A program made the position numbers and the translations under genes. Positions 1 to 59,770 of a stretch of 59,770 bases of DNA are shown piece after piece. This DNA comes from an uncultured Acidimicrobiia bacterium (GTDB lineage: Bacteria > Actinomycetota > Acidimicrobiia > Acidimicrobiales > CAIXPF01). A model generated the notes under the pieces. That model saw only the letters and a program-made list of their open reading frames with translations. It did not search any database and was not told the DNA's origin. Where the stretch lies: the NCBI GenBank assembly GCA_903921205.1, contig CAIXPF010000204.1, forward strand, positions 1 to 59,770, given 5' to 3'. Numbering within the stretch: the stretch's first letter is position 1; each line of letters starts with the position of its first letter.

Positions 1-2
1 AG

Positions 3-1346
3 GTCGAGGACATGAACCCCGCGGCGCTCCTCGAGGGCGTGCCGTGGGACTTCGAGTCCTTCGGCGAGTACCTCGGGTCGGTCGAGCGTCGGGGCACCGT
101 GCTGAACTACGGCGCCTACATCGGGCACACCGCCCTGCGCCTGTACGCCATGGGCGAGGAGTCGGTCGGCCGTACCGCCCGCCCTGAGGAACTCGAGCGC
201 ATGGCCGCCATCATCCGTGAGGCGATGGACGCCGGCGCGGTCGGCTTCGCCACCAGCTTCGCCGCCACCCACCTCGGCGCCGACGGCAACCCGATTCCCA
301 GCCGCTGGGCCGACCGCAACGAGCTCGAGGTGCTGTTCCGGGCGGTCGCCGACAGCGGCCGCGGCATCATCGGGGTCAACGGTGGCGACAACCTGACCCT
401 GCGCGAGAACTACGCCCTGCAGAAGCAGATCGGTATCCCCTTCACCTTCACGGCGGTGCTGACCCAGCCCAACGGCGGGCACATGAAGGCCCTCGAGATC
501 AACCGTCAGGGTTGGGCCGACGGCGCCGAGGTGTGGCCGCAGGTCAGCTGCCGCCCGCTCACCTTCTCGATGACGCTGGTGGAGCCGTTCACCCTGAACA
601 CCAACCCGGTGTTCGCCGAGCTGTCGGCCGGCACGCTCGAGCAGCGTCGGGCTGCCTATGCCGATACCGCATGGCGCGAGCGGGCCCGTGAGTACTGGAA
701 CAACACCCGGGCCTTCCGTCCGCGCTGGTCGACCATGGAGGTGATGGAGTCCGCCGCGCACCCCGAGCACGTCGGACGCCGTCTGACCGACCTCGCCGGC
801 CAGATGGGTGTCGACGTGTTCGACGCCCTCATGGAGCTCGCCGTGGCCGAGCCCGACCTGATGCTGCGGATCAAGGTCGTCATCGCCAACGACGACGAGG
901 ACGGGGTGAAGGCCCTGTTGTCGGACCCCCACACCACGCTCGGCCTGTCCGACGCCGGCGCCCACGTCGGCCAGTTGTGCGATGCGCCGCTGCCCACCGA
1001 CCTGCTCGGCAACTGGGTCCGTGACCGCCAGGCCATCCCGATGGAGTTGGCCGTGCGCAAGCTCAGCGGCCTGCAGGCCGACCTGTTCGGCTTCGCCGGC
1101 CGCGGCTACCTGCGAGCCGGCAACTGGGCGGACATCACGGTGTTCGATCCGGCGACGGTGGCCCCCGGGCCGGTGCGCCGGGTCCGGGACTTCCCCGCGA
1201 ACTCGGAGCGGCTCACCGCCGACGCCCCGCTGGGCATGCGTCACATCCTGGTCAACGGCCAGGCCATCCAGCAGGACGGTGCCCGGGTCGAGGGTGCGCT
1301 CGACACCCGGCCGGGCATGCTGGTCCGTCCGGCGCTACGAGGCTGA
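3..1346 (+). CDS. D-aminoacylase-type amidohydrolase, 5' end missing
   Basis: This is the C-terminal part of an N-acyl-D-amino-acid deacylase-like metal-dependent amidohydrolase. The frame is already open at base 3 (V-E-D-M-N-P), and that segment aligns with residues near 110 of the complete paralog at 37072-38787 ([15 protein letters not shown]). I therefore treat the ATG at 12 as internal, with about 110 N-terminal residues, including the HxH metal motif, lying outside the window. The late metal-site region is present as LSDAGAHVGQLCDAP followed by NWVRDRQ, matching [15 protein letters not shown] in the paralog. The protein ends with the usual amidohydrolase beta-sandwich remnant (AGNWADITVFDP). 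Family members hydrolyse N-acyl-D-amino acids or related cyclic amides, but the true substrate cannot be read from the sequence. Confidence 0.85.
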   Translation, partial: VEDMNPAALLEGVPWDFESFGEYLGSVERRGTVLNYGAYIGHTALRLYAMGEESVGRTARPEELERMAAIIREAMDAGAVGFATSFAATHLGADGNPIPSRWADRNELEVLFRAVADSGRGIIGVNGGDNLTLRENYALQKQIGIPFTFTAVLTQPNGGHMKALEINRQGWADGAEVWPQVSCRPLTFSMTLVEPFTLNTNPVFAELSAGTLEQRRAAYADTAWRERAREYWNNTRAFRPRWSTMEVMESAAHPEHVGRRLTDLAGQMGVDVFDALMELAVAEPDLMLRIKVVIANDDEDGVKALLSDPHTTLGLSDAGAHVGQLCDAPLPTDLLGNWVRDRQAIPMELAVRKLSGLQADLFGFAGRGYLRAGNWADITVFDPATVAPGPVRRVRDFPANSERLTADAPLGMRHILVNGQAIQQDGARVEGALDTRPGMLVRPALRG

Positions 1347-1451
1347 TCGCCCACGGCCACGGCAGTGGCCGATCTTGTCGACCGGGCCCGGTCCGCCCCA
1401 GGCGGTCCGGGTCCGTTCGCGAACGCCGGCATCGGGGGGTGGCGAGCGTGT

Positions 1452-1565
1452 TTGTAGCGAAGTGGTTCGGGCTCGTTCTCGGACTCGAAGGGCTCAACGC
1501 TCTGACCTGCGTAGACGCGAAACCGGCGGTCGGGTCTGGTGCGGCGTCGAACCATTTCGCTACAA
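1452..1565. repeat. 114-bp element with 18-bp terminal inverted repeats (MITE-like?)
   Basis: The left end TTGTAGCGAAGTGGTTCG (1452-1469) and the right end CGAACCATTTCGCTACAA (1548-1565) are inverted copies matching at 17 of 18 positions, and the interior is not palindromic. A second weaker inverted pair (around GACGCGAAACCGG near 1514 and CCGATTTCGCGTC near 1570) overlaps the right side. I found no clear target-site duplication. It may be a small non-autonomous mobile element, a long-loop hairpin, or a composite operator. Confidence 0.4.
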
Positions 1566-1640
1566 GCCGGCCGATTTCGCGTCTCACACCCAGGCCGGGT
1601 CGGTCCGGGTCGTCCGGATCTGCGCGCCGGCCGGACGGTC

Positions 1641-1690
1641 GAGGTCCGGTCGGGTGGTGGAGGTCCGGTCGGGTGGTGGAGGTCCGGGTG
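1641..1690. repeat. 19-bp tandem repeat, 2.6 copies
   Basis: The unit GAGGTCCGGTCGGGTGGTG occupies 1641-1659 and 1660-1678 and is followed by a partial copy (GAGGTCCGGGTG) to 1690. It is non-coding and resembles the other GC-rich tandem repeats in intergenic spaces of this window. Confidence 0.75.
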
Positions 1691-1774
1691 ACATCGGTGC
1701 GTCGTCGACGCCCGACCCGGAGGAGGTGCGCCCTTCCGGGTGGACGGACTGGCCTGGTGCCGGGCACCGGGGCC

Positions 1775-1780
1775 TAACAT
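1775..1780 (+). promoter_or_regulatory. -10-like TAACAT, leaderless start
   Basis: TAACAT lies 8 nt before the ATG at 1789, and no purine-rich ribosome site is seen between them. The spacing would place the transcript start at or next to the start codon, as in leaderless actinobacterial genes. There is no clear -35. Confidence 0.35.
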
Positions 1781-1788
1781 TGTCGACT

Positions 1789-2979
1789 ATGTCAGTCGGA
1801 ATTGTCGGGAAGTCAGCGGTCGACGAAGCCACCCTGCCCGAGGTCGTTGCGGCCCTCGCTGCGGCGGCCGCGGCGCATGACGCCGACGGGTCCTTCCCCC
1901 ACGAGGCGTTCGAGCTGCTGTGGCGCAACGGCATCCTCGACCTGGTGGTGCCCGCCGCACTCGGTGGTGGCGGGGCGGGCCTCGAGCAGACGGTGCGGGT
2001 ACTGGTCGAACTCGGTCGCGGCGACCCGTCGGTCGCGCTGGTGACGGCGTTGCACCTGCTGCTGTACTCGCAGATGGACACGCCCGGGTCGGTCTGGCCG
2101 CAGGCGCTGCGCGAACGGTTGCAGCGCTCGGTGGTCGAGGGCCCGGCGCTCGCCAACGCCCTGCGGGTCGAGCCGGAACTGGGCACCCCGGCCCGTGGTG
2201 GTCTGCCGGCAACGGTCGCCGAACGACAGGCGGACGGCAGCTACCGGCTGCACGGACGCAAGATCTACTCCACCGGTGCGCCAGGTCTGCGCTGGTTCGT
2301 GGTCTACGCCCGTACCGACGACCCGGTGCCACTGGTCGGGCAGTTCGTGGTGGACACCGCTGCGGATGCCGGTGGCTGGCGTATCGAGCCGACCTGGAAC
2401 CATCTCGGCATGCGGGCGACGGCAAGCCACGACGTGGTGTTCGACGGTGCCCGCGTCGAGGCGGACGCGGTGGTCGATCTGCGCCCGTCGGATGCGCCCG
2501 CGGGCTACGACCCGGTGCTCATGGCCTGGAACGCCCTGCTGATCGCCGCCACGTATCACGGCATCGCCGTGGCGTCTCGTGACTGGCTCGCCGACTACCT
2601 GCAGCGCCGGGTGCCCTCCGGCCTCGGCAAGCCGCTCGCCACCCTGCCCCGGTTCCAGGAGGCGGTCGGCCGCATCGAGGCCAAGGTACGCACCTCGAGC
2701 CGCCTGCTGGCCGACGCCGCCCGGCGGATCGACGAGAGGGTGGAGCTGGTCGACGCCTGCGCCGACGCCCCGGTGGTGAAGCTGACCGTGACCACCAACG
2801 CCATCGAGGCCGTCACCGAGGCGATCGCCCTGGTCGGCAACCCCGGACTGAGCCGGGACAACGACCTCGAACGGCACCTGCGCAACGTGCTGTGCAGCCG
2901 GATCCACACGCCGCAGGACGACATGATCCTCGTCGGCGCCGGCCGGGCCGCCCTCGCCAATACGACGGTCGGACGATGA
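1789..2979 (+). CDS. Acyl-CoA dehydrogenase family protein (DszC/SfnC-like)
   Basis: A 396-residue flavoprotein of the acyl-CoA dehydrogenase fold. It has an N-terminal helical domain (FPHEAFELLWRNGILDLVVP), a middle beta domain with KIYSTGAPGLRWFVVYART and the MRATASHDVVFDGARV strand, and a C-terminal helical bundle. The ATG at 1789 is chosen because the homologous N-terminus begins there; the frame is open far upstream but only as junk overlapping the previous gene. It overlaps the next gene, an SsuD-type monooxygenase, by 4 nt (ATGA). This pairing resembles SfnB/SfnC/DszC-like flavoproteins that act with FMNH2-dependent monooxygenases on sulfones or sulfonates. A role in scavenging organic sulfur is therefore likely but inferred. 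An ordinary acyl-CoA dehydrogenase is the alternative. Confidence 0.85.
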   Translation: MSVGIVGKSAVDEATLPEVVAALAAAAAAHDADGSFPHEAFELLWRNGILDLVVPAALGGGGAGLEQTVRVLVELGRGDPSVALVTALHLLLYSQMDTPGSVWPQALRERLQRSVVEGPALANALRVEPELGTPARGGLPATVAERQADGSYRLHGRKIYSTGAPGLRWFVVYARTDDPVPLVGQFVVDTAADAGGWRIEPTWNHLGMRATASHDVVFDGARVEADAVVDLRPSDAPAGYDPVLMAWNALLIAATYHGIAVASRDWLADYLQRRVPSGLGKPLATLPRFQEAVGRIEAKVRTSSRLLADAARRIDERVELVDACADAPVVKLTVTTNAIEAVTEAIALVGNPGLSRDNDLERHLRNVLCSRIHTPQDDMILVGAGRAALANTTVGR

Positions 2980-4067
2980 GCGTCGAGATCGCCGGCTGGC
3001 TGGCCCCTCGCATCACCTCCGAGATCATCCCGCCGTCGGGTTCGGTTTTCGACAAGGAGATCATCTCCCGCACCGCTCGGGTCCACGAGGAGGGCGGGTT
3101 CGACACCGTGCTCGTGGGGTACTTCACCAATGCCCCCGACGGGTTCCTGGTGGCCGCCCACGGGGCGACGGTCACCGAGCGGTTGCGGTTCCTCATCGCG
3201 CATCGTCCCGGGTTCGTGTCCCCGACGGTGGCCGCCCGCAAGTTCGCCACCCTCGATCAACTCACCGACGGCCGGGTGTCGATCCACCTGATCTCCGGGG
3301 GCAGTGACGCCGACCAGGCGAAGGACGGTGACCACCTCGACCATGCCGGTCGGTATCGCCGTACCGATGAGTACACCGCGGTGATGCGGCGGGTCTGGAC
3401 CGAGGAGCGCCCCTTCGACCACCTCGGCGAGTTCTACGACATCGCCAAGGCCTATTCGGAGATCCGGTGCGTGCAGCAGCCGCACATCCCGATCTTCGGT
3501 GGTGGCGGCTCGGACGCGGCGGTGAACTGCCTGACGCCGCACCTCGACACGTTCATGCTGTGGGGCGAGCCGTTGGCCGACACCAAGGTGTTCATGGACC
3601 GGGTGCGTGCTGCGGCGGCACTGCACGGCCGTACGCCCACGTTCTCGGTGTCGACCCGACCGATCCTGGGCCGTACCGAGGGGGAGGCGTGGGACCGTGC
3701 CCACGACATCCTGGAACGGGTCCGTGCCTCGCACGGCGGCCGGACGCCACGGCGTCCCGACAACGTGGCCTCGCAGCGATTGCTCGACGCGGCTGCCGGA
3801 CAGGAGCTCTACGACCGCTGTCTGTGGACGCCGCTGGCCACGGCATCGGGCGCGCCGGGCAACTCGACCGCACTGGTCGGTACGGCGGAGACGGTCGCCC
3901 GGGCCATGGTCGACTACTACGACATCGGCGCCACCACGCTGCTGATCCGTGGCTACGACCCGCTGGTCGATGCCGAGGAGTACGGTCGGGAGCTGATCCC
4001 GCGGGTTCGCGAGCTGGTCGCCGAGCGCGACCGGGTCGCGTCACCGCCGCTGCCCGCCGCCGACTGA
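2976..4067 (+). CDS. LLM-class flavin-dependent monooxygenase (SsuD/SfnG-like)
   Basis: A 363-residue luciferase-like TIM-barrel oxidoreductase. The start is the ATG at 2976, which overlaps the TGA of the preceding gene and so implies translational coupling. The segment VSIHLISGGSDADQAKDGD is the signature region of FMNH2-dependent alkanesulfonate and dimethylsulfone monooxygenases (ISGG.D....DGD) and sets it apart from F420-type members of the superfamily. AHRPGFVSPTVAARKFATLD and the C-terminal IRGYDPLVDAEEYG are also typical. Expected reaction: oxidative cleavage of a C-S bond using reduced flavin supplied by a separate reductase, which is not encoded here. The substrate is unknown. Confidence 0.88.
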   Translation: MSVEIAGWLAPRITSEIIPPSGSVFDKEIISRTARVHEEGGFDTVLVGYFTNAPDGFLVAAHGATVTERLRFLIAHRPGFVSPTVAARKFATLDQLTDGRVSIHLISGGSDADQAKDGDHLDHAGRYRRTDEYTAVMRRVWTEERPFDHLGEFYDIAKAYSEIRCVQQPHIPIFGGGGSDAAVNCLTPHLDTFMLWGEPLADTKVFMDRVRAAAALHGRTPTFSVSTRPILGRTEGEAWDRAHDILERVRASHGGRTPRRPDNVASQRLLDAAAGQELYDRCLWTPLATASGAPGNSTALVGTAETVARAMVDYYDIGATTLLIRGYDPLVDAEEYGRELIPRVRELVAERDRVASPPLPAAD

Positions 4068-4133
4068 CCGTCACCCTGCGTCGGGCCGGGTGGAGCCGGG
4101 CAGGTCGGGGGACTCAGCGGCGGTCGCCCCGGC

Positions 4134-5351
4134 TCAGAACACCACCTGCTGGGCCCGCAGGGCGACGATGTCCTCGGGGGAGCGGCCCATGACCTCGGCC
4201 AGGATCTCGTCGGTGTGCTCGCCGAAGCTGGGCGCATGGCGTCGCAGGCCGCTCGGGGTGGCCGAGTAGCGCGCCGGCGGACGCACCTGGCGGATCATGC
4301 CGACCACCGGGTGCTGCGACTCGACCAGCAGTTCCCGGTGCCGGATGTGAGGATCGTCGATCATCGCCTGACGGGTGTTGACCGGCGCCACCGGTACATC
4401 GGCGGCGTCCATCATCGCCACGACCTCGTCGGTGGTCATGGTGGCGGTGATGGCCTGGATCTCGTCGTTCACCTCGGCCCCGTAGCGCACCCGGCCCTGC
4501 AGGTCGGCGAAGCGCGGGTCGGCGGCCAGGTCGGGTCGGCCCAGTGCGGTGCACATCCGCTGCCAGTGGCCTTCGGTGGCCACCGAGTACACCATCGCCC
4601 AGCCGTCGCTGGTGCGGTACAGCTTGTAGATCTCGTTGAGGTTGGGCATGTCCATGGTGTGGTCGAGGTAGGTGTCGTTCCACATCGCCTCGGGCCACAG
4701 GAAGTGCACGGCCACGTCGACCATGGCCACCTCGATGTGTTGGCCGCCGGCACCGTTGGCCCGTGCCACCAGGGCGGCGAGCACCGACTGGGCCACCTGC
4801 AGGGAGGTGATCTTGTCGCACACCGCGGTGGCGACGAGGTTCGGGCGCCCCTCGTCGTCGACCTGGACCGACGGGTAGCCGGCGACGGACTGCACGATGG
4901 GGTCGAACGCCGGCCGGTGCGAATACGGGCCGTCCGAGCCGAAGCCGCTCACCGAGCACATGATGAGGTTCGGGTTGATCTCCGACAGCACCGACCAGCC
5001 GACCCCGAGCCGCTCGAGTGCGCCGGGCCGGAAGTTCTGCACCACCACGTCGGCGTCGCGCACCAACTCGAGCAGCAGCTCCCGTCCGGCAGGCTGCTTG
5101 AGATCGATGACGATGTTGCGCTTGTTGCGGTTCATCGCGGCGTACATGGCGCTCACGCCCGAGCCGTCGAGCAACGGGCCCGAGGCCCGCACGATGTCCG
5201 GGGCGTCGGCCCGCTCGATGGCGATGACGTCGGCACCCTGGTCGGCCAGCATGGCCGTGGCGAACGGGCCGGAGATCACCGCCGACAGGTCGATGATCCG
5301 GATGCCGGTCAGCGGCCCGTCGGCGAACCCGTGGTGGGTGGTGTCGGTCAT
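4134..5351 (-). CDS. CaiB/BaiF family CoA-transferase
   Basis: A 405-residue class III CoA-transferase that moves CoA between carboxylic acids. The start is the ATG at 5351, preceded by GGGGGGAA. A longer open frame upstream (to 5867) is low-complexity antisense of the next gene. Visible family features are GIRIIDLSAVISGPFATAML at the N-terminus, ADQGADVIAIERADAPD, the conserved NRNKRNIVIDLKQPAGREL, and NFRPGALERLGVG. The C-terminal domain ends APSFGEHTDEILAEVMG. It converges on the SsuD-like gene with a 66-bp gap. A similar but duplicated transferase occurs at 13244. Confidence 0.92.
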   Translation of the reverse strand: MTDTTHHGFADGPLTGIRIIDLSAVISGPFATAMLADQGADVIAIERADAPDIVRASGPLLDGSGVSAMYAAMNRNKRNIVIDLKQPAGRELLLELVRDADVVVQNFRPGALERLGVGWSVLSEINPNLIMCSVSGFGSDGPYSHRPAFDPIVQSVAGYPSVQVDDEGRPNLVATAVCDKITSLQVAQSVLAALVARANGAGGQHIEVAMVDVAVHFLWPEAMWNDTYLDHTMDMPNLNEIYKLYRTSDGWAMVYSVATEGHWQRMCTALGRPDLAADPRFADLQGRVRYGAEVNDEIQAITATMTTDEVVAMMDAADVPVAPVNTRQAMIDDPHIRHRELLVESQHPVVGMIRQVRPPARYSATPSGLRRHAPSFGEHTDEILAEVMGRSPEDIVALRAQQVVF

Positions 5352-5572
5352 GGTGCGTTCCCCCCGGAAGACACGGACAGCGGTGTGTCCCGGCTGAGCA
5401 TGCCACGCGGCGTCCCACGCGCGACGCCGACCGCCATCCCAGGGGGACGCGATTCCCGGCAAGTTCACAGCTGGTTCCGGGCTGCTGTTGCCACGGGCGT
5501 GGTTGACTGCCCAAGGTCTCACTCTGCCGCTCGCCTCAGGGTTCCCGTGTCCCGTCTCCCGTATCGCAGGTT

Positions 5573-7153
5573 GTGATCGTCGTGGCGCTCGCTCACCCGC
5601 GCTCCCGAACCGGGCCCGACCGCCGGTGCGGACCTGGTCGGCGCCCCGCAGGCCGCGTCGCGTCGTTGCTGGTGGCCTGCGGGCTGCTGGCATCGTCGGG
5701 TCTCGCCGCGTGTCGCGGTGGGACCGATGGTGCGGCTGCTGTCGACGGGGCGGTCGGGGACCCGGGGACGAGCGCATCCGCTGCGGCCGCCGCCGGCGAC
5801 GCCGGCTCGGCGGGGGCGAACGGCCCGGCGAGCACCGTGGCCACGAGCAGCACCGTGGCACCGGCAACGCTGGCGTCCTCCGAGCTCGTGGCCGCTGAGC
5901 TGCCCGGTCGTCCGACCGACTCCTCGGTGACCATCAGCGTCATCCCCGCTGCAGCGATGGAACTGTTCTACGAGTACGGCAGCGAGCCCGGCCGGTACAC
6001 GGCACGCACCGCGCCGCAGCAGGCCGCCGCCGGCCGCCCGGCCGAGACGACGCTCACCGGGCTGCAGCCCGGGACCCGGTACTACTACCGGCTCCGGGTG
6101 GGCGATCGAGCCGGCGCCGAGCGCACCTTCACCACCCAACGGCGCACGGGCCAGAGCTTCACCTTCGCGGTGCAGGGCGACTCCCACCCCGAACGGGTCG
6201 GCAAGCAGTTCGACGCCGCGCTCTACGCCAGGACGCTGGCGTCTGCGGCGTCGGCAGGCCCCGACTTCTACGTGTGCATGGGCGACGACTTCAGCGTCGA
6301 CACGCTCAAGAGCGTGACCGCAGAGACGGTGCGCTCGGTGTACCTGCGCCAGCGGCAGTGGCTCACCGCCGTCGACGCGCCGTTGTTCCTGGTCAACGGG
6401 AACCACGAACAGGCGTCGATGGCGAACCTCGACGGCACCGCCGACAACGTGGCGGTGTGGGCCCAGAACTGGCGCAACAGCTACTTCCCCCAACCGGCAC
6501 CCGACGGGTTCTACGGCGGCAATGCCGAACCGGTGCCGAACATCGGCCTGCTGCGCAACTACTTCTCCTACACGTGGGGCGACGCCCTGTTCGTGGTGAT
6601 CGACCCGTACTGGCACACCCCGTCGACGGTGGACAACGAGTTCGGCGCCGACAAGGACACCGGCAAGAAGCGTGACCAGTGGGCCATCACCCTCGGGGCC
6701 ACGCAGTACCGCTGGTTGGAGCAGACGCTGCGTGCCAGCAAGGCCACCCACAAGTTCGTCTTCGCCCACCACGTCAACGGCACCGGACGCGGTGGCGTGG
6801 AGCTGGCGAACACGTTCGAGTGGGGCGATCTCGAGCAGTTCCCGGCATACCGTCCGGGATGGTCCGAGCCCATCCACCAGCTGATGGCCTCGACCGGGGT
6901 GAGCATCTTCTTCCAGGGCCACGACCACCTCTTCGCCCGTCAGGAGCTCGACGGGGTCGTCTACCAGACCATGCCGGAACCGGCGAACCCCTTCGAGACC
7001 ATCGAGAACGAGGCCGCCTACCGCAGCGGCGTCAAGCTCCCCAACAGCGGCCACGTCCGGGTCGACGTCACCCCGGCCGAGGTCACCGTCACCTACATCC
7101 GCTCCCACCTCGACCGGCCCGATGAGATCGCCTACACCTACACCGTTCGCTGA
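5573..7153 (+). CDS. Exported calcineurin-like phosphoesterase lipoprotein (purple-acid-phosphatase type)
   Basis: A 526-residue predicted lipoprotein. The GTG start is followed by an arginine-rich n-region, a hydrophobic core and a lipobox-like LAAC near residue 47. A low-complexity Ala/Thr/Ser linker leads to a fibronectin-like N-terminal domain (ELFYEYGSEPGRYTA, TLTGLQPGTRYYYRLRVGDR). The metallophosphatase core shows the five metal-site blocks in order: QGDSHPE (about 200), MGDDF, NGNHEQ (about 276), FAHHVNG and QGHDHLFA (about 449). Such enzymes hydrolyse phosphomonoesters or diesters outside the membrane using a dinuclear metal centre. It is followed, with a 32-nt overlap, by a paralog of the same architecture. 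A TATCGC hexamer just upstream could be a -10. Confidence 0.9.
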   Translation: MIVVALAHPRSRTGPDRRCGPGRRPAGRVASLLVACGLLASSGLAACRGGTDGAAAVDGAVGDPGTSASAAAAAGDAGSAGANGPASTVATSSTVAPATLASSELVAAELPGRPTDSSVTISVIPAAAMELFYEYGSEPGRYTARTAPQQAAAGRPAETTLTGLQPGTRYYYRLRVGDRAGAERTFTTQRRTGQSFTFAVQGDSHPERVGKQFDAALYARTLASAASAGPDFYVCMGDDFSVDTLKSVTAETVRSVYLRQRQWLTAVDAPLFLVNGNHEQASMANLDGTADNVAVWAQNWRNSYFPQPAPDGFYGGNAEPVPNIGLLRNYFSYTWGDALFVVIDPYWHTPSTVDNEFGADKDTGKKRDQWAITLGATQYRWLEQTLRASKATHKFVFAHHVNGTGRGGVELANTFEWGDLEQFPAYRPGWSEPIHQLMASTGVSIFFQGHDHLFARQELDGVVYQTMPEPANPFETIENEAAYRSGVKLPNSGHVRVDVTPAEVTVTYIRSHLDRPDEIAYTYTVR

Positions 7154-8726
7154 CCGCCGTCGGGGCCGCCACCGGGGTCGGGTCGTGACGGCTGCCGCTG
7201 CGCTGCTGCTCGCCGCGACCCTGGCCTGTTCCGCCGGCGACCCCGCCGCCGCACCCGACCCGGCCCACGGGCCGCCCACCGGCCCGAGTGTCCTCGCGCC
7301 TGCGGAGTCGACCCGTCCGATGGTGCCGGTCCCGAGCACCGTTGCCGATCCCGCGACCGGCGCTGCCGGGCCGTCGCTCGCCGTGGCCGACGGTGCGGCC
7401 CCGGCGGACGGGTTCTCCGTCGTGCTGGGCCGACCCAGCGCCACGACGGTCGCCGTGTCGGTGCTGGCCGCCGCCGACGCCCAGCTGCGCGTCGCCTACG
7501 GACCGGCGGGCGGTGCGCTCGACCGGCGGAGCGAACCGGTGGCCCTGCGGGCCGGGGTGCCGGTCCCGGTGGAGCTGCGTGACCTGCGGCCCGACACCGG
7601 CTACCGCTACCAGGTGCAGCTCGACGGTGCCGGCCAGGGCACCCACGAGTTCCACACCGCCCGGCCGTCGGGCAGCACCTTCACCTTCACCATCGACGCC
7701 GACCCGCACTTCGACGACCCGAAGTTCAACGCCACGATGTACCGCACCACGCTGGCCAACGCAGTGGCCGACCAGCCGGACTTCCATGTGAACCTCGGTG
7801 ACACGTTCATGACCGAGAAGGGCAAGCCGGCCACCGAGGCCGCCGCGGCCGTCGGGTTCTCCGGCATGCGGCCCTACCTCGGCATCATCGGCGCCGAGGC
7901 GCCGCTGTACCTGGTGAACGGCAATCACGAGGGCGAGCTCGGCTGGTTGCTGCCCAACGCCACCACCCGCCAGCTGCCGCTGTGGTCGACGACGCTGCGT
8001 CAGGCCTACTACCCGACGCCGGTGCCCGGCTCGTTCTACCGGGGTGGCGCCGCGCTCGACCGCTACACCGGTGCGGCCCGCGACGCCTACTACGCGTGGA
8101 GTTGGGGCGACGCGCAGTTCATCGTGCTCGACCCGTTCTGGTACACCGCCGACAAGCCCCGAACCGGTGGGGGCGACGTCAACTGGGGATGGACGCTCGG
8201 CCGGGAACAGTACGACTGGCTGCGCAGCACCCTCGAGACCAGTCGGGCCACGCAGACCTTCGTGTTCATCCACCACCTGGTGGGCGGGGCGTCGGAGGCC
8301 CGGGGTGGCGTCGAGGTCGCCGGCCTGTACGAGTGGGGTGGCCGCAACACCGACGGCAGCGACGGCTTCGCCCAGCACCGGCCCGGTTGGGGTGTGCCGA
8401 TCCATCAGCTGTTGGTCCAGCACCACGTGACGGCGGTGTTCCACGGCCACGACCACGTCTACGTCGCCCAGGAGCTCGACGGTATCGCGTACCAGGAGGT
8501 ACCCCAGCCGAGCGTGACCGACGGCAGCAGCCGGCTCGCCGCGGGGTACGGCTACACCAGCGGGGTGGCGCTGGGAAGCTCCGGGCACCTGCGCGTGACG
8601 GTGACGCCCGCCGGTTCGACCGTGCAGTACGTGCGTGCCGTCGTCGCCGGCAGTGACAAGGGCGCTCAGGCGAACAACCAGAAGAACGGCCAGGTGGACC
8701 ATGCCTATGCCCTGTCCGCTCGGTGA
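7122..8726 (+). CDS. Second calcineurin-like phosphoesterase lipoprotein, paralog of the preceding gene
   Basis: A 534-residue protein with the same layout as its neighbour: signal (VVTAAAALLLAATLAC with a lipobox), Pro/Ala-rich linker, fibronectin-like domain (VELRDLRPDTGYRYQVQLDG), then the phosphatase core with TIDADPHFDDP, LGDTF, NGNHEGE, FIHHLVGG and HGHDHVY. The ATG at 7122 overlaps the previous gene by 32 nt. A GTG at the VVTAAA segment (about 7185) would give a shorter, equally plausible signal peptide. The first metal block reads DADPHF here instead of QGDSHPE, so metal or substrate preference may differ. Tandem duplication with divergence is the simplest origin. Confidence 0.9.
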   Translation: MRSPTPTPFADRRRGRHRGRVVTAAAALLLAATLACSAGDPAAAPDPAHGPPTGPSVLAPAESTRPMVPVPSTVADPATGAAGPSLAVADGAAPADGFSVVLGRPSATTVAVSVLAAADAQLRVAYGPAGGALDRRSEPVALRAGVPVPVELRDLRPDTGYRYQVQLDGAGQGTHEFHTARPSGSTFTFTIDADPHFDDPKFNATMYRTTLANAVADQPDFHVNLGDTFMTEKGKPATEAAAAVGFSGMRPYLGIIGAEAPLYLVNGNHEGELGWLLPNATTRQLPLWSTTLRQAYYPTPVPGSFYRGGAALDRYTGAARDAYYAWSWGDAQFIVLDPFWYTADKPRTGGGDVNWGWTLGREQYDWLRSTLETSRATQTFVFIHHLVGGASEARGGVEVAGLYEWGGRNTDGSDGFAQHRPGWGVPIHQLLVQHHVTAVFHGHDHVYVAQELDGIAYQEVPQPSVTDGSSRLAAGYGYTSGVALGSSGHLRVTVTPAGSTVQYVRAVVAGSDKGAQANNQKNGQVDHAYALSAR

Positions 8727-8753
8727 CCCGGGTCGGCGACGAGGAACGGTGCG

Positions 8754-9896
8754 ATGAGCGACCACGACCACACCCACCCGCATCACGGGGCCGATCACGT
8801 GCATCCGCACGGGGCCCGCGTCGACGGTGGTGGCCGGCCCGGTGCGCTCGACCGCCGGAGCCTGCTGCGCCTCGGCGGTATGGGGCTCGGTGCGCTGCTC
8901 CTCGCGGCGTGCCGGAGCGGGAGCGACGGCGCCGACGGCACGGCCGGTGCACCGGCGACGACGCTGCCGGTGCCGTCCTCGGGCGCACCCGGCTCGAGCA
9001 CGTCGGGCCCTGCGACGTCGACCCCACCGACGTCGGTGCCGAGTACGGTGACCACCCTGGGTGCGGGCGGAACGGTTGCTGCCATTGGCGGGTTCGAGGC
9101 GTTCGCCCCGACCGTGGCGGTGTTCGCCGAGGGCGACCACTGGATCGTGGAGAGCGACGGGATGCCCGCCCATTCGATGATGACGGGCATCACCTCGTGG
9201 CAGCAGCAGGTGCCGGTGGCACAGCCGTACCGCAGCGCCAACGCCTGGCGGTTCCCGATCCGGCCCCGCCTGGCCGACCAGCCGGTGTCGGCCCGTACCG
9301 GGCTGTTCCGTGGGGCGATCGCCCTGGCGGTGAACGGGGTGCCGATCTTCAACGCCCTCAACAACCGGGGTGACGATGCGTTGCTCGCCGGTGAGCTCGA
9401 CCAGTGGGGCGGCCATGCCGGCCGGGCCGACGACTACCACTACCACGTGGCCCCGCTGCACCTGCAGGACCGGGTCGGTCCCGGCGCACCGATCGCCTAC
9501 GCCCTCGACGGGTTCGCCATCTACGGGCAGCAGGAACCGGACGGATCGCCGGTACGACCGCTCGACGACTACAACGGCCACCTCGGCGCCGACGGGGTGT
9601 ACCACTATCACGGCACCCGGACCTACCCGTACATCAACGGCGGGATGCGCGGGGTGGTTGCGGTCAGCGACCAGGTCGAGCCCCAGCCGGTGACCAAGGC
9701 GTTCCGTCCGGCGGGGACGCCGTTGCGGGGCGCGGTCATCACCGAGTTCGCCACCGTCGCGCCGGGCCGGTATCGGCTGGACTACAGCCTGGGCGGCGGC
9801 CGTGCCCGGGTCGACTACGAGGTGTCGGGAGGCTCGGTGCGTTTCGTGTTCACCGACGTCAACGGCGCGACCCGGACCGAGGTGTACTCCCGATGA
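8754..9896 (+). CDS. YHYH-domain lipoprotein with histidine-rich N-terminus
   Basis: A 380-residue protein. The first 25 residues are unusually histidine-rich (HDHTHPHHGADHVHPHG) and may bind metal on the cytoplasmic or pre-export side. A twin-arginine-like stretch (DRRSLLRLGGMGLGALLLAAC) then leads into a lipobox cysteine, so Tat export as a lipoprotein is likely. After a Thr/Ser/Pro linker the mature domain contains the YHYH signature twice: DDYHYHVAPLHL and GVYHYHGTRTYPY. The domain's function is not established. It sits between two exported phosphoesterases and another lipoprotein and overlaps the latter by 4 nt. Confidence 0.85.
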   Translation: MSDHDHTHPHHGADHVHPHGARVDGGGRPGALDRRSLLRLGGMGLGALLLAACRSGSDGADGTAGAPATTLPVPSSGAPGSSTSGPATSTPPTSVPSTVTTLGAGGTVAAIGGFEAFAPTVAVFAEGDHWIVESDGMPAHSMMTGITSWQQQVPVAQPYRSANAWRFPIRPRLADQPVSARTGLFRGAIALAVNGVPIFNALNNRGDDALLAGELDQWGGHAGRADDYHYHVAPLHLQDRVGPGAPIAYALDGFAIYGQQEPDGSPVRPLDDYNGHLGADGVYHYHGTRTYPYINGGMRGVVAVSDQVEPQPVTKAFRPAGTPLRGAVITEFATVAPGRYRLDYSLGGGRARVDYEVSGGSVRFVFTDVNGATRTEVYSR

Positions 9897-10711
9897 GGTA
9901 CCGGAACCTGCGGGCGGTGCTGGTGGCGTCGTCGGCGCTGGTGGCGTCGTCGGTGCTCGCGGTCGGGTGCGGCGGTTCGAGCGGTACGGCGTCCAAGGAC
10001 GGCGCATCCGCAGGCTCGGAGGGGTCGGCCGTGCCATCCGCCCCGGCGTCAGCGCCGTCGATGTCGTCGACGCCGTCCATCGTGGGAGCCGCGTCGTCCA
10101 CCACGGCCGGTACGTCGTCGGCTCCGGTGGCCTTCGTGGCCGACGTGTGGGCCGACAACTGGTTCTCGCTGACCGTCAACGGGGTGGCGGTGGGCGAGGA
10201 CTCGGTGCCGATCACCACCGAGAAGTCCTTCAACGCCGAGACGATCCGTTTCACCGCAACGTACCCGTTGACCATCGCCATGGTCACCAAGGACTACCGG
10301 GCCGACGACAGCGGCCTCGAGTACATCGGGACCTCGCGCCAGCAGATGGGCGACGGCGGCTTCATCGCCCAGATCCGCGAGCAGTCCTCCGGCCGGCTGG
10401 TGGCCGCCACCGGCAAGGCCTGGCGAGGGTTGGTCGTGCAGCGCGCACCGCTCGACAAGAGCTGCGAGAAGGCCGCCAAGCCCATCGTCACGTGTCGTTG
10501 GGAGGCCGTCCCCGAGCCACCTGGTTGGCAGCTGCCCGGGTTCGACGACGCGGCCTGGACTGCTGCGACGGTGTACACCGCGGCTCAGGTCGGCACCAAG
10601 GACGGCTACGACACGATCCGCTGGGGCGCCGGCGCCTCGCTGATCTGGACCGCCGACCTCGAGGCCGACAACACCATCCTGTGGCGGGCCACCGCCCCGC
10701 GCCCGGCCTGA
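9893..10711 (+). CDS. Lipoprotein of unknown function, beta-rich
   Basis: A 272-residue protein. The ATG at 9893 overlaps the previous stop (ATGA). It has a signal peptide with lipobox (SSVLAVGC), a 45-residue Ser/Ala/Thr linker, and a domain rich in beta strands and aromatic residues (VWADNWFSLTVNGVAVGEDS, ETIRFTATYPLTIAMVTKD, EYIGTSRQQMGDGGFIAQI). The pattern 'DNWFSLTVNG' and the later 'LPGFDDAAWTAAT' resemble jelly-roll/galactose-binding-like domains that present a ligand site, but I do not recognise a named family. It is co-transcribed with the YHYH gene, so the two products probably work together at the cell surface. Confidence 0.75.
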   Translation: MRYRNLRAVLVASSALVASSVLAVGCGGSSGTASKDGASAGSEGSAVPSAPASAPSMSSTPSIVGAASSTTAGTSSAPVAFVADVWADNWFSLTVNGVAVGEDSVPITTEKSFNAETIRFTATYPLTIAMVTKDYRADDSGLEYIGTSRQQMGDGGFIAQIREQSSGRLVAATGKAWRGLVVQRAPLDKSCEKAAKPIVTCRWEAVPEPPGWQLPGFDDAAWTAATVYTAAQVGTKDGYDTIRWGAGASLIWTADLEADNTILWRATAPRPA

Positions 10712-10731
10712 TCACCCGGGGCCGCCGCGCC

Positions 10732-10762
10732 TAGAGTGCCGGCCTGCAAACCGATCCGGAGG
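10732..10762 (+). promoter_or_regulatory. Promoter -10 (TAGAGT) and ribosome site for the NTF2-like gene
   Basis: TAGAGT at 10732-10737 is a good actinobacterial -10. GGAGG at 10758-10762 sits 8 nt before the ATG at 10771. This decides the start in favour of the ATG over the in-frame GTG at 10762, which overlaps the GGAGG. Confidence 0.5.
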
Positions 10763-10770
10763 TGCCCACC

Positions 10771-11157
10771 ATGGACGAAGCCACACGAGCCCGGCTGACC
10801 GCGAGCATCGAGGAGTTCCTCACCCGCTACAGCGCGGCATTCGAGTCCGGCACCCGTGACGACCTCGAGCAGCTCGTCCACCTGCCGGTGGTGTACATCG
10901 CCGAGGATCAGGTCCACGTTCGCGACCGCTACCCGTTCGACCCGGAGAAGATGCGCGCAGCCAGTGGGTTCGCCCGCGGCGATGTCACCAAGCGGATCAT
11001 CCACCTCGAACCGACCCGGGCCCACGTGCTCATCGAGGGCATCCGGTACCGCGGTGACGGCAGCCCGATCGAATCGATCAACTCGGTCTACGTGCTGCAG
11101 GACCGCGGCGACGGCTGGAAGGTCGCCGCCTTCTCCGGCATCCGCGCCGACGTCTGA
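10771..11157 (+). CDS. NTF2/SnoaL-like small protein
   Basis: A 128-residue alpha+beta protein of the cone-shaped NTF2-like fold. An N-terminal helix (TASIEEFLTRYSAAFESGTR) is followed by LVHLPVVYIAEDQVHVRD and paired strands ending INSVYVLQDRGDGWKVAAFS, which is characteristic of SnoaL-like or DUF4440-type proteins. Such proteins may be small enzymes or ligand binders, and no catalytic residue can be assigned. A second family member lies at 41503. It has its own promoter-like sequence and is followed by the PAP2 gene after 49 bp. Confidence 0.75.
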   Translation: MDEATRARLTASIEEFLTRYSAAFESGTRDDLEQLVHLPVVYIAEDQVHVRDRYPFDPEKMRAASGFARGDVTKRIIHLEPTRAHVLIEGIRYRGDGSPIESINSVYVLQDRGDGWKVAAFSGIRADV

Positions 11158-11193
11158 GCGCCTGCCGGGCGTCCGGCCTGCCGGGCCGCTTGG

Positions 11194-11199
11194 TAGGTT
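11194..11199 (+). promoter_or_regulatory. -10-like TAGGTT, leaderless start
   Basis: TAGGTT ends 7 nt before the GTG at 11207 and there is no Shine-Dalgarno sequence, consistent with a leaderless transcript for the PAP2-family gene. Confidence 0.35.
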
Positions 11200-11206
11200 C
11201 CCGTCC

Positions 11207-11920
11207 GTGGCCCGCTCCCGTCTGCTGCTCCCGGTCCTGGTCTACCTCGGCATCGTGCTGGCGTTCGTGTCCTACACCCGGCTCAATGTCGCCCCCGGGC
11301 CCGACCGCTGGCCGGCGGTGTACGCCTGGGACCCGGTCTCCGGCGAGTTGGTCCAGCCGCTGCAGCAGCCGGCCTACCAGACCTTCGTGCTGGAGAGCTG
11401 GCTCGATGCCGAGATGCCGTTCGTGCCGGTGCTCGCGGTGCCGTACCTGAGCTACCTGCTGATCGTGCCGATCGTGGTGCCGGCCCTGTGCCTGGTGGCG
11501 GGCCGGCGCAAGGCGTTCCTGACCGTCGGCGCGGCCCTGATCGTCAGCCAGCTGGTGCTCGACGTCGGCTATTTCCTGTTCCAGACCGAGGTTCCACGGA
11601 CCACGGTCCCACCCGACGGGCTGTTCGGCACGCTGGTCGAGCTGGTGCGGGGCAACGATCTGCCGTTCAACGGGTTCCCCAGTGCCCACTGCGCGTGGAC
11701 CACGGTGGGCCTGGTCGCCCTGTGGCGTCTGCGGCGGCGGTTCCCCCGGCTCTGCTGGCCGCTCATGGCCTGGCTGCTGCTGGTCTTCCCGGCCACGGTG
11801 ATGCTGCAGCAGCACTTCCTGATCGACGTCTACGCCGGGGTGTTCATCGGCTTCGCCTGCTACTGGGCGGTGATGTTCGTGGTGGAGAAGCCGGTGCTCA
11901 CCCTGCCCGAACCCACCTGA
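11207..11920 (+). CDS. PAP2-superfamily membrane phosphatase / phosphotransferase
   Basis: A 237-residue integral membrane protein with about six hydrophobic segments (LLLPVLVYLGIVLAFVSY, YLSYLLIVPIVVPALCLVAG, AALIVSQLVLDVGYFLF and three near the C-terminus). The PAP2 catalytic motifs are NGFPSAHCAWTT (SxxxH) and QQHFLIDVYAG (the second catalytic His with Asp). The first basic motif is weak. The shape resembles Aur1/inositolphosphotransferase-like bacterial members, so it may dephosphorylate or transfer a lipid-linked headgroup. The GTG at 11207 is chosen because it starts right before the first membrane segment. It converges on an acyl-CoA dehydrogenase-like gene across a hairpin. Confidence 0.83.
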   Translation: MARSRLLLPVLVYLGIVLAFVSYTRLNVAPGPDRWPAVYAWDPVSGELVQPLQQPAYQTFVLESWLDAEMPFVPVLAVPYLSYLLIVPIVVPALCLVAGRRKAFLTVGAALIVSQLVLDVGYFLFQTEVPRTTVPPDGLFGTLVELVRGNDLPFNGFPSAHCAWTTVGLVALWRLRRRFPRLCWPLMAWLLLVFPATVMLQQHFLIDVYAGVFIGFACYWAVMFVVEKPVLTLPEPT

Positions 11921-11945
11921 CCGCCGGCCTGCCACCACCCTGCTC

Positions 11946-11967
11946 GCCGGGCCTGCACCGGCCCGGC
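11946..11967. terminator. GC hairpin between convergent genes
   Basis: GCCGGGCC (11946-11953) and GGCCCGGC (11960-11967) form a perfect 8-bp stem around a 6-nt loop between two convergent genes. There is no T-run, but this is common in high-GC genomes, and it could act in both directions. Confidence 0.45.
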
Positions 11968-11975
11968 CGGCCGGG

Positions 11976-13142
11976 TCAGAACAGCGGGTCGTCGGCCTCG
12001 AGGCCGAGCAGCACCCGGCCTGCGTTGAGGTCGTTGTAGGAGCCGACCATCACGTGCTGCGGCACGGCACGTACATCGGCCAGCAGCCGGTGCAACGGCG
12101 AGCTGACCAGGTTGGCGGTGGTACCGGCGGCCGTGCAGAGCGTCTCGACCGCGGTGACGCAGCCGGCCACGGCATGGGTGCAGGCGAGGCGGGTGCGGGC
12201 GTGCACGTCGGAGGGGATCGGCTCGCCCTGTTCGGCCAACGCCCAGACGGTCTGCACCATCTCGGCGGCGAACGCCCAGCCGGAGCCGACGAGCGCCTCG
12301 GCCCGGGCCACGGCGAGCTGCGCGTCGGGCCGGTCGCGCAGCAGCGACCGGCCGATCCGTGGCTTCTTGCCCTGGGCGAGGTCGGAGAACTCGGCGAGGG
12401 CATGGCGGGCGATGCCGGTGGCCACCCCGACCTTCGGGAAGGGGAAGCGCAGCGACGGCGGCAAGCGGAACAGGGCCGTGTCGGGCACCGTGTCGAGCGC
12501 CGTGGCGGCCACGCCCATGCGTTCGTCGGGGACGAAGGCGTCCTCGAGGGTGACGTCATGGGACCCGGTGCCGCGCAGGCCGACCGTGTCCCAGGTGTCG
12601 AGGATCGTGACCTCCTCGGCGGGCAGCAGCGCGAAGGCCAGCGCACGTGGCCGGGGACCCTCGACGGTGGCGCCCACGACGATCTGGTCGGCGACCGGCC
12701 CGCCGGTCACGAACGGCCACCGCCCGCTCAACCGCCAGCCGCCCTCGACCCGGCGGGCCCGGCCCAACGTGGCTCCCGATCCGGCCACGATGATCGCCGG
12801 CGACGCCTGGCACACCTCGCGCATGGTGGACGCGGGCAGGTAGGCGGCGGAGATCTCGATCTCCTCGTTGAGGGTCATGGTGGTCCACGCAGCCGAGCCG
12901 TCCACCCGGGCCACCCGTTCGACGAGTTCCATGAAGGTCAGTCCGTCCGCCTCCTCGCCGCCGTAGGACCGGGGGGCCAGGATGCGCAGCAGTCCGGCGT
13001 CGGCGAGGGCCCGCATCACCGCGTGCGACGGTCGACGGCTCAGCTGGGTCTCGCCGACGTGCTCGGCGATCAGCGTGGTGAAGGCCGCCACTCGCTCGGC
13101 CGGCGTGGTCTTCGGTTCGCTCGGGGCCGTGGTCGCGTCCAT
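11976..13142 (-). CDS. Acyl-CoA dehydrogenase family flavoprotein
   Basis: A 388-residue protein with the acyl-CoA dehydrogenase three-domain fold. The N-terminal helices include ALADAGLLRILAPRSYGG. The mid-domain strands are ARRVEGGWRLSGRWPFVTGG and WDTVGLRGTGSHDVTLEDAF, and the C-terminal helical domain carries QLAVARAEALVGSGWAFA. The style (GRWPFVTGG, LRGTGSHDV) is closer to the HpaB/DszC-like hydroxylase and p-hydroxyphenylacetate monooxygenase branch than to true beta-oxidation enzymes, so it could be a flavin-dependent monooxygenase. The ATG at 13142 is preferred over a GTG six codons upstream. Its 5' end faces the fused CoA-transferase across about 100 bp of shared promoter space. Confidence 0.82.
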   Translation of the reverse strand: MDATTAPSEPKTTPAERVAAFTTLIAEHVGETQLSRRPSHAVMRALADAGLLRILAPRSYGGEEADGLTFMELVERVARVDGSAAWTTMTLNEEIEISAAYLPASTMREVCQASPAIIVAGSGATLGRARRVEGGWRLSGRWPFVTGGPVADQIVVGATVEGPRPRALAFALLPAEEVTILDTWDTVGLRGTGSHDVTLEDAFVPDERMGVAATALDTVPDTALFRLPPSLRFPFPKVGVATGIARHALAEFSDLAQGKKPRIGRSLLRDRPDAQLAVARAEALVGSGWAFAAEMVQTVWALAEQGEPIPSDVHARTRLACTHAVAGCVTAVETLCTAAGTTANLVSSPLHRLLADVRAVPQHVMVGSYNDLNAGRVLLGLEADDPLF

Positions 13143-13243
13143 GACCCGACGGTACCCCACCGGCCCGGCCGCGGACCGCCCGGCCGGTCGGCGGTCCGGT
13201 CGCCTACGCTGCGCGTCCGTCCGGGTCGATCAGGGGGAACGCC

Positions 13244-15712
13244 ATGGCCGGGGTGCTCGACGGGATCCGCGTCTTCGACCTGACCCTGGCCGCGGTCGGT
13301 CCGTGGTCGGCGAAGCTGCTCGGCCAGCTCGGAGCCGACGTGCTGCACGTCGAGGGCCCCAAGCCGGAACTGGCCCATCACATCCCGCCGGAGATCGCCG
13401 GCGTCGGGGTGCTGTACCTGACGGCGAACACCAACAAACGCAGCGTCCTGCTCGACCTCAAGCGCGACGACGACCGTCGCCGGGCGCTCGAGCTGGCCGC
13501 GACCTGCGACGTGTTCGTCCAGAACATGCGCCCCGGTGCGGTCGAGAAGCTCGGCCTGGGTTACGCCGAGGTGGCGCGGCGGCGGGCCGACATCATCTAC
13601 GTGTCGGCGTCGGCCTACGGCCGGGTGGGCCCGATGGCCTCCGAGGCCGGCGTCGACCCTCTGCTGCAGGCGTTCTGCGGCTGGTCGTCCATCAACGGTC
13701 AACCCGGCGGGGACGGTGAGCTGTTCCGGCACTACGCCCATCTCGATCTCACGACCAGCTCGATGATCGTGGAAGCGGTGCTCGCGGCCCTGTACGTACG
13801 GTTCGGTACGGGTCGCGGCCAGCACATCGAGCTCGAGATGTTGACCGCGGCCCTGTCGTTGCAGTCGAACCACCTGGCCGATCACGCGGCGACCGGGGTC
13901 GCTCCCGTCCCGCGCGGGTCGGCATCGGCCACCACCGCGCCGCATCAGGCCTTCCGGTGTTCTGACGGCCGGTGGCTGGCCGTCGCCGTCGAACGCGACG
14001 AGCAGTGGCCCCGGCTCTGCACCGCCCTCGACGTCGCGGATCTCGCTGCCGACGTGGGGTTGGCCACCAACGCCGGCCGCCTGGCCCGACGCGACGAGGT
14101 GGCCGCCCGTCTGGCCGCGGTGATGGCCACGCGTCCGGCCGCCTGGTGGGCGATGTGCTGCAATCGTCAGGACGTTCCGCACGGCCGGGTGCTCGACTTC
14201 GACGAGCTGCGCCACCACCCCCAGGTGACCGCCAACCAGCACCTGGTCGAAGTCAATACCGAGCGGTATGGAACGCTGGTGCTCGACGGGGTCCCGTGGA
14301 AGTTCGGCGCCACCCCGGCCCGGACCCCCGTCCCCGGCGGGGTGGCCGGCGCGCACACCGAAGCGGTGCTGGACGAACTCGCCGGACTGACCGGTACGAC
14401 CGGACTGACCGGTACGACCGGTCTGACCGGAGCGACCGGCACGGCGGTGAGCGAACCGATCGGTACGGCGACGACCGCCGGGTCGGACGCGGCGGCCGGG
14501 CCGCTCGGTGCGCCGTTGGCCGGGGTGGTCGTCGTCGAGCTGGGGGAGGGGATGGCCGGGCCGTTCGCAGCGTCGCGTCTGGGCGACCTCGGGGCCGAGG
14601 TGATCAAGATCGAACGTCTCAGCGGCGACCCGGCTCGCGGCCACGGCCACGATCTCGGCGGCGACGGGCTGCTCAGTGCCACCTTCGCCGCCCTGAACCG
14701 CAACAAGCGCAGCCTTGCCGTCGATCTCGACACCCCCGGGGGGCGCGACGTCGTCCGCCGAGTCGTCGCCGGTGCCGACATCGTCATCGAGGCCCTCCGG
14801 CCGGGCGAGGCCGATCGGCTCGGCCTCGACGCGGCGACGCTCGCCGCCGAGTATCCGCAGGTGGTGTACGTGGCCGTGTCGGGCTGGGGCGAGCACGGCC
14901 CCCTGGCCGACCGGCCTGCTGCCGAGCTGCCGGTGCAGGCCATGGCCGAGTACACCGCCTCGCTCGGCCGCATCGGCGATCCGCCGGTGCGGTTGGGCAC
15001 CGACGTGGCGGGCCTGAACACGGGCATCTTCGCCTGCCAGGCGGCGCTGGCCGGTCTGCTCACGCGCCGCCGTGACGGGCGGGGGCAACGCATCGCCGTG
15101 TCGATGTTCGGGACCCTGCTGCACCTGCGGGGGATCATGTGGGCCGCGCGCTCCAACCCTGATGACTGGTTCGGCTTCCACCTCGACCACTACACCAACC
15201 CGCCGGAGGGCGGTTACCGCACCGCCGACGGGCAGCTGCTGTTCGGCCTGCGGCGGGGCACCAGCGAGGACTTCGACCGGCTGATGATCGGCCTCGGCCT
15301 GCTCGAGCACCTCGACGATCAGCGCTTCGAGGGCTTCGGCCGTGAGGCCGCCCCGCTCGGTCGGTATGCCGTCGAGGCCAAGGAGGTGTGGGAGTCGGCG
15401 TTCGCCGAGCGGGACACCGAGGAGCTCATCGGTCTGTTCCAGGCGGTGGGCGGCGATGCGGTGCCGTTCACCGACTACCCGCGGATCACCGCCCACCCGC
15501 AGGTGGCGGCGATCGGCGCGTTGACCACCGTCGAGCAGGAGGGGTACGGACCGATGCGTGCGGTGTCGCCCCCGTGGAAGTTCGCCCGGACCCCGGCGTC
15601 GATCCGCCGCGGAGCGCCGCAGCTCGGTGCGCACGGTGACGAGGTGCTCGTCGAGGCCGGACTCGACCTGGCCGAGGTCGCGGCGCTGCGCGAGCGCCGC
15701 ATCATCCGCTGA
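13244..15712 (+). CDS. Fused double CaiB/BaiF CoA-transferase
   Basis: An 822-residue protein made of two complete class III CoA-transferase halves in one chain. Half one (about 1-375) begins GVLDGIRVFDLTLAAVGPW and contains ANTNKRSVLLDLKRDDDRR and NMRPGAVEKLGLG. Half two (about 415-822) begins APLAGVVVVELGEGMAGPF and contains ALNRNKRSLAVDLDTPGGRD and EALRPGEADRLGLD. They are joined by a Gly/Thr-rich linker with a three-fold LTGTTG-type repeat. Ordinary family members are 380-430 residues and work as interlocked dimers, so this chain may fold as an intramolecular pseudo-dimer with two non-equivalent sites. The start is preceded by CAGGGGGAACGCC. The acid acceptor is unknown. Confidence 0.9.
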   Translation: MAGVLDGIRVFDLTLAAVGPWSAKLLGQLGADVLHVEGPKPELAHHIPPEIAGVGVLYLTANTNKRSVLLDLKRDDDRRRALELAATCDVFVQNMRPGAVEKLGLGYAEVARRRADIIYVSASAYGRVGPMASEAGVDPLLQAFCGWSSINGQPGGDGELFRHYAHLDLTTSSMIVEAVLAALYVRFGTGRGQHIELEMLTAALSLQSNHLADHAATGVAPVPRGSASATTAPHQAFRCSDGRWLAVAVERDEQWPRLCTALDVADLAADVGLATNAGRLARRDEVAARLAAVMATRPAAWWAMCCNRQDVPHGRVLDFDELRHHPQVTANQHLVEVNTERYGTLVLDGVPWKFGATPARTPVPGGVAGAHTEAVLDELAGLTGTTGLTGTTGLTGATGTAVSEPIGTATTAGSDAAAGPLGAPLAGVVVVELGEGMAGPFAASRLGDLGAEVIKIERLSGDPARGHGHDLGGDGLLSATFAALNRNKRSLAVDLDTPGGRDVVRRVVAGADIVIEALRPGEADRLGLDAATLAAEYPQVVYVAVSGWGEHGPLADRPAAELPVQAMAEYTASLGRIGDPPVRLGTDVAGLNTGIFACQAALAGLLTRRRDGRGQRIAVSMFGTLLHLRGIMWAARSNPDDWFGFHLDHYTNPPEGGYRTADGQLLFGLRRGTSEDFDRLMIGLGLLEHLDDQRFEGFGREAAPLGRYAVEAKEVWESAFAERDTEELIGLFQAVGGDAVPFTDYPRITAHPQVAAIGALTTVEQEGYGPMRAVSPPWKFARTPASIRRGAPQLGAHGDEVLVEAGLDLAEVAALRERRIIR
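14384..14437 (+). repeat. In-frame 18-bp tandem repeat, 3 copies, in the CaiB-CaiB linker
   Basis: GGACTGACCGGTACGACC occurs at 14384-14401 and 14402-14419, with a variant at 14420-14437 (GGTCTGACCGGAGCGACC). It encodes LTGTTG-like units in the interdomain linker. Copy number could change by slippage without breaking the frame. Confidence 0.85.
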
Positions 15713-15716
15713 CCGG

Positions 15717-15896
15717 TCAGGCCGGGACCATGCGGCGCTTGGAGGGCAGGATCACCAGCGCCAGGAGGGTGATCAGCGGCAGGAAGAAGCCCAGCAGGCC
15801 GTAGACGACCGGATGGCGGCCCTTCATCCCGGCGATGCGGGCGCAGAGCACGCCGCTGATCACGGCGACGACGAAGCCGATGAGGGCGATGGTCAT
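15717..15896 (-). CDS. Small two-segment membrane protein
   Basis: A 59-residue protein. The ATG at 15896 is preceded by GGAGAG, a reasonable ribosome site. It has two hydrophobic stretches (IALIGFVVAVISGVLCARIA and VVYGLLGFFLPLITLLALVI) joined by a basic turn (GMKGRHP), and a positively charged tail (PSKRRMVPA). I do not recognise the family. The composition resembles small superinfection-immunity-like or 'phospholipase_D-nuclease N-terminal' type membrane proteins. It ends 4 bp from the convergent CoA-transferase and is divergent from the selenoprotein gene across 149 bp. Confidence 0.65.
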   Translation of the reverse strand: MTIALIGFVVAVISGVLCARIAGMKGRHPVVYGLLGFFLPLITLLALVILPSKRRMVPA

Positions 15897-16045
15897 GGGT
15901 CTCTCCGGGGTCGGGCCGGGCGGTCGGCCGGGATCGGTCGGCGCGCTGCGGCCGCCGCACGCTAGTGCGGGGTGCACGGCCATCAGGGTGCAGCCCGGTG
16001 CCCGACACGGCGACGGCGCCGGCGTCGGTGTGGTAGTCATCGGCC

Positions 16046-17776
16046 ATGTCCGACTACGACGTCGTATGGCCCCGCAGCCCCCGTACCGCCGAGCTGGTGA
16101 CGTTGGCACCGCGCCCGGCGAGCCTGGAGGGCAAGCGGATCGCGTTCATCTGGGACTACCTGTTCCGCGGCGACGAGATCTTCCCCATCCTGCAGCGTGA
16201 GCTGACCCGGCTGATCCCCGGCGTGCAGTTCGTCTCCTACGAGGCGTTCGGCACCACCCACGGCGCCGGTGAGCACGAGGTGCTCGACAGCTTCCCGGCC
16301 CGGTTCCGTGAGCTGGGGGTCGACGCCGCCATCTCCGGGATGGGGTGTTGAGGCAGCTGCACGCCCGCCGTGTTGCGGGCATCCGCTGCAGCCGAACTGG
16401 CCGGGGTGCCGACCTCGTCGCTGGTCTGCGAAGGCTTCCTGGGCCAGGCCGCCTCCACCTCGAGTGGCCTGGGCATGCCGAACCTGCCGGTCGCGGTGGT
16501 GCCCGGCCACGTCGACACCCAGCCCGCTGACGAGCTGGAACGCAACATCGTCGAGGTCACCCTGGCGCGTGTGATCGAGAACCTCACCGCAGCACCCGAC
16601 GAGGCGGTGGTCGCGCCCGAGCCAGGCCCCACCGAGGTGGTCTTCCGCGGTTCCTTCGAGGAGGTCAACCGGCTCTACTACGAGAACCGCTGGTCCGACG
16701 GGCTGCCGATCGTGCCACCCACGGTCGAGGCGGTCGAGGCGTTCCTGGCCTACACCGAGCTCGACGCGCAGCACAGCTTCGGCCCGCTGCTGCCCGACCG
16801 ACGCGCCGCAACCGTGTGGTCGGCCGCGGTCAACGCAGTCATGGCCGGCTGCCGGCCCGAGTACTTCCCGGTGCTGCTGGCCGTGGTCGAGGCGCTGGCC
16901 GATCCGGCCTACGGGGTCGAGCACTCCGGCAACACCCCAGGGGCGGAGACGCTGATCACCGTGAACGGGCCGATCGCCCGTCAGCTCGGCTTCAACGACG
17001 AGCAGGGCGCGTTGCGCGACGGGTTCCAGGCCAACACCAGCATCGGGCGCTTCTTCCGCCTGTACCTGCGCAACGTGGCCGGGTTCCTGCCGTGGGAGAC
17101 CGACAAGGGCACCTTCGGCAACACCTGGCGGGTGGCGATGGCCGAGAACGAGGCGGTGCTCGCCGAGATCGGCTGGCCGCCCCAGTCGAGCGACTTCGGG
17201 TTCTCCGCAGGTGAGAACGCCGTCACCATCTCGCGCTACACCGGTGGCGGGGTGGTCACCTCGGTGTTCGGCCAGACCCCTGAGCAGATGGTCGACTACC
17301 TCGCCGACGCGCTCACCAAGATCGGCGGCTGGGAGTACGTGTTCACCGTCGGCGTGGCGTCGGACACCTACCGGCCGCTGCTGCTGTTGAGCCCGGTCCT
17401 GGCCCGTACCATCGCCGCAGGCGGCTGGTCTCGCCGTGATCTCAAGGTGGCGCTGTGGGAACGGGCCCGACTGCCGGCCTCGAAGTTCGAGCGGTACCTG
17501 GGGGAGTGGACGAACCTGGTGCCGGGCCGGCGGACCCTCGAGGACCTGGTCAACCTGCGCAAGGCCGACCGGGTGTTCAAGCAGTCGACCGATCCGGATC
17601 GCCTGGTGCCGATCGTGGCCGACCCCGACCACATCCAGATCGCGGTGACCGGCGACCCGCTGCGAACCAACGCCTACGTCTTCGCCCACAACGGCATGTT
17701 GGGGTTCCCCACCGCCAAGGCCGTGCGGCTGCCGGCCGACTGGGAGGCCCGCCTCGCCACCGCCCGCGACCGGTGA
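16046..17776 (+). CDS. UGSC-family selenoprotein with in-frame UGA (Sec102)
   Basis: A single 577-codon frame is interrupted only by TGA at 16349-16351. Codons on both sides have the same high-GC third-position bias, and the protein context is SGMGC-TGA-GSCTPAV, so the TGA falls at the U of the U/C-G-S-C motif that gives this family its name. I read it as selenocysteine 102 in a C-U-G-S-C site (C101, U102, C105), suggesting a redox-active Sec/Cys pair. Residues 1-160 form the UGSC domain (GKRIAFIWDYLFRGDEIFP). From about 210 a second domain begins (NRWSDGLPIVPPTVEAVEAF) that is shared with the next gene. A TAGTCA hexamer lies 6 nt before the ATG. Its biochemical function is unknown. The alternative, a pseudogene or two separate genes, is unlikely given the motif position and the hairpin. 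Confidence 0.88.
16352..16394 (+). promoter_or_regulatory. Candidate bacterial SECIS element
   Basis: Directly after the UGA, GCTGCA (16356-16361) pairs with TGCAGC (16387-16392), and GCCCGC (16363-16368) pairs with GCGGGC (16375-16380). The apical loop CGTGTT (16369-16374) contains a GU. The apical stem starts 11 nt after the UGA, as in known bacterial SECIS hairpins that bind SelB. An asymmetric internal loop (1 nt against 6 nt) separates the stems. Confidence 0.75.
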
Positions 17777-18939
17777 GCGGCGACGGCGTCGGCTCGCAGT
17801 GGGTGCTGGTGCCGGTGGCGCAGCGCCGTGACGGCAGTTGGCTCGACGACACCCTGGCGGCGCGCAGCGCCGAGGCCGGTCTCACCGGCCGTGCCCCCGA
17901 GGCCGGGCGCTTCCCCCGTCAACGGGTGGAGCTGTTCCGGGGACCTGCCGCCGAGGTCGACCTCGAGCAGGCCTTCCGCCGCCGCGGCTGGACCGACGGC
18001 CTGCCGGTGGTGGCACCCACCGTCGGTCGGGTGGCGACGCTGGTGGAGGCGTCGGGGCGCCGACCGGCCGAGCAGGTGGGTGTGCTCGCTCCGTTGGGCG
18101 GCGTGGCCACGGTGGAACGGGTCGCGGCCAACGCGGTCATGGCCGGATGCGGCACCGAGCAGTTCCCCTTCGTGCTGGCAGCGGTCGAGGCGGTGTGCGA
18201 CCCGGCGTTCAACCTGGCCGGGGTACAGACCACCGACGAGAACGTCACCCCGCTGCTCGTGATCAGCGCGCCGGCGGCCCGACGGGACGCCGCCGAGCTG
18301 AACAGCGGGTTCGGGGTGCTCGGGCCGGGATGGCGGGGCAACGCCACCATCGGCCGGGCTCTGCGCCTGGTGCTGCAGAACCTCGGCGGCGGTTGGCCCG
18401 GTGCCCTGTCCTTCGCCGGGGCCGGCCAGCCCGGGCGGTACACGCTCTGTGTGGCCGAGGACGACGAGAACTGTCCGTGGGAGCCGCTGCGCGTCGGTCT
18501 CGGCTCCGGCCCGGACGAGGCGGTGGTGATCGCCGTGCGGGCCGAGTCTGCGGTGAACGTGACCGGCGGGCTCGACGAGGTCGTGTCGGTGATGGCCTCG
18601 GCGACCTCGGCGTTCACCGCGCTGCACGGTGGCTCGGCGGCGCTGCTGCTGGCCCCGCACACGGCGGCAGAACTGGCCGGGCAGGGTCTGTCGCGCCGCG
18701 ACGTGGCCGCGTCGCTCGCCGAGCGGGCGGTCATCGCCGAATCGGTGTGGCGACGGTTCTGGGTCGCCTCGGCGGTGAAGGGCGGGCCGCCGCCGGGCGA
18801 CGTGCCGGTCCTCGTCGACCCCGACCGGCTGCTGATCGTGGTGGCCGGCGGCACGGTGCCGATCCCGCAGCACGTGTGGTTTCCCGGCTGGGGCTTCCCG
18901 CCGGCGCACGTGGCGAGAGCGGTCCCGCCGCGGCGCTGA
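17773..18939 (+). CDS. Paralog of the UGSC protein's C-terminal domain, function unknown
   Basis: A 388-residue protein whose GTG at 17773 overlaps the selenoprotein stop (GTGA), so the two are translationally coupled. It aligns with the second domain of the upstream protein: RGWTDGLPVVAPTVGRVATL against NRWSDGLPIVPPTVEAVEAF, and ANAVMAGCGTEQFPFVLAAV against VNAVMAGCRPEYFPVLLAVV. The conserved DGLP and NAVMAGC blocks may mark a shared active site or interface. It lacks a UGSC domain. The two products probably form a hetero-oligomer. I do not recognise an enzymatic activity for this domain. Confidence 0.8.
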   Translation: MSGDGVGSQWVLVPVAQRRDGSWLDDTLAARSAEAGLTGRAPEAGRFPRQRVELFRGPAAEVDLEQAFRRRGWTDGLPVVAPTVGRVATLVEASGRRPAEQVGVLAPLGGVATVERVAANAVMAGCGTEQFPFVLAAVEAVCDPAFNLAGVQTTDENVTPLLVISAPAARRDAAELNSGFGVLGPGWRGNATIGRALRLVLQNLGGGWPGALSFAGAGQPGRYTLCVAEDDENCPWEPLRVGLGSGPDEAVVIAVRAESAVNVTGGLDEVVSVMASATSAFTALHGGSAALLLAPHTAAELAGQGLSRRDVAASLAERAVIAESVWRRFWVASAVKGGPPPGDVPVLVDPDRLLIVVAGGTVPIPQHVWFPGWGFPPAHVARAVPPRR

Positions 18940-18963
18940 ACACCGGGTTGCGCCCGGCGTCGG

Positions 18964-19824
18964 TCAGGTCCGCTTCGGGGTGGGCAGCGTCGGCGGGCGG
19001 CGTTCCTCGATCTCGCGGTGGCGGCGCTCGATCGGGGCGTCCCACACCTCGTCGGTGAACAGCCAGAACTGGTCGGTGAGAATGGCGTCGTGCACCAGGT
19101 CGGCCACCTCGGCCGGCGGTTTGCCGCCCTCGATCATGCGCCGGGCGATCTCCACGAAGCGGTTCCCGCCGCCCTCGCCGTCGGCGCGCGGCTCGTTCCG
19201 TGCCGGCGGGGCGCCGGGCCGGTTGCGTTGCGAGTCGAGGATGTTGGTGGCCACGAACCCGGGGCACAGACAGGTGACGCCGACGGTGGAGTTCTCGCGC
19301 CGCAGCTCGTTGAAGAGCGTCTCGGTCATGGTGGCGACCCCGTGCTTGGACACGTTGTAGGGCGCCCCGTACGGCGAGGACGTGTGCCCGGCGATCGATG
19401 CCGTGGTGACCACGTGTCCGTCGCCGTGCTCGATCAGGTGCGGTACGAACGTGCGGATGCCGTGGATGACCCCCCACAGGTTCACGTCGAGGGTCCAGCG
19501 CCAGTCGTCCGCCGAGAGCTTCCAGCTGACCTTGTTGACGCCGCTCACCCCGGCGTTGAGGCACACCACGTTGAGCTGCCCGAACGCCTCGATCCCGGCG
19601 GCGAGCACCGCCTCGTGGTCCTCCGCCCGGCCGACGTCGCAGCGCACGCCGATCGCCTCGGCCCCGCTGCCGCGCAACTCGGCCACCACTGCGTCGAGCG
19701 CCGGCTGTTCGATGTCGGCCACCACCACACGCATGCCGGCCCGGGCGAAACGCTCACAGAACGCCCTGCCCATGCCCGACGCCCCGCCGGTGACGACCGC
19801 GGTGCGGCCCTGCAACTCCTTCAT
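18964..19824 (-). CDS. SDR-family NAD(P)-dependent oxidoreductase
   Basis: A 286-residue classical short-chain dehydrogenase. It has the nucleotide-binding TGGASGMGRAF, a DIEQ motif after beta-2 that favours NAD over NADP, CLNAGVSG (NAG), TTASIAGHTS, and the catalytic YNVSK. The C-terminus is extended (RNRPGAPPARNEPRADGEGG insertion). It is the last gene of an apparent four-gene operon (ADH, enoyl-CoA hydratase, SDR, SDR) and starts 3 bp after its SDR neighbour. Likely role: oxidation of a secondary alcohol or hydroxyacyl-CoA in the same pathway. Confidence 0.9.
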   Translation of the reverse strand: MKELQGRTAVVTGGASGMGRAFCERFARAGMRVVVADIEQPALDAVVAELRGSGAEAIGVRCDVGRAEDHEAVLAAGIEAFGQLNVVCLNAGVSGVNKVSWKLSADDWRWTLDVNLWGVIHGIRTFVPHLIEHGDGHVVTTASIAGHTSSPYGAPYNVSKHGVATMTETLFNELRRENSTVGVTCLCPGFVATNILDSQRNRPGAPPARNEPRADGEGGGNRFVEIARRMIEGGKPPAEVADLVHDAILTDQFWLFTDEVWDAPIERRHREIEERRPPTLPTPKRT

Positions 19825-19827
19825 GGC

Positions 19828-20619
19828 TCAGTCCTTCCTCGGGCGGGGATCGCCCATGTTGACCAGCGCGGCGCGCGAGGTGAGGCCACCGTCGACCACG
19901 AGGGCCTCACCGGTGATGAACGACGACTCGTCCGAGGCCAGCCACACCGCAGCAGCGGCGATCTCGCTCGGCCGGCCGATGCGGCCGAGCAGGTGCGAGC
20001 GGCCGGTGGCCTCTGCCGCCGCAGGGTCGGCCAGCATGCGTTGGACCGGCGGCGTCTCGATGGCGCCGGGGCAGATGCAGTTGACCCGGATGCCCTGACG
20101 GGCATGGTCGGTGGCGAGGCAGCGGGTGAGGTTGATGACCGCGGCCTTGCTGGCCCCGTAGACGATGCCGGCCGGGTCGCCGCGCAGACCGGACACCGAT
20201 GCGGTGTTGATGATCGCCCCACCACCGCTGTCGGCGATGACCGGGACGGCGTACTTGGCGCCGAGGAAGATCGACTTGACGTTGGTGTCCATCACCACGT
20301 CCCAGTCGTCCTCGCTGAGCTTGACCGCGTTGCCGGGCCGGATGGTGCCGGCGTTGAAGAACGCGACGTGCAGGCCCCCGAAGTGCTGCACGGCGGCGTT
20401 GACCATGGCCTCGTTGTCGGCGGCACGGCGCACGTCGACCTCCACCGCGGTCGCCCGGCCGCCGGCGGCGACGATGGCCTGCGCGGTCTCCTCGGCACGG
20501 GCGAGACGGATGTCGGCGCAGACCACGGCGGCGCCCTCGGCCGCGAACCGGCGCGCCGATTCGGCCCCGATCCCCGAGCCCGCACCGGTCACGATGGCAA
20601 CTTTTCCCTCGAGCAGCAT
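19828..20619 (-). CDS. SDR-family NAD(P)-dependent oxidoreductase
   Basis: A 263-residue short-chain dehydrogenase with TGAGSGIGAES, ADIR (an acidic NAD-selecting residue), FNAGTI, NTASVSGLRG and the YGASK catalytic motif. The ATG at 20619 gives the standard MLLEGKVAIVTG start. A GTG six codons upstream is possible. It lies between the enoyl-CoA hydratase (55 bp) and the second SDR (3 bp). Together with those genes it suggests stepwise beta-oxidation-like degradation of a branched or cyclic substrate. Confidence 0.9.
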   Translation of the reverse strand: MLLEGKVAIVTGAGSGIGAESARRFAAEGAAVVCADIRLARAEETAQAIVAAGGRATAVEVDVRRAADNEAMVNAAVQHFGGLHVAFFNAGTIRPGNAVKLSEDDWDVVMDTNVKSIFLGAKYAVPVIADSGGGAIINTASVSGLRGDPAGIVYGASKAAVINLTRCLATDHARQGIRVNCICPGAIETPPVQRMLADPAAAEATGRSHLLGRIGRPSEIAAAAVWLASDESSFITGEALVVDGGLTSRAALVNMGDPRPRKD

Positions 20620-20674
20620 GTGGCCATCGTCGCACACGTTCGGGCGGGCAGCGGCACGGACACCCGGGCGGCGC

Positions 20675-21451
20675 TCAGGACCAGCCGGGGCGCATCCGCC
20701 AGCCGCCCTCGGCGTGGTCCTGCAGGCCGGTGACGAACTGACGGGTGCGCATGGCGCGCATCCCGTGCTCGTACTCGGTGCGTAGGGCCTCGTCGAGGGG
20801 TTGGCCCCACTGCTCGTAGGAGGCGAGGCGATCGCCGCGCAACGCGGCCTGGGGCCGTTCGGCGAGCTGGTGGGCCAGGCGTACCGCCTCCTCGAGGGCC
20901 CGTCCCGGTTCCACGAGGCGGTTCGCCAACCCCATCTGCCGGGCCTCGGCGCCGCTGACCCCCCGTCCGGTGAGGATCAGGTCGAGGGCGTGGCTGTGGG
21001 CCAGCAGCCGGGTGAGCCGGACGGTGCCGCCGTCCATCAACGGGATGCCCCAACGCCGGCAGTACACGCCGAACACCGCGTCGGTGGCGGCGACGCGCAG
21101 ATCGCACCAGGCGGCGAGCTCCAACCCGCCGGCCACGGCATGGCCCTCGACGGCGGCGATGGTCGGCTTGCCCAGCAGACGCCGGGTGGGGCCCAACGGA
21201 CCGTCCCCGTCGGGCTCGGTGCGCACCACCCGGCCGGGGTCACGGCTGCGTGACGCCTTCAGGTCGGCGCCGGCGCAGAACGTGCCCCCGGCCCCGGTGA
21301 GCACGGCCACCGCCAGGCGCTCATCGGCATCGAACGCGGCGAACGCGTCGGTGAGCGCCTCGGCGGTGGGCCGGTCGATGGCGTTGGCCACCTCCGGCCG
21401 GTTGATGGTGACGACGGCGACGGGACCGTCGACGCGGAGCTCGACCGGCAC
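20675..21451 (-). CDS. Enoyl-CoA hydratase/isomerase family protein
   Basis: A 258-residue crotonase-fold protein with GTG start, 6 bp after the alcohol dehydrogenase. It shows TINRPEVANAIDRP, the oxyanion-hole segments GGTFCAGADLKA and AVAGGLELAAWCDLRV, and the C-terminal WRMRPGWS. At the positions of the two catalytic glutamates of true hydratases, this protein has an insertion-rich loop and VYCRRWGIPLMDGGTVRL. The second acidic residue is D in MDGG, so isomerase, hydrolase or another crotonase activity is possible. Confidence 0.87.
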   Translation of the reverse strand: MPVELRVDGPVAVVTINRPEVANAIDRPTAEALTDAFAAFDADERLAVAVLTGAGGTFCAGADLKASRSRDPGRVVRTEPDGDGPLGPTRRLLGKPTIAAVEGHAVAGGLELAAWCDLRVAATDAVFGVYCRRWGIPLMDGGTVRLTRLLAHSHALDLILTGRGVSGAEARQMGLANRLVEPGRALEEAVRLAHQLAERPQAALRGDRLASYEQWGQPLDEALRTEYEHGMRAMRTRQFVTGLQDHAEGGWRMRPGWS

Positions 21452-21457
21452 GGCAGC

Positions 21458-22549
21458 TCAGTCGAAGACGATGACCTGGCGGGTGACCTCGCCGCGCTTC
21501 ATGGCGGCGTAGCCCTCGTTGATCTGCTCGAGCTTCAGGGTGGCCGAGACCATCTCGTCGAGCTTGAGCCGGCCGTCGAGGTACATCGACACCATGTTCG
21601 GCATGTCGGTACGGAACTGGTTCGAGCCCATCATCGAGCCCTGCAGCTTCTTCTCGGCGAGCAGGTCGATGCCGCGGATCTCCAGCTTCTGGGTGGAGGG
21701 GACCATGCCGATGACCGTGGCCGTGCCGCCCACACCGAGCATGTTGAACGCCTGCTCGCTGGTGGCCTTGAGGCCGATGGCCTCGAAGCTGTACTCGACC
21801 CCGCCGTCGGAGAGCTCCCGGACCGCCTCGACCACGTTGTCGACCTTGGAGGCGTTGACGACGTGGGTGCCGCCGAGCTGGCGGGCGACCTCGAGCTTCT
21901 CGTCGGACACGTCGACCACGATGACCTGCACCGCTCCGGCGATGCGCGCCGCCTGGATCGCGGCGAGGCCGATGCCGCCGGCACCGATGACGCACACCGA
22001 CGCGCCCGGCGGGACCTGGGCGGTGCGGAACACCGCACCCATGCCGGTGGTGATGCCGCAGCCGATGAGCGCCGCCCGGTCGAGCGGCATGTCCGGGGTG
22101 ATCTTCACGACGCCGTTCTGGTGGATCAGCATCTGCTCGCCGAACCCACCGAGGCGGGCGAACTGGTCGACCGCGGTGCCGTCGTGCTTGGTCAGCCGGG
22201 AGGCGGACCCGCGCGGCCGGGAGGTGGCGGCGGGGTTGGTGCAACGGTACGGATGACCCGACAGGCACTGGCGGCACTGACCGCAGAAGATCGAGGTGCA
22301 GCAGATCACGTGGTCGCCCGGCTTGACGTAGCGGACGTTCTCGCCCACGGCCTCCACGATGCCGGCGGACTCGTGACCGAGCACGGCCGGGAGCTTGGTG
22401 CGGAACAGCCCCTCCATGAAGTGCAGGTCCGAGTGGCACAGTCCCGCGCCCTTGACCTGCAGCAGGACCTCGTCGGGTCCGGGCTTGTCGATGAGGATGT
22501 CCTCGATCTCGAGCGGCCCCGGTTGGGCGTTGAGCACAGCAGCTTTCAT
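21458..22549 (-). CDS. Zinc-dependent alcohol dehydrogenase (MDR superfamily)
   Basis: A 363-residue medium-chain dehydrogenase. Catalytic zinc ligands are visible in GLCHSDLHF and LGHESAGIV. The structural zinc lobe CGQCRQCLSGHPYRC is intact, and the Rossmann motif is VIGAGGIGLAA followed by VVDVSDEK, whose acidic residue indicates NAD. It resembles class III or NDMA-dependent alcohol dehydrogenases. It is the first gene of the ADH-ECH-SDR-SDR operon, with GGGGGAACC before the ATG at 22549. The substrate is probably a primary alcohol or a thiol adduct, but this is not determinable. Confidence 0.9.
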   Translation of the reverse strand: MKAAVLNAQPGPLEIEDILIDKPGPDEVLLQVKGAGLCHSDLHFMEGLFRTKLPAVLGHESAGIVEAVGENVRYVKPGDHVICCTSIFCGQCRQCLSGHPYRCTNPAATSRPRGSASRLTKHDGTAVDQFARLGGFGEQMLIHQNGVVKITPDMPLDRAALIGCGITTGMGAVFRTAQVPPGASVCVIGAGGIGLAAIQAARIAGAVQVIVVDVSDEKLEVARQLGGTHVVNASKVDNVVEAVRELSDGGVEYSFEAIGLKATSEQAFNMLGVGGTATVIGMVPSTQKLEIRGIDLLAEKKLQGSMMGSNQFRTDMPNMVSMYLDGRLKLDEMVSATLKLEQINEGYAAMKRGEVTRQVIVFD

Positions 22550-22696
22550 GGTTCCCCCTGGCAGGTCGACGTGCGGCGCAGACCTTACCGCCCGCCGCCT
22601 GCCGCCTCGGCCCGTTCACGGCGGTGGCGCAGCGGCGTGGTGGCGCGGTGGTGGGGAGGCCGCATCGTCGCTGCCGGATGGGGCAGGCTGGGTGCG

Positions 22697-22963
22697 GTGC
22701 TGTTCGTGACCGCTGTCCTGTGCCCCCATCACGAGGCGTTCGTGGGTTGGTGCCGTTCCAACGGGTACCGCCAGTCGGGCGACGGTGGGGAGACCGCGGA
22801 CGGTCGTTGGGTGGCCGTCGAGGTGCTGCAGGCAGCCGACCTCGACGGGTTGGTCATCGACCGGGTCGACCACGCACTCGACTTCTGGCGCCTCGGTGAC
22901 CGCGACACGGTGTTCGCCCTCGATGCGCTGGCGCGCAGCCGGCTGCGGAGGTCCTACGACTGA
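22697..22963 (+). CDS. Hypothetical 88-residue protein
   Basis: A small open frame with strong coding bias. A GTG start at 22697 gives MLFVTAVLCPHHEAFVGWCR, then a middle rich in Gly/Asp and a C-terminal helix (DTVFALDALARSRLRRSYD). No family is recognised and no membrane segment is present. It is divergent from the alcohol dehydrogenase and lies 66 bp before an alpha/beta hydrolase on the same strand. The start is uncertain because no clear ribosome site is seen. Confidence 0.55.
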   Translation: MLFVTAVLCPHHEAFVGWCRSNGYRQSGDGGETADGRWVAVEVLQAADLDGLVIDRVDHALDFWRLGDRDTVFALDALARSRLRRSYD

Positions 22964-23029
22964 GCGACCGGTACGAAGCGGCGCGCTACCGTGCGGCCGT
23001 CACCCTGCCGTGCGAAGGAGCGTCCTGTC

Positions 23030-23758
23030 ATGCCCATGTTCGAATCCGGCGATACGAAGCTGTACTACGAGGAGCACGGCAGCGGGTTCCCGATCCTGTT
23101 GATCGCCCCGGGCGGGATGCGCTCGGAGATGACCTTCTGGGAGCGCACGCCGTGGAACCCAATCACCCAGCTGTCGGACCGCTACCGGGTCATCGCCATG
23201 GACCAGCGCAATGCCGGGCGTTCGTCGGCCCCGGTGCGTGCCGGTCACGGCTGGCAGACCTATACCGCCGACCAGTTGGCGTTGCTCGACCATCTCGGTG
23301 TCGACCGGTTCCATGTAGCCGGTATGTGCATCGGCGGGTCCTACATCATGGCGCTGGCGGCTGCGGCCCCGCAGCGGGTGGCCTCGGGGGTGGTGTTCCA
23401 GACCATCGGCCTCGACGGGAACCGGCAGGCGTTCTACGACATGTTCGACAGCTGGGCGGACGAGCTGGCGCCCGAACGGCCCGACACCAGCCCCCAGGCC
23501 TGGGCCGAGTTCCGGGAGCGGATGTACGGGGTCGACGAGTTCCTCTTCACCGCCGGCGACGACGAGGTGCGGGCCTGCACCACGCCGTTGTTGGTGCTGC
23601 TGGGCAACGACCTGTACCACCCCGAGGCGAGCTCGCGTCGGCTGGCCGAGCTGGCCCCGAACGCCACCTTGGTCGAGCACTGGAAGGAAGCGCCCTACCA
23701 CGCCGCGGCGATGGCCGAGATGGAGCAGTTCCTGGCCCGTCACACCCCGACGGCCTGA
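23030..23758 (+). CDS. Alpha/beta hydrolase with cysteine at the nucleophile elbow
   Basis: A 242-residue alpha/beta hydrolase. The ATG at 23030 is preceded by GAAGGAG. Features are the oxyanion segment LLIAPGGMRS, AMDQRNAGRSS after strand 4, the nucleophile elbow AGMCIGGSY, the acid LLGNDLYHP and the histidine APYHAAA. The elbow reads G-M-C-I-G, so the nucleophile is Cys rather than Ser, as in dienelactone hydrolases (GxCxGG). That suggests cleavage of a lactone, enol ester or thioester rather than a simple lipase role. Confidence 0.87.
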   Translation: MPMFESGDTKLYYEEHGSGFPILLIAPGGMRSEMTFWERTPWNPITQLSDRYRVIAMDQRNAGRSSAPVRAGHGWQTYTADQLALLDHLGVDRFHVAGMCIGGSYIMALAAAAPQRVASGVVFQTIGLDGNRQAFYDMFDSWADELAPERPDTSPQAWAEFRERMYGVDEFLFTAGDDEVRACTTPLLVLLGNDLYHPEASSRRLAELAPNATLVEHWKEAPYHAAAMAEMEQFLARHTPTA

Positions 23759-23766
23759 CCCGGCAG

Positions 23767-23790
23767 GTCGCACCCGGTCACCGGGGCGAC
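23767..23790. terminator. Hairpin between convergent genes
   Basis: GTCGC-A-CCCGG pairs with CCGGG-GCGAC around a TCA loop, giving ten base pairs with one bulged A. It lies between the hydrolase stop (23758) and the convergent acyl-CoA dehydrogenase stop (23811). There is no T-run. Confidence 0.45.
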
Positions 23791-23810
23791 CCGGCCGGGC
23801 CGGGTCCGGG

Positions 23811-25073
23811 TCAGCGGATGGCGTTGGCGGGGAGGTCCTTGAACGGGGTCTCGCGCGGGTGGCCGGGCTCTTTCGGCAGGCCGAGGCCCCGTTCGCCGAT
23901 GATGTTGCGCTGCACCTGGTCGGTTCCGCCGTAGATGCCGGGGGCGGGGGAGAACACCACCAGTTCCTGGAACCAGCCCTCGGTCATCGCCTCGTCGCCC
24001 CACAGCTGGGCGTCGGGTCCGAGGATGCGGCAGCCGAGTTCACGGCCGCACTGCACCGCCTCGGTCATGGCGATCTTGGCCAGTGGGCCCTCCACCCCGG
24101 TGCGGCCGCCTGCGCCGCCGCGTGCCCGTTTGGCGCTCCAGGTGATGACCTGCACCCGGGTGTACAGCTCGGCGTAGAGCTGTCGTACCAGCGGGTCGCC
24201 GAGGACGCCGCGTTCGGTGGCCATGGCGACGAACCGCTTGAGGGTGCCGGGGGAGATGTGCCCCTGACCCATCTGCGGCCGGGCGCCGTGGAGGAACTCG
24301 TGGCAGGGCCGGTCGAGGTGGCCGGCCACCGCACCGGTGAGCGCCCGGCCGAACCCGCCCGACGCCTCGCCGATACCGGCCCGTTCGTGGTTGAGGGTGG
24401 TGTTGGCAACCGCCCAACCCGCACCGAGATCGCCGAGACGCAGGCTGTCGTGGACCCGGGCGCCGTCGAGGAAGACCTCGTTGAACACCGCATGGCCGGT
24501 CATCTCGCGCAGTGGCCGGACCTCGATGCCCGGCTGGAGCATGGGGATCAGGAAGTAGCTGATGCCCTGGTGCTTGGGCTGGTCGGGGTCCGTGCGGGCG
24601 ATGAGGATGCCGTACTCGGCGTGCTGACCGGTGGAGGTCCACACCTTCTGGCCGGTCACCACCCACTCGTCGCCGTCGCGCACGGCCCGGGTCTGCAACC
24701 CGGCGAGGTCGGACCCGGCGCCCGGCTCGGAGAACAGCTGGCACCAGCTCTCGGCGCCTTCGAGGGCGGGCCGGACGAACCGCTCGATCTGCTCGGGCGT
24801 GCCGTGCGACAGGATCGTCGGCATGGCCAGGAACGTGCCGACCCCGGCAGGCGGGCCCATGGCACCCTTCGCCCGTAGCGCCGCCGACACGCCGTTGGCC
24901 TGTTCGCGGGTGTAGCCCCGGCCGAACGGCGCGGCCAGCATCGGGTAGCTGAGCCCGGCATCGGCGAGGAGCTTCCACCACCGCTGGACGGTCAGGTCGG
25001 GGTCCCAGTTGGCGTCGAGCCACGCCTCGACCTGGTCCTGCACGGTCTGGGCGGTCAGCTCGCTCGTGCTCAT
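23811..25073 (-). CDS. Acyl-CoA dehydrogenase
   Basis: A 420-residue acyl-CoA dehydrogenase with the family signatures LFSEPGAGSDLAGLQTRA (FAD and substrate loop), WVVTGQKVWTSTGQHAEYG, and a C-terminal signature in GTDQVQRNIIGERGLGLP. The loop ILGPDAQLWG and the acidic residue near PAPGIYGGTDQ occupy the catalytic-base neighbourhood. The long N-terminal segment with DANWDPDLTVQRWWKLLADA is typical of the actinobacterial FadE subgroup acting on steroid or branched acyl-CoAs. The likely promoter lies in the 75-bp gap upstream (TAGGGT on the minus strand). Confidence 0.9.
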   Translation of the reverse strand: MSTSELTAQTVQDQVEAWLDANWDPDLTVQRWWKLLADAGLSYPMLAAPFGRGYTREQANGVSAALRAKGAMGPPAGVGTFLAMPTILSHGTPEQIERFVRPALEGAESWCQLFSEPGAGSDLAGLQTRAVRDGDEWVVTGQKVWTSTGQHAEYGILIARTDPDQPKHQGISYFLIPMLQPGIEVRPLREMTGHAVFNEVFLDGARVHDSLRLGDLGAGWAVANTTLNHERAGIGEASGGFGRALTGAVAGHLDRPCHEFLHGARPQMGQGHISPGTLKRFVAMATERGVLGDPLVRQLYAELYTRVQVITWSAKRARGGAGGRTGVEGPLAKIAMTEAVQCGRELGCRILGPDAQLWGDEAMTEGWFQELVVFSPAPGIYGGTDQVQRNIIGERGLGLPKEPGHPRETPFKDLPANAIR

Positions 25074-25122
25074 CGGTCACACCCCTGGGAAGTCCGGCCC
25101 GCCCTCGACAGGCTCTGCGACC

Positions 25123-25128
25123 ACCCTA
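25123..25128 (-). promoter_or_regulatory. -10-like TAGGGT for the acyl-CoA dehydrogenase
   Basis: On the minus strand TAGGGT lies about 50 nt before the ATG at 25073, in the gap after the DUF4012 gene. It suggests the dehydrogenase is not simply read through from that gene. Confidence 0.35.
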
Positions 25129-25148
25129 GACAAGGTGCGACGGGCCGC

Positions 25149-27419
25149 TCAGACCCGGGCGACGTCGTAGGACTGGGGGATGGCCATCGGCTGGCGGTGC
25201 ACGACGATGTCGGTGCCGGCCGGGTCGAGGCCGCCGGCGAACCGCACGGTCACCACCCGCGTGGTGCCGGGGTCGACATCCACCCAGATCTCCGAGGTGT
25301 GCCAGCCGAAGGTGGTCGTGCTGCCGACCGAGGCGTACATCCCGTCGATGGTCACCGGGCGGTCGTCGAGCTCGATGGCGGTGGGCCGAAGCGCGCTGTA
25401 GGCCGACACCATCATCCGGTTGGTGCCGCGTGGTAGGCCGACCGCATTGCCCACGGCGTAGTCGGGTTTGCCGGTGGGGTCGACGGTGTTGGTCAGGGTG
25501 ATCACGGCGGTGGCGGTCGCGGCGCCGGTGGCCGGGTCGACGCTGCTGCGGTAGTCGGTGCGGACCTGCAGGTAGGCGTCGAGCTTGTTGGCGCCGCCGT
25601 TGTCGATGGTGACGGCGATGCCGTCGCGGCCCTCCAGCGCCGGGAAGTTGCCGCCGACCCCTGCCTGCACGAACAGGCGCTCCTCGTCGGGATGGGTGCT
25701 CCACACCATGATCCGACCGTCCGCGGCGAGCGGTCCGAACGCCTCGAGCAGCCGGGTGGGCTCCTGCAGCCCGCCGTCGAGCAGGCGTCCGACGGTGGTG
25801 AGTGCCAGGTACTCGAGGCCGTCGATGCGGTCGGTGGTGCTGCCGTCGTAGTACTTGTATTGGTCCTTCTCGATGAAGCGGACCACGTTGTCGGCGGTGA
25901 CCACCTGGGCGATCCCGGGCACCTCGACCGGGCCGGTCGAGCGCATCAGCGCCGAGAGCGCCTCGGGGAGCACGGCGATGACCCCGTCGATCGCGCCGCC
26001 ACCGCTCTGCGGATAGAGCTGGGCCATGACCTCGCCGACGGTGGGCAGGTCGGGCGGCATGCTGATGTTGCTCCACGGCATCAGGTCGGTGGTGCCGTCC
26101 TCCTGCACGAACCCGAAACGGCCCCATCGCTCGATGAAGTCCTCCGGCCCGGTGACGACCCGGCCGCCGGGGTCGGCGCCGCCGCGGTTGAGATCGACGC
26201 TGCGACCGAAGTCGGCGAGCGCGAGCTGGCCGTCGGTGATGGTCAGCTCGGCGAAGTTGCCCATGTGGCCGCCGAGGCCGCGGGCCTCGCCGGGGTGCAG
26301 GAAGGCGATCAGGTAGCGGCGCGTCCCGTTGCGGCCGAGCAGGTCGGGGGCGAGGTCGACGGCGGTGCGGGCCCTGGCGAGCGCAGGCCGGCGTTCGGCG
26401 AGCATGCCGCCGAAGGTGTCGAGGCGCTCGGCGAGCGGCGGTGCCAGCCATACCGACCCGTGCTCGTCGATGGTGCGGGCGAGCCCGGCGAGGGCGGTGT
26501 CGATCTCGCCGAGGGGTGCGCCCATGCCGCTGATCGTGTCGATGTCGACCGCCCCGTCGTTCAGGGCGAGCTGCGCCGGGTCGAGCCGGGTCAGGGCGTC
26601 GGCGGACTGCTCGAGCGCGGTGGCGGCTGCCGCCGTCAGGGCGGTGGCCGCAGCCCGGTGCTGGGCGGCGACCGGCACGAATGCGGCAGGCCGGGCCCAC
26701 CAGACCGAGAGGTCGCGGCCGGCTTCGTCGAGGGCATGGCCGGCATCGGCGAACGCGGTCGCGGCGCCGGGCAGGTCGCCCGCTCCGAGCGCCCGTACCC
26801 CGAGGCGGGCCTCGCGGTTGCCGGCGCGCAGCGGGCCCGATGCCGACCAGGCGGCGACGGCCAGGCCGGCGACCGCGACGAGGGCCGCGGCGGCGAGGAC
26901 CCCCAACACCTGACGGCTGCGTCGCCGCAACGGTGCGGGCCAGCGGGCGGAGCCGAGCAGATAGAGCGCGCCGAGCAGGCCGAGCGACACCACTGCGGTG
27001 AAGCCGGGGAACACGGCTGCTTCGAGCCGGCCGAGCACGCCGATCGCTGCGATCGATGCGACCGCACCGGTCCAGTCGCGATGGCGGGTGGTGAAGCTCC
27101 CGGCCGCGGCGGCGGTGGCGCCGGCGAGGCCCACCAGCGCCCAACCCCAACCGGGGGCGAGCGTTGCGGCCACGACACACACCCCGGCCGGCGCCCACCA
27201 GGGGGCGGCGGTGGCCGCCACGGTGACGAGCGCCGCAGCCACGAAGACCACGAGCGGGTCGAGCAGGCCCGTCCCGGTGGGGTGCAGATCGGCCAGGGCC
27301 GCGACGAGCCCGCCGACGAAGGATGCGCCGACGGCCACCACGGGGCGCATCGGTCGGGGTTCCGGCCCTTCGGACCGGGACGATCGACCCATGGCGTTGT
27401 CGGCTGACGAAGTGCTCAC
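25149..27419 (-). CDS. DUF4012-family membrane protein
   Basis: A 756-residue protein. The N-terminal third has several hydrophobic segments (VVAVGASFVGGLVAALADL, VVFVAAALVTVAATAAPWW, VLGVLAAAALVAVAGLAVAA) with a basic cytosolic loop (RRRSRQ). The rest is a large extracytoplasmic domain with features of DUF4012 proteins: RNGTRRYLIAFLHPGEARG, LGGHMGNFAELTITDGQL, and NGGANKLDAYLQVRTDYRSS near the end. DUF4012 proteins are often found near polysaccharide or cell-wall genes and their role is not established. A GTG at 27419 and an ATG at 27392 are both possible starts. It is divergent from the LPXTG gene across 244 bp of probable promoter DNA. Confidence 0.8.
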   Translation of the reverse strand: MSTSSADNAMGRSSRSEGPEPRPMRPVVAVGASFVGGLVAALADLHPTGTGLLDPLVVFVAAALVTVAATAAPWWAPAGVCVVAATLAPGWGWALVGLAGATAAAAGSFTTRHRDWTGAVASIAAIGVLGRLEAAVFPGFTAVVSLGLLGALYLLGSARWPAPLRRRSRQVLGVLAAAALVAVAGLAVAAWSASGPLRAGNREARLGVRALGAGDLPGAATAFADAGHALDEAGRDLSVWWARPAAFVPVAAQHRAAATALTAAAATALEQSADALTRLDPAQLALNDGAVDIDTISGMGAPLGEIDTALAGLARTIDEHGSVWLAPPLAERLDTFGGMLAERRPALARARTAVDLAPDLLGRNGTRRYLIAFLHPGEARGLGGHMGNFAELTITDGQLALADFGRSVDLNRGGADPGGRVVTGPEDFIERWGRFGFVQEDGTTDLMPWSNISMPPDLPTVGEVMAQLYPQSGGGAIDGVIAVLPEALSALMRSTGPVEVPGIAQVVTADNVVRFIEKDQYKYYDGSTTDRIDGLEYLALTTVGRLLDGGLQEPTRLLEAFGPLAADGRIMVWSTHPDEERLFVQAGVGGNFPALEGRDGIAVTIDNGGANKLDAYLQVRTDYRSSVDPATGAATATAVITLTNTVDPTGKPDYAVGNAVGLPRGTNRMMVSAYSALRPTAIELDDRPVTIDGMYASVGSTTTFGWHTSEIWVDVDPGTTRVVTVRFAGGLDPAGTDIVVHRQPMAIPQSYDVARV

Positions 27420-27663
27420 CGCCGCAAAACGCTATCGGCCGATCCCCTGCCCGCAGCATCGGGTCCGTCGACCCGGCGCGTTTCCCTCACCCTGGGTACG
27501 GCCCCGGTGGGAATCAACCAAAACGGGCGAACCCGTCCCGGGGACCCCTTCCTTACCCTGAGATCAGGCCCGGATTCCTCGCCAGCGAGGGCCCGGGCCG
27601 ACCGGCAAGACCGTGTCAAGCCGACCGACGCCGACGTCCCGACAGCACAGAGAAGGTTCCACC

Positions 27664-27972
27664 ATGGCCCGTTTCCCCAAGTCGTTCGCAGCTCCGCTCG
27701 CCGGTTGCGTGCTCAGCGCCCTGGCGTTCACCGCCGCCACCGGCCCGCTGGCCGGTGCCGCCTACCCGCCCGCCCCCGGTTCGGGCTCGGGCTCCGGTGG
27801 CGTCGAGGCCGGTGGCCCGGGTGTGGGCCTGCCCCGCACCGACGGCCTGCCCCGCACCGGCTCGAACACCGCCTCCACCGTGCAGCTGGCCTCGGTCCTG
27901 GTGGCCGCAGGCGCCGGTGTGCTCGTGGTGCAGGCGGCCCGCCGCCGCAGCGCCATCAAGACCGAATCCTGA
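27664..27972 (+). CDS. Small LPXTG cell-wall-anchored protein
   Basis: A 102-residue protein with a Sec signal peptide (MARFPKSFAAPLAGCVLSAL then AAAY-type cleavage), a short Gly/Ser/Pro-rich mature segment, the sortase motif LPRTG, a hydrophobic stretch (VQLASVLVAAGAGVLVVQAA) and a basic tail (RRRSAIKTES). A near-duplicate LPRTD sits six residues before the LPRTG. The ATG at 27664 is preceded by GAGAAGG. The exposed part is only about 30 residues, so it may be a surface spacer or be processed to a peptide. A sortase gene is not in the window. Confidence 0.82.
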   Translation: MARFPKSFAAPLAGCVLSALAFTAATGPLAGAAYPPAPGSGSGSGGVEAGGPGVGLPRTDGLPRTGSNTASTVQLASVLVAAGAGVLVVQAARRRSAIKTES

Positions 27973-27976
27973 TCGG

Positions 27977-28013
27977 CAGCGGTGGTCCGACGCCACCGCG
28001 CTGACCACCGCTG
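27977..28013 (+). terminator. Hairpin after the LPXTG gene
   Basis: CAGCGGTGGT (27977-27986) and ACCACCGCTG (28004-28013) form a perfect 10-bp stem with a 17-nt loop, beginning 5 nt after the stop. A second 6-bp hairpin, GGCGAC-GAGCGC-GTCGCC (28019-28036), follows. Confidence 0.5.
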
Positions 28014-28167
28014 AGACTGGCGACGAGCGCGTCGCCCGGCGTTCGGCGTTCGGCCTTTCTACCCGGCGAGTCCGACGGGCAGCAGCTTCGTCCCGGCGAG
28101 AGCCGCCGTGCTTCGGTACGGCGACCTCGATGGGGCGACTGCTCGCCCGGCGGGCTCGCCGTGGCGC

Positions 28168-28194
28168 GTCCGGTGGGTCCGGTGGGTCCGGTGG
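28168..28194. repeat. 9-bp tandem repeat, 3 copies
   Basis: GTCCGGTGG is repeated exactly three times (28168-28194) in the gap before the 3' end of the CoA-transferase gene. It is part of the recurring class of GC-rich intergenic tandem repeats. Confidence 0.75.
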
Positions 28195-28209
28195 GCTCGG
28201 CCGGTCCGG

Positions 28210-29484
28210 TCAGAACAGCCCGGCGGCGCGGCCGGCCTCGGTGAGCCGGTCGCGATGGGCGGGATGGGCGATGGCGATGAGCCGTCGCGCCTTCTGGGCC
28301 ATGGTGGCGTCCTGCAACCAGGCCACACCGTGCTCGGTGACGACCACCTGGGTCTCGTAGCGCCCACCGGTGGTGGCGTTGGGCGACAGGTGCGGCACGA
28401 TGCGCGACACCGAGCCGTTGGACGTGGTCGACTCGAGCACGAGGATGGACAGGGCGTCCTCGGCCAGGCTGCACGCCCGCAGGAAGTCGAGCTGTCCACC
28501 GACCCCGGAGTACTGCATACCGGCGAGCATCTCGGCGTTGCCCTGGCCGAAGAGGTCGACCTGCAAGGTGGCGTTGATGCAGCGCATCCGGTGGTTCCGG
28601 GCGATCTGGCGAGGATCGAGCACGATGGAGGCCGACTCGAGGCGGGCCATCGGATGGCCGGCGAGGGCGTCGAGGGTCTCGGGCAGGGCGATGGTGAACA
28701 ACGTCTCGCCGGGACGGAACGTCTTGCGGGCGTTGGTCACGGCCCCCGTGCCGATCAGCTCGGCGAGGCCCGGGCCGAACACCTCGGTGTGGATGCCGAG
28801 ATCCTGTTTGTGGCCGAAGTGGGCCACCACCGACTCGGGCAGCCCGCCGACACCGGACTGCAGGGTGGCGCCGTCGGGCACGAGGTCGTCGAGATGGCCG
28901 ACGATGGTCTCGAGATGGGGGGAGACGCGCCTGCTGTCGTAGAACGGCGGGTCGGTGTCCTGGGGCAGCGCGACCAGGACGTCGAAATCGTCGACGTGGA
29001 AGGTGGCGCCACGGAGTCGGGGCTGGTCCGGGTCGACGATGCCGATGACCACGGCATCCTCAGGGCGATCGCCCCGCACCAGTTCGTCGTCGTTGGCCAG
29101 GGCCGACCCGGGATGCACGGTGCCGTCCTCGCCGGGTTCGGCGACCAGCACCACCCGCACCCGGGGCCGCCAGCGGCGGATGAAGCCCGGTACGCCGCTG
29201 AAGTGCACCGGGAGCACCTCGACCGGGACGCCGGCCTGGCGTGTCGCCTCGGTCAGGAAGCTGGTGAGCAGCGTCATGCCGGCATTGGCGGCGATGGCCA
29301 CCCCGCCGGTGCGTGGGGCGGCGAGGAACACCTCGACGTCGTGCAGGTCGCCGCGGGCCCCGAGCGCGGTCAGGAACGGTGCCGGTTCGGGCATCCCGCC
29401 CATCACCCGGTCCCCGCTGCGCACCAGGCCGGCGGCCTGCTGCATGGTCAGGGTCTTGGCGGCGTAACGCTCGGTCCATGACAT
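28210..29484 (-). CDS. Acetyl-CoA hydrolase/transferase family protein
   Basis: A 424-residue protein of the acetyl-CoA hydrolase/4-hydroxybutyrate CoA-transferase family. The ATG at 29484 (MSWTERYAAKT) matches the usual start, and the frame upstream is antisense to the next gene. Family blocks are LQSGVGGLPESVVAHFGHK, LGIHTEVFGPGLAELI, CINATLQVDLFGQGNAEM, SGVGGQLDFLRACS and VVVTEHGVAWLQDAT. Such enzymes exchange CoA between acetyl-CoA and a short acid through a glutamyl-CoA intermediate. The acceptor is unknown. Confidence 0.88.
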   Translation of the reverse strand: MSWTERYAAKTLTMQQAAGLVRSGDRVMGGMPEPAPFLTALGARGDLHDVEVFLAAPRTGGVAIAANAGMTLLTSFLTEATRQAGVPVEVLPVHFSGVPGFIRRWRPRVRVVLVAEPGEDGTVHPGSALANDDELVRGDRPEDAVVIGIVDPDQPRLRGATFHVDDFDVLVALPQDTDPPFYDSRRVSPHLETIVGHLDDLVPDGATLQSGVGGLPESVVAHFGHKQDLGIHTEVFGPGLAELIGTGAVTNARKTFRPGETLFTIALPETLDALAGHPMARLESASIVLDPRQIARNHRMRCINATLQVDLFGQGNAEMLAGMQYSGVGGQLDFLRACSLAEDALSILVLESTTSNGSVSRIVPHLSPNATTGGRYETQVVVTEHGVAWLQDATMAQKARRLIAIAHPAHRDRLTEAGRAAGLF

Positions 29485-29544
29485 GGGCCGCACCTTAGGT
29501 CCGGAGGCCTCCGGTGGGTGGCCGGTTGCTACGTTGTCGCCCCT

Positions 29545-30579
29545 ATGGGACTGCCTCTTCGTTTCGGTGTCGTGCACGACTTCCGCTGCCCTCCGGGCTG
29601 CGACATCCCCATGCCGCGGGTGTATGCGGAGACCTTCGAGCAGGTGGAGCTGGCCGAGCAGTGGGGCCTCGAGCTCTGCTGGTTCACCGAGCACCACTTC
29701 CTCGAGGACGGCTATCTGCCGAACTTCGTGCCGGTGGCCGGTGCCGCCGCGGCGCGCACGACCACCATGCGGTTCTCGACCGACATCTGTCTGCTGCCGT
29801 TCCGTCATCCGGTGCGCCTCGCCGAGGATCTCGCGATCCTCGACAACATCTCGAACGGCCGGATGGAGCTCGGGGTGGGCATGGGCTACGCCCTCGGCGA
29901 GTTCGAGGGCTTCGGTATCCCGCGTTCACGCCGGGTGTCGTTGACCGAGGAGTGCATCGAGGTGCTGCGGCGGGCCTGGACCGGTGAGCGGTTCAGCTTC
30001 GCGGGCAAGCGTTGGAACTTCGACGACCTGCGGGTCACCCCCGACCCGGTGCAGCCCGGCGGTCCGCCGTTGTGGATGGGGGCCACCAGCCTCGCCAGTG
30101 CGCTGCGGGCCGCCCGCTTCGACACCCACCTGTTGCCGCAGGGTGCCCGGGCCGACGTGCTCGACCCGTGGCAGTCGGAGCTGCGGGCCACCGACCGTGA
30201 CCCGGGCAACTACCGGGTCGGCATCATCCGCGGGGTGTTCGTGACCGACGACCCGGAGCGGGAGTGGACGCCCGTGGCGGCCGCCGAGCGGTACCGCCGG
30301 GGCGTGTACGGCACCCTGTTGAAGACCGCGAACGATCAGGTGATGGGCGGCCGGCCGCCGAAGGGGGAGCGGCCGAACATCCCGCTGAGCCCGCTGGCAT
30401 GGACGGTGGGCAGCGTGGACCAGGTGGTCGAGGAGCTCAGCGTGTTCATGGCCGAGCACGGCGTCACCGACCTCGTCACCTGGGGCGGCCCTCCCGGGCT
30501 CGCCCCGTCGGTGATGAACGCGTCGCTGGAACGTTTCGCCAAGGAAGTGGTGCCCCGCCTGCGGGCCAACCTGGCCTGA
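29545..30579 (+). CDS. LLM-class flavin/F420-dependent oxidoreductase
   Basis: A 344-residue luciferase-like protein with FTEHHFLEDGYLPNFVPVAG (the bacterial luciferase alpha-like EHHF site), FSTDICLLPFRHPVRLAEDL and NGRMELGVGMGYALGEFEGF. The ATG at 29545 is 9 nt after a TACGTT hexamer with no ribosome site, so a leaderless transcript is plausible. The EHHF motif is closer to FMN-dependent alkanal-type monooxygenases than to F420 reductases, but the cofactor is not certain. It is divergent from the CoA-transferase with only 60 bp between starts. Confidence 0.85.
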   Translation: MGLPLRFGVVHDFRCPPGCDIPMPRVYAETFEQVELAEQWGLELCWFTEHHFLEDGYLPNFVPVAGAAAARTTTMRFSTDICLLPFRHPVRLAEDLAILDNISNGRMELGVGMGYALGEFEGFGIPRSRRVSLTEECIEVLRRAWTGERFSFAGKRWNFDDLRVTPDPVQPGGPPLWMGATSLASALRAARFDTHLLPQGARADVLDPWQSELRATDRDPGNYRVGIIRGVFVTDDPEREWTPVAAAERYRRGVYGTLLKTANDQVMGGRPPKGERPNIPLSPLAWTVGSVDQVVEELSVFMAEHGVTDLVTWGGPPGLAPSVMNASLERFAKEVVPRLRANLA

Positions 30580-30593
30580 CGGCGCAGGCCCGA

Positions 30594-30638
30594 TCCCGCC
30601 CGGTGCGTTCCCGCCCGGTGCGTTCCCGCCCGGCGCGT
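30594..30638. repeat. 15-bp tandem repeat, 3 copies, between convergent genes
   Basis: TCCCGCCCGGTGCGT occurs at 30594-30608 and 30609-30623, with a one-base variant at 30624-30638. It lies between the stops of two convergent luciferase-like genes and may contribute to transcription termination. Confidence 0.8.
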
Positions 30639-30661
30639 TCCCGGCCGGCCGGGTCGGGCGT

Positions 30662-31540
30662 TCAGCGGGCGTTCGCGAGGGCGTCGGCCCAGCGACGCAG
30701 GTGGACGTCGAAGTCGCGGGTGGGAATGCCGGGGGCGATGACGAACTCGTCCACCCCGACGTCGCGGGCCTGCGCCGCCTTGACCGCCACCTCGTCGGGG
30801 GTGTCGGTGGCGATGGGCAGGCCCAGCCGCAGGCTCCAGTCGGGGCCCTGGCTGCGGCCGGCCTCCGCCAGGATGGTGCGCATCTTGCCGATGTGCTCCT
30901 CGAGCTCGACGCCGGCCCACCAGCCGTACCAGCCGTCGCCGAGGCGGGCGGCCCGACGCATCGCTGCGGGGGAGTCGCCGCCGACGATGACCGGCACGGT
31001 GCCCGACAGCGGGGCCGGCCGCAGCACGGCGTTCTCGAACTCGACGAACTCGCCGTGGTAGGCGGCCCGGTCGTTGGTCCAGGCCTCGCGGATGGCCTCG
31101 ATGTACTCGTCGGCCCGCTTGCCCCGGCGGGGCCACGGCACGCCGAGCGCCGCGAACTCCTCGTCGGACCAGCCGATGCCGATGCCGAGGTCGAAGCGGC
31201 CACCGGCGATGTGGTCGAGGGTCATGACCTCCTTGGCGGTCAGCAGCGCCGGCCGTTCCGGCAGGATCAGCACGCTGGTGGCGAGGCGCAGCTTGGTGGT
31301 GACCATGGCGGCGACGGCGCACACGAACAGCGGGTCGTACAGGCCGGTGTCGGGGCCCCAGTTGGGCGAGCCGTCCTCGGTGTAGGGGTACTTGGACTCG
31401 TAGGAGGCGAAGAACACCACGTGCTCGGGGGCGTAGAGGGCGTCGAAGCCGACCTCCTCGCAGACCACGGCGAACTCCTTGAGAAAGCCGATGTCCCGTT
31501 TCGGCGACCCGCCGAAGGTGGATGCGATGCCGATTCTCAT
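30662..31540 (-). CDS. LLM-class F420-dependent oxidoreductase
   Basis: A 292-residue luciferase-like TIM barrel. The start is the ATG at 31540 (MRIGIASTFGGS). Features are YAPEHVVFFASY, LRLATSVLILPERPALLTAK, and GGRFDLGIGIGWSDEEFAAL, the last being typical of the F420-binding subgroup found in actinobacteria. The C-terminus has VPVIVGGDSPAAMRRAARLG. It probably performs a hydride transfer using reduced F420, on an unknown substrate. It converges on the luciferase-like gene at 29545 and diverges from the iron permease. Confidence 0.85.
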   Translation of the reverse strand: MRIGIASTFGGSPKRDIGFLKEFAVVCEEVGFDALYAPEHVVFFASYESKYPYTEDGSPNWGPDTGLYDPLFVCAVAAMVTTKLRLATSVLILPERPALLTAKEVMTLDHIAGGRFDLGIGIGWSDEEFAALGVPWPRRGKRADEYIEAIREAWTNDRAAYHGEFVEFENAVLRPAPLSGTVPVIVGGDSPAAMRRAARLGDGWYGWWAGVELEEHIGKMRTILAEAGRSQGPDWSLRLGLPIATDTPDEVAVKAAQARDVGVDEFVIAPGIPTRDFDVHLRRWADALANAR

Positions 31541-31621
31541 GGTGGGGTCCCTCCCGCTGCTGATGGCCGCACCGTAGCGCCGGGCGAGGTTCGGCGCCGG
31601 GGAAACGGGACCGGCCACGTG

Positions 31622-31660
31622 TTGACACTCCCGTCATTTGTTAGGCATAGTGAACATCGT
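31622..31660 (+). promoter_or_regulatory. Promoter with possible iron-repressor site for the EfeU operon
   Basis: TTGACA (31622-31627) and CATAGT (31646-31651) form a near-consensus promoter with an 18-bp spacer. TTAGGC (31641-31646), a half-site like those bound by DtxR/IdeR-type iron repressors, overlaps the -10, and the arms TGTT and AACA flank it (31639-31656). The stretch is unusually AT-rich for this genome. Confidence 0.5.
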
Positions 31661-31690
31661 TGCTTCAGCAAGCGCTACGGGAGGCTGGCG

Positions 31691-32548
31691 GTGTTCCAGA
31701 CATACCTGATCGGTCTGCGTGAGGGTCTCGAGGCGTCCCTGGTGGTGGGGATCCTCGTCGCCTATCTGGTCAAGACGGGCCGGCGCGAGCACCTCCCGAA
31801 GGTGGCCATCGGGGTCGGCGCCGCAGTGTTGCTCAGCGCCACCATCGGGGCGGTGCTGACGTTCACCTCCCGCGAGATGTCCTTCACCGCTCAGGAGGCC
31901 TTCGGCGGGATCATGTCCTTCATCGCCGTCGCCTTCGTGACGTGGATGATCTTCTGGATGCGGTCCACCTCGCAGCACCTCAAGGGCGAGCTGCAGGCGT
32001 CGGTCGACAATGCCCTGGCCATGGGCCCCTTCGCCCTGGTCGCCGCCTCCTTCGTGGCCGTGGCCCGTGAGGGCATCGAGACCGCCTTGTTCGTGTGGCC
32101 ACTCACCCAGGGAAGCAGCGGCGGCGGTGCCGCCAAGCTGTTCGGGGTGCTGGCGGGCCTGGCCACCTCGGTGGTGCTCGGCTATCTGATCTACCGCCGG
32201 GCCATCGCCTTCGACCTCGGCAAGTTCTTCCGTTACACCGGCATCGGCCTGGTGATCGTGGCGGCCGGGGTCCTCGCCTACGGGGTGCACGACCTGCAGG
32301 AGGCCGGGTGGCTGCCCGGTCTGGCCAACACGGCGTTCGACGTGTCCGGCACCATCCCGCCGGGCAGCTGGTACGGGACCCTGCTCAAGGGCATCTTCAA
32401 CTTCAACCCCCAGCCCACCTGGCTCGAGCTGGTGGCGTGGTGCTCGTACCTGGTGCCGGTGATGTACCTCTTCCTGCGCCCGCAGCGCACCGCCGCCGCC
32501 GACCCGGCTGCGGCGTCGGCCGCCCGGCCTCCGGCCTCGGTGCGCTGA
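31691..32548 (+). CDS. efeU: FTR1/EfeU-family iron permease
   Basis: A 285-residue membrane protein with seven or so hydrophobic segments. The two iron-binding motifs are intact: LREGLEASLV (residues 9-18) and AREGIETALF (about 124-133). The GTG at 31691 places the first REGLE motif in the expected position near the N-terminus. Members import ferrous or ferric iron across the cytoplasmic membrane together with EfeO. The EfeO-like cupredoxin gene follows after 51 bp, and no DyP peroxidase (EfeB) is adjacent. The upstream promoter carries a plausible iron-repressor site. Confidence 0.92.
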   Translation: MFQTYLIGLREGLEASLVVGILVAYLVKTGRREHLPKVAIGVGAAVLLSATIGAVLTFTSREMSFTAQEAFGGIMSFIAVAFVTWMIFWMRSTSQHLKGELQASVDNALAMGPFALVAASFVAVAREGIETALFVWPLTQGSSGGGAAKLFGVLAGLATSVVLGYLIYRRAIAFDLGKFFRYTGIGLVIVAAGVLAYGVHDLQEAGWLPGLANTAFDVSGTIPPGSWYGTLLKGIFNFNPQPTWLELVAWCSYLVPVMYLFLRPQRTAAADPAAASAARPPASVR

Positions 32549-32599
32549 ACCGTTCCCGCCCAGAGCCCATCGTTCCCGATCCGACCAAGGAGTCCCGTC

Positions 32600-32977
32600 A
32601 TGCGTATCCAGCGGTTTGCCGCCACGGTGTTGCTGTGCTCTGCCTCACTCGGCGTGGCCGCCTGCAGCAGCAGCGGCGACGACGGTGACGCCGGCGGCGG
32701 GCTCGAGGTCGCGGTGGCCGGCAGCGACAGCGCCTGCACCCCGGCGTCCACGGAGCTCGCATCGGGCAAGACCACCTTCGTGTTCACGAACTCGGCGAAG
32801 GACGTGAGCGAGCTCTACGTGTACGAGGGCTCCAAGGTCGTCGGCGAGGTCGAGAACGTGCTGACCGGCAGCAGCAAGAACCTGACGGTCACGCTGGCCC
32901 CGGGCAAGACCTACAAGCTGACCTGCAAGCCCGGCCAGAAGGGCGACGGCTTCTCCACCGAGGTCACGGTCGAGTAG
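32600..32977 (+). CDS. Minimal EfeO-like cupredoxin lipoprotein
   Basis: A 125-residue lipoprotein with signal MRIQRFAATVLLCSASLGVA and lipobox VAAC. The mature domain has the EfeO-type cupredoxin pattern: SACTPASTELASGKTTFVF, VSELYVYEGSKVVGEVENV and LAPGKTYKLTCKPG. Full EfeO proteins have an additional M75 peptidase-like domain of about 250 residues. It is absent here, so only the metal-binding cupredoxin part is present. It probably delivers iron (or copper for oxidation) to EfeU. The ATG follows CCAAGGAGTCCCGTC, a good ribosome site. Confidence 0.82.
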   Translation: MRIQRFAATVLLCSASLGVAACSSSGDDGDAGGGLEVAVAGSDSACTPASTELASGKTTFVFTNSAKDVSELYVYEGSKVVGEVENVLTGSSKNLTVTLAPGKTYKLTCKPGQKGDGFSTEVTVE

Positions 32978-33050
32978 CCCCGGCGGATCCACGTCGTGGC
33001 AGGCCGGGGCCACCGGTCCGGCGCGGCCGCGTCGGTGCGATACTCCCGGG

Positions 33051-33776
33051 ATGGCAGGACCGGACGCCCAACCGCAGCACCGTCGCCCCGGCACCGACCC
33101 CGGTGACGGGCAGGCGGCGGCCCCGGTCACCGTGCCGGGCGGCTGGTTCGGGCGTGCGTCCGGCCAACGTCGCGTGGTGGTGGTGGCCTTCCTCGGTGTT
33201 CTCGGCGGTCTCGGCGCTGCGGCCGTGCTGCCGGTGGCACTGGCTGCGCTGCTCGGCTGGGATCTCGCCGCCGTGGCGCTCGTCGGCTGGGTGTGGCTTG
33301 CCGTGGGTCGTCTCGACCCGGAGCAGACCCGCAGTGTGGCCACCCTCGAGGACAACAGCCGAGTGGCTCGCACCGTCGCGGTGGTGGCGGCCAGCGTGGC
33401 CAGCCTGCTCGGGGCCGGGGTGGCGCTCGCCGCCAGCCACGATCTGCCCCGCGGTCAGCGCACCGCAGTGCTGGCCGCCTGCGCCGGCACGGTGCTGCTG
33501 TCGTGGCTGGTGGTGCAGACCGAGTTCGCCCTGCACTACGCCCGCCAGTACTACCGGAACCCGCTCGGTGGGATCGACTTCGGACGGGACCAGCCGGACT
33601 ACGGCGATTTCGCCTACCTGGCCTTCACCGTCGGCATGACGTTCCAGATCTCCGACACCACCATCACCAACCGGACGATCCGCCGCACGGTGACCCGTCA
33701 TGCACTGTTGGCCTACCTGTTCGGCGCCATCATCCTCGCCGTGATGGTCAACGTCATCGCCGGCTTGGTCAACTGA
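33051..33776 (+). CDS. DUF1345 membrane protein
   Basis: A 241-residue membrane protein with a disordered N-terminus (Pro/Gln-rich) and about five hydrophobic segments. The C-terminal half carries the DUF1345 pattern: VQTEFALHYARQYYR, DYGDFAYLAFTVGMTFQISD, TNRTIRRTVTRHALLAYLFG, then a last segment ending VNVIAGLVN. The function of the family is not established. TACTCC lies just before the ATG, so the transcript may be nearly leaderless. Confidence 0.85.
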   Translation: MAGPDAQPQHRRPGTDPGDGQAAAPVTVPGGWFGRASGQRRVVVVAFLGVLGGLGAAAVLPVALAALLGWDLAAVALVGWVWLAVGRLDPEQTRSVATLEDNSRVARTVAVVAASVASLLGAGVALAASHDLPRGQRTAVLAACAGTVLLSWLVVQTEFALHYARQYYRNPLGGIDFGRDQPDYGDFAYLAFTVGMTFQISDTTITNRTIRRTVTRHALLAYLFGAIILAVMVNVIAGLVN

Positions 33777-33810
33777 GCGGCAGCTCGAGGCCGGGACCGA
33801 CCGATCGGGC

Positions 33811-35964
33811 TCAGCCAGGCACCACGACGTTGGCGGTTGCGGCCACCGACGTGCCGTAGGTGTTGGTGGCCACGACGCTCACCAGCGCTGGCCCCGCAGG
33901 GGCGCTGATGGTCGCGGATCGGGCGGTTGCGGGCAGGGTGAGCGAGCGCGAGCCGACCGTCACCCGGTAGGTGACGACCACCCCGAGCTCGGGGGGCCGC
34001 CAACCGACCAGCACCTTGCCCCGTGAGGTGCTGGTCCCGATCGCGGTCGGGGCGGTCGGTGCCGAGCGGGGCAAGGGCGTGACCGTGCCGAGCTGGGTGA
34101 CCTGGCCGTCCCGTGCCCCGTGCAACACCGTCACCGACACCGCCAGCGGCGACTCGCTCGGCAGGTCGGTGAAGGTGGCCGAGCTCTGGTTGCCGTTGAG
34201 GGTCGTCGTCGAGCTGCCGACCGTGACCCGGTAGCCGGTCACCGGCTCGGCGCCCTGGAAGGCCTTGACCAGGCGGAACGACACGGTTGCCGAGCCGTAG
34301 CCGGCGGTGACGCTGCCGGTGGTGGCCGGCGAGGCGGCACCGGTGGTGGCGAACGACGCGGTCGACGTGGCCCGGCCCGGCCCGATCAGCACCGCCCCGA
34401 CGCTGACCGGCAGCCTTCCGGCGGGCAGGTCGCCGAACGTGGCCCGGTACGGCCCCTCGGCGGGCAGCGTGACGATCGAGGAACCGACCTGCACCCGGTA
34501 GCCACTGATGCGGGCGCTGTAGCTGCCGGCGAGTGGGCTGAAGGTGACGGTGGCGGTGCTGTCGAAGCCCCGGACGGTGACGTTGCCCGGGCCGGGCAGG
34601 GTGATGCTCGGCAGCTTCTCCACCGGCGTCGGGGTCTTGGGCGGGGTCAGCGGCAACGGCGGTGCGCCCGGGGCGAGCGCAGCGATGGCTGCGGCGGCGT
34701 CGACGCGTCCGCTGCCCATGCCCTCGAGGCCGGCCGGTCGCTCGGCGGTGGCGGCGAGCAGGAAGCGCAGCTGCGCCGGGTTCAGCGCGGGGGCGGCGGT
34801 CCGTACGATGGCGGCCACGCCGGCGGCGGCCGGTGCGGCCATCGAGGTACCCGACATCGAGGCGTAGCCGCCGCCCGCATAGGTCGACACGATGTCGGCG
34901 CCCGGAGCGGCGAGGGTGACCTCGCCGTAGTTCGAGAACGAGGCCCGCAGGTCCTGCCGGGTCGTGGCCGCGACCGACACGACGTTGGACAGGCCGGTCC
35001 AGTAGCCGGCGGGGAACGGTCCGGCCGAGGTGAGGTAGGTCCCGGTGTTGCCGGCGGCGGCGAACACCAGCACCCCGCGGGTGCCGGCATAGGCCAGGGC
35101 GTTGCGCAGGGCCGAGGACGGGGTGGAGGTGCCCCACGAGGCGTTGATGAGGTGCGCGCCGTTGTCCGCGGCGTAGGTGATGGCGGCGATCGCGGCGGAC
35201 AGCTGCAGGGTGCCGCCGCTGTCGGCGACCTTGAGGCTCATGATCCGGGCGTCGGGGGCGATGCCGGCGACGCCGACGCCGTTGCGGGCGGCGGCGATGA
35301 TGCCGGCCACATGGGTGCCGTGCGGGCCACTGGCCCCGGCCGCCACACCCGGCACGCTGTCGTTCTGGCCGAAGTCCCAGCCGACGCAGTCGTCGACGAA
35401 GCCGTTGTGCTCGTCGTCGACCCCGTTGTCACAGGTCTCACCGGGGTTGCGCCACAGCTGGCCGGCGAGGTCGGGATGGTCGAGCTGGGTGCCGGTGTCG
35501 ATCACCGCGACGACCACCCCGGCACCGGTGCTGGTGGCCCACGCCGCCGGCGCGCCCACGTCGGCCCCGGCTGTGCCACCGGAGCGTCCGTCGTTGGCGA
35601 GGTGCCACTGGCTGCCCTGGTAGGGATCGTCGAACAGCTGCAGGCTGCGATCGGGCTCGACCGCTGCCACCCCGGGCAGCGACGCGAGCTGGGCGGCGCT
35701 GAGGGTGGTGGTCACCTTCGCGGTGCGCCCGGCCAACGGTGCGGCGTCGACGACGTCGCTGCGCGCGTCGAGGGGCTGCAGGGCCCGGTCGAGCCGCTGC
35801 AGCTGCGCGGCGTCGGTCGCATCGGCCACGGTCGGTACGGCGGTGCTCTCGAAGGTGACGACGTAGGCGGTGGGCTTCGCCGCGGGTTGCGCACCTGCCG
35901 TGGCGGGGACGCTCAGCAGCGCAAGTGCCACGGCGCCGAGCGCCATCTTCCGACTTGCCCGCAT
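33811..35964 (-). CDS. Secreted subtilisin-family (S8) protease with C-terminal beta-sandwich domains
   Basis: A 717-residue exported protease. The start is the ATG at 35964 followed by a signal peptide (KMALGAVALALLSVPATAGA). An inhibitor-like propeptide (AYVVTFESTAVPTVADATDA) precedes the catalytic domain. The triad is D in VVAVIDTGTQLDHPD (about 155), H in GPHGTHVAGII (about 215) and S in MSGTSMAAPAAAG (about 371). The oxyanion Asn is in FAAAGNTG. The last 250 residues hold about three Ig/fn3-like beta-sandwich repeats (GYRVQVGSSIVTL, GYRVTVGSSTTTL, TYRVTVGSRSLTL). It probably acts outside the cell on proteins or peptides. Confidence 0.92.
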   Translation of the reverse strand: MRASRKMALGAVALALLSVPATAGAQPAAKPTAYVVTFESTAVPTVADATDAAQLQRLDRALQPLDARSDVVDAAPLAGRTAKVTTTLSAAQLASLPGVAAVEPDRSLQLFDDPYQGSQWHLANDGRSGGTAGADVGAPAAWATSTGAGVVVAVIDTGTQLDHPDLAGQLWRNPGETCDNGVDDEHNGFVDDCVGWDFGQNDSVPGVAAGASGPHGTHVAGIIAAARNGVGVAGIAPDARIMSLKVADSGGTLQLSAAIAAITYAADNGAHLINASWGTSTPSSALRNALAYAGTRGVLVFAAAGNTGTYLTSAGPFPAGYWTGLSNVVSVAATTRQDLRASFSNYGEVTLAAPGADIVSTYAGGGYASMSGTSMAAPAAAGVAAIVRTAAPALNPAQLRFLLAATAERPAGLEGMGSGRVDAAAAIAALAPGAPPLPLTPPKTPTPVEKLPSITLPGPGNVTVRGFDSTATVTFSPLAGSYSARISGYRVQVGSSIVTLPAEGPYRATFGDLPAGRLPVSVGAVLIGPGRATSTASFATTGAASPATTGSVTAGYGSATVSFRLVKAFQGAEPVTGYRVTVGSSTTTLNGNQSSATFTDLPSESPLAVSVTVLHGARDGQVTQLGTVTPLPRSAPTAPTAIGTSTSRGKVLVGWRPPELGVVVTYRVTVGSRSLTLPATARSATISAPAGPALVSVVATNTYGTSVAATANVVVPG

Positions 35965-36146
35965 AGGTGTTCCGGCTCCCCGCTCGTGGCTCGCTGACCG
36001 CTCCGGAGAAGGGATACCGCGCCCGATGGAGTGGGGGACACCTCCCCGATGAGGAAATCGCCGAGCGCCTGGGTGATCCCCTGCGGACCGTATGGCGTGG
36101 ACGACGCGGTGCGAGCGCTCCGGGCGGGCGAACGGGTCGGTGCGGG

Positions 36147-36965
36147 TCAGATGTTGAAGGCGAAGGTCTGGCTGGCCAGGCCGAGCAGGCGGCCCGAGGG
36201 CGACCAGGCCCGCAGGTCGCCGTGGGCCGCGCCACCACCGACGGCGCCGAGGCGCACATCGAGCAGCAACCACTCGGCGGCCTCGAGCGCCACCACCCGG
36301 ACGGTGTTGTCGAGGCTCGAGGCCGGTTTCTCGGTCTCCTGCAGCACCAGCCGGAAACCGGCCGGTACGTAGTCGCCGAGCATGGCCAGCCCCGCCGCTG
36401 TCTGGTGCATACCGTCAGGCATGCGGACCCAGAACGACACCGTCCCGGCGTCGGCGTCCTGGGCGGCGACGCGCAGATCGACGGTGCGGTGGAACGAACC
36501 CTCCGGCTCGACGCCGAGCGCATAGGGCGGGCAGTCCTCGGGTCGGGGGACCACCGGGGGTGTCCCCCAGGTGCGCACGGTGCCACCGGGCCGTTGCCCG
36601 AACGCGCCGCCGAAGTTGGCCACGAGCCGGTCGCCGACGGTGGCGACCGCACGGGCCTGGCTGGTGCGGTTGCCTGCCGAGTCGATCTGCACGGTGTAGG
36701 TGACCGTCTCACCCACGGTGGCACGGCCCACGTACTGGGCGGTCGCCCAGGTGAGCGGCCGCCCGGTGGCCGCCTCGATGGCGGTCGCTGCGGTGGCCAG
36801 CGAGCAGCCCCCGTGCAGGTTCCCGGTGCGTCCGCACAGGCGGGGCACGACGGTGAGCTGCCAGCACTGCGCATCGGGTTCGACGCGTCGAAGCCCGAGC
36901 CAGGCGCCGTCGCCCAGCGGTCGGGTCGGTTCGGCGGACTCGGCAGCACCGGGGTCTTGGGCCAT
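36147..36965 (-). CDS. Double-hotdog acyl-CoA thioesterase-like protein
   Basis: A 272-residue protein with two hotdog repeats. The first includes GRTGNLHGGCSLATAATAIE, with the typical HGG substrate-site turn. The second includes PDGMHQTAAGLAMLGDYVPA and ends with SGRLLGLASQTFAFNI. The ATG at 36965 starts MAQDPGAAES. Likely hydrolyses an acyl-CoA thioester, chain length unknown. It is divergent from the amidohydrolase across about 105 bp. Confidence 0.8.
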   Translation of the reverse strand: MAQDPGAAESAEPTRPLGDGAWLGLRRVEPDAQCWQLTVVPRLCGRTGNLHGGCSLATAATAIEAATGRPLTWATAQYVGRATVGETVTYTVQIDSAGNRTSQARAVATVGDRLVANFGGAFGQRPGGTVRTWGTPPVVPRPEDCPPYALGVEPEGSFHRTVDLRVAAQDADAGTVSFWVRMPDGMHQTAAGLAMLGDYVPAGFRLVLQETEKPASSLDNTVRVVALEAAEWLLLDVRLGAVGGGAAHGDLRAWSPSGRLLGLASQTFAFNI

Positions 36966-37071
36966 GGCGCATTCTGGCCGATCGGACCCGGGGCCGGGCA
37001 ACGCCGGACCGTGACCGGCGTCGCCAGGCGTCGTAGCATGGCGGCACACCGAGTGAGCCGGGGGGCTTGTC

Positions 37072-38787
37072 ATGCACGATCTGGTCGTTCGCAACGGACG
37101 GGTGGTCGACGGGACCGGCGCTGCGGCCCGCATCGCCGACGTCGCCGTCGACGGGGGACGAATCACCGCCGTCGGCTCGGTGGCCGAGGCCGGCCGCACC
37201 GAGATCGACGCCGAGGGCCGTCTCGTCACCCCGGGCTTCGTGGACATCCACACGCACTACGACGGCCAGGTGGTCTGGGACCCGGCGCTGAGCCCGTCGT
37301 CGTGGCACGGGGTGACGACCGTGGTCATGGGCAACTGCGGTGTGGGCTTCGCCCCGGTCCGTCCGGACCGCCACGAGTTCCTGATCAGCGTGATGGAGGG
37401 TGTCGAGGACATCCCCGGCGCGGCGTTGGCCGAAGGGGTCACCTTCGACTGGGAGTCCTTTCCCGAGTACCTCGACGCCATCGAGGCCCTGCCCCGGCTG
37501 ATCGACGTCGGCGCCCAGATGCCGCACTCCGCGCTGCGGGTGTTCGTCATGGGTGACCGGGGCCGCGATCACGAGGAGCCGGCAACCGCCGAGGAGATCG
37601 CCGAGATGCGCCGGCTCACCGCCGAGGCGCTGCGGGCCGGCGCCCTGGGCTTCACCACCTCGCGCACCATCAACCACCGTGACCGCGACGGCAACCAGAT
37701 CCCCACCCTCACCAGCGCCCCCGCCGAGCTGTGGGGCATCAGCGAGGCGCTGCGCGAGGCCGGGTTCGGCCACCTCGAGATCGTGTCGGACTTCGGCGAT
37801 CTCGACAAGGAGTTCGAGATCTTCCGGGGCCTCGCCGACGGTGGCGACGCCCCGCTGTCGATCCTGCTGGTGCAGAACGACCAGAGCCCCCAGCGCTGGC
37901 GCGAGGTGCTCGAGCGCATCGGCGAGGCACGCGCCGCCGGGCACGACCTCACCGCGCAGGTCGCCATCCGGCCGGTGTGCCTGCTGCTCGGCCTCGAGTC
38001 GTCGATGCACCCGTTCATCACCTGCCCGACGTACCGGCGTGAGCTCGCCGCCCTGCCGCGCAGCGAGCGGGTGGCCCGCATGCGCGACCCGCAGATCCGC
38101 GCCGCGCTGATCGAGGAGCACCAGCAGCGCACCCGGGGCATGTCGGGCATCGTGGCGCAGTCCTTCCACAAGATGTTCCCGCTCGGTGAGCCGCCCGAGT
38201 ACGAGCCCCGCCCCGAGGACAGCATCGAGGCCCGGGCCGCTGCGGCCGGGGTGGCCCCGGTGGAGCTGGCCTACGACCTGCTGCTCGAACGCGACGGCCG
38301 GGAGCTGATGCTGTTCCCCCTGGCCAACTTCACCGACGGTGATCTCGAGGTGATCCGTGAGATGAACCTCAGCGAGTACACCGTCCCGGGCCTGTCCGAC
38401 GGCGGCGCCCACTGCGGCGTCATCTGCGACGCCAGCTATCCGACGTACATGCTGACCCACTGGGTGCGCGACCGGCAGCGGGGCGAGCGGTTGCCGTTGG
38501 AGTACGTGGTGCGCCGGCAGTGCCGTGACACCGCCCGCCAGGTCGGCCTGCAGGACCGGGGCACGCTCGAGCCGGGCATGCTGGCCGACCTCAACGTCAT
38601 CGACTTCGACGCGCTGACCCTGCACGCCCCGGAGATGGTCTTCGACCTGCCCGCCGGTGGTCGCCGCCTGGTGCAACGTGCCGATGGGTATGTCGCGACC
38701 GTCAAGCGGGGCGAGGTCATCTACCGCAACGGCGAGGCCACCGGGGCGATGCCCGGCCGGCTCATCCGCGGTCCGCAGCAGGCCTGA
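37072..38787 (+). CDS. N-acyl-D-amino-acid deacylase-type amidohydrolase, complete
   Basis: A 571-residue metal-dependent amidohydrolase and complete paralog of the gene cut at the left edge. The N-terminal beta-sandwich ([20 protein letters not shown]) leads to the metal motif [25 protein letters not shown] is the bridging-ligand region of D-aminoacylases, and [15 protein letters not shown] carries the late aspartate. The C-terminus returns to the beta-sandwich ([20 protein letters not shown]). Expected to hydrolyse an N-acyl or N-carbamoyl bond on a D-configured or unusual amino acid. A GGGGGG stretch precedes the ATG, and TAGCAT about 35 nt upstream could be its -10. Confidence 0.9.
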
Positions 38788-38851
38788 AGCGGGGCGGCCG
38801 CCGGCCGCAGAGCGACCGTTCCAGCAGCATCCGTACCCTCCGGTCTTGCAG

Positions 38852-40402
38852 TCAGTCCTGCTCCGGCAGGTCCGGATCGCCCGGCGCAGTGCTCGCAGCG
38901 CCGAGGTCGGTGATGCGGTACACGTAGCGCGATCGTGGGGAGTGCTCGACCCGTACCCTGCGGTACAGGCCGATCGCAGGATCGTGTCCGGGAAAGGCCC
39001 TAAGCGTGGTGGCCCCACGGCCGTCGTCCACGACGCTGAACCGAACCGTTGTGGTGCGGTGCCGGCCCGCCGGCACCGTGCGCTCGGGGACGGCGACCAG
39101 GACGCCGTCGGTGTGGGTGCGGGCCGAGCCGTCGGCGAGGGTGGCCACCAGAACCGGCAGCCAACGGCGCACCGTGGCTGCCGACAGCAGCAGCGGCAGC
39201 CCGACCAGCAGACCGAGCGCCGGCACGGTCGCTGCGTCGAGGCGGTGCCACTGCGGGCCCGCCGAGCGACGCAACGTGGCGCCGGTCCCGCTGAGCAACA
39301 GCCAACCGATCGCGGCCAGGCCTGCTGCCCCCAGCAGGCTGTTGCGCGCGGCGATGACGGCCATGGCGCGCGGTGGACGGGCCGGGGCGACCAGCCTGGG
39401 GACCCGCACCCGGACCTCCCGCCAGCGGCCCCCGGCCGGGCTCCACACCACGTCGTCGTGCTCGTCGACCAGGGGGAAGGTGCCGGCCACGTCGGGGGCG
39501 GCACCCAGCGCACACGCGTACGCCAGATGGCGGTCCCAGACCCGGACCGCGTCGGCCTGCAGCCCGGTGAACGTCCCGCCGTCGCGGTACCAGCGCCGCA
39601 CACCGAGCCAGTGCCGGGCCGCACGACGGCCGGCCGGGGTGGGCACCGGACCGCGGCGGGCATGGACCCCGGCTGCCACTGCCACCGCGGCGACGATCGC
39701 CGCCAGGCCGAAGGCGGCCGGCCACCCGGTGGTCGCAACGACGGCGGCGGTGTCGGTGGTCGCGGTGAGGGCTGCGGGCCGGGTCCGGTCGAGGAAGGCG
39801 TGCACCGGAACCGCCAGGGCCGCGGTCCAGCCGGCCCACCACACCGCGGTGAAGGCCCCACGCCGTGGTCGGGCCAGTCCTGCGGCCACGGCCTCGGCCT
39901 CGACGGCGCGGCGGAAGCGGTGGAACCAGTCCGGACCGGCGGCGGCCAGCAGCGCCGGAGCGGGCAGGGTGGCATCGACCGCGTGGGCGGCGACCAGTTC
40001 CACGACGTGCCGCTCGAACGGCCTGAGGTCGGGCGAGCCGTCCTGACCGGTGGTGCCGGTGCGCACACGGATGAGCTGCGCGCCGTCGCCGAGCCGCTCG
40101 ACGGTCAGGTGCCGACGGGCGGCGAGGTCGACCAGCGTCGCCGATGCGGCGGCATGGGTGACCGCCCAGCGGTGCACCAGCAGGTTGGCCACCGCCGGAG
40201 CGTCCGGCCCCGGCACGGCGGTGACCGCGACGGCCGCCACCCGGCGCCGCCAGGTCAGGGCGGACAGCACACGGGCCGGTAGGCCGCTCGACACGGAGCG
40301 GCCCACCGCCCAGGCCACCACCAGCACCAGTGCGAGTGCCGGCCACGGCCCGGAGCCGGTCGGTCCGGCTGCGAGGGTGCAGGGTGGCAGTCCGAGGAGC
40401 AC
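38852..40402 (-). CDS. DUF2207-like membrane protein
   Basis: A 516-residue membrane protein with segments at the N-terminus (WPALALVLVVAWAVG), middle (AVWWAGWTAALAVPVHAFL, AAFGLAAIVAAVAVAAGVHA) and C-terminal part (LGAAGLAAIGWLLLSG, VPALGLLVGLPLLLSAATV). The soluble part has a winged-helix-like segment (ATLVDLAARRHLTVER) and RVWDRHLAYACALGAAPDVA, both typical of DUF2207-type proteins, whose function is unknown. The GTG at 40402 is the most likely start, placed just after the intergenic tandem repeat. The C-terminal tail is acidic. Confidence 0.68.
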   Translation of the reverse strand: MLLGLPPCTLAAGPTGSGPWPALALVLVVAWAVGRSVSSGLPARVLSALTWRRRVAAVAVTAVPGPDAPAVANLLVHRWAVTHAAASATLVDLAARRHLTVERLGDGAQLIRVRTGTTGQDGSPDLRPFERHVVELVAAHAVDATLPAPALLAAAGPDWFHRFRRAVEAEAVAAGLARPRRGAFTAVWWAGWTAALAVPVHAFLDRTRPAALTATTDTAAVVATTGWPAAFGLAAIVAAVAVAAGVHARRGPVPTPAGRRAARHWLGVRRWYRDGGTFTGLQADAVRVWDRHLAYACALGAAPDVAGTFPLVDEHDDVVWSPAGGRWREVRVRVPRLVAPARPPRAMAVIAARNSLLGAAGLAAIGWLLLSGTGATLRRSAGPQWHRLDAATVPALGLLVGLPLLLSAATVRRWLPVLVATLADGSARTHTDGVLVAVPERTVPAGRHRTTTVRFSVVDDGRGATTLRAFPGHDPAIGLYRRVRVEHSPRSRYVYRITDLGAASTAPGDPDLPEQD

Positions 40403-40439
40403 GGGCCCACCCTCGCGCGTGGTCCGGGTGTCCCGCCGC

Positions 40440-40481
40440 CTCGAACCGGCCGTTGCCGGGCTCGAACCGGCCGTTGCCGGG
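40440..40481. repeat. 21-bp tandem repeat, 2 copies
   Basis: CTCGAACCGGCCGTTGCCGGG occurs at 40440-40460 and exactly again at 40461-40481, followed by a decayed third start (CTCGGACCCG). It lies between the thioesterase stop and the DUF2207-like start. Confidence 0.8.
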
Positions 40482-40524
40482 CTCGGACCCGCCCGGACCG
40501 GCTCGGGCCGGCCTGCTCGGTCGT

Positions 40525-41409
40525 TCAGCCGCCGGCCGGTCCGGTCCGCACCAGGACCTCCTGGGTGCACGTGGCGACGAGGCGGCCCTCGGCGTCGTGG
40601 AGCTGACCCAGGGCCAGGCCGCGAGCCCCCGACGTGACCAGCGGGCGCTGGACGAACAGCAGCCAGTCGTCCACCCGGAACGGCCGGTGGAACCACATGG
40701 CGTGGTCGAGGCTGACCACCATCAGGTGCTCACCGGTCCAGGTCAGCCCGTGCGGGGTCAGCACGTTGTCCGAGATCGACTCGTCGGCCACGAACGCCGC
40801 GATGGCCCGGTGCAGGTGCGGGTCGTCGCCGACCGGGCGGGCGGTGCGCCACCACACCCGGATGCCGTCGTCCTCGGCCGGGCCGGCCGCGGCCCACGGG
40901 GCATGGGCGTAGCGCAGCTGCACCGCTCGTGGCCGGTTCGTCCAGTACTCGTCGAACACCGGGGCGTCGCAGCCGGCGAGCAGCTCGCCGAGCTCGGCGA
41001 GGCCCTCCGGGCCGGCGAGCTCGCCCTGGTGCAGCGGCGGGGCCTGCCACTCGAGGCCCTCCTCATCGGCCTGGAACGAGGCGGTGAGGCGGAACAGTTC
41101 GCGTTCGCCGCGCAGGGCCCGGACCTCGCGGTGGGCGAAGGTGCCGCCGTCACGGATGCGTTCCACCCGGTACTCGATGTCGCCGACGGCCGGACCGCCG
41201 GACACGAAATAGGCGTGGAAGGAATGGATGGACCGCCCCGCCGGAGCGGTTCGGCAGGCTGCGGCCACTCCCTGACCGAGCAGGTGGCCACCGAAGATGC
41301 CGTAGTCGTTGGGGATGTCGCCGGGACCGACGAAGGTGTCGGGGCCGGTCTCGGTGAGGTCGAGGGCGGCGAGCAGCCCGTCCAGCGCGTCGGCGGTGTC
41401 ATCGGTCAC
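40525..41409 (-). CDS. tesB: Acyl-CoA thioesterase II (TesB family)
   Basis: A 294-residue double-hotdog thioesterase. The GTG at 41409 starts VTDDTADALDGLLAALDLTE; a TTG 12 codons upstream is possible. TesB signatures are IFGGHLLGQGVAAA, IHSFHAYFVSGG, and the catalytic region VVSLDHAMWFHRPFRVDDW with the later TQEVLVR supplying the glutamine. It hydrolyses acyl-CoA to free acid and CoA. It runs between two other minus-strand genes, with tandem repeats on both sides. Confidence 0.9.
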   Translation of the reverse strand: MTDDTADALDGLLAALDLTETGPDTFVGPGDIPNDYGIFGGHLLGQGVAAACRTAPAGRSIHSFHAYFVSGGPAVGDIEYRVERIRDGGTFAHREVRALRGERELFRLTASFQADEEGLEWQAPPLHQGELAGPEGLAELGELLAGCDAPVFDEYWTNRPRAVQLRYAHAPWAAAGPAEDDGIRVWWRTARPVGDDPHLHRAIAAFVADESISDNVLTPHGLTWTGEHLMVVSLDHAMWFHRPFRVDDWLLFVQRPLVTSGARGLALGQLHDAEGRLVATCTQEVLVRTGPAGG

Positions 41410-41461
41410 CGTCGCAGCGTGGTTGCCGCCCGCTGCGACCGTCAACTCGCGCCCGCGGTCG

Positions 41462-41497
41462 GCGCGGTCCGCGCGGTCCGCGCAGCCCGCGCAGCCC
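41462..41497. repeat. 9-bp tandem repeat, two plus two copies
   Basis: GCGCGGTCC is repeated twice (41462-41479), followed by GCGCAGCCC twice (41480-41497), in the gap between the SnoaL-like and TesB genes. Confidence 0.7.
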
Positions 41498-41502
41498 GGG
41501 CG

Positions 41503-42006
41503 TCAGCGCGGCAGGAGGGTGCTCACGAGCTCGCTGATGACCTTGATGCCCAGGGCCCCGTCCTGGCGGGTCAGCAGGTACAGGGCCTGGATGCGGTGAT
41601 AGGGACGACCGTCGAGGTCCCAGCGGGTGGCGGTCGCCACGACGCCGAGCCGGGGGCCGCGGCTGCTGCGGGCGTCGGGGTCGACCGGCGGCGGCGCCAG
41701 GGTGCCCAGCGGGGCCAATGCGTCCACGGTGGAGTGGGCCCAGTAGTCGGGGAGTTGGCCGAGCAACGACGCCGGGTCGGTGAGGATCGGCAGGGTGCGG
41801 CCCACCCCGGCCTCCTCGGCGCCGGGAGCCGGCAGCACGGTCACCGGGGGATGGAAGCAGGCGGCGAACGCCGCGCCGTCCCGCGCATTGAACGCGTCCA
41901 TGTACCGCTCGAAGAAGGCCGCGACCTCCGCCGCCGGGTCGGTGGCCTGGCCGGCAGCCGGGTGGGTGCGACGGTCGGTGGGCGGGTCGGTGGGGGCGGT
42001 GCTCAC
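41503..42006 (-). CDS. NTF2/SnoaL-like protein
   Basis: A 167-residue protein with a 25-residue disordered N-terminus and an NTF2-like domain (EVAAFFERYMDAFNARDGAA, FAACFHPPVTVLPAPG, YHRIQALYLLTRQDGALGIK). The paired strands and the helix order match the SnoaL/DUF4440 fold. It is related in fold, though not closely in sequence, to the protein at 10771. The GTG at 42006 faces the luciferase-like gene across 68 bp. Function unknown. Confidence 0.72.
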   Translation of the reverse strand: MSTAPTDPPTDRRTHPAAGQATDPAAEVAAFFERYMDAFNARDGAAFAACFHPPVTVLPAPGAEEAGVGRTLPILTDPASLLGQLPDYWAHSTVDALAPLGTLAPPPVDPDARSSRGPRLGVVATATRWDLDGRPYHRIQALYLLTRQDGALGIKVISELVSTLLPR

Positions 42007-42074
42007 GGCTCCGTCCTAGCACGGCGCCGGTGGCGGCGCGGTAGGTTCCCCCCGCACGACTTGCGGAGGTCCAC

Positions 42075-43031
42075 ATGCAGTTCGGTTTCAGCGCACCGTT
42101 CCGGGGCCCGTTGGCGACCCCGTCGGCCCTGCGGCGCATCGCGTCCGCCGCCGACCGTCTCGGCTACGGGGTGGTGTCGGTGTCGGACCATCTGCTGGTA
42201 CCGCGCCGGATCAGCCCGAACTATCCCTACAGCGACAGCGGCGAGTTCGCCTGGTCGGCCGACGGCAGCACCGACTGCATGGAGCAGTTCACCCTGCTGT
42301 CGTGGCTGGCGGCGGCCACCGAGCACGTCAAGCTGCTGACCTCGGTGATTGTTGTGCCGCACCGCAACCCGGTGTTCATGGCCAAGTCGCTGGCCACCAC
42401 CGACGTGCTCTCGGAGGGCCGGGTGATCGTCGGGATCGGCGCCGGCTGGATGCGCGAGGAGTTCGAGGGCCTGAACCTGCCCGACTTCGACGCCCGGGGC
42501 CGGGTGACCGACGAGTACGTGACGATCATGAAGCGGCTGTGGACCGAGCAATGGGCTGCCTACGACGGCGAGTTCTTCCGCTTCGCCGAGGTGGCGGCCG
42601 ACCCCAAGCCGGTCCAGCAGCCCCACCCGCCGGTGTGGGTGGGCGGCGAGAGCCTGGCCGCGCTGCGCCGCACGGTGGCCCTCGGCGACGGCTGGTACCC
42701 CTTCGGCACCAACCCCAAGTTCCGCATGGACCGCGTCGAGGACTTCGTCACCCGACGCGACAAGCTCTTCGCCATGGCCGGCGACGCCGGCCGTGACCCG
42801 GCCTCCATCGCCCTGGCCTACAACTGCGCCTTCCACGACGAGACCGAACGGACCCGTCCCGAAGGCGGCCGACTGGCCTTCACCGGCTCGCCGCAGCAGC
42901 GGGCCGAGGACATCGCCGCCCTGGCCGACGCCGGGGTGAGCACCATGATGGTCAACGTCACCGCCAACGACCTCGACCGCATGCTGGCCCGTATGGAGGC
43001 CTTCGCCGCCGAGGTCATGCCGCTGGTCTGA
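42075..43031 (+). CDS. LLM-class F420-dependent oxidoreductase
   Basis: A 318-residue luciferase-like protein with VSVSDHLLVPRRISP, LLTSVIVVPHRNPVFMAKSL, and GRVIVGIGAGWMREEFEGLN, the last being the typical F420-subgroup glycine-rich turn. HPPVWVGGESLAALRRTVAL and the C-terminal MMVNVTANDLDR follow. The ATG at 42075 is preceded by GCGGAGG, and TAGGTT about 30 nt upstream is a good -10. It is likely an F420-dependent reductase or dehydrogenase, substrate unknown. Confidence 0.87.
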   Translation: MQFGFSAPFRGPLATPSALRRIASAADRLGYGVVSVSDHLLVPRRISPNYPYSDSGEFAWSADGSTDCMEQFTLLSWLAAATEHVKLLTSVIVVPHRNPVFMAKSLATTDVLSEGRVIVGIGAGWMREEFEGLNLPDFDARGRVTDEYVTIMKRLWTEQWAAYDGEFFRFAEVAADPKPVQQPHPPVWVGGESLAALRRTVALGDGWYPFGTNPKFRMDRVEDFVTRRDKLFAMAGDAGRDPASIALAYNCAFHDETERTRPEGGRLAFTGSPQQRAEDIAALADAGVSTMMVNVTANDLDRMLARMEAFAAEVMPLV

Positions 43032-43055
43032 GCCGCAGCGGCCTGTCCGCGACGA

Positions 43056-43616
43056 TCAGCGGCGTTCGAACCAGGGCTCGATGTCGATCTCGACGCCCTC
43101 GGTGAGGTGCGCGGTCATCGAGTACATGCCGACGTGCAGCAACACCTCGATCAGCTCGCGCTCGTCGAGGTGGGCCGCGGCGGCCGCCCAGGTGGCGTCG
43201 CTGATACGGACCTCGGCCACCGACTCGCGTGCCAGGGCCACCACCGCCCGGCCGGCCTGGTCGAACCGTTCGTCCTCGACGTCGGCGCGCAACGGCTCGC
43301 CGGCCTCGAGGGCGTCGATCTGGGCCTGCGCCACGCCGACGGTGAGGGCCAGGTTGGCGTGCTTGCCGAACTCGTAGGCCGCGCCCTTGGCGTGGCTGAC
43401 GGCCAGGATGGTCAGCTCCCGCAGCCGGGGGTCGAGCACGGTCCCGTTCCGCAGTTCGTTGGCGAAGGCGACGAAGGCGCTGAGCACCGAGGGGGAGTGC
43501 CCGACCGTGCCGTGCAGGTTGATGCGCGGGCCGTTCCGGCCGACCATCACCGCCTGGTAGGCGCTGCCGTAGGGCTCGGGCAGCTGGTCGACGTCGACGG
43601 GTTCGATGCGGGCCAT
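43056..43616 (-). CDS. Carboxymuconolactone decarboxylase family protein
   Basis: A 186-residue all-helical protein of the CMD/AhpD superfamily. The ATG at 43616 is preceded by GGAGGAACCC. The core segment LRELTILAVSHAKGAAYEFG and KHANLALTVGVAQAQIDALE match the family. The CxxC pair of AhpD-type peroxidase partners is absent (HAKGAAYEFGKH), so a disulfide reductase role is unlikely. A lyase or lactone role like 4-carboxymuconolactone decarboxylase is possible. It shares a strand with the following propeller gene (34 bp apart). Confidence 0.87.
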   Translation of the reverse strand: MARIEPVDVDQLPEPYGSAYQAVMVGRNGPRINLHGTVGHSPSVLSAFVAFANELRNGTVLDPRLRELTILAVSHAKGAAYEFGKHANLALTVGVAQAQIDALEAGEPLRADVEDERFDQAGRAVVALARESVAEVRISDATWAAAAAHLDERELIEVLLHVGMYSMTAHLTEGVEIDIEPWFERR

Positions 43617-43650
43617 GGGTTCCTCCGGGGAACGGGTTCCAGGTCGGGGG

Positions 43651-44718
43651 TCAGTCCGCCCACCAGGCGAGACGGGCGCCGGACAGGTGCTCGGTGACCG
43701 GCGGGCCGTCGACGGTGTGGACCACGGCCTGGGTCGAGCCGGCGGCGTCCACCGCCGGGGCCACCAGCTGCCTGCCGTCGGCGGACCATACCGCATGGCT
43801 CTGGGCGTACTGCTCGAAGAACGGGAGCACCTCGCGCAGCCAGGTGACCGACGGCCGGAACGGGGCGAGCCGGCGGACGCCGTCGCCCTCGTGGACGATC
43901 CATTGCAGCTCGCTCGGTCCGGCGGGCACCACCGCGGCGAGCCGGCGGGCGTCGGGCGACCAGAAGAACGCGGCGGTCGGCTCGGTGGTCACGGTGGTGC
44001 GTTCGGCGGTGAGCAGGTCGATGATGACCAGGGCGGTGCGCTCGTCCTCGGTGTCCAGCAGGGCGAGACGCCGCCCGTCGGGGTCGAGGCAGAACCGTCC
44101 GGCCCCGGCCCGCACGCCGAGGGGGGTGATCTCGCCGTCGGGCCGGGCGCTGACCAGCTCGTCCCCGGCGACGAAGATGACCGTGCCGTCCGGCGTCCAC
44201 CACGGGGCGATGAACCGGCCGGCGTCCTCGCTGAGCAGCAGCGGGGCCCCGCCGTCCGCAGGGGCGATGAGGACGCGTTCGCCGGCGTGCACGGCGAGCT
44301 GCGTGGCGTCCGGCGACCACGACCAGAACAGCGGCTGGCCCCGTTCGATGATGCGCAACTCGCCGGTGCCGACGTCGGACACGGTGAGCTCGAGCCCGAG
44401 CGGTCCCGGCGAGAGGTGGCTGAGGTAGCGGCCGCACGGGCTCGGGCAGAGGTAGAACGCGCTGACGCCGCGCAGCAGGACCAGGTTGGACTCGGTGTCC
44501 TCGACGTGCAGGCGCAGCTCACGGGTGCCGTCGGGGTCGTCGTCGTCGAGGGCCCAGGTGGTCCACTGGCCGGTCCGGGACCAGGCTGCGGTGCGGGCCG
44601 GGGTCCGCCCGCCGGCCCCGCCGACGGTGGGCAGGTCGTCGAAGGCGAAGCGGGCGCCGCTGTCGAGGTCGCCGACGACCACCCGGCCGGCGGGGTCGAT
44701 CAGCAGCAGACAGCGCAC
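43651..44718 (-). CDS. WD40/TolB-like beta-propeller protein
   Basis: A 355-residue protein with repeated propeller blades ending in W/F-S-P-D style turns: SAFYLCPSPCGRYLSHLSPG, LFWSWSPDATQLAVHAGE, APWWTPDGTVIFVAGDE, GRFCLDPDGRRLALLDTE, AAFFWSPDARRLAAVVP and SHAVWSADGRQLVAP. There is no signal peptide, so it is probably cytoplasmic. The GTG at 44718 is chosen as it starts the first strand (VRCLLLIDPAGRVVVG); a GTG at 44766 would overlap the cysH promoter region. Possibly a binding or regulatory scaffold. No enzymatic residues are assignable. Confidence 0.72.
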   Translation of the reverse strand: MRCLLLIDPAGRVVVGDLDSGARFAFDDLPTVGGAGGRTPARTAAWSRTGQWTTWALDDDDPDGTRELRLHVEDTESNLVLLRGVSAFYLCPSPCGRYLSHLSPGPLGLELTVSDVGTGELRIIERGQPLFWSWSPDATQLAVHAGERVLIAPADGGAPLLLSEDAGRFIAPWWTPDGTVIFVAGDELVSARPDGEITPLGVRAGAGRFCLDPDGRRLALLDTEDERTALVIIDLLTAERTTVTTEPTAAFFWSPDARRLAAVVPAGPSELQWIVHEGDGVRRLAPFRPSVTWLREVLPFFEQYAQSHAVWSADGRQLVAPAVDAAGSTQAVVHTVDGPPVTEHLSGARLAWWAD

Positions 44719-44788
44719 GGCTCCACTCTTCCAGATCCGGCATCTGCCTGACGTCCCCGGCACCACCTCGATCCGAATGCCAATAATG

Positions 44789-44818
44789 TTGATAAGGATA
44801 GTCGGAATTAGCTAGGGT
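44789..44818 (+). promoter_or_regulatory. Leaderless promoter of cysH
   Basis: TTGATA (44789-44794) and TAGGGT (44813-44818) are separated by 18 bp in an AT-rich island. The -10 ends 8 nt before the ATG at 44827, so transcription should begin at or just before the start codon. No ribosome site is present. Confidence 0.6.
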
Positions 44819-44826
44819 CCTCCCCG

Positions 44827-45504
44827 ATGTCGTACGCGCCCGCCCCGCTGCAGCTCACCGATGCCGATCTCGACGTGCTCAACGAACGGTTCGAGACCGC
44901 CTCCGCCGACAGCGTCATCGCCTGGGCGGTGGAGGCCTTCGGAGACGGTCTGGTGCTGACCACCTCGCTGTCCGACGCGCTGCTCGTCGACCTGGTGCTG
45001 GCGGTGTGTCCGACCGTGCCGGTGGTCTTCGTCGACACCGGCTACCACTTCCCCGAGACCCTCGAGACCCTGGGGGAGGTGCGCCGGCGCTACCACCCGC
45101 AACTGGTGGTCGTCTCCTCCGACGCCCCGGCGCTCGACCTGTGGCGGACCGACCCCGACGCCTGCTGCGCGCAGCGGAAGGTGCAGCCGCTCGACACCGC
45201 CCTCGCCGGCCGCACCGCCTGGTTCAGCGGTCTGCGCCGGGCCGATTCGGCCGAGCGCGCCGACACCCCGGTGCTGCAGCGCGACCGCCGTGGCCTGGTG
45301 AAGATCAACCCCATCGTCACCTGGAGCGACGAGCAGGCCGAGGCCTACAGCCGCCGGCACCGCGTGGTGCGCAACGCCTTGCTCGACCAGGGCTACCCCT
45401 CGGTGGGTTGCTGGCCCTGCACCCGGGCGGTCGCCCCCGGCGAGGATCGCCGAGCCGGCCGCTGGGCGGGTCAGGGCAAGACGGAGTGCGGTCTGCACCT
45501 GTGA
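44827..45504 (+). CDS. cysH: Assimilatory adenylyl-sulfate (APS) reductase
   Basis: A 225-residue APS/PAPS reductase. The iron-sulfur cysteines of the APS-type enzyme are visible as DACCAQRK (about 112-119) and VGCWPCTR (about 194-201). The C-terminal catalytic cysteine is in KTECGLHL. The presence of the CC and CxxC pairs indicates a [4Fe-4S] enzyme preferring APS over PAPS. It reduces APS to sulfite and AMP using thioredoxin. It stands alone here without sulfite reductase or ATP sulfurylase, and has its own AT-rich, apparently leaderless promoter. Confidence 0.92.
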   Translation: MSYAPAPLQLTDADLDVLNERFETASADSVIAWAVEAFGDGLVLTTSLSDALLVDLVLAVCPTVPVVFVDTGYHFPETLETLGEVRRRYHPQLVVVSSDAPALDLWRTDPDACCAQRKVQPLDTALAGRTAWFSGLRRADSAERADTPVLQRDRRGLVKINPIVTWSDEQAEAYSRRHRVVRNALLDQGYPSVGCWPCTRAVAPGEDRRAGRWAGQGKTECGLHL

Positions 45505-45575
45505 TCTGCCGCCGCTTCGGAACGCTCGGTCCGCGCCGTCGGCCGGCCCTGCCCCCGGTTCGGGTCGGGGCCGCC

Positions 45576-45581
45576 TACGAT
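45576..45581 (+). promoter_or_regulatory. -10-like TACGAT upstream of the propeller gene
   Basis: TACGAT would start a transcript near 45588, about 70 nt before the ATG at 45657. The palindromic operator then lies inside the leader. Confidence 0.4.
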
Positions 45582-45613
45582 CGGGGCTGATCCGGCCGGG
45601 TGCCGGCTCGCCT

Positions 45614-45631
45614 CCATACCATATGGTATGG
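45614..45631. promoter_or_regulatory. Perfect 18-bp palindromic operator
   Basis: CCATACCATATGGTATGG reads the same on both strands. It is AT-rich in a GC-rich region and sits between the likely -10 and the ribosome site, as expected for a dimeric repressor such as a GntR or TetR family protein. No regulator gene is adjacent. Confidence 0.7.
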
Positions 45632-45656
45632 ACGTGTGGCTGCAGGGGGAGATCCG

Positions 45657-46658
45657 ATGGGCGCCGGTGCACAGGGCATCGAGTTCGAGGTGGTGCAGGG
45701 CTGGGAGCAGCTGCCCGAGGGCTGGAGCTTCGTGGACGTCGCCGGCGTCGCCACCGACTCCGCCGATCGGGTGTACGTGTTCTGCCGGGGTGAGCACCCC
45801 GTCATCGTGTTCGACCGGGACGGCCGGTTCCTCGACGCCTGGGGCGAGGGCGTGTTCACCAACGCCCACGGCATCTGCATCGGCCCCGACGACACCGTCT
45901 ACTGCGCCGACAACGGTGACCACACCGTGCGGGTGCTGCGCACCGATGGCACCCTGATCCGTACCCTCGGCCAGGCCGGGGTGGCCTCCGACACCGGCTT
46001 CGTGCCCTGGACCCATCCGGTCACCCGTTCGGCAGGCCCGTTCAACATGGTCACCAACGCCGCGCCCGGCCCTGATGGCCGGCTCTACGTGGCCGACGGC
46101 TACGGCAATGCCGCCGTGCACGTGTTCGGCCCCGACGGCGACCACCGCTTCTCGTGGGGCGAGCCCGGCACCGGGCCGGGTCAGTTCCGCCTGCCGCACG
46201 GCATCGCTGTGGACCGCTCGGGCCGGGTGTACGTGGCCGACCGTGAGAACTCGCGCATCCAGGTGTTCACCGCCGAGGGTGCCTACCTCACCGAGTGGAC
46301 CGACGTGCTGCGGCCCGACGACGTCTACATCGACGCCGACGAGAACTGCTACGTCGCCGAGCTCGGCTACCGGGCCGGGAAGATGCCTTCGTCGATGATG
46401 GCGCCCGCACCGGCCGGGCCATCCGGGCACGACCCGCATGCGCGGGTCTCGGTGTTCACCCTCGACGGCGAGATCGTGACCCGATTCGGCAACGACGACG
46501 CCTGCGCACCCGGGAGCTTCTTTGCCCCGCACGGCCTGTGGGCCGACTCGCACGGCGACCTCTACGTCGGTGAGGTGATCGCCGCCGGTGGGGGCCGGGC
46601 CGGGCTCGTGCCGCTCGACTGCCACGCCCTGCAGAAGTTCGTCCGGGTCCGTCGCTGA
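45657..46658 (+). CDS. NHL-repeat beta-propeller protein (peptidyl-alpha-hydroxyglycine lyase-like)
   Basis: A 333-residue six-bladed propeller with NHL-type blades: VYVFCRGEHPVIVFDRDGRF, TVYCADNGDHTVRVLRTDG, LYVADGYGNAAVHVFGPDG, FRLPHGIAVDRSGRVYVADR, and NSRIQVFTAEG. The Asp-Asn and His-Gly residues on the blade tops match the peptidyl-alpha-hydroxyglycine amidating lyase-like family. The ATG at 45657 is chosen for the strong AGGGGGAG site just before it. There is no signal peptide. It could be a lyase or lactonase; metal-binding residues are only suggestive. Expression is probably controlled through the palindrome in its leader. Confidence 0.8.
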   Translation: MGAGAQGIEFEVVQGWEQLPEGWSFVDVAGVATDSADRVYVFCRGEHPVIVFDRDGRFLDAWGEGVFTNAHGICIGPDDTVYCADNGDHTVRVLRTDGTLIRTLGQAGVASDTGFVPWTHPVTRSAGPFNMVTNAAPGPDGRLYVADGYGNAAVHVFGPDGDHRFSWGEPGTGPGQFRLPHGIAVDRSGRVYVADRENSRIQVFTAEGAYLTEWTDVLRPDDVYIDADENCYVAELGYRAGKMPSSMMAPAPAGPSGHDPHARVSVFTLDGEIVTRFGNDDACAPGSFFAPHGLWADSHGDLYVGEVIAAGGGRAGLVPLDCHALQKFVRVRR

Positions 46659-46700
46659 GGTCCGGCTCGTCCCGTCCGGCCGGCCCGGCCGGGTGGCCGG

Positions 46701-47390
46701 TCAGGCCGGCAGGGCGTGGGCGCAGGCCAGGTGGACGCCCGCTTCGAGCACCCGGTCGGTGATGACGAAACCCGCCGGGTTCGGTCCCGGGGTGAGGGTG
46801 AGGGCGCGCAGCCGGTCGGTCAGGCCGTCGTGACCGGTCTTGACGTAGGCCTCCTTGCGGGTCCAGCAGCGGAAGAAGGCCAGGTCTGGGTCCGCAGCGC
46901 CGGCGAGGTAATCCAGTTCTGCCGGGCTGAGGACCCGCGACGCCAGGTCCAGGTCCCACGCCTGGTGCCGGACGAGCTCGACATCGACGCCGATCGGCTG
47001 CGTGCCGAGCGCGACGACCACGTGCTCGCCGGCATGGGAGGCGCTGACGTGCAGGCCCGAGTGCGCCGCCGGTCCGCCGAGGACCGGCCGGCCGCGGCCC
47101 ACGGTGGTGAACGCCACCGCTGCCGGTTCGAGGCCGAGCGTCTCGCCGACCAGGCGGCGTAGCGCAGCCCGGGCGCACACGAACCGCCGGCGGTCGTCGT
47201 CGTGGTGCAAGCGGGCCGCCCTGGCCCTTTCGTCGACCGACAGCAGGTCCAGGTCGGCGGTGGGGTCCTCGTCCCGGCCGAGCCCGATCCGCAGGTGCAG
47301 CACGACGGTCCCTGCCGGCAGGTCGAGCCCGGCCGTCGCTTCCGCTCCGGGCGGGCGGGTCGCAGGGGTTGTTCCGCGGGCCACCGTCAC
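46701..47390 (-). CDS. 4'-phosphopantetheinyl transferase (Sfp type)
   Basis: A 229-residue PPTase with the conserved motifs VGRGRPVLGG, HVSASHAGEHVVVAL, PIGVDVELVR and RCWTRKEAYVKTGHDG, which supply the magnesium and CoA-binding residues. It transfers phosphopantetheine from CoA to carrier-protein serines. The GTG at 47390 overlaps the NRPS stop (GTGA), so it is the last gene of the three-gene peptide cluster and presumably activates the two carrier domains encoded upstream. Confidence 0.92.
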   Translation of the reverse strand: MTVARGTTPATRPPGAEATAGLDLPAGTVVLHLRIGLGRDEDPTADLDLLSVDERARAARLHHDDDRRRFVCARAALRRLVGETLGLEPAAVAFTTVGRGRPVLGGPAAHSGLHVSASHAGEHVVVALGTQPIGVDVELVRHQAWDLDLASRVLSPAELDYLAGAADPDLAFFRCWTRKEAYVKTGHDGLTDRLRALTLTPGPNPAGFVITDRVLEAGVHLACAHALPA

Positions 47391-50300
47391 CGGTCGAACT
47401 CATCGAGGAAGCGTTCGACGGCGACGGCCACGGCCGCGACCCGCGGTGGCTGGAGGAAGGAGTCGGGGCCGAGGTGGGTGCCGGGTACGGTGAGCAGCTG
47501 CGGTACTGCGCCGGTGAGCAGGGTCCATCGTTCGACGGCCGGACCTGCGGAGCTCTGGGTGTGGCGGTTCTCGCTGTGTACCAGCAGGGTCGGCACGGCT
47601 CGTGGCAACGGAGCCGGCCGGTAGCCGGGCAGAACCCGGCGGTGGTGCACATGGTTGAGGCTGCCCAGCACGACCGGGTCGACGGTTCGGCCCCGTACGC
47701 CGGCCACGCGCAGCTGCAGCTTGCGTTGGAGGTCGGCCCGGAAGCCGGAGCGGCGCCGGTACCACTGCGGCGGGGTCATCCGGTTCCAGTCGAGCGGCGG
47801 GTCGAGCAGTACCAGGGCGGCGACGGGGATACCGGCCAGCAGCAACCGCCGTGCCGCCTCGAAGGCCACCAAGGCGCCGGAGGAGAACCCGCCGAGCAGG
47901 GTCGGGCTTGCGATCTCGGCGGTACGGATCGCCGACGCTGCATCGACTCCCATGGCCTCGACCGACGGGGCGAAGCGCCCCGATCCGCTGATGCCCCGAG
48001 CCTCGACCCCGCGCAGGGTCCGGCCTGCCGGGTAGTGCGCCACCATCCGCTCGTAGTGGAACAGGAAGCCGCCCGACGGGAACGCCAGGTGCAACGGTGA
48101 CCCCTCCGTACCGTGGCGCATGGTCACCAGCCACGACGCCGGGTCGCGGTCCGCCCGCCAACGTGCCGTGGCCGGATTCTGCCCGTGTGCCCGCAACGCA
48201 CCGGCCGACGCCTGTGCCGGGGTGCGGGCCGCCGTGGTCGGCCCGGCAGGGGTGGGCTGCACGGCGACGGTCAGACGAGAGGCCAGTGTGGTCGGGGTGG
48301 GGTGCTCGAACAGGGTGCTCAACGGCAGCGACACCCCGTGGCGACGCTCGAGCAGGCCGAACAGCCGCACAGCGAGCAGCGAGTGGCCTCCGGCCTCGAA
48401 GAAGTCGGTGTCGGCGTCCGCTTCGGGTTCGTCGAGGATCTCCCGCCACAGTTGCACCAGGTCGTCGACCGCGACGGGCCGTCGGTCGGGACGGTCGCCG
48501 GCTCCGATCGGCTCGGCCCGATAGCCCGGCCCGGTACGGTCCGGGTGGGTACGGTCCGGGTGGGTACGGTCCGGGTGGGTACGGTCCGGGTGGGTACGGT
48601 CCGGGTCTGCCGGGGCGACCGATTTGAGCTGCTCGGACGCTGCCGGTCCGGCCTCGCGGAGAGCGGCCCGGTCGGGCTTGTCGCCGGGGGTCCGGGGAAG
48701 CCGATGGTGGACGACGATCTCGGCCGGGACGAACGCGACGGGCAACTGTGTCGCCAGGGCCCGCCGGAGCTCGGCTGCGGTGAGGTCGGTGGTCTCGACA
48801 TGGGCGGTCAGGGTCGGTTGGCCGTCAGCTCCGAGCTGACCGAGCACCACGGCATCGCGGACGCCGGGCAGGCGACGCAGCGTGGCCTCGATCTCGCCCG
48901 GTTCGACGCGGACCCCGCGTATCTTCACCTGATCGTCGACCCGTCCGAGGAAGTCGAACCCGCCGTCGGGCCTGACCGCCACCCGGTCGCCGGTGCGATA
49001 CCAGCGGGTACCGTCGAGGATGACGAAACGCGCGGCGTCGAGCTCGGGCCGTCCCAGATAGCCCTGTGCCAGCTGCGGTCCGCCCAGCAGGAGCTCGGCC
49101 TCGTCGAGCCGGGTGACCACGCCCGGTAGCGGGATACCGATCGGTACCCGTCCGGTGCGGTCGAGCACGCCGGGTGCGAGGTCCGCGGTGGTGGCCGCCA
49201 CCGTGCACTCGGTCGGCCCGTAGGAGTTGATCAGGCGGACCCGGTCGCCCACCATCCGGTGCCAGCGGCGAACCGCCTCGGGATCGGCGGCCGCGCCGCC
49301 GATGATCACCAGGCGCACCGAATCGGGCAGGCGTGCGGCGTTCTGATGCAGCGCGTCCACCAGCACGTGCCAGTAGCTGGTCGGCAGGTCGAGGACGGTG
49401 ACGCCCTGATCGGCGGCGTGCCGGAGGAGGCCGTCAACGGAGCCGAGGCGAAGACCGCCGTCGCCCACGAGGGCGCCGCCGGCGGCAAGGGTGCAGAAGA
49501 TCTCCTCGACGGAGGCGTCGAAGCCGTAGGAGTGGAAGCGCAGCAGACGGTCCTGCGGGCCGAGCCCGTAGCGGGTGATGGCGACGCCGACGAACGCGTC
49601 GAGTGCCCGGTGCGACACCGCAACCGGGGAGGGACGTCCGGTCGAACCGGAGGTGCCGATCACGTAGGCGAGGTCGTCGGGGCCGGCATCGACCTCGGAC
49701 GCGGTAGCTGCACCGTCGGCGGTCTCGCTCGGCCGGCCGACCCCGGTCGCGGTCTCGCCGTCGGCCCCGCCGTCTCGGCCGTCGAGGAGCAGGACCACGA
49801 GGCCGGCCGGCCGGCCGTCGACGACGCGGTCGGCGATCACGAGGGTCAACGCCACGTCCTCGAGCAGCAGGTCGCGCCGGGCCGGTGGCAGCTCGGCCGG
49901 AAGGGGGAGGTAGCCGGCCCCGCAACGGTGCACCGCCAACAGGGCGACGACCTGATCGACGCCGGCCTCGACCGTGACCCCGACCAACGATCCCGGCCCG
50001 ACCCCGGCCCGACGGAGACGACCGGCCAGGCCGGTGACCAGCGCGTCGAGCTCGCAGCGCGAGAGCGTCCGGTCGACGTCCACGAAGGCCGGCCGGTCCG
50101 GCTCCACCCCGGCGAGCCGGGCGATGATCCTGGCCGGCGTGGCCGGGGTCGGCCGGGGTTGCAGCAGCCGGTGCAGCTCGCCCCGGTCGACCTTGCCCGA
50201 GGGTGCCACGGGCAGGTGATCGACGAAGCGGACGATCCGGGGCAGGGCCAGGGCGGGCAGCTCCTCGGCCAGGGTCCGGCGAAGCTGCGCTGCGGTGAGG

Positions 50301-53137
50301 GCCGGATCGGTCCGGACGACCGCGGTGGCCAGGAGCGGTTCGGCGGAGGCGCCGTGCAGCACGACGACCTCGGCCACTGCCACGCCGGGCACGCGGCCGA
50401 TGCGAGCAGCGATGTCGGCAGGTTCGACGCGGACCTCCGCGATCTTCACCTCGTCGTCGAGCCGACCCGACACCACCACGGCGCCGTCGGCCCGTCGATG
50501 GCCACGATCCCCGGTCCGGTAGCGCAGGATCCCCGTGGTCGCCTCGTGCGTGGCCCGCTCGGCCCAGCCCACGGGGTCACCGCGGTAGCCGAGGGTGCCG
50601 TGGCAGGTCCGGATCACCACCTCGCCGGACATGCCGGGCGGTACGGCCTCTCCGGCCGCGTCGAGGATCAGCAGGTCGCTGCCGGGCATGGCCCAACCGA
50701 CCGGCAGCGGCCCGTCGTCGAGCACGTCGGGCACCAGGAACGCGGCGCGGGCCATGGTCGTCTCGGTCGGGCCGTAGAGGTTGACCACCGAGCCGGGCCT
50801 GGCCATGCGGCCGCGCCAGCGCCGCACCAAGGACGCGGTCAGCGGTTCGCCGGCGAAGAACGTCCAGCGCAAGGACCCCTCCGGCAGGCCCGTCGGGATA
50901 CCGCGCAGGATGTGCTCGGCCAGGGTCGGGGTCACGTGGAGGACGGAGACCCGCTCGGCGGCCAGCCAGGCGGCGGCGTCGTGGGGATCGAGGCCGTCGG
51001 GGGCGACGACGACGCACCCACCGGTGAGCAGCGGTAGGAACACGTTGCGCAGGGTCACGTCACCACCGACACCGGTGAACATGGCCACCCGGTCCCCGGG
51101 GCCGATGCGGAAGCGTCGACGTTGCCAGTCGATGAACTGGCGCAGGCTGCCATGACGGCCCACCACGGCCCGGGCCCGTCCCGTGGAGGTTCCCGAGGTG
51201 AAGAACACGTAGGCGGGGTCGTGCGGCGTGGGCTCGGGCCGGCGGGCGCCGGACCCTTGCGTCGTTGTGGCGGACCCGGAGCGCAGGCGTCCGTCGGTGT
51301 CGAGGGTCAGCGCCGCCTGCGCCCGGTCGCACGGTCGGCCCGTGGCGAGCTCGATCCGGGCCCCGCCGGTGGTCAGCCGTTCGGCGAGTGCCCCCGGCGG
51401 CAGGTGGGTCGGCAACGGCATCATCACCCCGCCGGCGGCGAGGGTTCCGACCATCGCCACCACGGTTGCGGCACAGCGCGGGCCGGTGATGGCCACGGTC
51501 TCGCCTGGTCGCAGGCCTGCGTTGCGCAGGGCTGCGGCCACGGCGTCGGCCCGTGCGGCCAGCTCGGCGTAGGTGAGGGTCGCGGCTCCGTCGTCGACGG
51601 CGGTGGCATCGGGTGTGGCTGCCGTATGAGCACGAAGCGCCTCGAGGACGGTGCCCTCGCGCTCGGCGACCAGCGGAGTGTCAGGCCCGGCCACGGGCAC
51701 GGTGCCTCCGTCGCGTCGGGTGTCGTCGGCCAGGGCGCGCCAGGGGAGGTCGGTCGACCCGATGATGCGGTGCAGCGCAGCGACGAGCCGTCCGGCCACC
51801 CCGTCCGACCCGGCCAACCCGGCGAACCCGTCCGGCTCGGCGGGCGCCTCGGGGTGGGTCAGGGTGCGGATCACGACTCGGAGGCTGCCGTCGGCGAGCA
51901 GCCGGCCGGTGACGTCGAGCGCCTTGGCTCCGTCGGAGAGCAGGTCGCTGCCGGCCACGTGGGGGGCGCCGAGTGCCGGCTCGGCAGGGTCGAAGTTCTG
52001 CAGCTGCACGACGACGTTGCCGGCGAGCCGTCGTTGGGCCGGGGTCAACGGGGCCAGCAGGGTCGCCGTCGGAACAGCACCCAGGTCGAGCACGGTGCGC
52101 AGGTCTCGTCCGGTCCGGACGATCACCTCGCCGACGGTCGGCTCGCCGCGGAGGTCGCCGGCGAGGAAGCGCAGCAGCGAGAACCGGCCGATGGCGGCTT
52201 CGGCCTGTCGGGTCGGTCGGTTGGCCAGCGGCACCCCGACCAGCGGGCGACGGAGGGAGCATGCGTCGCCCAGGACGATGAAGACCGCAGCGAGCAGGAC
52301 GGCGTACAGCGTGGTGTCGGCTGCGTCGGCGATCGCCTGCAGGCGCGCGACCGTGGCAGGGTCGACCTGGTGGGCGTCCACCTGCATCCGGCCGGTCGCC
52401 TGCGGGACGGTCCAGCGGTCGATCGGTTCGGCCCCGTCGAGCAGACCGGTCGCAGGGTGCCGGTCCGGCGGGGAACCGGAATGGTTCCGGGAGCCGGCCA
52501 CGACGTCGAGGAACGGTGGCGGTACCGGTCCGGCCCGGAGCTCCTCGCCGGTGCGGGCTCGACAGGCACGGCGGAGGGCGGCGGCGAGGTGCGGCGTGCT
52601 CCAGCCGTCGATCGCCAGGTGATGGCACACGATGAGGACCAGGTGCTCCTCGGGGCTGCGGCGCACCACGGTGACGGTGGTGGGCAGGGTGCTGCGCAGG
52701 TCGAGCGGGGTGGCGGCCTCGGCCTCCACCTCGGCCAGGACCGCCTGCAGGGTCGGCTCGTCGGGGGCCTCGCGCCAGCGCCGGGGTACCTCGGCGGTTG
52801 GATGCAGCCGCTGGTGGGGCAGTTCCCCCTCGAGGGGATAGCTGCAACGCAGGGCGTCGGCGTGCTCGAGCACCTGGTCGATCGCCGCGTCGAGGACGGT
52901 GCGCCCGAGCGGGCCGTGCACCACCAGTCTGCGTACGTGGCGCAGGCTGCGCGTCGGGTCGAGCGCCCAGCCGAGCCAGAGCTGCTGCTGGCCATCGGTG
53001 AGCGGTGCGTCGGCGGTGGCCGGTGCCCCCGCCGTGGCCGCACGATCACCCGTCCCGGCGGCGCGGCGTCGGCGGGCACGATCCAACAGGGCGGCGTGCT
53101 CGGCGTGGCGGCCCTGTGGCGGGCCGACCGTGGTCAT
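47387..53137 (-). CDS. Nonribosomal peptide synthetase, C-A-A-PCP-TE
   Basis: A 1916-residue synthetase. A condensation domain (about 45-470) has HHLAIDGWS. A first adenylation domain (about 485-990) has FFTSGTSTGRARAV, NLYGPTETT, YRTGDR and APSGKVDR. A second adenylation domain (about 1000-1490) has GTSGSTGRPSPVAV, NSYGPTECT, WYRTGDR, VDDQVKIRGVRVE and TPGDKPDR. A (PDRTH)n linker follows (1511-1534), then a carrier domain with FFEAGGHSLLAV and a type I thioesterase (about 1650-1916) with GGFSSGALVAF and GTHLGPDS. Two A domains with only one carrier is unusual. The start ATG overlaps the upstream ligase stop. By specificity-code reading, the second A domain favours a basic amino acid. Confidence 0.93.
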   Translation of the reverse strand: MTTVGPPQGRHAEHAALLDRARRRRAAGTGDRAATAGAPATADAPLTDGQQQLWLGWALDPTRSLRHVRRLVVHGPLGRTVLDAAIDQVLEHADALRCSYPLEGELPHQRLHPTAEVPRRWREAPDEPTLQAVLAEVEAEAATPLDLRSTLPTTVTVVRRSPEEHLVLIVCHHLAIDGWSTPHLAAALRRACRARTGEELRAGPVPPPFLDVVAGSRNHSGSPPDRHPATGLLDGAEPIDRWTVPQATGRMQVDAHQVDPATVARLQAIADAADTTLYAVLLAAVFIVLGDACSLRRPLVGVPLANRPTRQAEAAIGRFSLLRFLAGDLRGEPTVGEVIVRTGRDLRTVLDLGAVPTATLLAPLTPAQRRLAGNVVVQLQNFDPAEPALGAPHVAGSDLLSDGAKALDVTGRLLADGSLRVVIRTLTHPEAPAEPDGFAGLAGSDGVAGRLVAALHRIIGSTDLPWRALADDTRRDGGTVPVAGPDTPLVAEREGTVLEALRAHTAATPDATAVDDGAATLTYAELAARADAVAAALRNAGLRPGETVAITGPRCAATVVAMVGTLAAGGVMMPLPTHLPPGALAERLTTGGARIELATGRPCDRAQAALTLDTDGRLRSGSATTTQGSGARRPEPTPHDPAYVFFTSGTSTGRARAVVGRHGSLRQFIDWQRRRFRIGPGDRVAMFTGVGGDVTLRNVFLPLLTGGCVVVAPDGLDPHDAAAWLAAERVSVLHVTPTLAEHILRGIPTGLPEGSLRWTFFAGEPLTASLVRRWRGRMARPGSVVNLYGPTETTMARAAFLVPDVLDDGPLPVGWAMPGSDLLILDAAGEAVPPGMSGEVVIRTCHGTLGYRGDPVGWAERATHEATTGILRYRTGDRGHRRADGAVVVSGRLDDEVKIAEVRVEPADIAARIGRVPGVAVAEVVVLHGASAEPLLATAVVRTDPALTAAQLRRTLAEELPALALPRIVRFVDHLPVAPSGKVDRGELHRLLQPRPTPATPARIIARLAGVEPDRPAFVDVDRTLSRCELDALVTGLAGRLRRAGVGPGSLVGVTVEAGVDQVVALLAVHRCGAGYLPLPAELPPARRDLLLEDVALTLVIADRVVDGRPAGLVVLLLDGRDGGADGETATGVGRPSETADGAATASEVDAGPDDLAYVIGTSGSTGRPSPVAVSHRALDAFVGVAITRYGLGPQDRLLRFHSYGFDASVEEIFCTLAAGGALVGDGGLRLGSVDGLLRHAADQGVTVLDLPTSYWHVLVDALHQNAARLPDSVRLVIIGGAAADPEAVRRWHRMVGDRVRLINSYGPTECTVAATTADLAPGVLDRTGRVPIGIPLPGVVTRLDEAELLLGGPQLAQGYLGRPELDAARFVILDGTRWYRTGDRVAVRPDGGFDFLGRVDDQVKIRGVRVEPGEIEATLRRLPGVRDAVVLGQLGADGQPTLTAHVETTDLTAAELRRALATQLPVAFVPAEIVVHHRLPRTPGDKPDRAALREAGPAASEQLKSVAPADPDRTHPDRTHPDRTHPDRTHPDRTGPGYRAEPIGAGDRPDRRPVAVDDLVQLWREILDEPEADADTDFFEAGGHSLLAVRLFGLLERRHGVSLPLSTLFEHPTPTTLASRLTVAVQPTPAGPTTAARTPAQASAGALRAHGQNPATARWRADRDPASWLVTMRHGTEGSPLHLAFPSGGFLFHYERMVAHYPAGRTLRGVEARGISGSGRFAPSVEAMGVDAASAIRTAEIASPTLLGGFSSGALVAFEAARRLLLAGIPVAALVLLDPPLDWNRMTPPQWYRRRSGFRADLQRKLQLRVAGVRGRTVDPVVLGSLNHVHHRRVLPGYRPAPLPRAVPTLLVHSENRHTQSSAGPAVERWTLLTGAVPQLLTVPGTHLGPDSFLQPPRVAAVAVAVERFLDEFDR
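48536..48606 (-). repeat. In-frame 15-bp tandem repeat (about 4.7 copies) in the NRPS linker
   Basis: On the plus strand the unit ACGGTCCGGGTGGGT starts at 48536, 48551, 48566 and 48581, and a partial copy runs to 48606. It encodes repeated D-R-T-H-P in the linker between the second adenylation domain and the carrier domain. Copies are identical, so recent expansion or ongoing slippage is likely. Confidence 0.9.
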
Positions 53138-54921
53138 CGCCCCTGCAGGGCCGCGGCGACGACGTCGGCCTGGGCCTCGATGGTCTTGGCGTCGAACAGA
53201 TCGACCATCGACAGGTCGATCTCGAGGTCCTCACGCAGCCGGACCAGCAGGCGCATCGCCGCCAGGGAGTCGCCGCCGAGGTCGGGGAACCGGGCCCGGG
53301 CGTCGTGGACCGGGTGGCCGAGCACCTCGGCCCACAGTTCGGCCAGGAATGCCTCGACCGGCCCGTCGAGGTCCCGGGGTTCCTCGGCGGGTGCGTCGTC
53401 GCGGTCGAGATCGGCCAGGCCGAGGGTTTCGGCGAGGCCACGACGTTGGAGCTTGCCGGTCGGGCCCTTCGGGATGTCGGGGCAGATCACGATCCGGCGG
53501 GGCACCTTGTGCGACGCGAGACGGGTGGACGCGAAGCGGCGGAGGTCCAGTTCCGAGGTGTCGCTGCGCAGCACCACTGCGGCGGCGACCTGTTCGCCGA
53601 GCCGCTCGTCGGTGACCCCGAACGCCACTGCGGTGCCAACCGCGGGGTGTTCGGTGAGGACATCCTCGATCTCGCGGGGCGCGATCTTCTCCCCGGCGCG
53701 GTTGATCAGCTCCTTGCTGCGGCCCACGAGGAACAGATACCCGTCCTCGTCGAGCCGGCCGAGATCGCCGGTGCGGAACCAGCCGTGGCGGAAGGCCTCG
53801 GCGTCGGCCTCCGGTCGTTCGAGGTAGGCGGTGATCACCGAGCCGCCCCGCACGACGACCTCGCCGACCGCACCATGCGGTACGGCATGGCCCTCCTCGT
53901 CGACCACGGCCAGCTGTGGTCCGGTGGCGCGGCCGACCGAGCCGGTCTTGCGGGCCGCCGGGGGCAGCGGGTTCGAGGCGATCTGGTGGGCGCCCTCGGT
54001 CATGCCGTAGGCCTCGATGACGGGCACGCCGAGGGTGGCCTCGAGCGTGGCGGCGACGGCAGGGGGCAGGGCCGACGAGCACGAGCGCAACAGCCGTAGC
54101 CGGTGGTTGGGGACACCGTGGGCTGCCTGCGCCAGCAGGCCCTGCAGCAGGGTGGGCACCGCGGTCATCCAGGTGGCGCCGCTTCGTTCGAGCAGGCCGG
54201 CCAGGTCGCCGCTGCGTTCGGCGGGGATCACGACGGTTCCGCCGGCCCGCAGCGGGGCGAGCACGCCGGCCACCAGGCCGTGCACGTGGAACAGCGGCAT
54301 CACCATGAGCCCGACGTCGTCGGGGCCGAGCTGCAGGCTCGCCGCCACCGCGGCGGCGGAGCCGCCCAACGCTCCCAGCGTGAGGCCGACCAGCTTGGGT
54401 CGGGCGGTGGTGCCCGAGGTGTGCAGCACCAGCGCCGGCCGGTCGGGGTCGGCAGGGGTCTCCGTGTCGCCGACGGGCAGGGGTGTGCCGTCGGGCAGCG
54501 CGGTGCCGTCGGGTCGGCGGAGCACGAAGCGACCGGCGGTCCCGAAGGGGTGCAGGACGAGCACCTCGGTGGCGGTCTCCGCGGCGGCGGTCTCGGCCGC
54601 CGGGTGTCCGCCGGCCGCGATGATGACCGCCTCGGCCCGCAGGTCCGTGAGCAGCGCGGCCAGTTCGGCTGCGGTCGACGCCGGGTTCAACGGCGCGGCG
54701 ACGGCGGCGTGCATGACCGCGAGCACGGCGAGGGCGGTCTCCGGCCCGTCGGGCAGCACCAGCGCCACCCGGGCCCGGGGCCCGATGCCCGCACGGCGCA
54801 GGTCCTCGAGGGCGACCCGCACCTGCTCGGCGATTCCTTCGGCGTCGGTCGGTGCCCGGTCGGGGCTGACGAGCGACGCGTGCGCGCCGATCGCGATGCC
54901 CGGTGCCGCGTTGTCCGCCAT
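53134..54921 (-). CDS. AMP-dependent ligase with C-terminal carrier protein (loading module)
   Basis: A 595-residue acyl-CoA synthetase-like adenylating enzyme fused to a carrier protein. Motifs are LHTSGTTARPKLVGL (about 165), PLFHVHGLVAG, EAYGMTEGAHQIASNP (about 303), WFRTGDLGRLDEDGYLFLVG (about 378), SKELINRAGEKIAPREIEDV, and GPTGKLQRRG with the catalytic lysine (about 488). The carrier domain has FPDLGGDSLAAMRLLVRL (about 545). The sequence is closer to CoA ligases for small or aryl/acyl acids than to amino-acid A domains, so it probably loads a carboxylic acid onto its own carrier for condensation by the next protein. Its stop overlaps the NRPS start (ATGA). Confidence 0.9.
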   Translation of the reverse strand: MADNAAPGIAIGAHASLVSPDRAPTDAEGIAEQVRVALEDLRRAGIGPRARVALVLPDGPETALAVLAVMHAAVAAPLNPASTAAELAALLTDLRAEAVIIAAGGHPAAETAAAETATEVLVLHPFGTAGRFVLRRPDGTALPDGTPLPVGDTETPADPDRPALVLHTSGTTARPKLVGLTLGALGGSAAAVAASLQLGPDDVGLMVMPLFHVHGLVAGVLAPLRAGGTVVIPAERSGDLAGLLERSGATWMTAVPTLLQGLLAQAAHGVPNHRLRLLRSCSSALPPAVAATLEATLGVPVIEAYGMTEGAHQIASNPLPPAARKTGSVGRATGPQLAVVDEEGHAVPHGAVGEVVVRGGSVITAYLERPEADAEAFRHGWFRTGDLGRLDEDGYLFLVGRSKELINRAGEKIAPREIEDVLTEHPAVGTAVAFGVTDERLGEQVAAAVVLRSDTSELDLRRFASTRLASHKVPRRIVICPDIPKGPTGKLQRRGLAETLGLADLDRDDAPAEEPRDLDGPVEAFLAELWAEVLGHPVHDARARFPDLGGDSLAAMRLLVRLREDLEIDLSMVDLFDAKTIEAQADVVAAALQGR

Positions 54922-54996
54922 GTCCCCACGATGGGGGAGCGGATCGTCCGCAACGATGGGTCGGTCGTCCCGGGCAGGCGGGTCGGGCCGGCAGGG

Positions 54997-55740
54997 TCAG
55001 GCCAGGGGTGTGAAGCTGAAGGTGTTCAGCACGACCTCGACCGTGGCCTTGTTGAGCGGAGCCTTGCCCTGGTAGAGCCACAGGTTCATGCGGGCGTTCT
55101 CGCCGCCGGGTCGCGGGATGTCGGCACCGGTGTAGGTCCGTTGGTTGATGACGGTGCCGCCGACGACGGTCTGGAACACGATGGAGGTGGGCGACCAGGT
55201 GAAGCGGACCACGGTGGGCACGCTGGAGCCGATGGTGAACCGGGTCAGGTTGCCGGCGGTGTCATAGGGCTGCACCACCCATTGGGCGTTGGTCACGTCG
55301 TTCTTCCGGCCCCAACGCGACGCCTCGAAGTCGATCTCCCGGTGGTTGTAGGCGGGGTCGTCGTTCCAGGTGAACAGGCCGAGCACCGCCTGGGCGTCGA
55401 GGTTGGACACGTTCGAACCGAGCGTCCACGCGTAGGTGCCGTAGCCGAGCGAGGCGTTGAGGACGACCTCGGCGCTGGTCCAGCGGTTGTTGCGCTTGGC
55501 GATCTTGAGGTGCAGTTTGCCGTTGAGGTCGACGGTGACGTTGGCCGCGGCGAAGACGTTGGGGCCCGGCCCGACGGCACCGCTGCTGGTCTTCACGGTC
55601 CAGGTTCGTCCGGCGAAACCGACGGTGGGTGCTGCGGCAGCGACCGGGGTGGCCCCGCCCGGGGCGCCGCTCAGCGCCGCCAGTGAGGTGACCGTCAGGG
55701 CCACAACCAGTCCGACCGCCCTGCGCACCCGTCGTTGCAT
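54997..55740 (-). CDS. Exported glycoside hydrolase family 16-like protein
   Basis: A 247-residue protein with a signal peptide (AVGLVVALTVTSLAALSG then AAAA). The mature domain is a concanavalin-like beta sandwich with TSAEVVLNASLGYGTYAWTL, LGLFTWNDDPAYNHREIDFE and ASRWG. EIDFE fits the ExDxE catalytic motif of GH16 glucanases, and the end (ARMNLWLYQGKAPLNKATVE) is typical for small GH16-like proteins. It probably cleaves or binds a beta-glucan or similar polysaccharide outside the cell. The ATG at 55740 and a GTG two codons upstream are equivalent starts. It lies 75 bp downstream-side of the ligase gene and is read in the same direction. Confidence 0.78.
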   Translation of the reverse strand: MQRRVRRAVGLVVALTVTSLAALSGAPGGATPVAAAAPTVGFAGRTWTVKTSSGAVGPGPNVFAAANVTVDLNGKLHLKIAKRNNRWTSAEVVLNASLGYGTYAWTLGSNVSNLDAQAVLGLFTWNDDPAYNHREIDFEASRWGRKNDVTNAQWVVQPYDTAGNLTRFTIGSSVPTVVRFTWSPTSIVFQTVVGGTVINQRTYTGADIPRPGGENARMNLWLYQGKAPLNKATVEVVLNTFSFTPLA

Positions 55741-55887
55741 GGGCACACGTTACGCGACGCTGCCCCGTCGCTTCAGGGTCGTTCGACCTGTCGGCACGGC
55801 CCGGCCGGGTATCGCCCGGTGTCCGGCCCGGCCGGGTGCTGCCCGGTATCGCCCGGTGGTCGAGCCGGTGGCTGGTAGGAACTGGGT

Positions 55888-56844
55888 GTGGTGACCATGG
55901 GCTGGCTGTTGCTGTCGGTGGCGGGGGTCCTGGCAATCGTGTGGGGGGCCGATGCGTTCGCCGAGCACCTGGCGGCGGCCGCGACCCGGCTCGGTGTGTC
56001 CGCCTTCGCCCTGGCCGTCCTGCTGGCGGGGGCCGAGCCCGAGGAGTTGGCCACGTCGGTGACCGCGTCGCTGCGCGGAGCGCCGGTGATCGCCCTGGGT
56101 GACGTGATCGGCGCCAACGTCGCCCTGTGCCTGGTGGCGGTGGGGGTGGGGGCGGTGCTGGTCCCGCTGCCCCTCGATCGCCGGGTACGCCGCTACGCCG
56201 CGCTGGGCTTGCCGGCCGGGGCGCTGGCTGCGGTGCTGGCCTGGGACGGCACCGTCACCCGGCTCGAGGGTCTGGTGCTGGTGGCGACCTACGGGGCGTT
56301 CGTGGCCATCATCTGGGTCGTCGAACGCCGGCCGCCGGAGCTGGGTGAGGTGGCCGAGCTGACCGAGGCGGAGGCCGAGGCGTCGAGCGCCGGGCGGGCG
56401 CTGCACGAGGTCGGACTCCTGCTGGCTGGGGTGGTGGCGATGGCGGTGGGGGCCACGGCGCTGGTGGAGGGCGTGCGTCGGGTCAGCGACGTCGAGGCCA
56501 CCCAGGGCCGTCTGGGCCTGGTGGTGGTCGGCTTCGCCACCGCCTTCGAGATGGTGGTGCTGGCGTGGGCGTCGGCCCGACGGGGGGTGACCACGGCGGT
56601 GATGGCCGGCGTCGTCGGCTCGTTCACCTACAACGTGACGATGACCCTGGGGGCCGGGGCGCTGGCCCGTCCGCTCGCCGTGGCCGACCCCGGCCTGCTG
56701 CGCGGCCCGTGGTTGGCCATGCTGGCCTCGCTCGGCCTGGTCGTGGCCCTCGCCGCCCGCCGTGGCCGCATCGGCCGGGCCGGGGGCGTGGTGCTGCTGG
56801 CCGCCTACCCGCTGTTCGTCGCCGGGGTGCTCCTGGCCGGGTGA
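55888..56844 (+). CDS. Calcium/cation antiporter (CaCA) family membrane protein
   Basis: A 318-residue membrane protein with about ten hydrophobic segments and the two alpha-repeats of sodium/calcium exchangers. Repeat one is LLAGAEPEELATSVTASLRG followed by LGDVIGANVAL. Repeat two is GFATAFEMVVLAWASARRG followed by GVVGSFTYNVTMTLG. The usual G-T/S-S-x-P-E core of repeat one reads G-A-E-P-E here, and repeat two has F-E-M, so ion selectivity may differ from classical YrbG-type exchangers. A GTG start at 55888 precedes an in-frame ATG three codons later. Confidence 0.8.
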   Translation: MVTMGWLLLSVAGVLAIVWGADAFAEHLAAAATRLGVSAFALAVLLAGAEPEELATSVTASLRGAPVIALGDVIGANVALCLVAVGVGAVLVPLPLDRRVRRYAALGLPAGALAAVLAWDGTVTRLEGLVLVATYGAFVAIIWVVERRPPELGEVAELTEAEAEASSAGRALHEVGLLLAGVVAMAVGATALVEGVRRVSDVEATQGRLGLVVVGFATAFEMVVLAWASARRGVTTAVMAGVVGSFTYNVTMTLGAGALARPLAVADPGLLRGPWLAMLASLGLVVALAARRGRIGRAGGVVLLAAYPLFVAGVLLAG

Positions 56845-56909
56845 GCGCGACGGCCGGGCGGCCGACACCGATGGGGTGGCCGAGACCGGTGGGGGTGGCC
56901 GCCGGTCGG

Positions 56910-59770
56910 TCAGGGGGTGTTCGAGGTCGGCTGGGTGCTCTTGTAGGGGTGCGCGGCGGGCAACGCCGACGTCGTGCCCCACTTCCACGCCAGGTAGCCC
57001 TCGAGGGCCTGGCGATCGGCGGTCGAGAGCACCGACTTGGCGATGACGATCTCGCCGATCCGTCCATAGAAGTAGCCGGTTGCGCCAGTGTTGGTGACCG
57101 GGTCCTTGTCGTAGCTGCGGCCGAGCGCTGCGCCTGCCCAGCCGGTCGAGCGGTTGACGTTGGCGTTGGTCGCCGAGAGCGTGCCGCCCTGCTGGTAGAC
57201 GCCGTAGCCCGCGTTGCTGATGCTGCCGGTGTGGACCTCGTCGGTGGTCGCCGACCAGGCGGGCACGGTCATGTCGAGCGAGTGGGCGCCACCGCCGTAG
57301 ACGCTGATGCTGAGGCGGGCACCGTTGCTCCAGCCGAACAGGACGTTGAGGCCGTTCGAGCTGCCGGTGCCACCGAGGTAGGCGTTGTAGCTCTTGTTGC
57401 TGTAGCGGGCGACGGCAGAGCCGATGGTGACGTCGCTGGAGTTGAGGAACGTGGTGTTCGAGAAGGCCAGGAAGTCGTTGGTGCCGTCGAACACGACGGC
57501 GCTCTTGCCGCCCATGATGCTGGCGGTGCGGACCGGTTGATTGGCCGCCGTGGCCTGGCTGACGGTGAGGCTGGACACCGAGCCGCCCCGGCTTGCCCAA
57601 CTGGAGACCGCGCTACCGGACAGGGTGAAGTTGGCGGTGTTGTTGGCGTCGAACCAGGCGGCGAGGGTGCTCAGGTAGCTCGGGTCCCAGTAGTAGACCG
57701 AGACGCTGGTCGAGTAGCTGCCGGTGCCGGCGCCATTGGTGGCGGCCACCTGGTACTCGTAGTCCATGGCGTCGGTGAGGCCGGTGACGGTGGCCGAGGT
57801 GGCGGTGGAGGTGCCGTCGGCGAAGGTCAGCCACGTCGAGCTGCCGATCACCCGGTACTGGACCACGTAGTCGGTGATCGCGCTGCCGCCGTTGGATGCC
57901 GGTGCCGTCCACGACAGCGCCTGGGTGGTGGCGGTCTTGTTCCCGTCGGTCAGCGCCGTGGGGGCGCCGGGGGTGGTGGCGGCGATCTTGCTGACCGACG
58001 ACGAGTAGCTCGAGGTGCCCACGGCGTTGACGGCGGCGACCTGGAAGTCGTACGTGGAGCCGGCGACCAGCCCGGTCACCGTCGTGCCGGCGGTGGTCGA
58101 CACCCCGTCGCTGAAGGTCGACCACGAGCCGGCGCCGGACAGCCGGTACTGCACGGTGTAGTCGGCGATGGGGGTGCCTCCGGTCGATGCCGGAGCCGTC
58201 CACGTCAGCGCCACCTGGCCGCTGGCGCCGGTGGCGGCGAGTGCGGTCGGCGCTCCCGACACCGTGTTGGGGCTCGACGTGTACGGCGCCACGCTCTTGT
58301 AGGGGTGGGCCGAGGGCAGCGACGAGGTGGTGCCCCACTTCCAGGCCAGGTAGCCCTCGACCTTCTGGCGGTCCGAGTCCGACAGGGCCGAGGTGGCGAT
58401 CACGATCTCGCCCATCCGCCCGGCGAAGTACGACGTGTTCAGTGACCAGTACCCCAGCGTCGAGCCCGCATAGGCGGCCAGCGGGGTGGTGTCGGCCGAC
58501 GAACCGGAGGCGGCGAGGGCGCTGGTCCCGCCGTCGACCCAGGTCTTCTTGCCGGCGGTGGAGGAGTGCTGGAACACCGACAGCTGGGTGGTGGTCGACG
58601 AGTAGCCGGCGACGGTCATGCTGTAGTCGTTGCTGTACTGGCGGTGGGTGAACGACGTGTCCGAGACCCAGCCCAGGTGCAGGTTGTTGTTGGTGGCCAG
58701 GGTCGAGCCGGCCATGAAGTAGTTGACGGACTTGTTCGAGGTCCGGGCCACGGCCGCGGCGATGGTGTAGTTGGTGTTGGCCAGGAACGAGCCGGTGTAG
58801 TTGAGGAAGCTGTTGGTGCCGTTGAACACCACGCCGGCCCGGCTGTTCATCAGCGAGGCGGTCCGGGTCGGTTGGTTGGCCACGGTGCCCTGGGTGGCGT
58901 GGCGGCTGTTGCCCGACTGGTCGTTCCACTGGCTGACGACGCTGCCCGAGGAGTACGAGAACGTCGACGCGTCGTCGGCGTCGTACCACAGGGCCAGACC
59001 GCCGCTGAGGTCCTCGGGCCCCCACGCCGTCGAGCCGTACCCGGTGGCGGTCGACGAGTAGCTGCCGGTGCCGACGCCGTTGGTGGCGGCGACCTGGAAG
59101 TCGTACTGCGTGCCGATGGTCAGCCCGCTGACGGTGGCGGAGGTCGAGCTCGACGTGCCGTCGGCGAAGGTCGACCACGACCCGGCGCCGGTGACCCGGT
59201 ACTGCACCACGTAGTCGGTGATGGTGGCGCCGCCGTCGGAGGCCGGTGCGGTCCACGAGAGGCTCATGGTCTGCTCGCCGGCGGTGGCGGTCAGCCCGGT
59301 GGGCGCACCGGGTGTGGTGTCGGTGGTGACGTTGACGGTGGCGGAGTACGTGCCGGTCCCCGCGGCGTTCACCGTGGCCACCTGGAACACGTAGGTGGTG
59401 TTGTTGGACAGCCCGGTGACGGTGGCGCTGGTGGCGGTCGAGGTGCCGTCGGCGAACGTGCTGAACGACGCCGCCCCGTTGACCTTGTACTGCACGACGT
59501 AGTCGGTGATGGCCGATCCGCCGGTCGAGGCCGGGGCGGTCCAGCTGAGTGCCACGTTGCCGACGCCGCCGGTGCCGGCCAACCCTGTCGGTGCGCCGGG
59601 GGTGGTGTAGGGGGTGGCGCTGGCGGAGGAGGAGTAGGTGCCCGTGCCGGCACCGTTGGTGCCGGCGACCTGGAAGTCGTAGGCGGTGCCGTTGGTGAGG
59701 CCGGTGACGGTGGCCGAGGTGGCGGTGGAGGTGCCGTCGGCGAAGGTCGACCATGAGCCGGCGCCGGAGA
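56910..59770 (-). CDS. Fibronectin-III/LamG-like repeat surface protein, N-terminus beyond the window
   Basis: The C-terminal 953 or so residues of a large exported protein; the frame is open to the right edge. Reading toward the C-terminus: partial fn3, fn3, fn3, LamG-like domain (about 59010-58280), fn3, fn3, LamG-like domain (57700-56910). fn3 modules share SWTAPASxGGxxITDYVVQY and FADGTSTATSATVTGL. The LamG-like domains share GYLAWKWGTTS and HPYKS near their ends. So an fn3-fn3-LamG unit is duplicated and may recur upstream. There is no sorting signal at the C-terminus. Probably a cell-surface adhesion or polysaccharide-binding protein. Confidence 0.88.
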   Translation of the reverse strand, partial: SGAGSWSTFADGTSTATSATVTGLTNGTAYDFQVAGTNGAGTGTYSSSASATPYTTPGAPTGLAGTGGVGNVALSWTAPASTGGSAITDYVVQYKVNGAASFSTFADGTSTATSATVTGLSNNTTYVFQVATVNAAGTGTYSATVNVTTDTTPGAPTGLTATAGEQTMSLSWTAPASDGGATITDYVVQYRVTGAGSWSTFADGTSSSTSATVSGLTIGTQYDFQVAATNGVGTGSYSSTATGYGSTAWGPEDLSGGLALWYDADDASTFSYSSGSVVSQWNDQSGNSRHATQGTVANQPTRTASLMNSRAGVVFNGTNSFLNYTGSFLANTNYTIAAAVARTSNKSVNYFMAGSTLATNNNLHLGWVSDTSFTHRQYSNDYSMTVAGYSSTTTQLSVFQHSSTAGKKTWVDGGTSALAASGSSADTTPLAAYAGSTLGYWSLNTSYFAGRMGEIVIATSALSDSDRQKVEGYLAWKWGTTSSLPSAHPYKSVAPYTSSPNTVSGAPTALAATGASGQVALTWTAPASTGGTPIADYTVQYRLSGAGSWSTFSDGVSTTAGTTVTGLVAGSTYDFQVAAVNAVGTSSYSSSVSKIAATTPGAPTALTDGNKTATTQALSWTAPASNGGSAITDYVVQYRVIGSSTWLTFADGTSTATSATVTGLTDAMDYEYQVAATNGAGTGSYSTSVSVYYWDPSYLSTLAAWFDANNTANFTLSGSAVSSWASRGGSVSSLTVSQATAANQPVRTASIMGGKSAVVFDGTNDFLAFSNTTFLNSSDVTIGSAVARYSNKSYNAYLGGTGSSNGLNVLFGWSNGARLSISVYGGGAHSLDMTVPAWSATTDEVHTGSISNAGYGVYQQGGTLSATNANVNRSTGWAGAALGRSYDKDPVTNTGATGYFYGRIGEIVIAKSVLSTADRQALEGYLAWKWGTTSALPAAHPYKSTQPTSNTP
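57774..57828. repeat. 55-bp exact repeat, copy 1 (fn3 coding)
   Basis: This 55-bp stretch is identical to 59694-59748. Both encode the same part of an fn3 module (FADGTSTATSATVTGLT). Identity at the DNA level suggests recent duplication or gene conversion between modules. Confidence 0.85.
59694..59748. repeat. 55-bp exact repeat, copy 2 (fn3 coding)
   Basis: Identical to 57774-57828, about 1.9 kb away. A third, diverged copy lies near 59410-59457. Confidence 0.85.

Follow-up and report, generated by a model that had tools for sequence, protein, structure and literature searches.

A UGSC-Family Selenoprotein Gene with a Fused Partner Domain in an Uncultured Acidimicrobiia Bacterium and Its Predicted Relation to the Glycine and Proline Reductases

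Introduction

In the selenoenzymes GrdB and PrdB, the selenolate of a selenocysteine (Sec) residue attacks an activated substrate at a carbon, the bond is then reductively cleaved, and thiols close the catalytic cycle. A selenoprotein family named for its U-G-S-C motif, the "UGSC-containing protein" family (now PF24696 and NF041046), was reported in 2008 in the Global Ocean Sampling selenoproteome, where its members were counted among the most abundant selenoproteins of water samples and were presumed to have a thioredoxin-like fold (PMC2398784). The same report presents a UGSC/Unknown_1 fusion (Figure S1A), in which a UGSC selenoprotein is joined to a second conserved domain that has a conserved Cys of its own, with neither a function nor a wider pairing reported for it (PMC2398784).

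Here we describe a gene that is a new member of this already known but uncharacterised selenoprotein family. It lies in a stretch of 59,770 nucleotides from an uncultured Acidimicrobiia bacterium (contig CAIXPF010000204.1), which we refer to as the window. Its protein has the same domain and the same motif as the UGSC family, from which it differs in carrying an extra Cys directly before Sec and a fused C-terminal domain, whereas the stand-alone members seen in this study are proteins of about 175 residues. The arrangement is very probably that of the 2008 fusion, and the Unknown_1 domain is probably the C-terminal domain of the window protein. The GrdB/GrdF (PF07355) and PrdB subunits are the second point of comparison: they share with the window protein a remotely homologous Sec domain, a partner subunit encoded alongside, and, in some operons, a thioredoxin system, and they differ from it in the nature of that partner.

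Gene Organization and Family Membership

The coordinates of the gene and its features are collected in Table 1. The reading frame opens with an ATG, closes with a TGA at 17774-17776, and holds 576 sense codons ahead of that terminator, with the TGA of codon 102 as its sole internal stop; translation of the window thus agrees with the first-pass annotation, which had described a continuous frame broken at this one triplet. That annotation had also placed the TGA at the position of the family's U/C-G-S-C motif, as is indeed the case, since its flanks read SGMGC-U-GSCTPAV and the motif is invariant at this position in the 32 members aligned. Gene finding under the standard code divides the frame, as had been predicted, into products of 101 residues (16046-16351) and 468 residues (from a GTG, 16370-17776).

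Table 1. Features of the selenoprotein locus (positions in the window).
Feature	Position	Strand	Remarks
Selenoprotein gene, UGSC domain plus unnamed C-terminal domain	16046..17776	+	576 residues, Sec at 102
UGSC domain (PF24696)	16046..16633	+	predicted Rossmann-like alpha/beta; Sec after strand 94-100, before helix 105-118
Cys101, directly 5' of Sec	16346..16348	+	Cys in 15/15 aligned fusion loci
UGA decoded as selenocysteine, Sec102	16349..16351	+	kept in all fusion orthologs; Sec machinery present
Cys105, resolving Cys of U-G-S-C	16358..16360	+	no exception among 32 aligned UGSC members
Bacterial SECIS apical hairpin, GCCCGC-CGUGUU-GCGGGC	16363..16380	+	11 nt after UGA
C-terminal partner domain, about 380 residues	16631..17773	+	no Pfam/NCBIfam family; predicted well-folded, pLDDT 90
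Near-invariant Cys, NAVMAGC motif of C-terminal domain	16850..16852	+	codon from window sequence
Second, free-standing C-domain copy, 388 residues	17773..18939	+	GTG start overlaps fusion TGA stop (GTGA, 17773-17776)

Assignment to the UGSC family, as originally proposed, is correct by Pfam PF24696, which matches residues 5-181 with 99.7 bits against a gathering cut-off of 25, although the NCBIfam equivalog NF041046 reaches 42.8 bits against a curated cut-off of 125; passing the one and falling far below the other, the window protein represents a divergent branch of the family. The mark of this branch is Cys101, which turns the motif into C-U-G-S-C; elsewhere in the family the sequence reads ALAD-U, GLGN-U, and the like, with D, N, H, G, or T before Sec in most of the other branches. 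The C-U-x-x-C center that had been recognized at the outset is conserved in each of the 15 fusion loci aligned.

Selenocysteine Decoding

The UGA of codon 102 is almost certainly read as Sec, with SelB and tRNA-Sec acting at the SECIS hairpin directly downstream. The apical stem of this hairpin pairs 16363-16368 with 16375-16380, and its loop has a G within the first two positions, the criterion for a bacterial SECIS element. The six-pair stem is paired in 90 of 90 cells across orthologs, the changes comprising one compensatory double change from G-C to A-U (ortholog L025) and one G-U pair (L039). The CCC, GCC, GTG, and CGG codons just after the UGA do not vary among the 13 orthologs; codon identity over the hairpin is 0.79 where the codon usage of the individual genes predicts 0.39, compared with 0.50 against an expected 0.46 in 161 other conserved columns, and none of 100,000 permutations was as extreme. 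The best codon-conserved eight-codon window of the whole gene is this same stretch. We regard such conservation at the nucleotide level as the decisive evidence for the predicted SECIS, and it bears out the hairpin, with its 11-nt gap and GU-containing loop, that had been drawn from the letters of the window. Folding energy was considered as a further line of evidence and set aside as uninformative in G+C-rich DNA (z = -0.30). On a simple hairpin score, 10 of 100 normal TGA terminators of the window did as well or better, and an Rfam search of the hairpin region returned no match. By the same simple score, a comparable hairpin lies 10-11 nt after the UGA in the paralogous UGSC genes on contigs C157 and C31 of the genome, and not in the third paralog (C106).

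The decoding machinery for which a search of the genome had been recommended was found in full: a tRNA-Sec (66.2 bits against the Rfam gathering threshold of 47, with the anticodon given as tca by ARAGORN), selA and selB on one contig, and a Sec-type selD that itself has a UGA in its active site. The 395 genomes of the class gave 12 fusion matches that are full or nearly so, each with a single internal TGA; these span 46-100% identity including the window gene itself, the other orthologs lying at 46-95%. The TGA is also kept at 68% identity in the L025 ortholog, from another group (Immundisolibacterales). Alignment of homologs at codon 102 therefore gives TGA in every full-length fusion ortholog found, with TGC in some other family members; TAA or TAG at this codon, a lone N-terminal gene, or homologs ending at the UGA were not seen among the orthologs. 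Furthermore, selA is present in all 15 tested genomes that carry a homolog but in just 1 of the 15 that lack one (Fisher p 2e-7), and dN is below dS both upstream and downstream of the TGA, which indicates purifying selection on both sides.

Two other readings of the UGA have to be weighed against this evidence. Because the identity of the inserted residue is beyond the reach of sequence alone, another amino acid could in principle be delivered by a near-cognate tRNA, but a genuine tRNA-Sec with SelA, SelB, and SelD in the genome, the co-occurrence with selA, and the TGC of other family members, which is the pattern expected of Sec/Cys pairs, make this very improbable. That the UGA is a real stop, which would leave a 101-residue product and a separate 468-residue protein starting at GTG 16370, or a decayed gene, accords with the two ORFs of standard-code gene finding, but its probability is negligible, and a pseudogene or a pair of independent genes is excluded for practical purposes, given the complete machinery, the conservation of the TGA down to 46% identity, the selA co-occurrence, the selection on both sides, the frozen hairpin codons, and the position of that GTG inside the conserved UGSC domain.

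Predicted Structural Organization of the UGSC Domain and Its Remote Homologs

In the UGSC domain model (pLDDT 93), strands and helices follow one another in a Rossmann-like manner, and Sec closes a strand just ahead of a helix; the domain is thus predicted to be Rossmann-like, unlike the thioredoxin-like fold presumed in 2008. A fold search gave generic alpha/beta matches only, such as PurE (Z about 9), and no thioredoxin, GrdB, or PrdB chain is among the fold matches listed, an absence that excludes nothing.

Profile comparison shows the UGSC domain to be remotely homologous to the Sec domains of GrdB, GrdF, and PrdB. A profile of 32 UGSC domains aligned to one of the GrdB/PrdB Sec domains with an hhalign probability of 95, an E value of 3.7e-8, and a score of 58.6, placing Sec on Sec, whereas controls with reversed profiles and 60 column-shuffled ones scored 22.7 at most. 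Single UGSC members compared with NCBIfam gave weak matches to sarcosine reductase GrdF (1.4e-4), glycine reductase GrdB (6.6e-4), and proline reductase PrdB (3.8e-3). The window fusion protein itself has no match listed to the GRDB family PF07355 up to an E value of 10, and the PDB, searched by sequence with the protein and with each of the two profiles, gave no match. We found no statement of a link between UGSC and GrdB/PrdB in the literature searched, which is not proof of novelty.

The same genome holds three short PrdB-like stretches (C139:69361-69732, C126:3020-3445, and C115:10204-10617), which correspond to the C-terminal half of PF07355, and no GrdE homolog. Four sister copies of these stretches (L087 and L089-L091) run on into an in-frame UGA, so the stretches may be further unannotated selenoproteins.

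The C-Terminal Partner Domain and Its Pairing with UGSC

The C-terminal domain of about 380 residues matched no family in Pfam or NCBIfam, and its model has no confident relative among solved structures. Class I fumarases come out best in Foldseek (E 1.7e-3, at a probability of about 0.5). Across the fold searches, the domain resembled fumarase, Toblerone, and chorismate mutase weakly, and VIA-align Z for the fumarase and Toblerone resemblance was 4-6. As a GrdE homolog the domain was considered and rejected, the probability of its match to a GrdE profile, a few rows of which may be poorly trimmed, being 0.1. PF09338, the GrdE family, was not found in the genome; in combination with a C-domain that shows no similarity to this pyruvoyl subunit, this leaves classical pyruvoyl activation unsupported.

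The association of the two domains is strict. Around the C-domain matches of the class we collected 55 stretches (one pair of them overlapping), and in every one a UGSC gene is fused to the C-domain or directly adjacent to it on the same strand; among the UGSC genes that the motif pattern resolved, about 45 have TGA and 3 have TGC. In the genome of the window organism, the C-domain is also encoded as a separate gene beside the UGSC genes on C157, C31, and C106. The pair recurs on plasmids of other phyla (Arthrobacter, Roseovarius, Variovorax, Haloterrigena, and Paracoccus), and in most relatives a UGSC subunit and a C-domain subunit are encoded by two adjacent genes. Since the pair is adjacent or fused across the class and on plasmids, it is a two-part system of which the window gene is the one-chain form. 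Searches with the C-domain matched 24 plasmid records; the UGSC domain had no match in plasmids at an E value of 1e-5, and phage records gave none. No neighbor of the fusion is conserved apart from the tandem C-domain copy, which is shared by the nearest relatives.

On a Paracoccus ferrooxidans plasmid (L100:6369-6938), the annotation breaks a UGSC selenoprotein at its UGA into two hypothetical proteins, and the plasmid also carries selB, about 4 kb from this gene. Two further fusions, on Sporomusa termitida (L093:6323-8047) and Vibrio europaeus (L094:6344-8029) plasmids, have Met in place of Sec or Cys (DMGTS) and adjoin aconitase X and DUF126 genes. With Met at the Sec position in two such distant fusions, not all relatives are capable of selenol or thiol chemistry at this position, and this branch of the wider family has lost it.

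Genomic Neighborhood and Possible Electron Supply

The neighbors of the window gene encode a CoA-transferase III, acyl-CoA dehydrogenases, SDRs, an enoyl-CoA hydratase, and a zinc alcohol dehydrogenase, and these degradative functions point to organic-acid degradation, with a small acid or the CoA ester of one as a possible substrate. The CoA-transferase III gene (13244-15712, 822 residues) has two PF02515 copies in one chain. Near a Cys-type fusion in Variovorax boronicumulans (L099:1-3338) lie genes resembling those of hydroxyproline catabolism, for succinate-semialdehyde dehydrogenase and members of the dihydrodipicolinate synthase and ornithine cyclodeaminase families, which are a possible hint at a substrate.

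Thioredoxin genes accompany the pair in several relatives. The gene order is trxB-trxA-Cdomain-UGSC in Arthrobacter and Cdomain-UGSC-trxB in Roseovarius, and genes of the thioredoxin reductase type lie close to the pair in Variovorax SRS16, V. boronicumulans, and Haloterrigena. Within Acidimicrobiia, a thioredoxin reductase-like gene is near only 1 of the 55 stretches, and for the window organism we can therefore only infer the electron donor. That single case is locus L107 (G227:C14:49500-61500), where a UGSC gene, two tandem C-domain genes, and the thioredoxin reductase-like gene stand in one row.

Proposed Mechanism

The reading that, as a whole, explains these observations best, and to which we give somewhat better than even chances, is that of a GrdB/PrdB-like Sec reductase in the one-chain form of a two-component enzyme; it is drawn by analogy, the homology to GrdB/PrdB being the reason why the same chemistry is proposed for Sec102. 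The C-domain would bind and activate the substrate in place of a pyruvoyl subunit, and the selenolate of Sec102 would attack the substrate held there, probably with the involvement of the near-invariant Cys of the C-domain, so that a C-X or other bond would be reduced or reductively cleaved. The oxidized center would end as a selenenyl sulfide between Sec102 and Cys105 or, in this branch, Cys101, and thioredoxin-type thiols would reduce it again.

A plain selenol-thiol oxidoreductase is the most serious competitor, though a doubtful one: the C-U-x-x-C center would exchange disulfides or reduce peroxide-like substrates, with the C-domain merely a docking surface or a client, and no carbon substrate would be reductively cleaved. 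The UxxC motif and the adjacency of trxA and trxB in some relatives fit this scheme, but the predicted Rossmann-like fold, with no thioredoxin among the matches listed, argues against it, as do the nearest remote homologs, which are the substrate reductases GrdB, GrdF, and PrdB rather than redoxins, and the unbroken association with a C-domain that is both large and conserved, which suggests a dedicated substrate. The weak structural resemblance of the C-domain to class I fumarase and Toblerone cyclic amide hydrolases, and the aconitase X and DUF126 genes beside the Met-type fusions, suggest that the C-domain is itself a dehydratase- or lyase-like catalyst for which the UGSC domain serves as a redox switch. 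This is improbable, since the resemblance stays in a Z range also seen for unrelated folds, and the domain lacks a conserved set of Fe-S cysteines.

Conclusions

Under the preferred reading of the window protein as a GrdB/PrdB-like reductase, a wider and more tentative proposal may be made, to which we lend rather less than even weight: UGSC and its C-domain may form a branch of wide distribution within the glycine/proline reductase superfamily, in which an undescribed activating partner replaces the pyruvoyl subunit and Sec serves the reductive cleavage of a common substrate. Fused and paired copies of the system are missed because standard gene calling cuts such genes in two at the UGA. To the family as already known, the present analysis adds the link to GrdB/PrdB, the Rossmann-like prediction, and the strict pairing with the C-domain. 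If the proposal is true, this superfamily branch would reach beyond the clostridial amino-acid reducers, into Acidimicrobiia and even halophilic archaea. The link of the Sec domain to GrdB/PrdB, in combination with a constant, unannotated C-domain partner, gives the UGSC family a testable mechanism.
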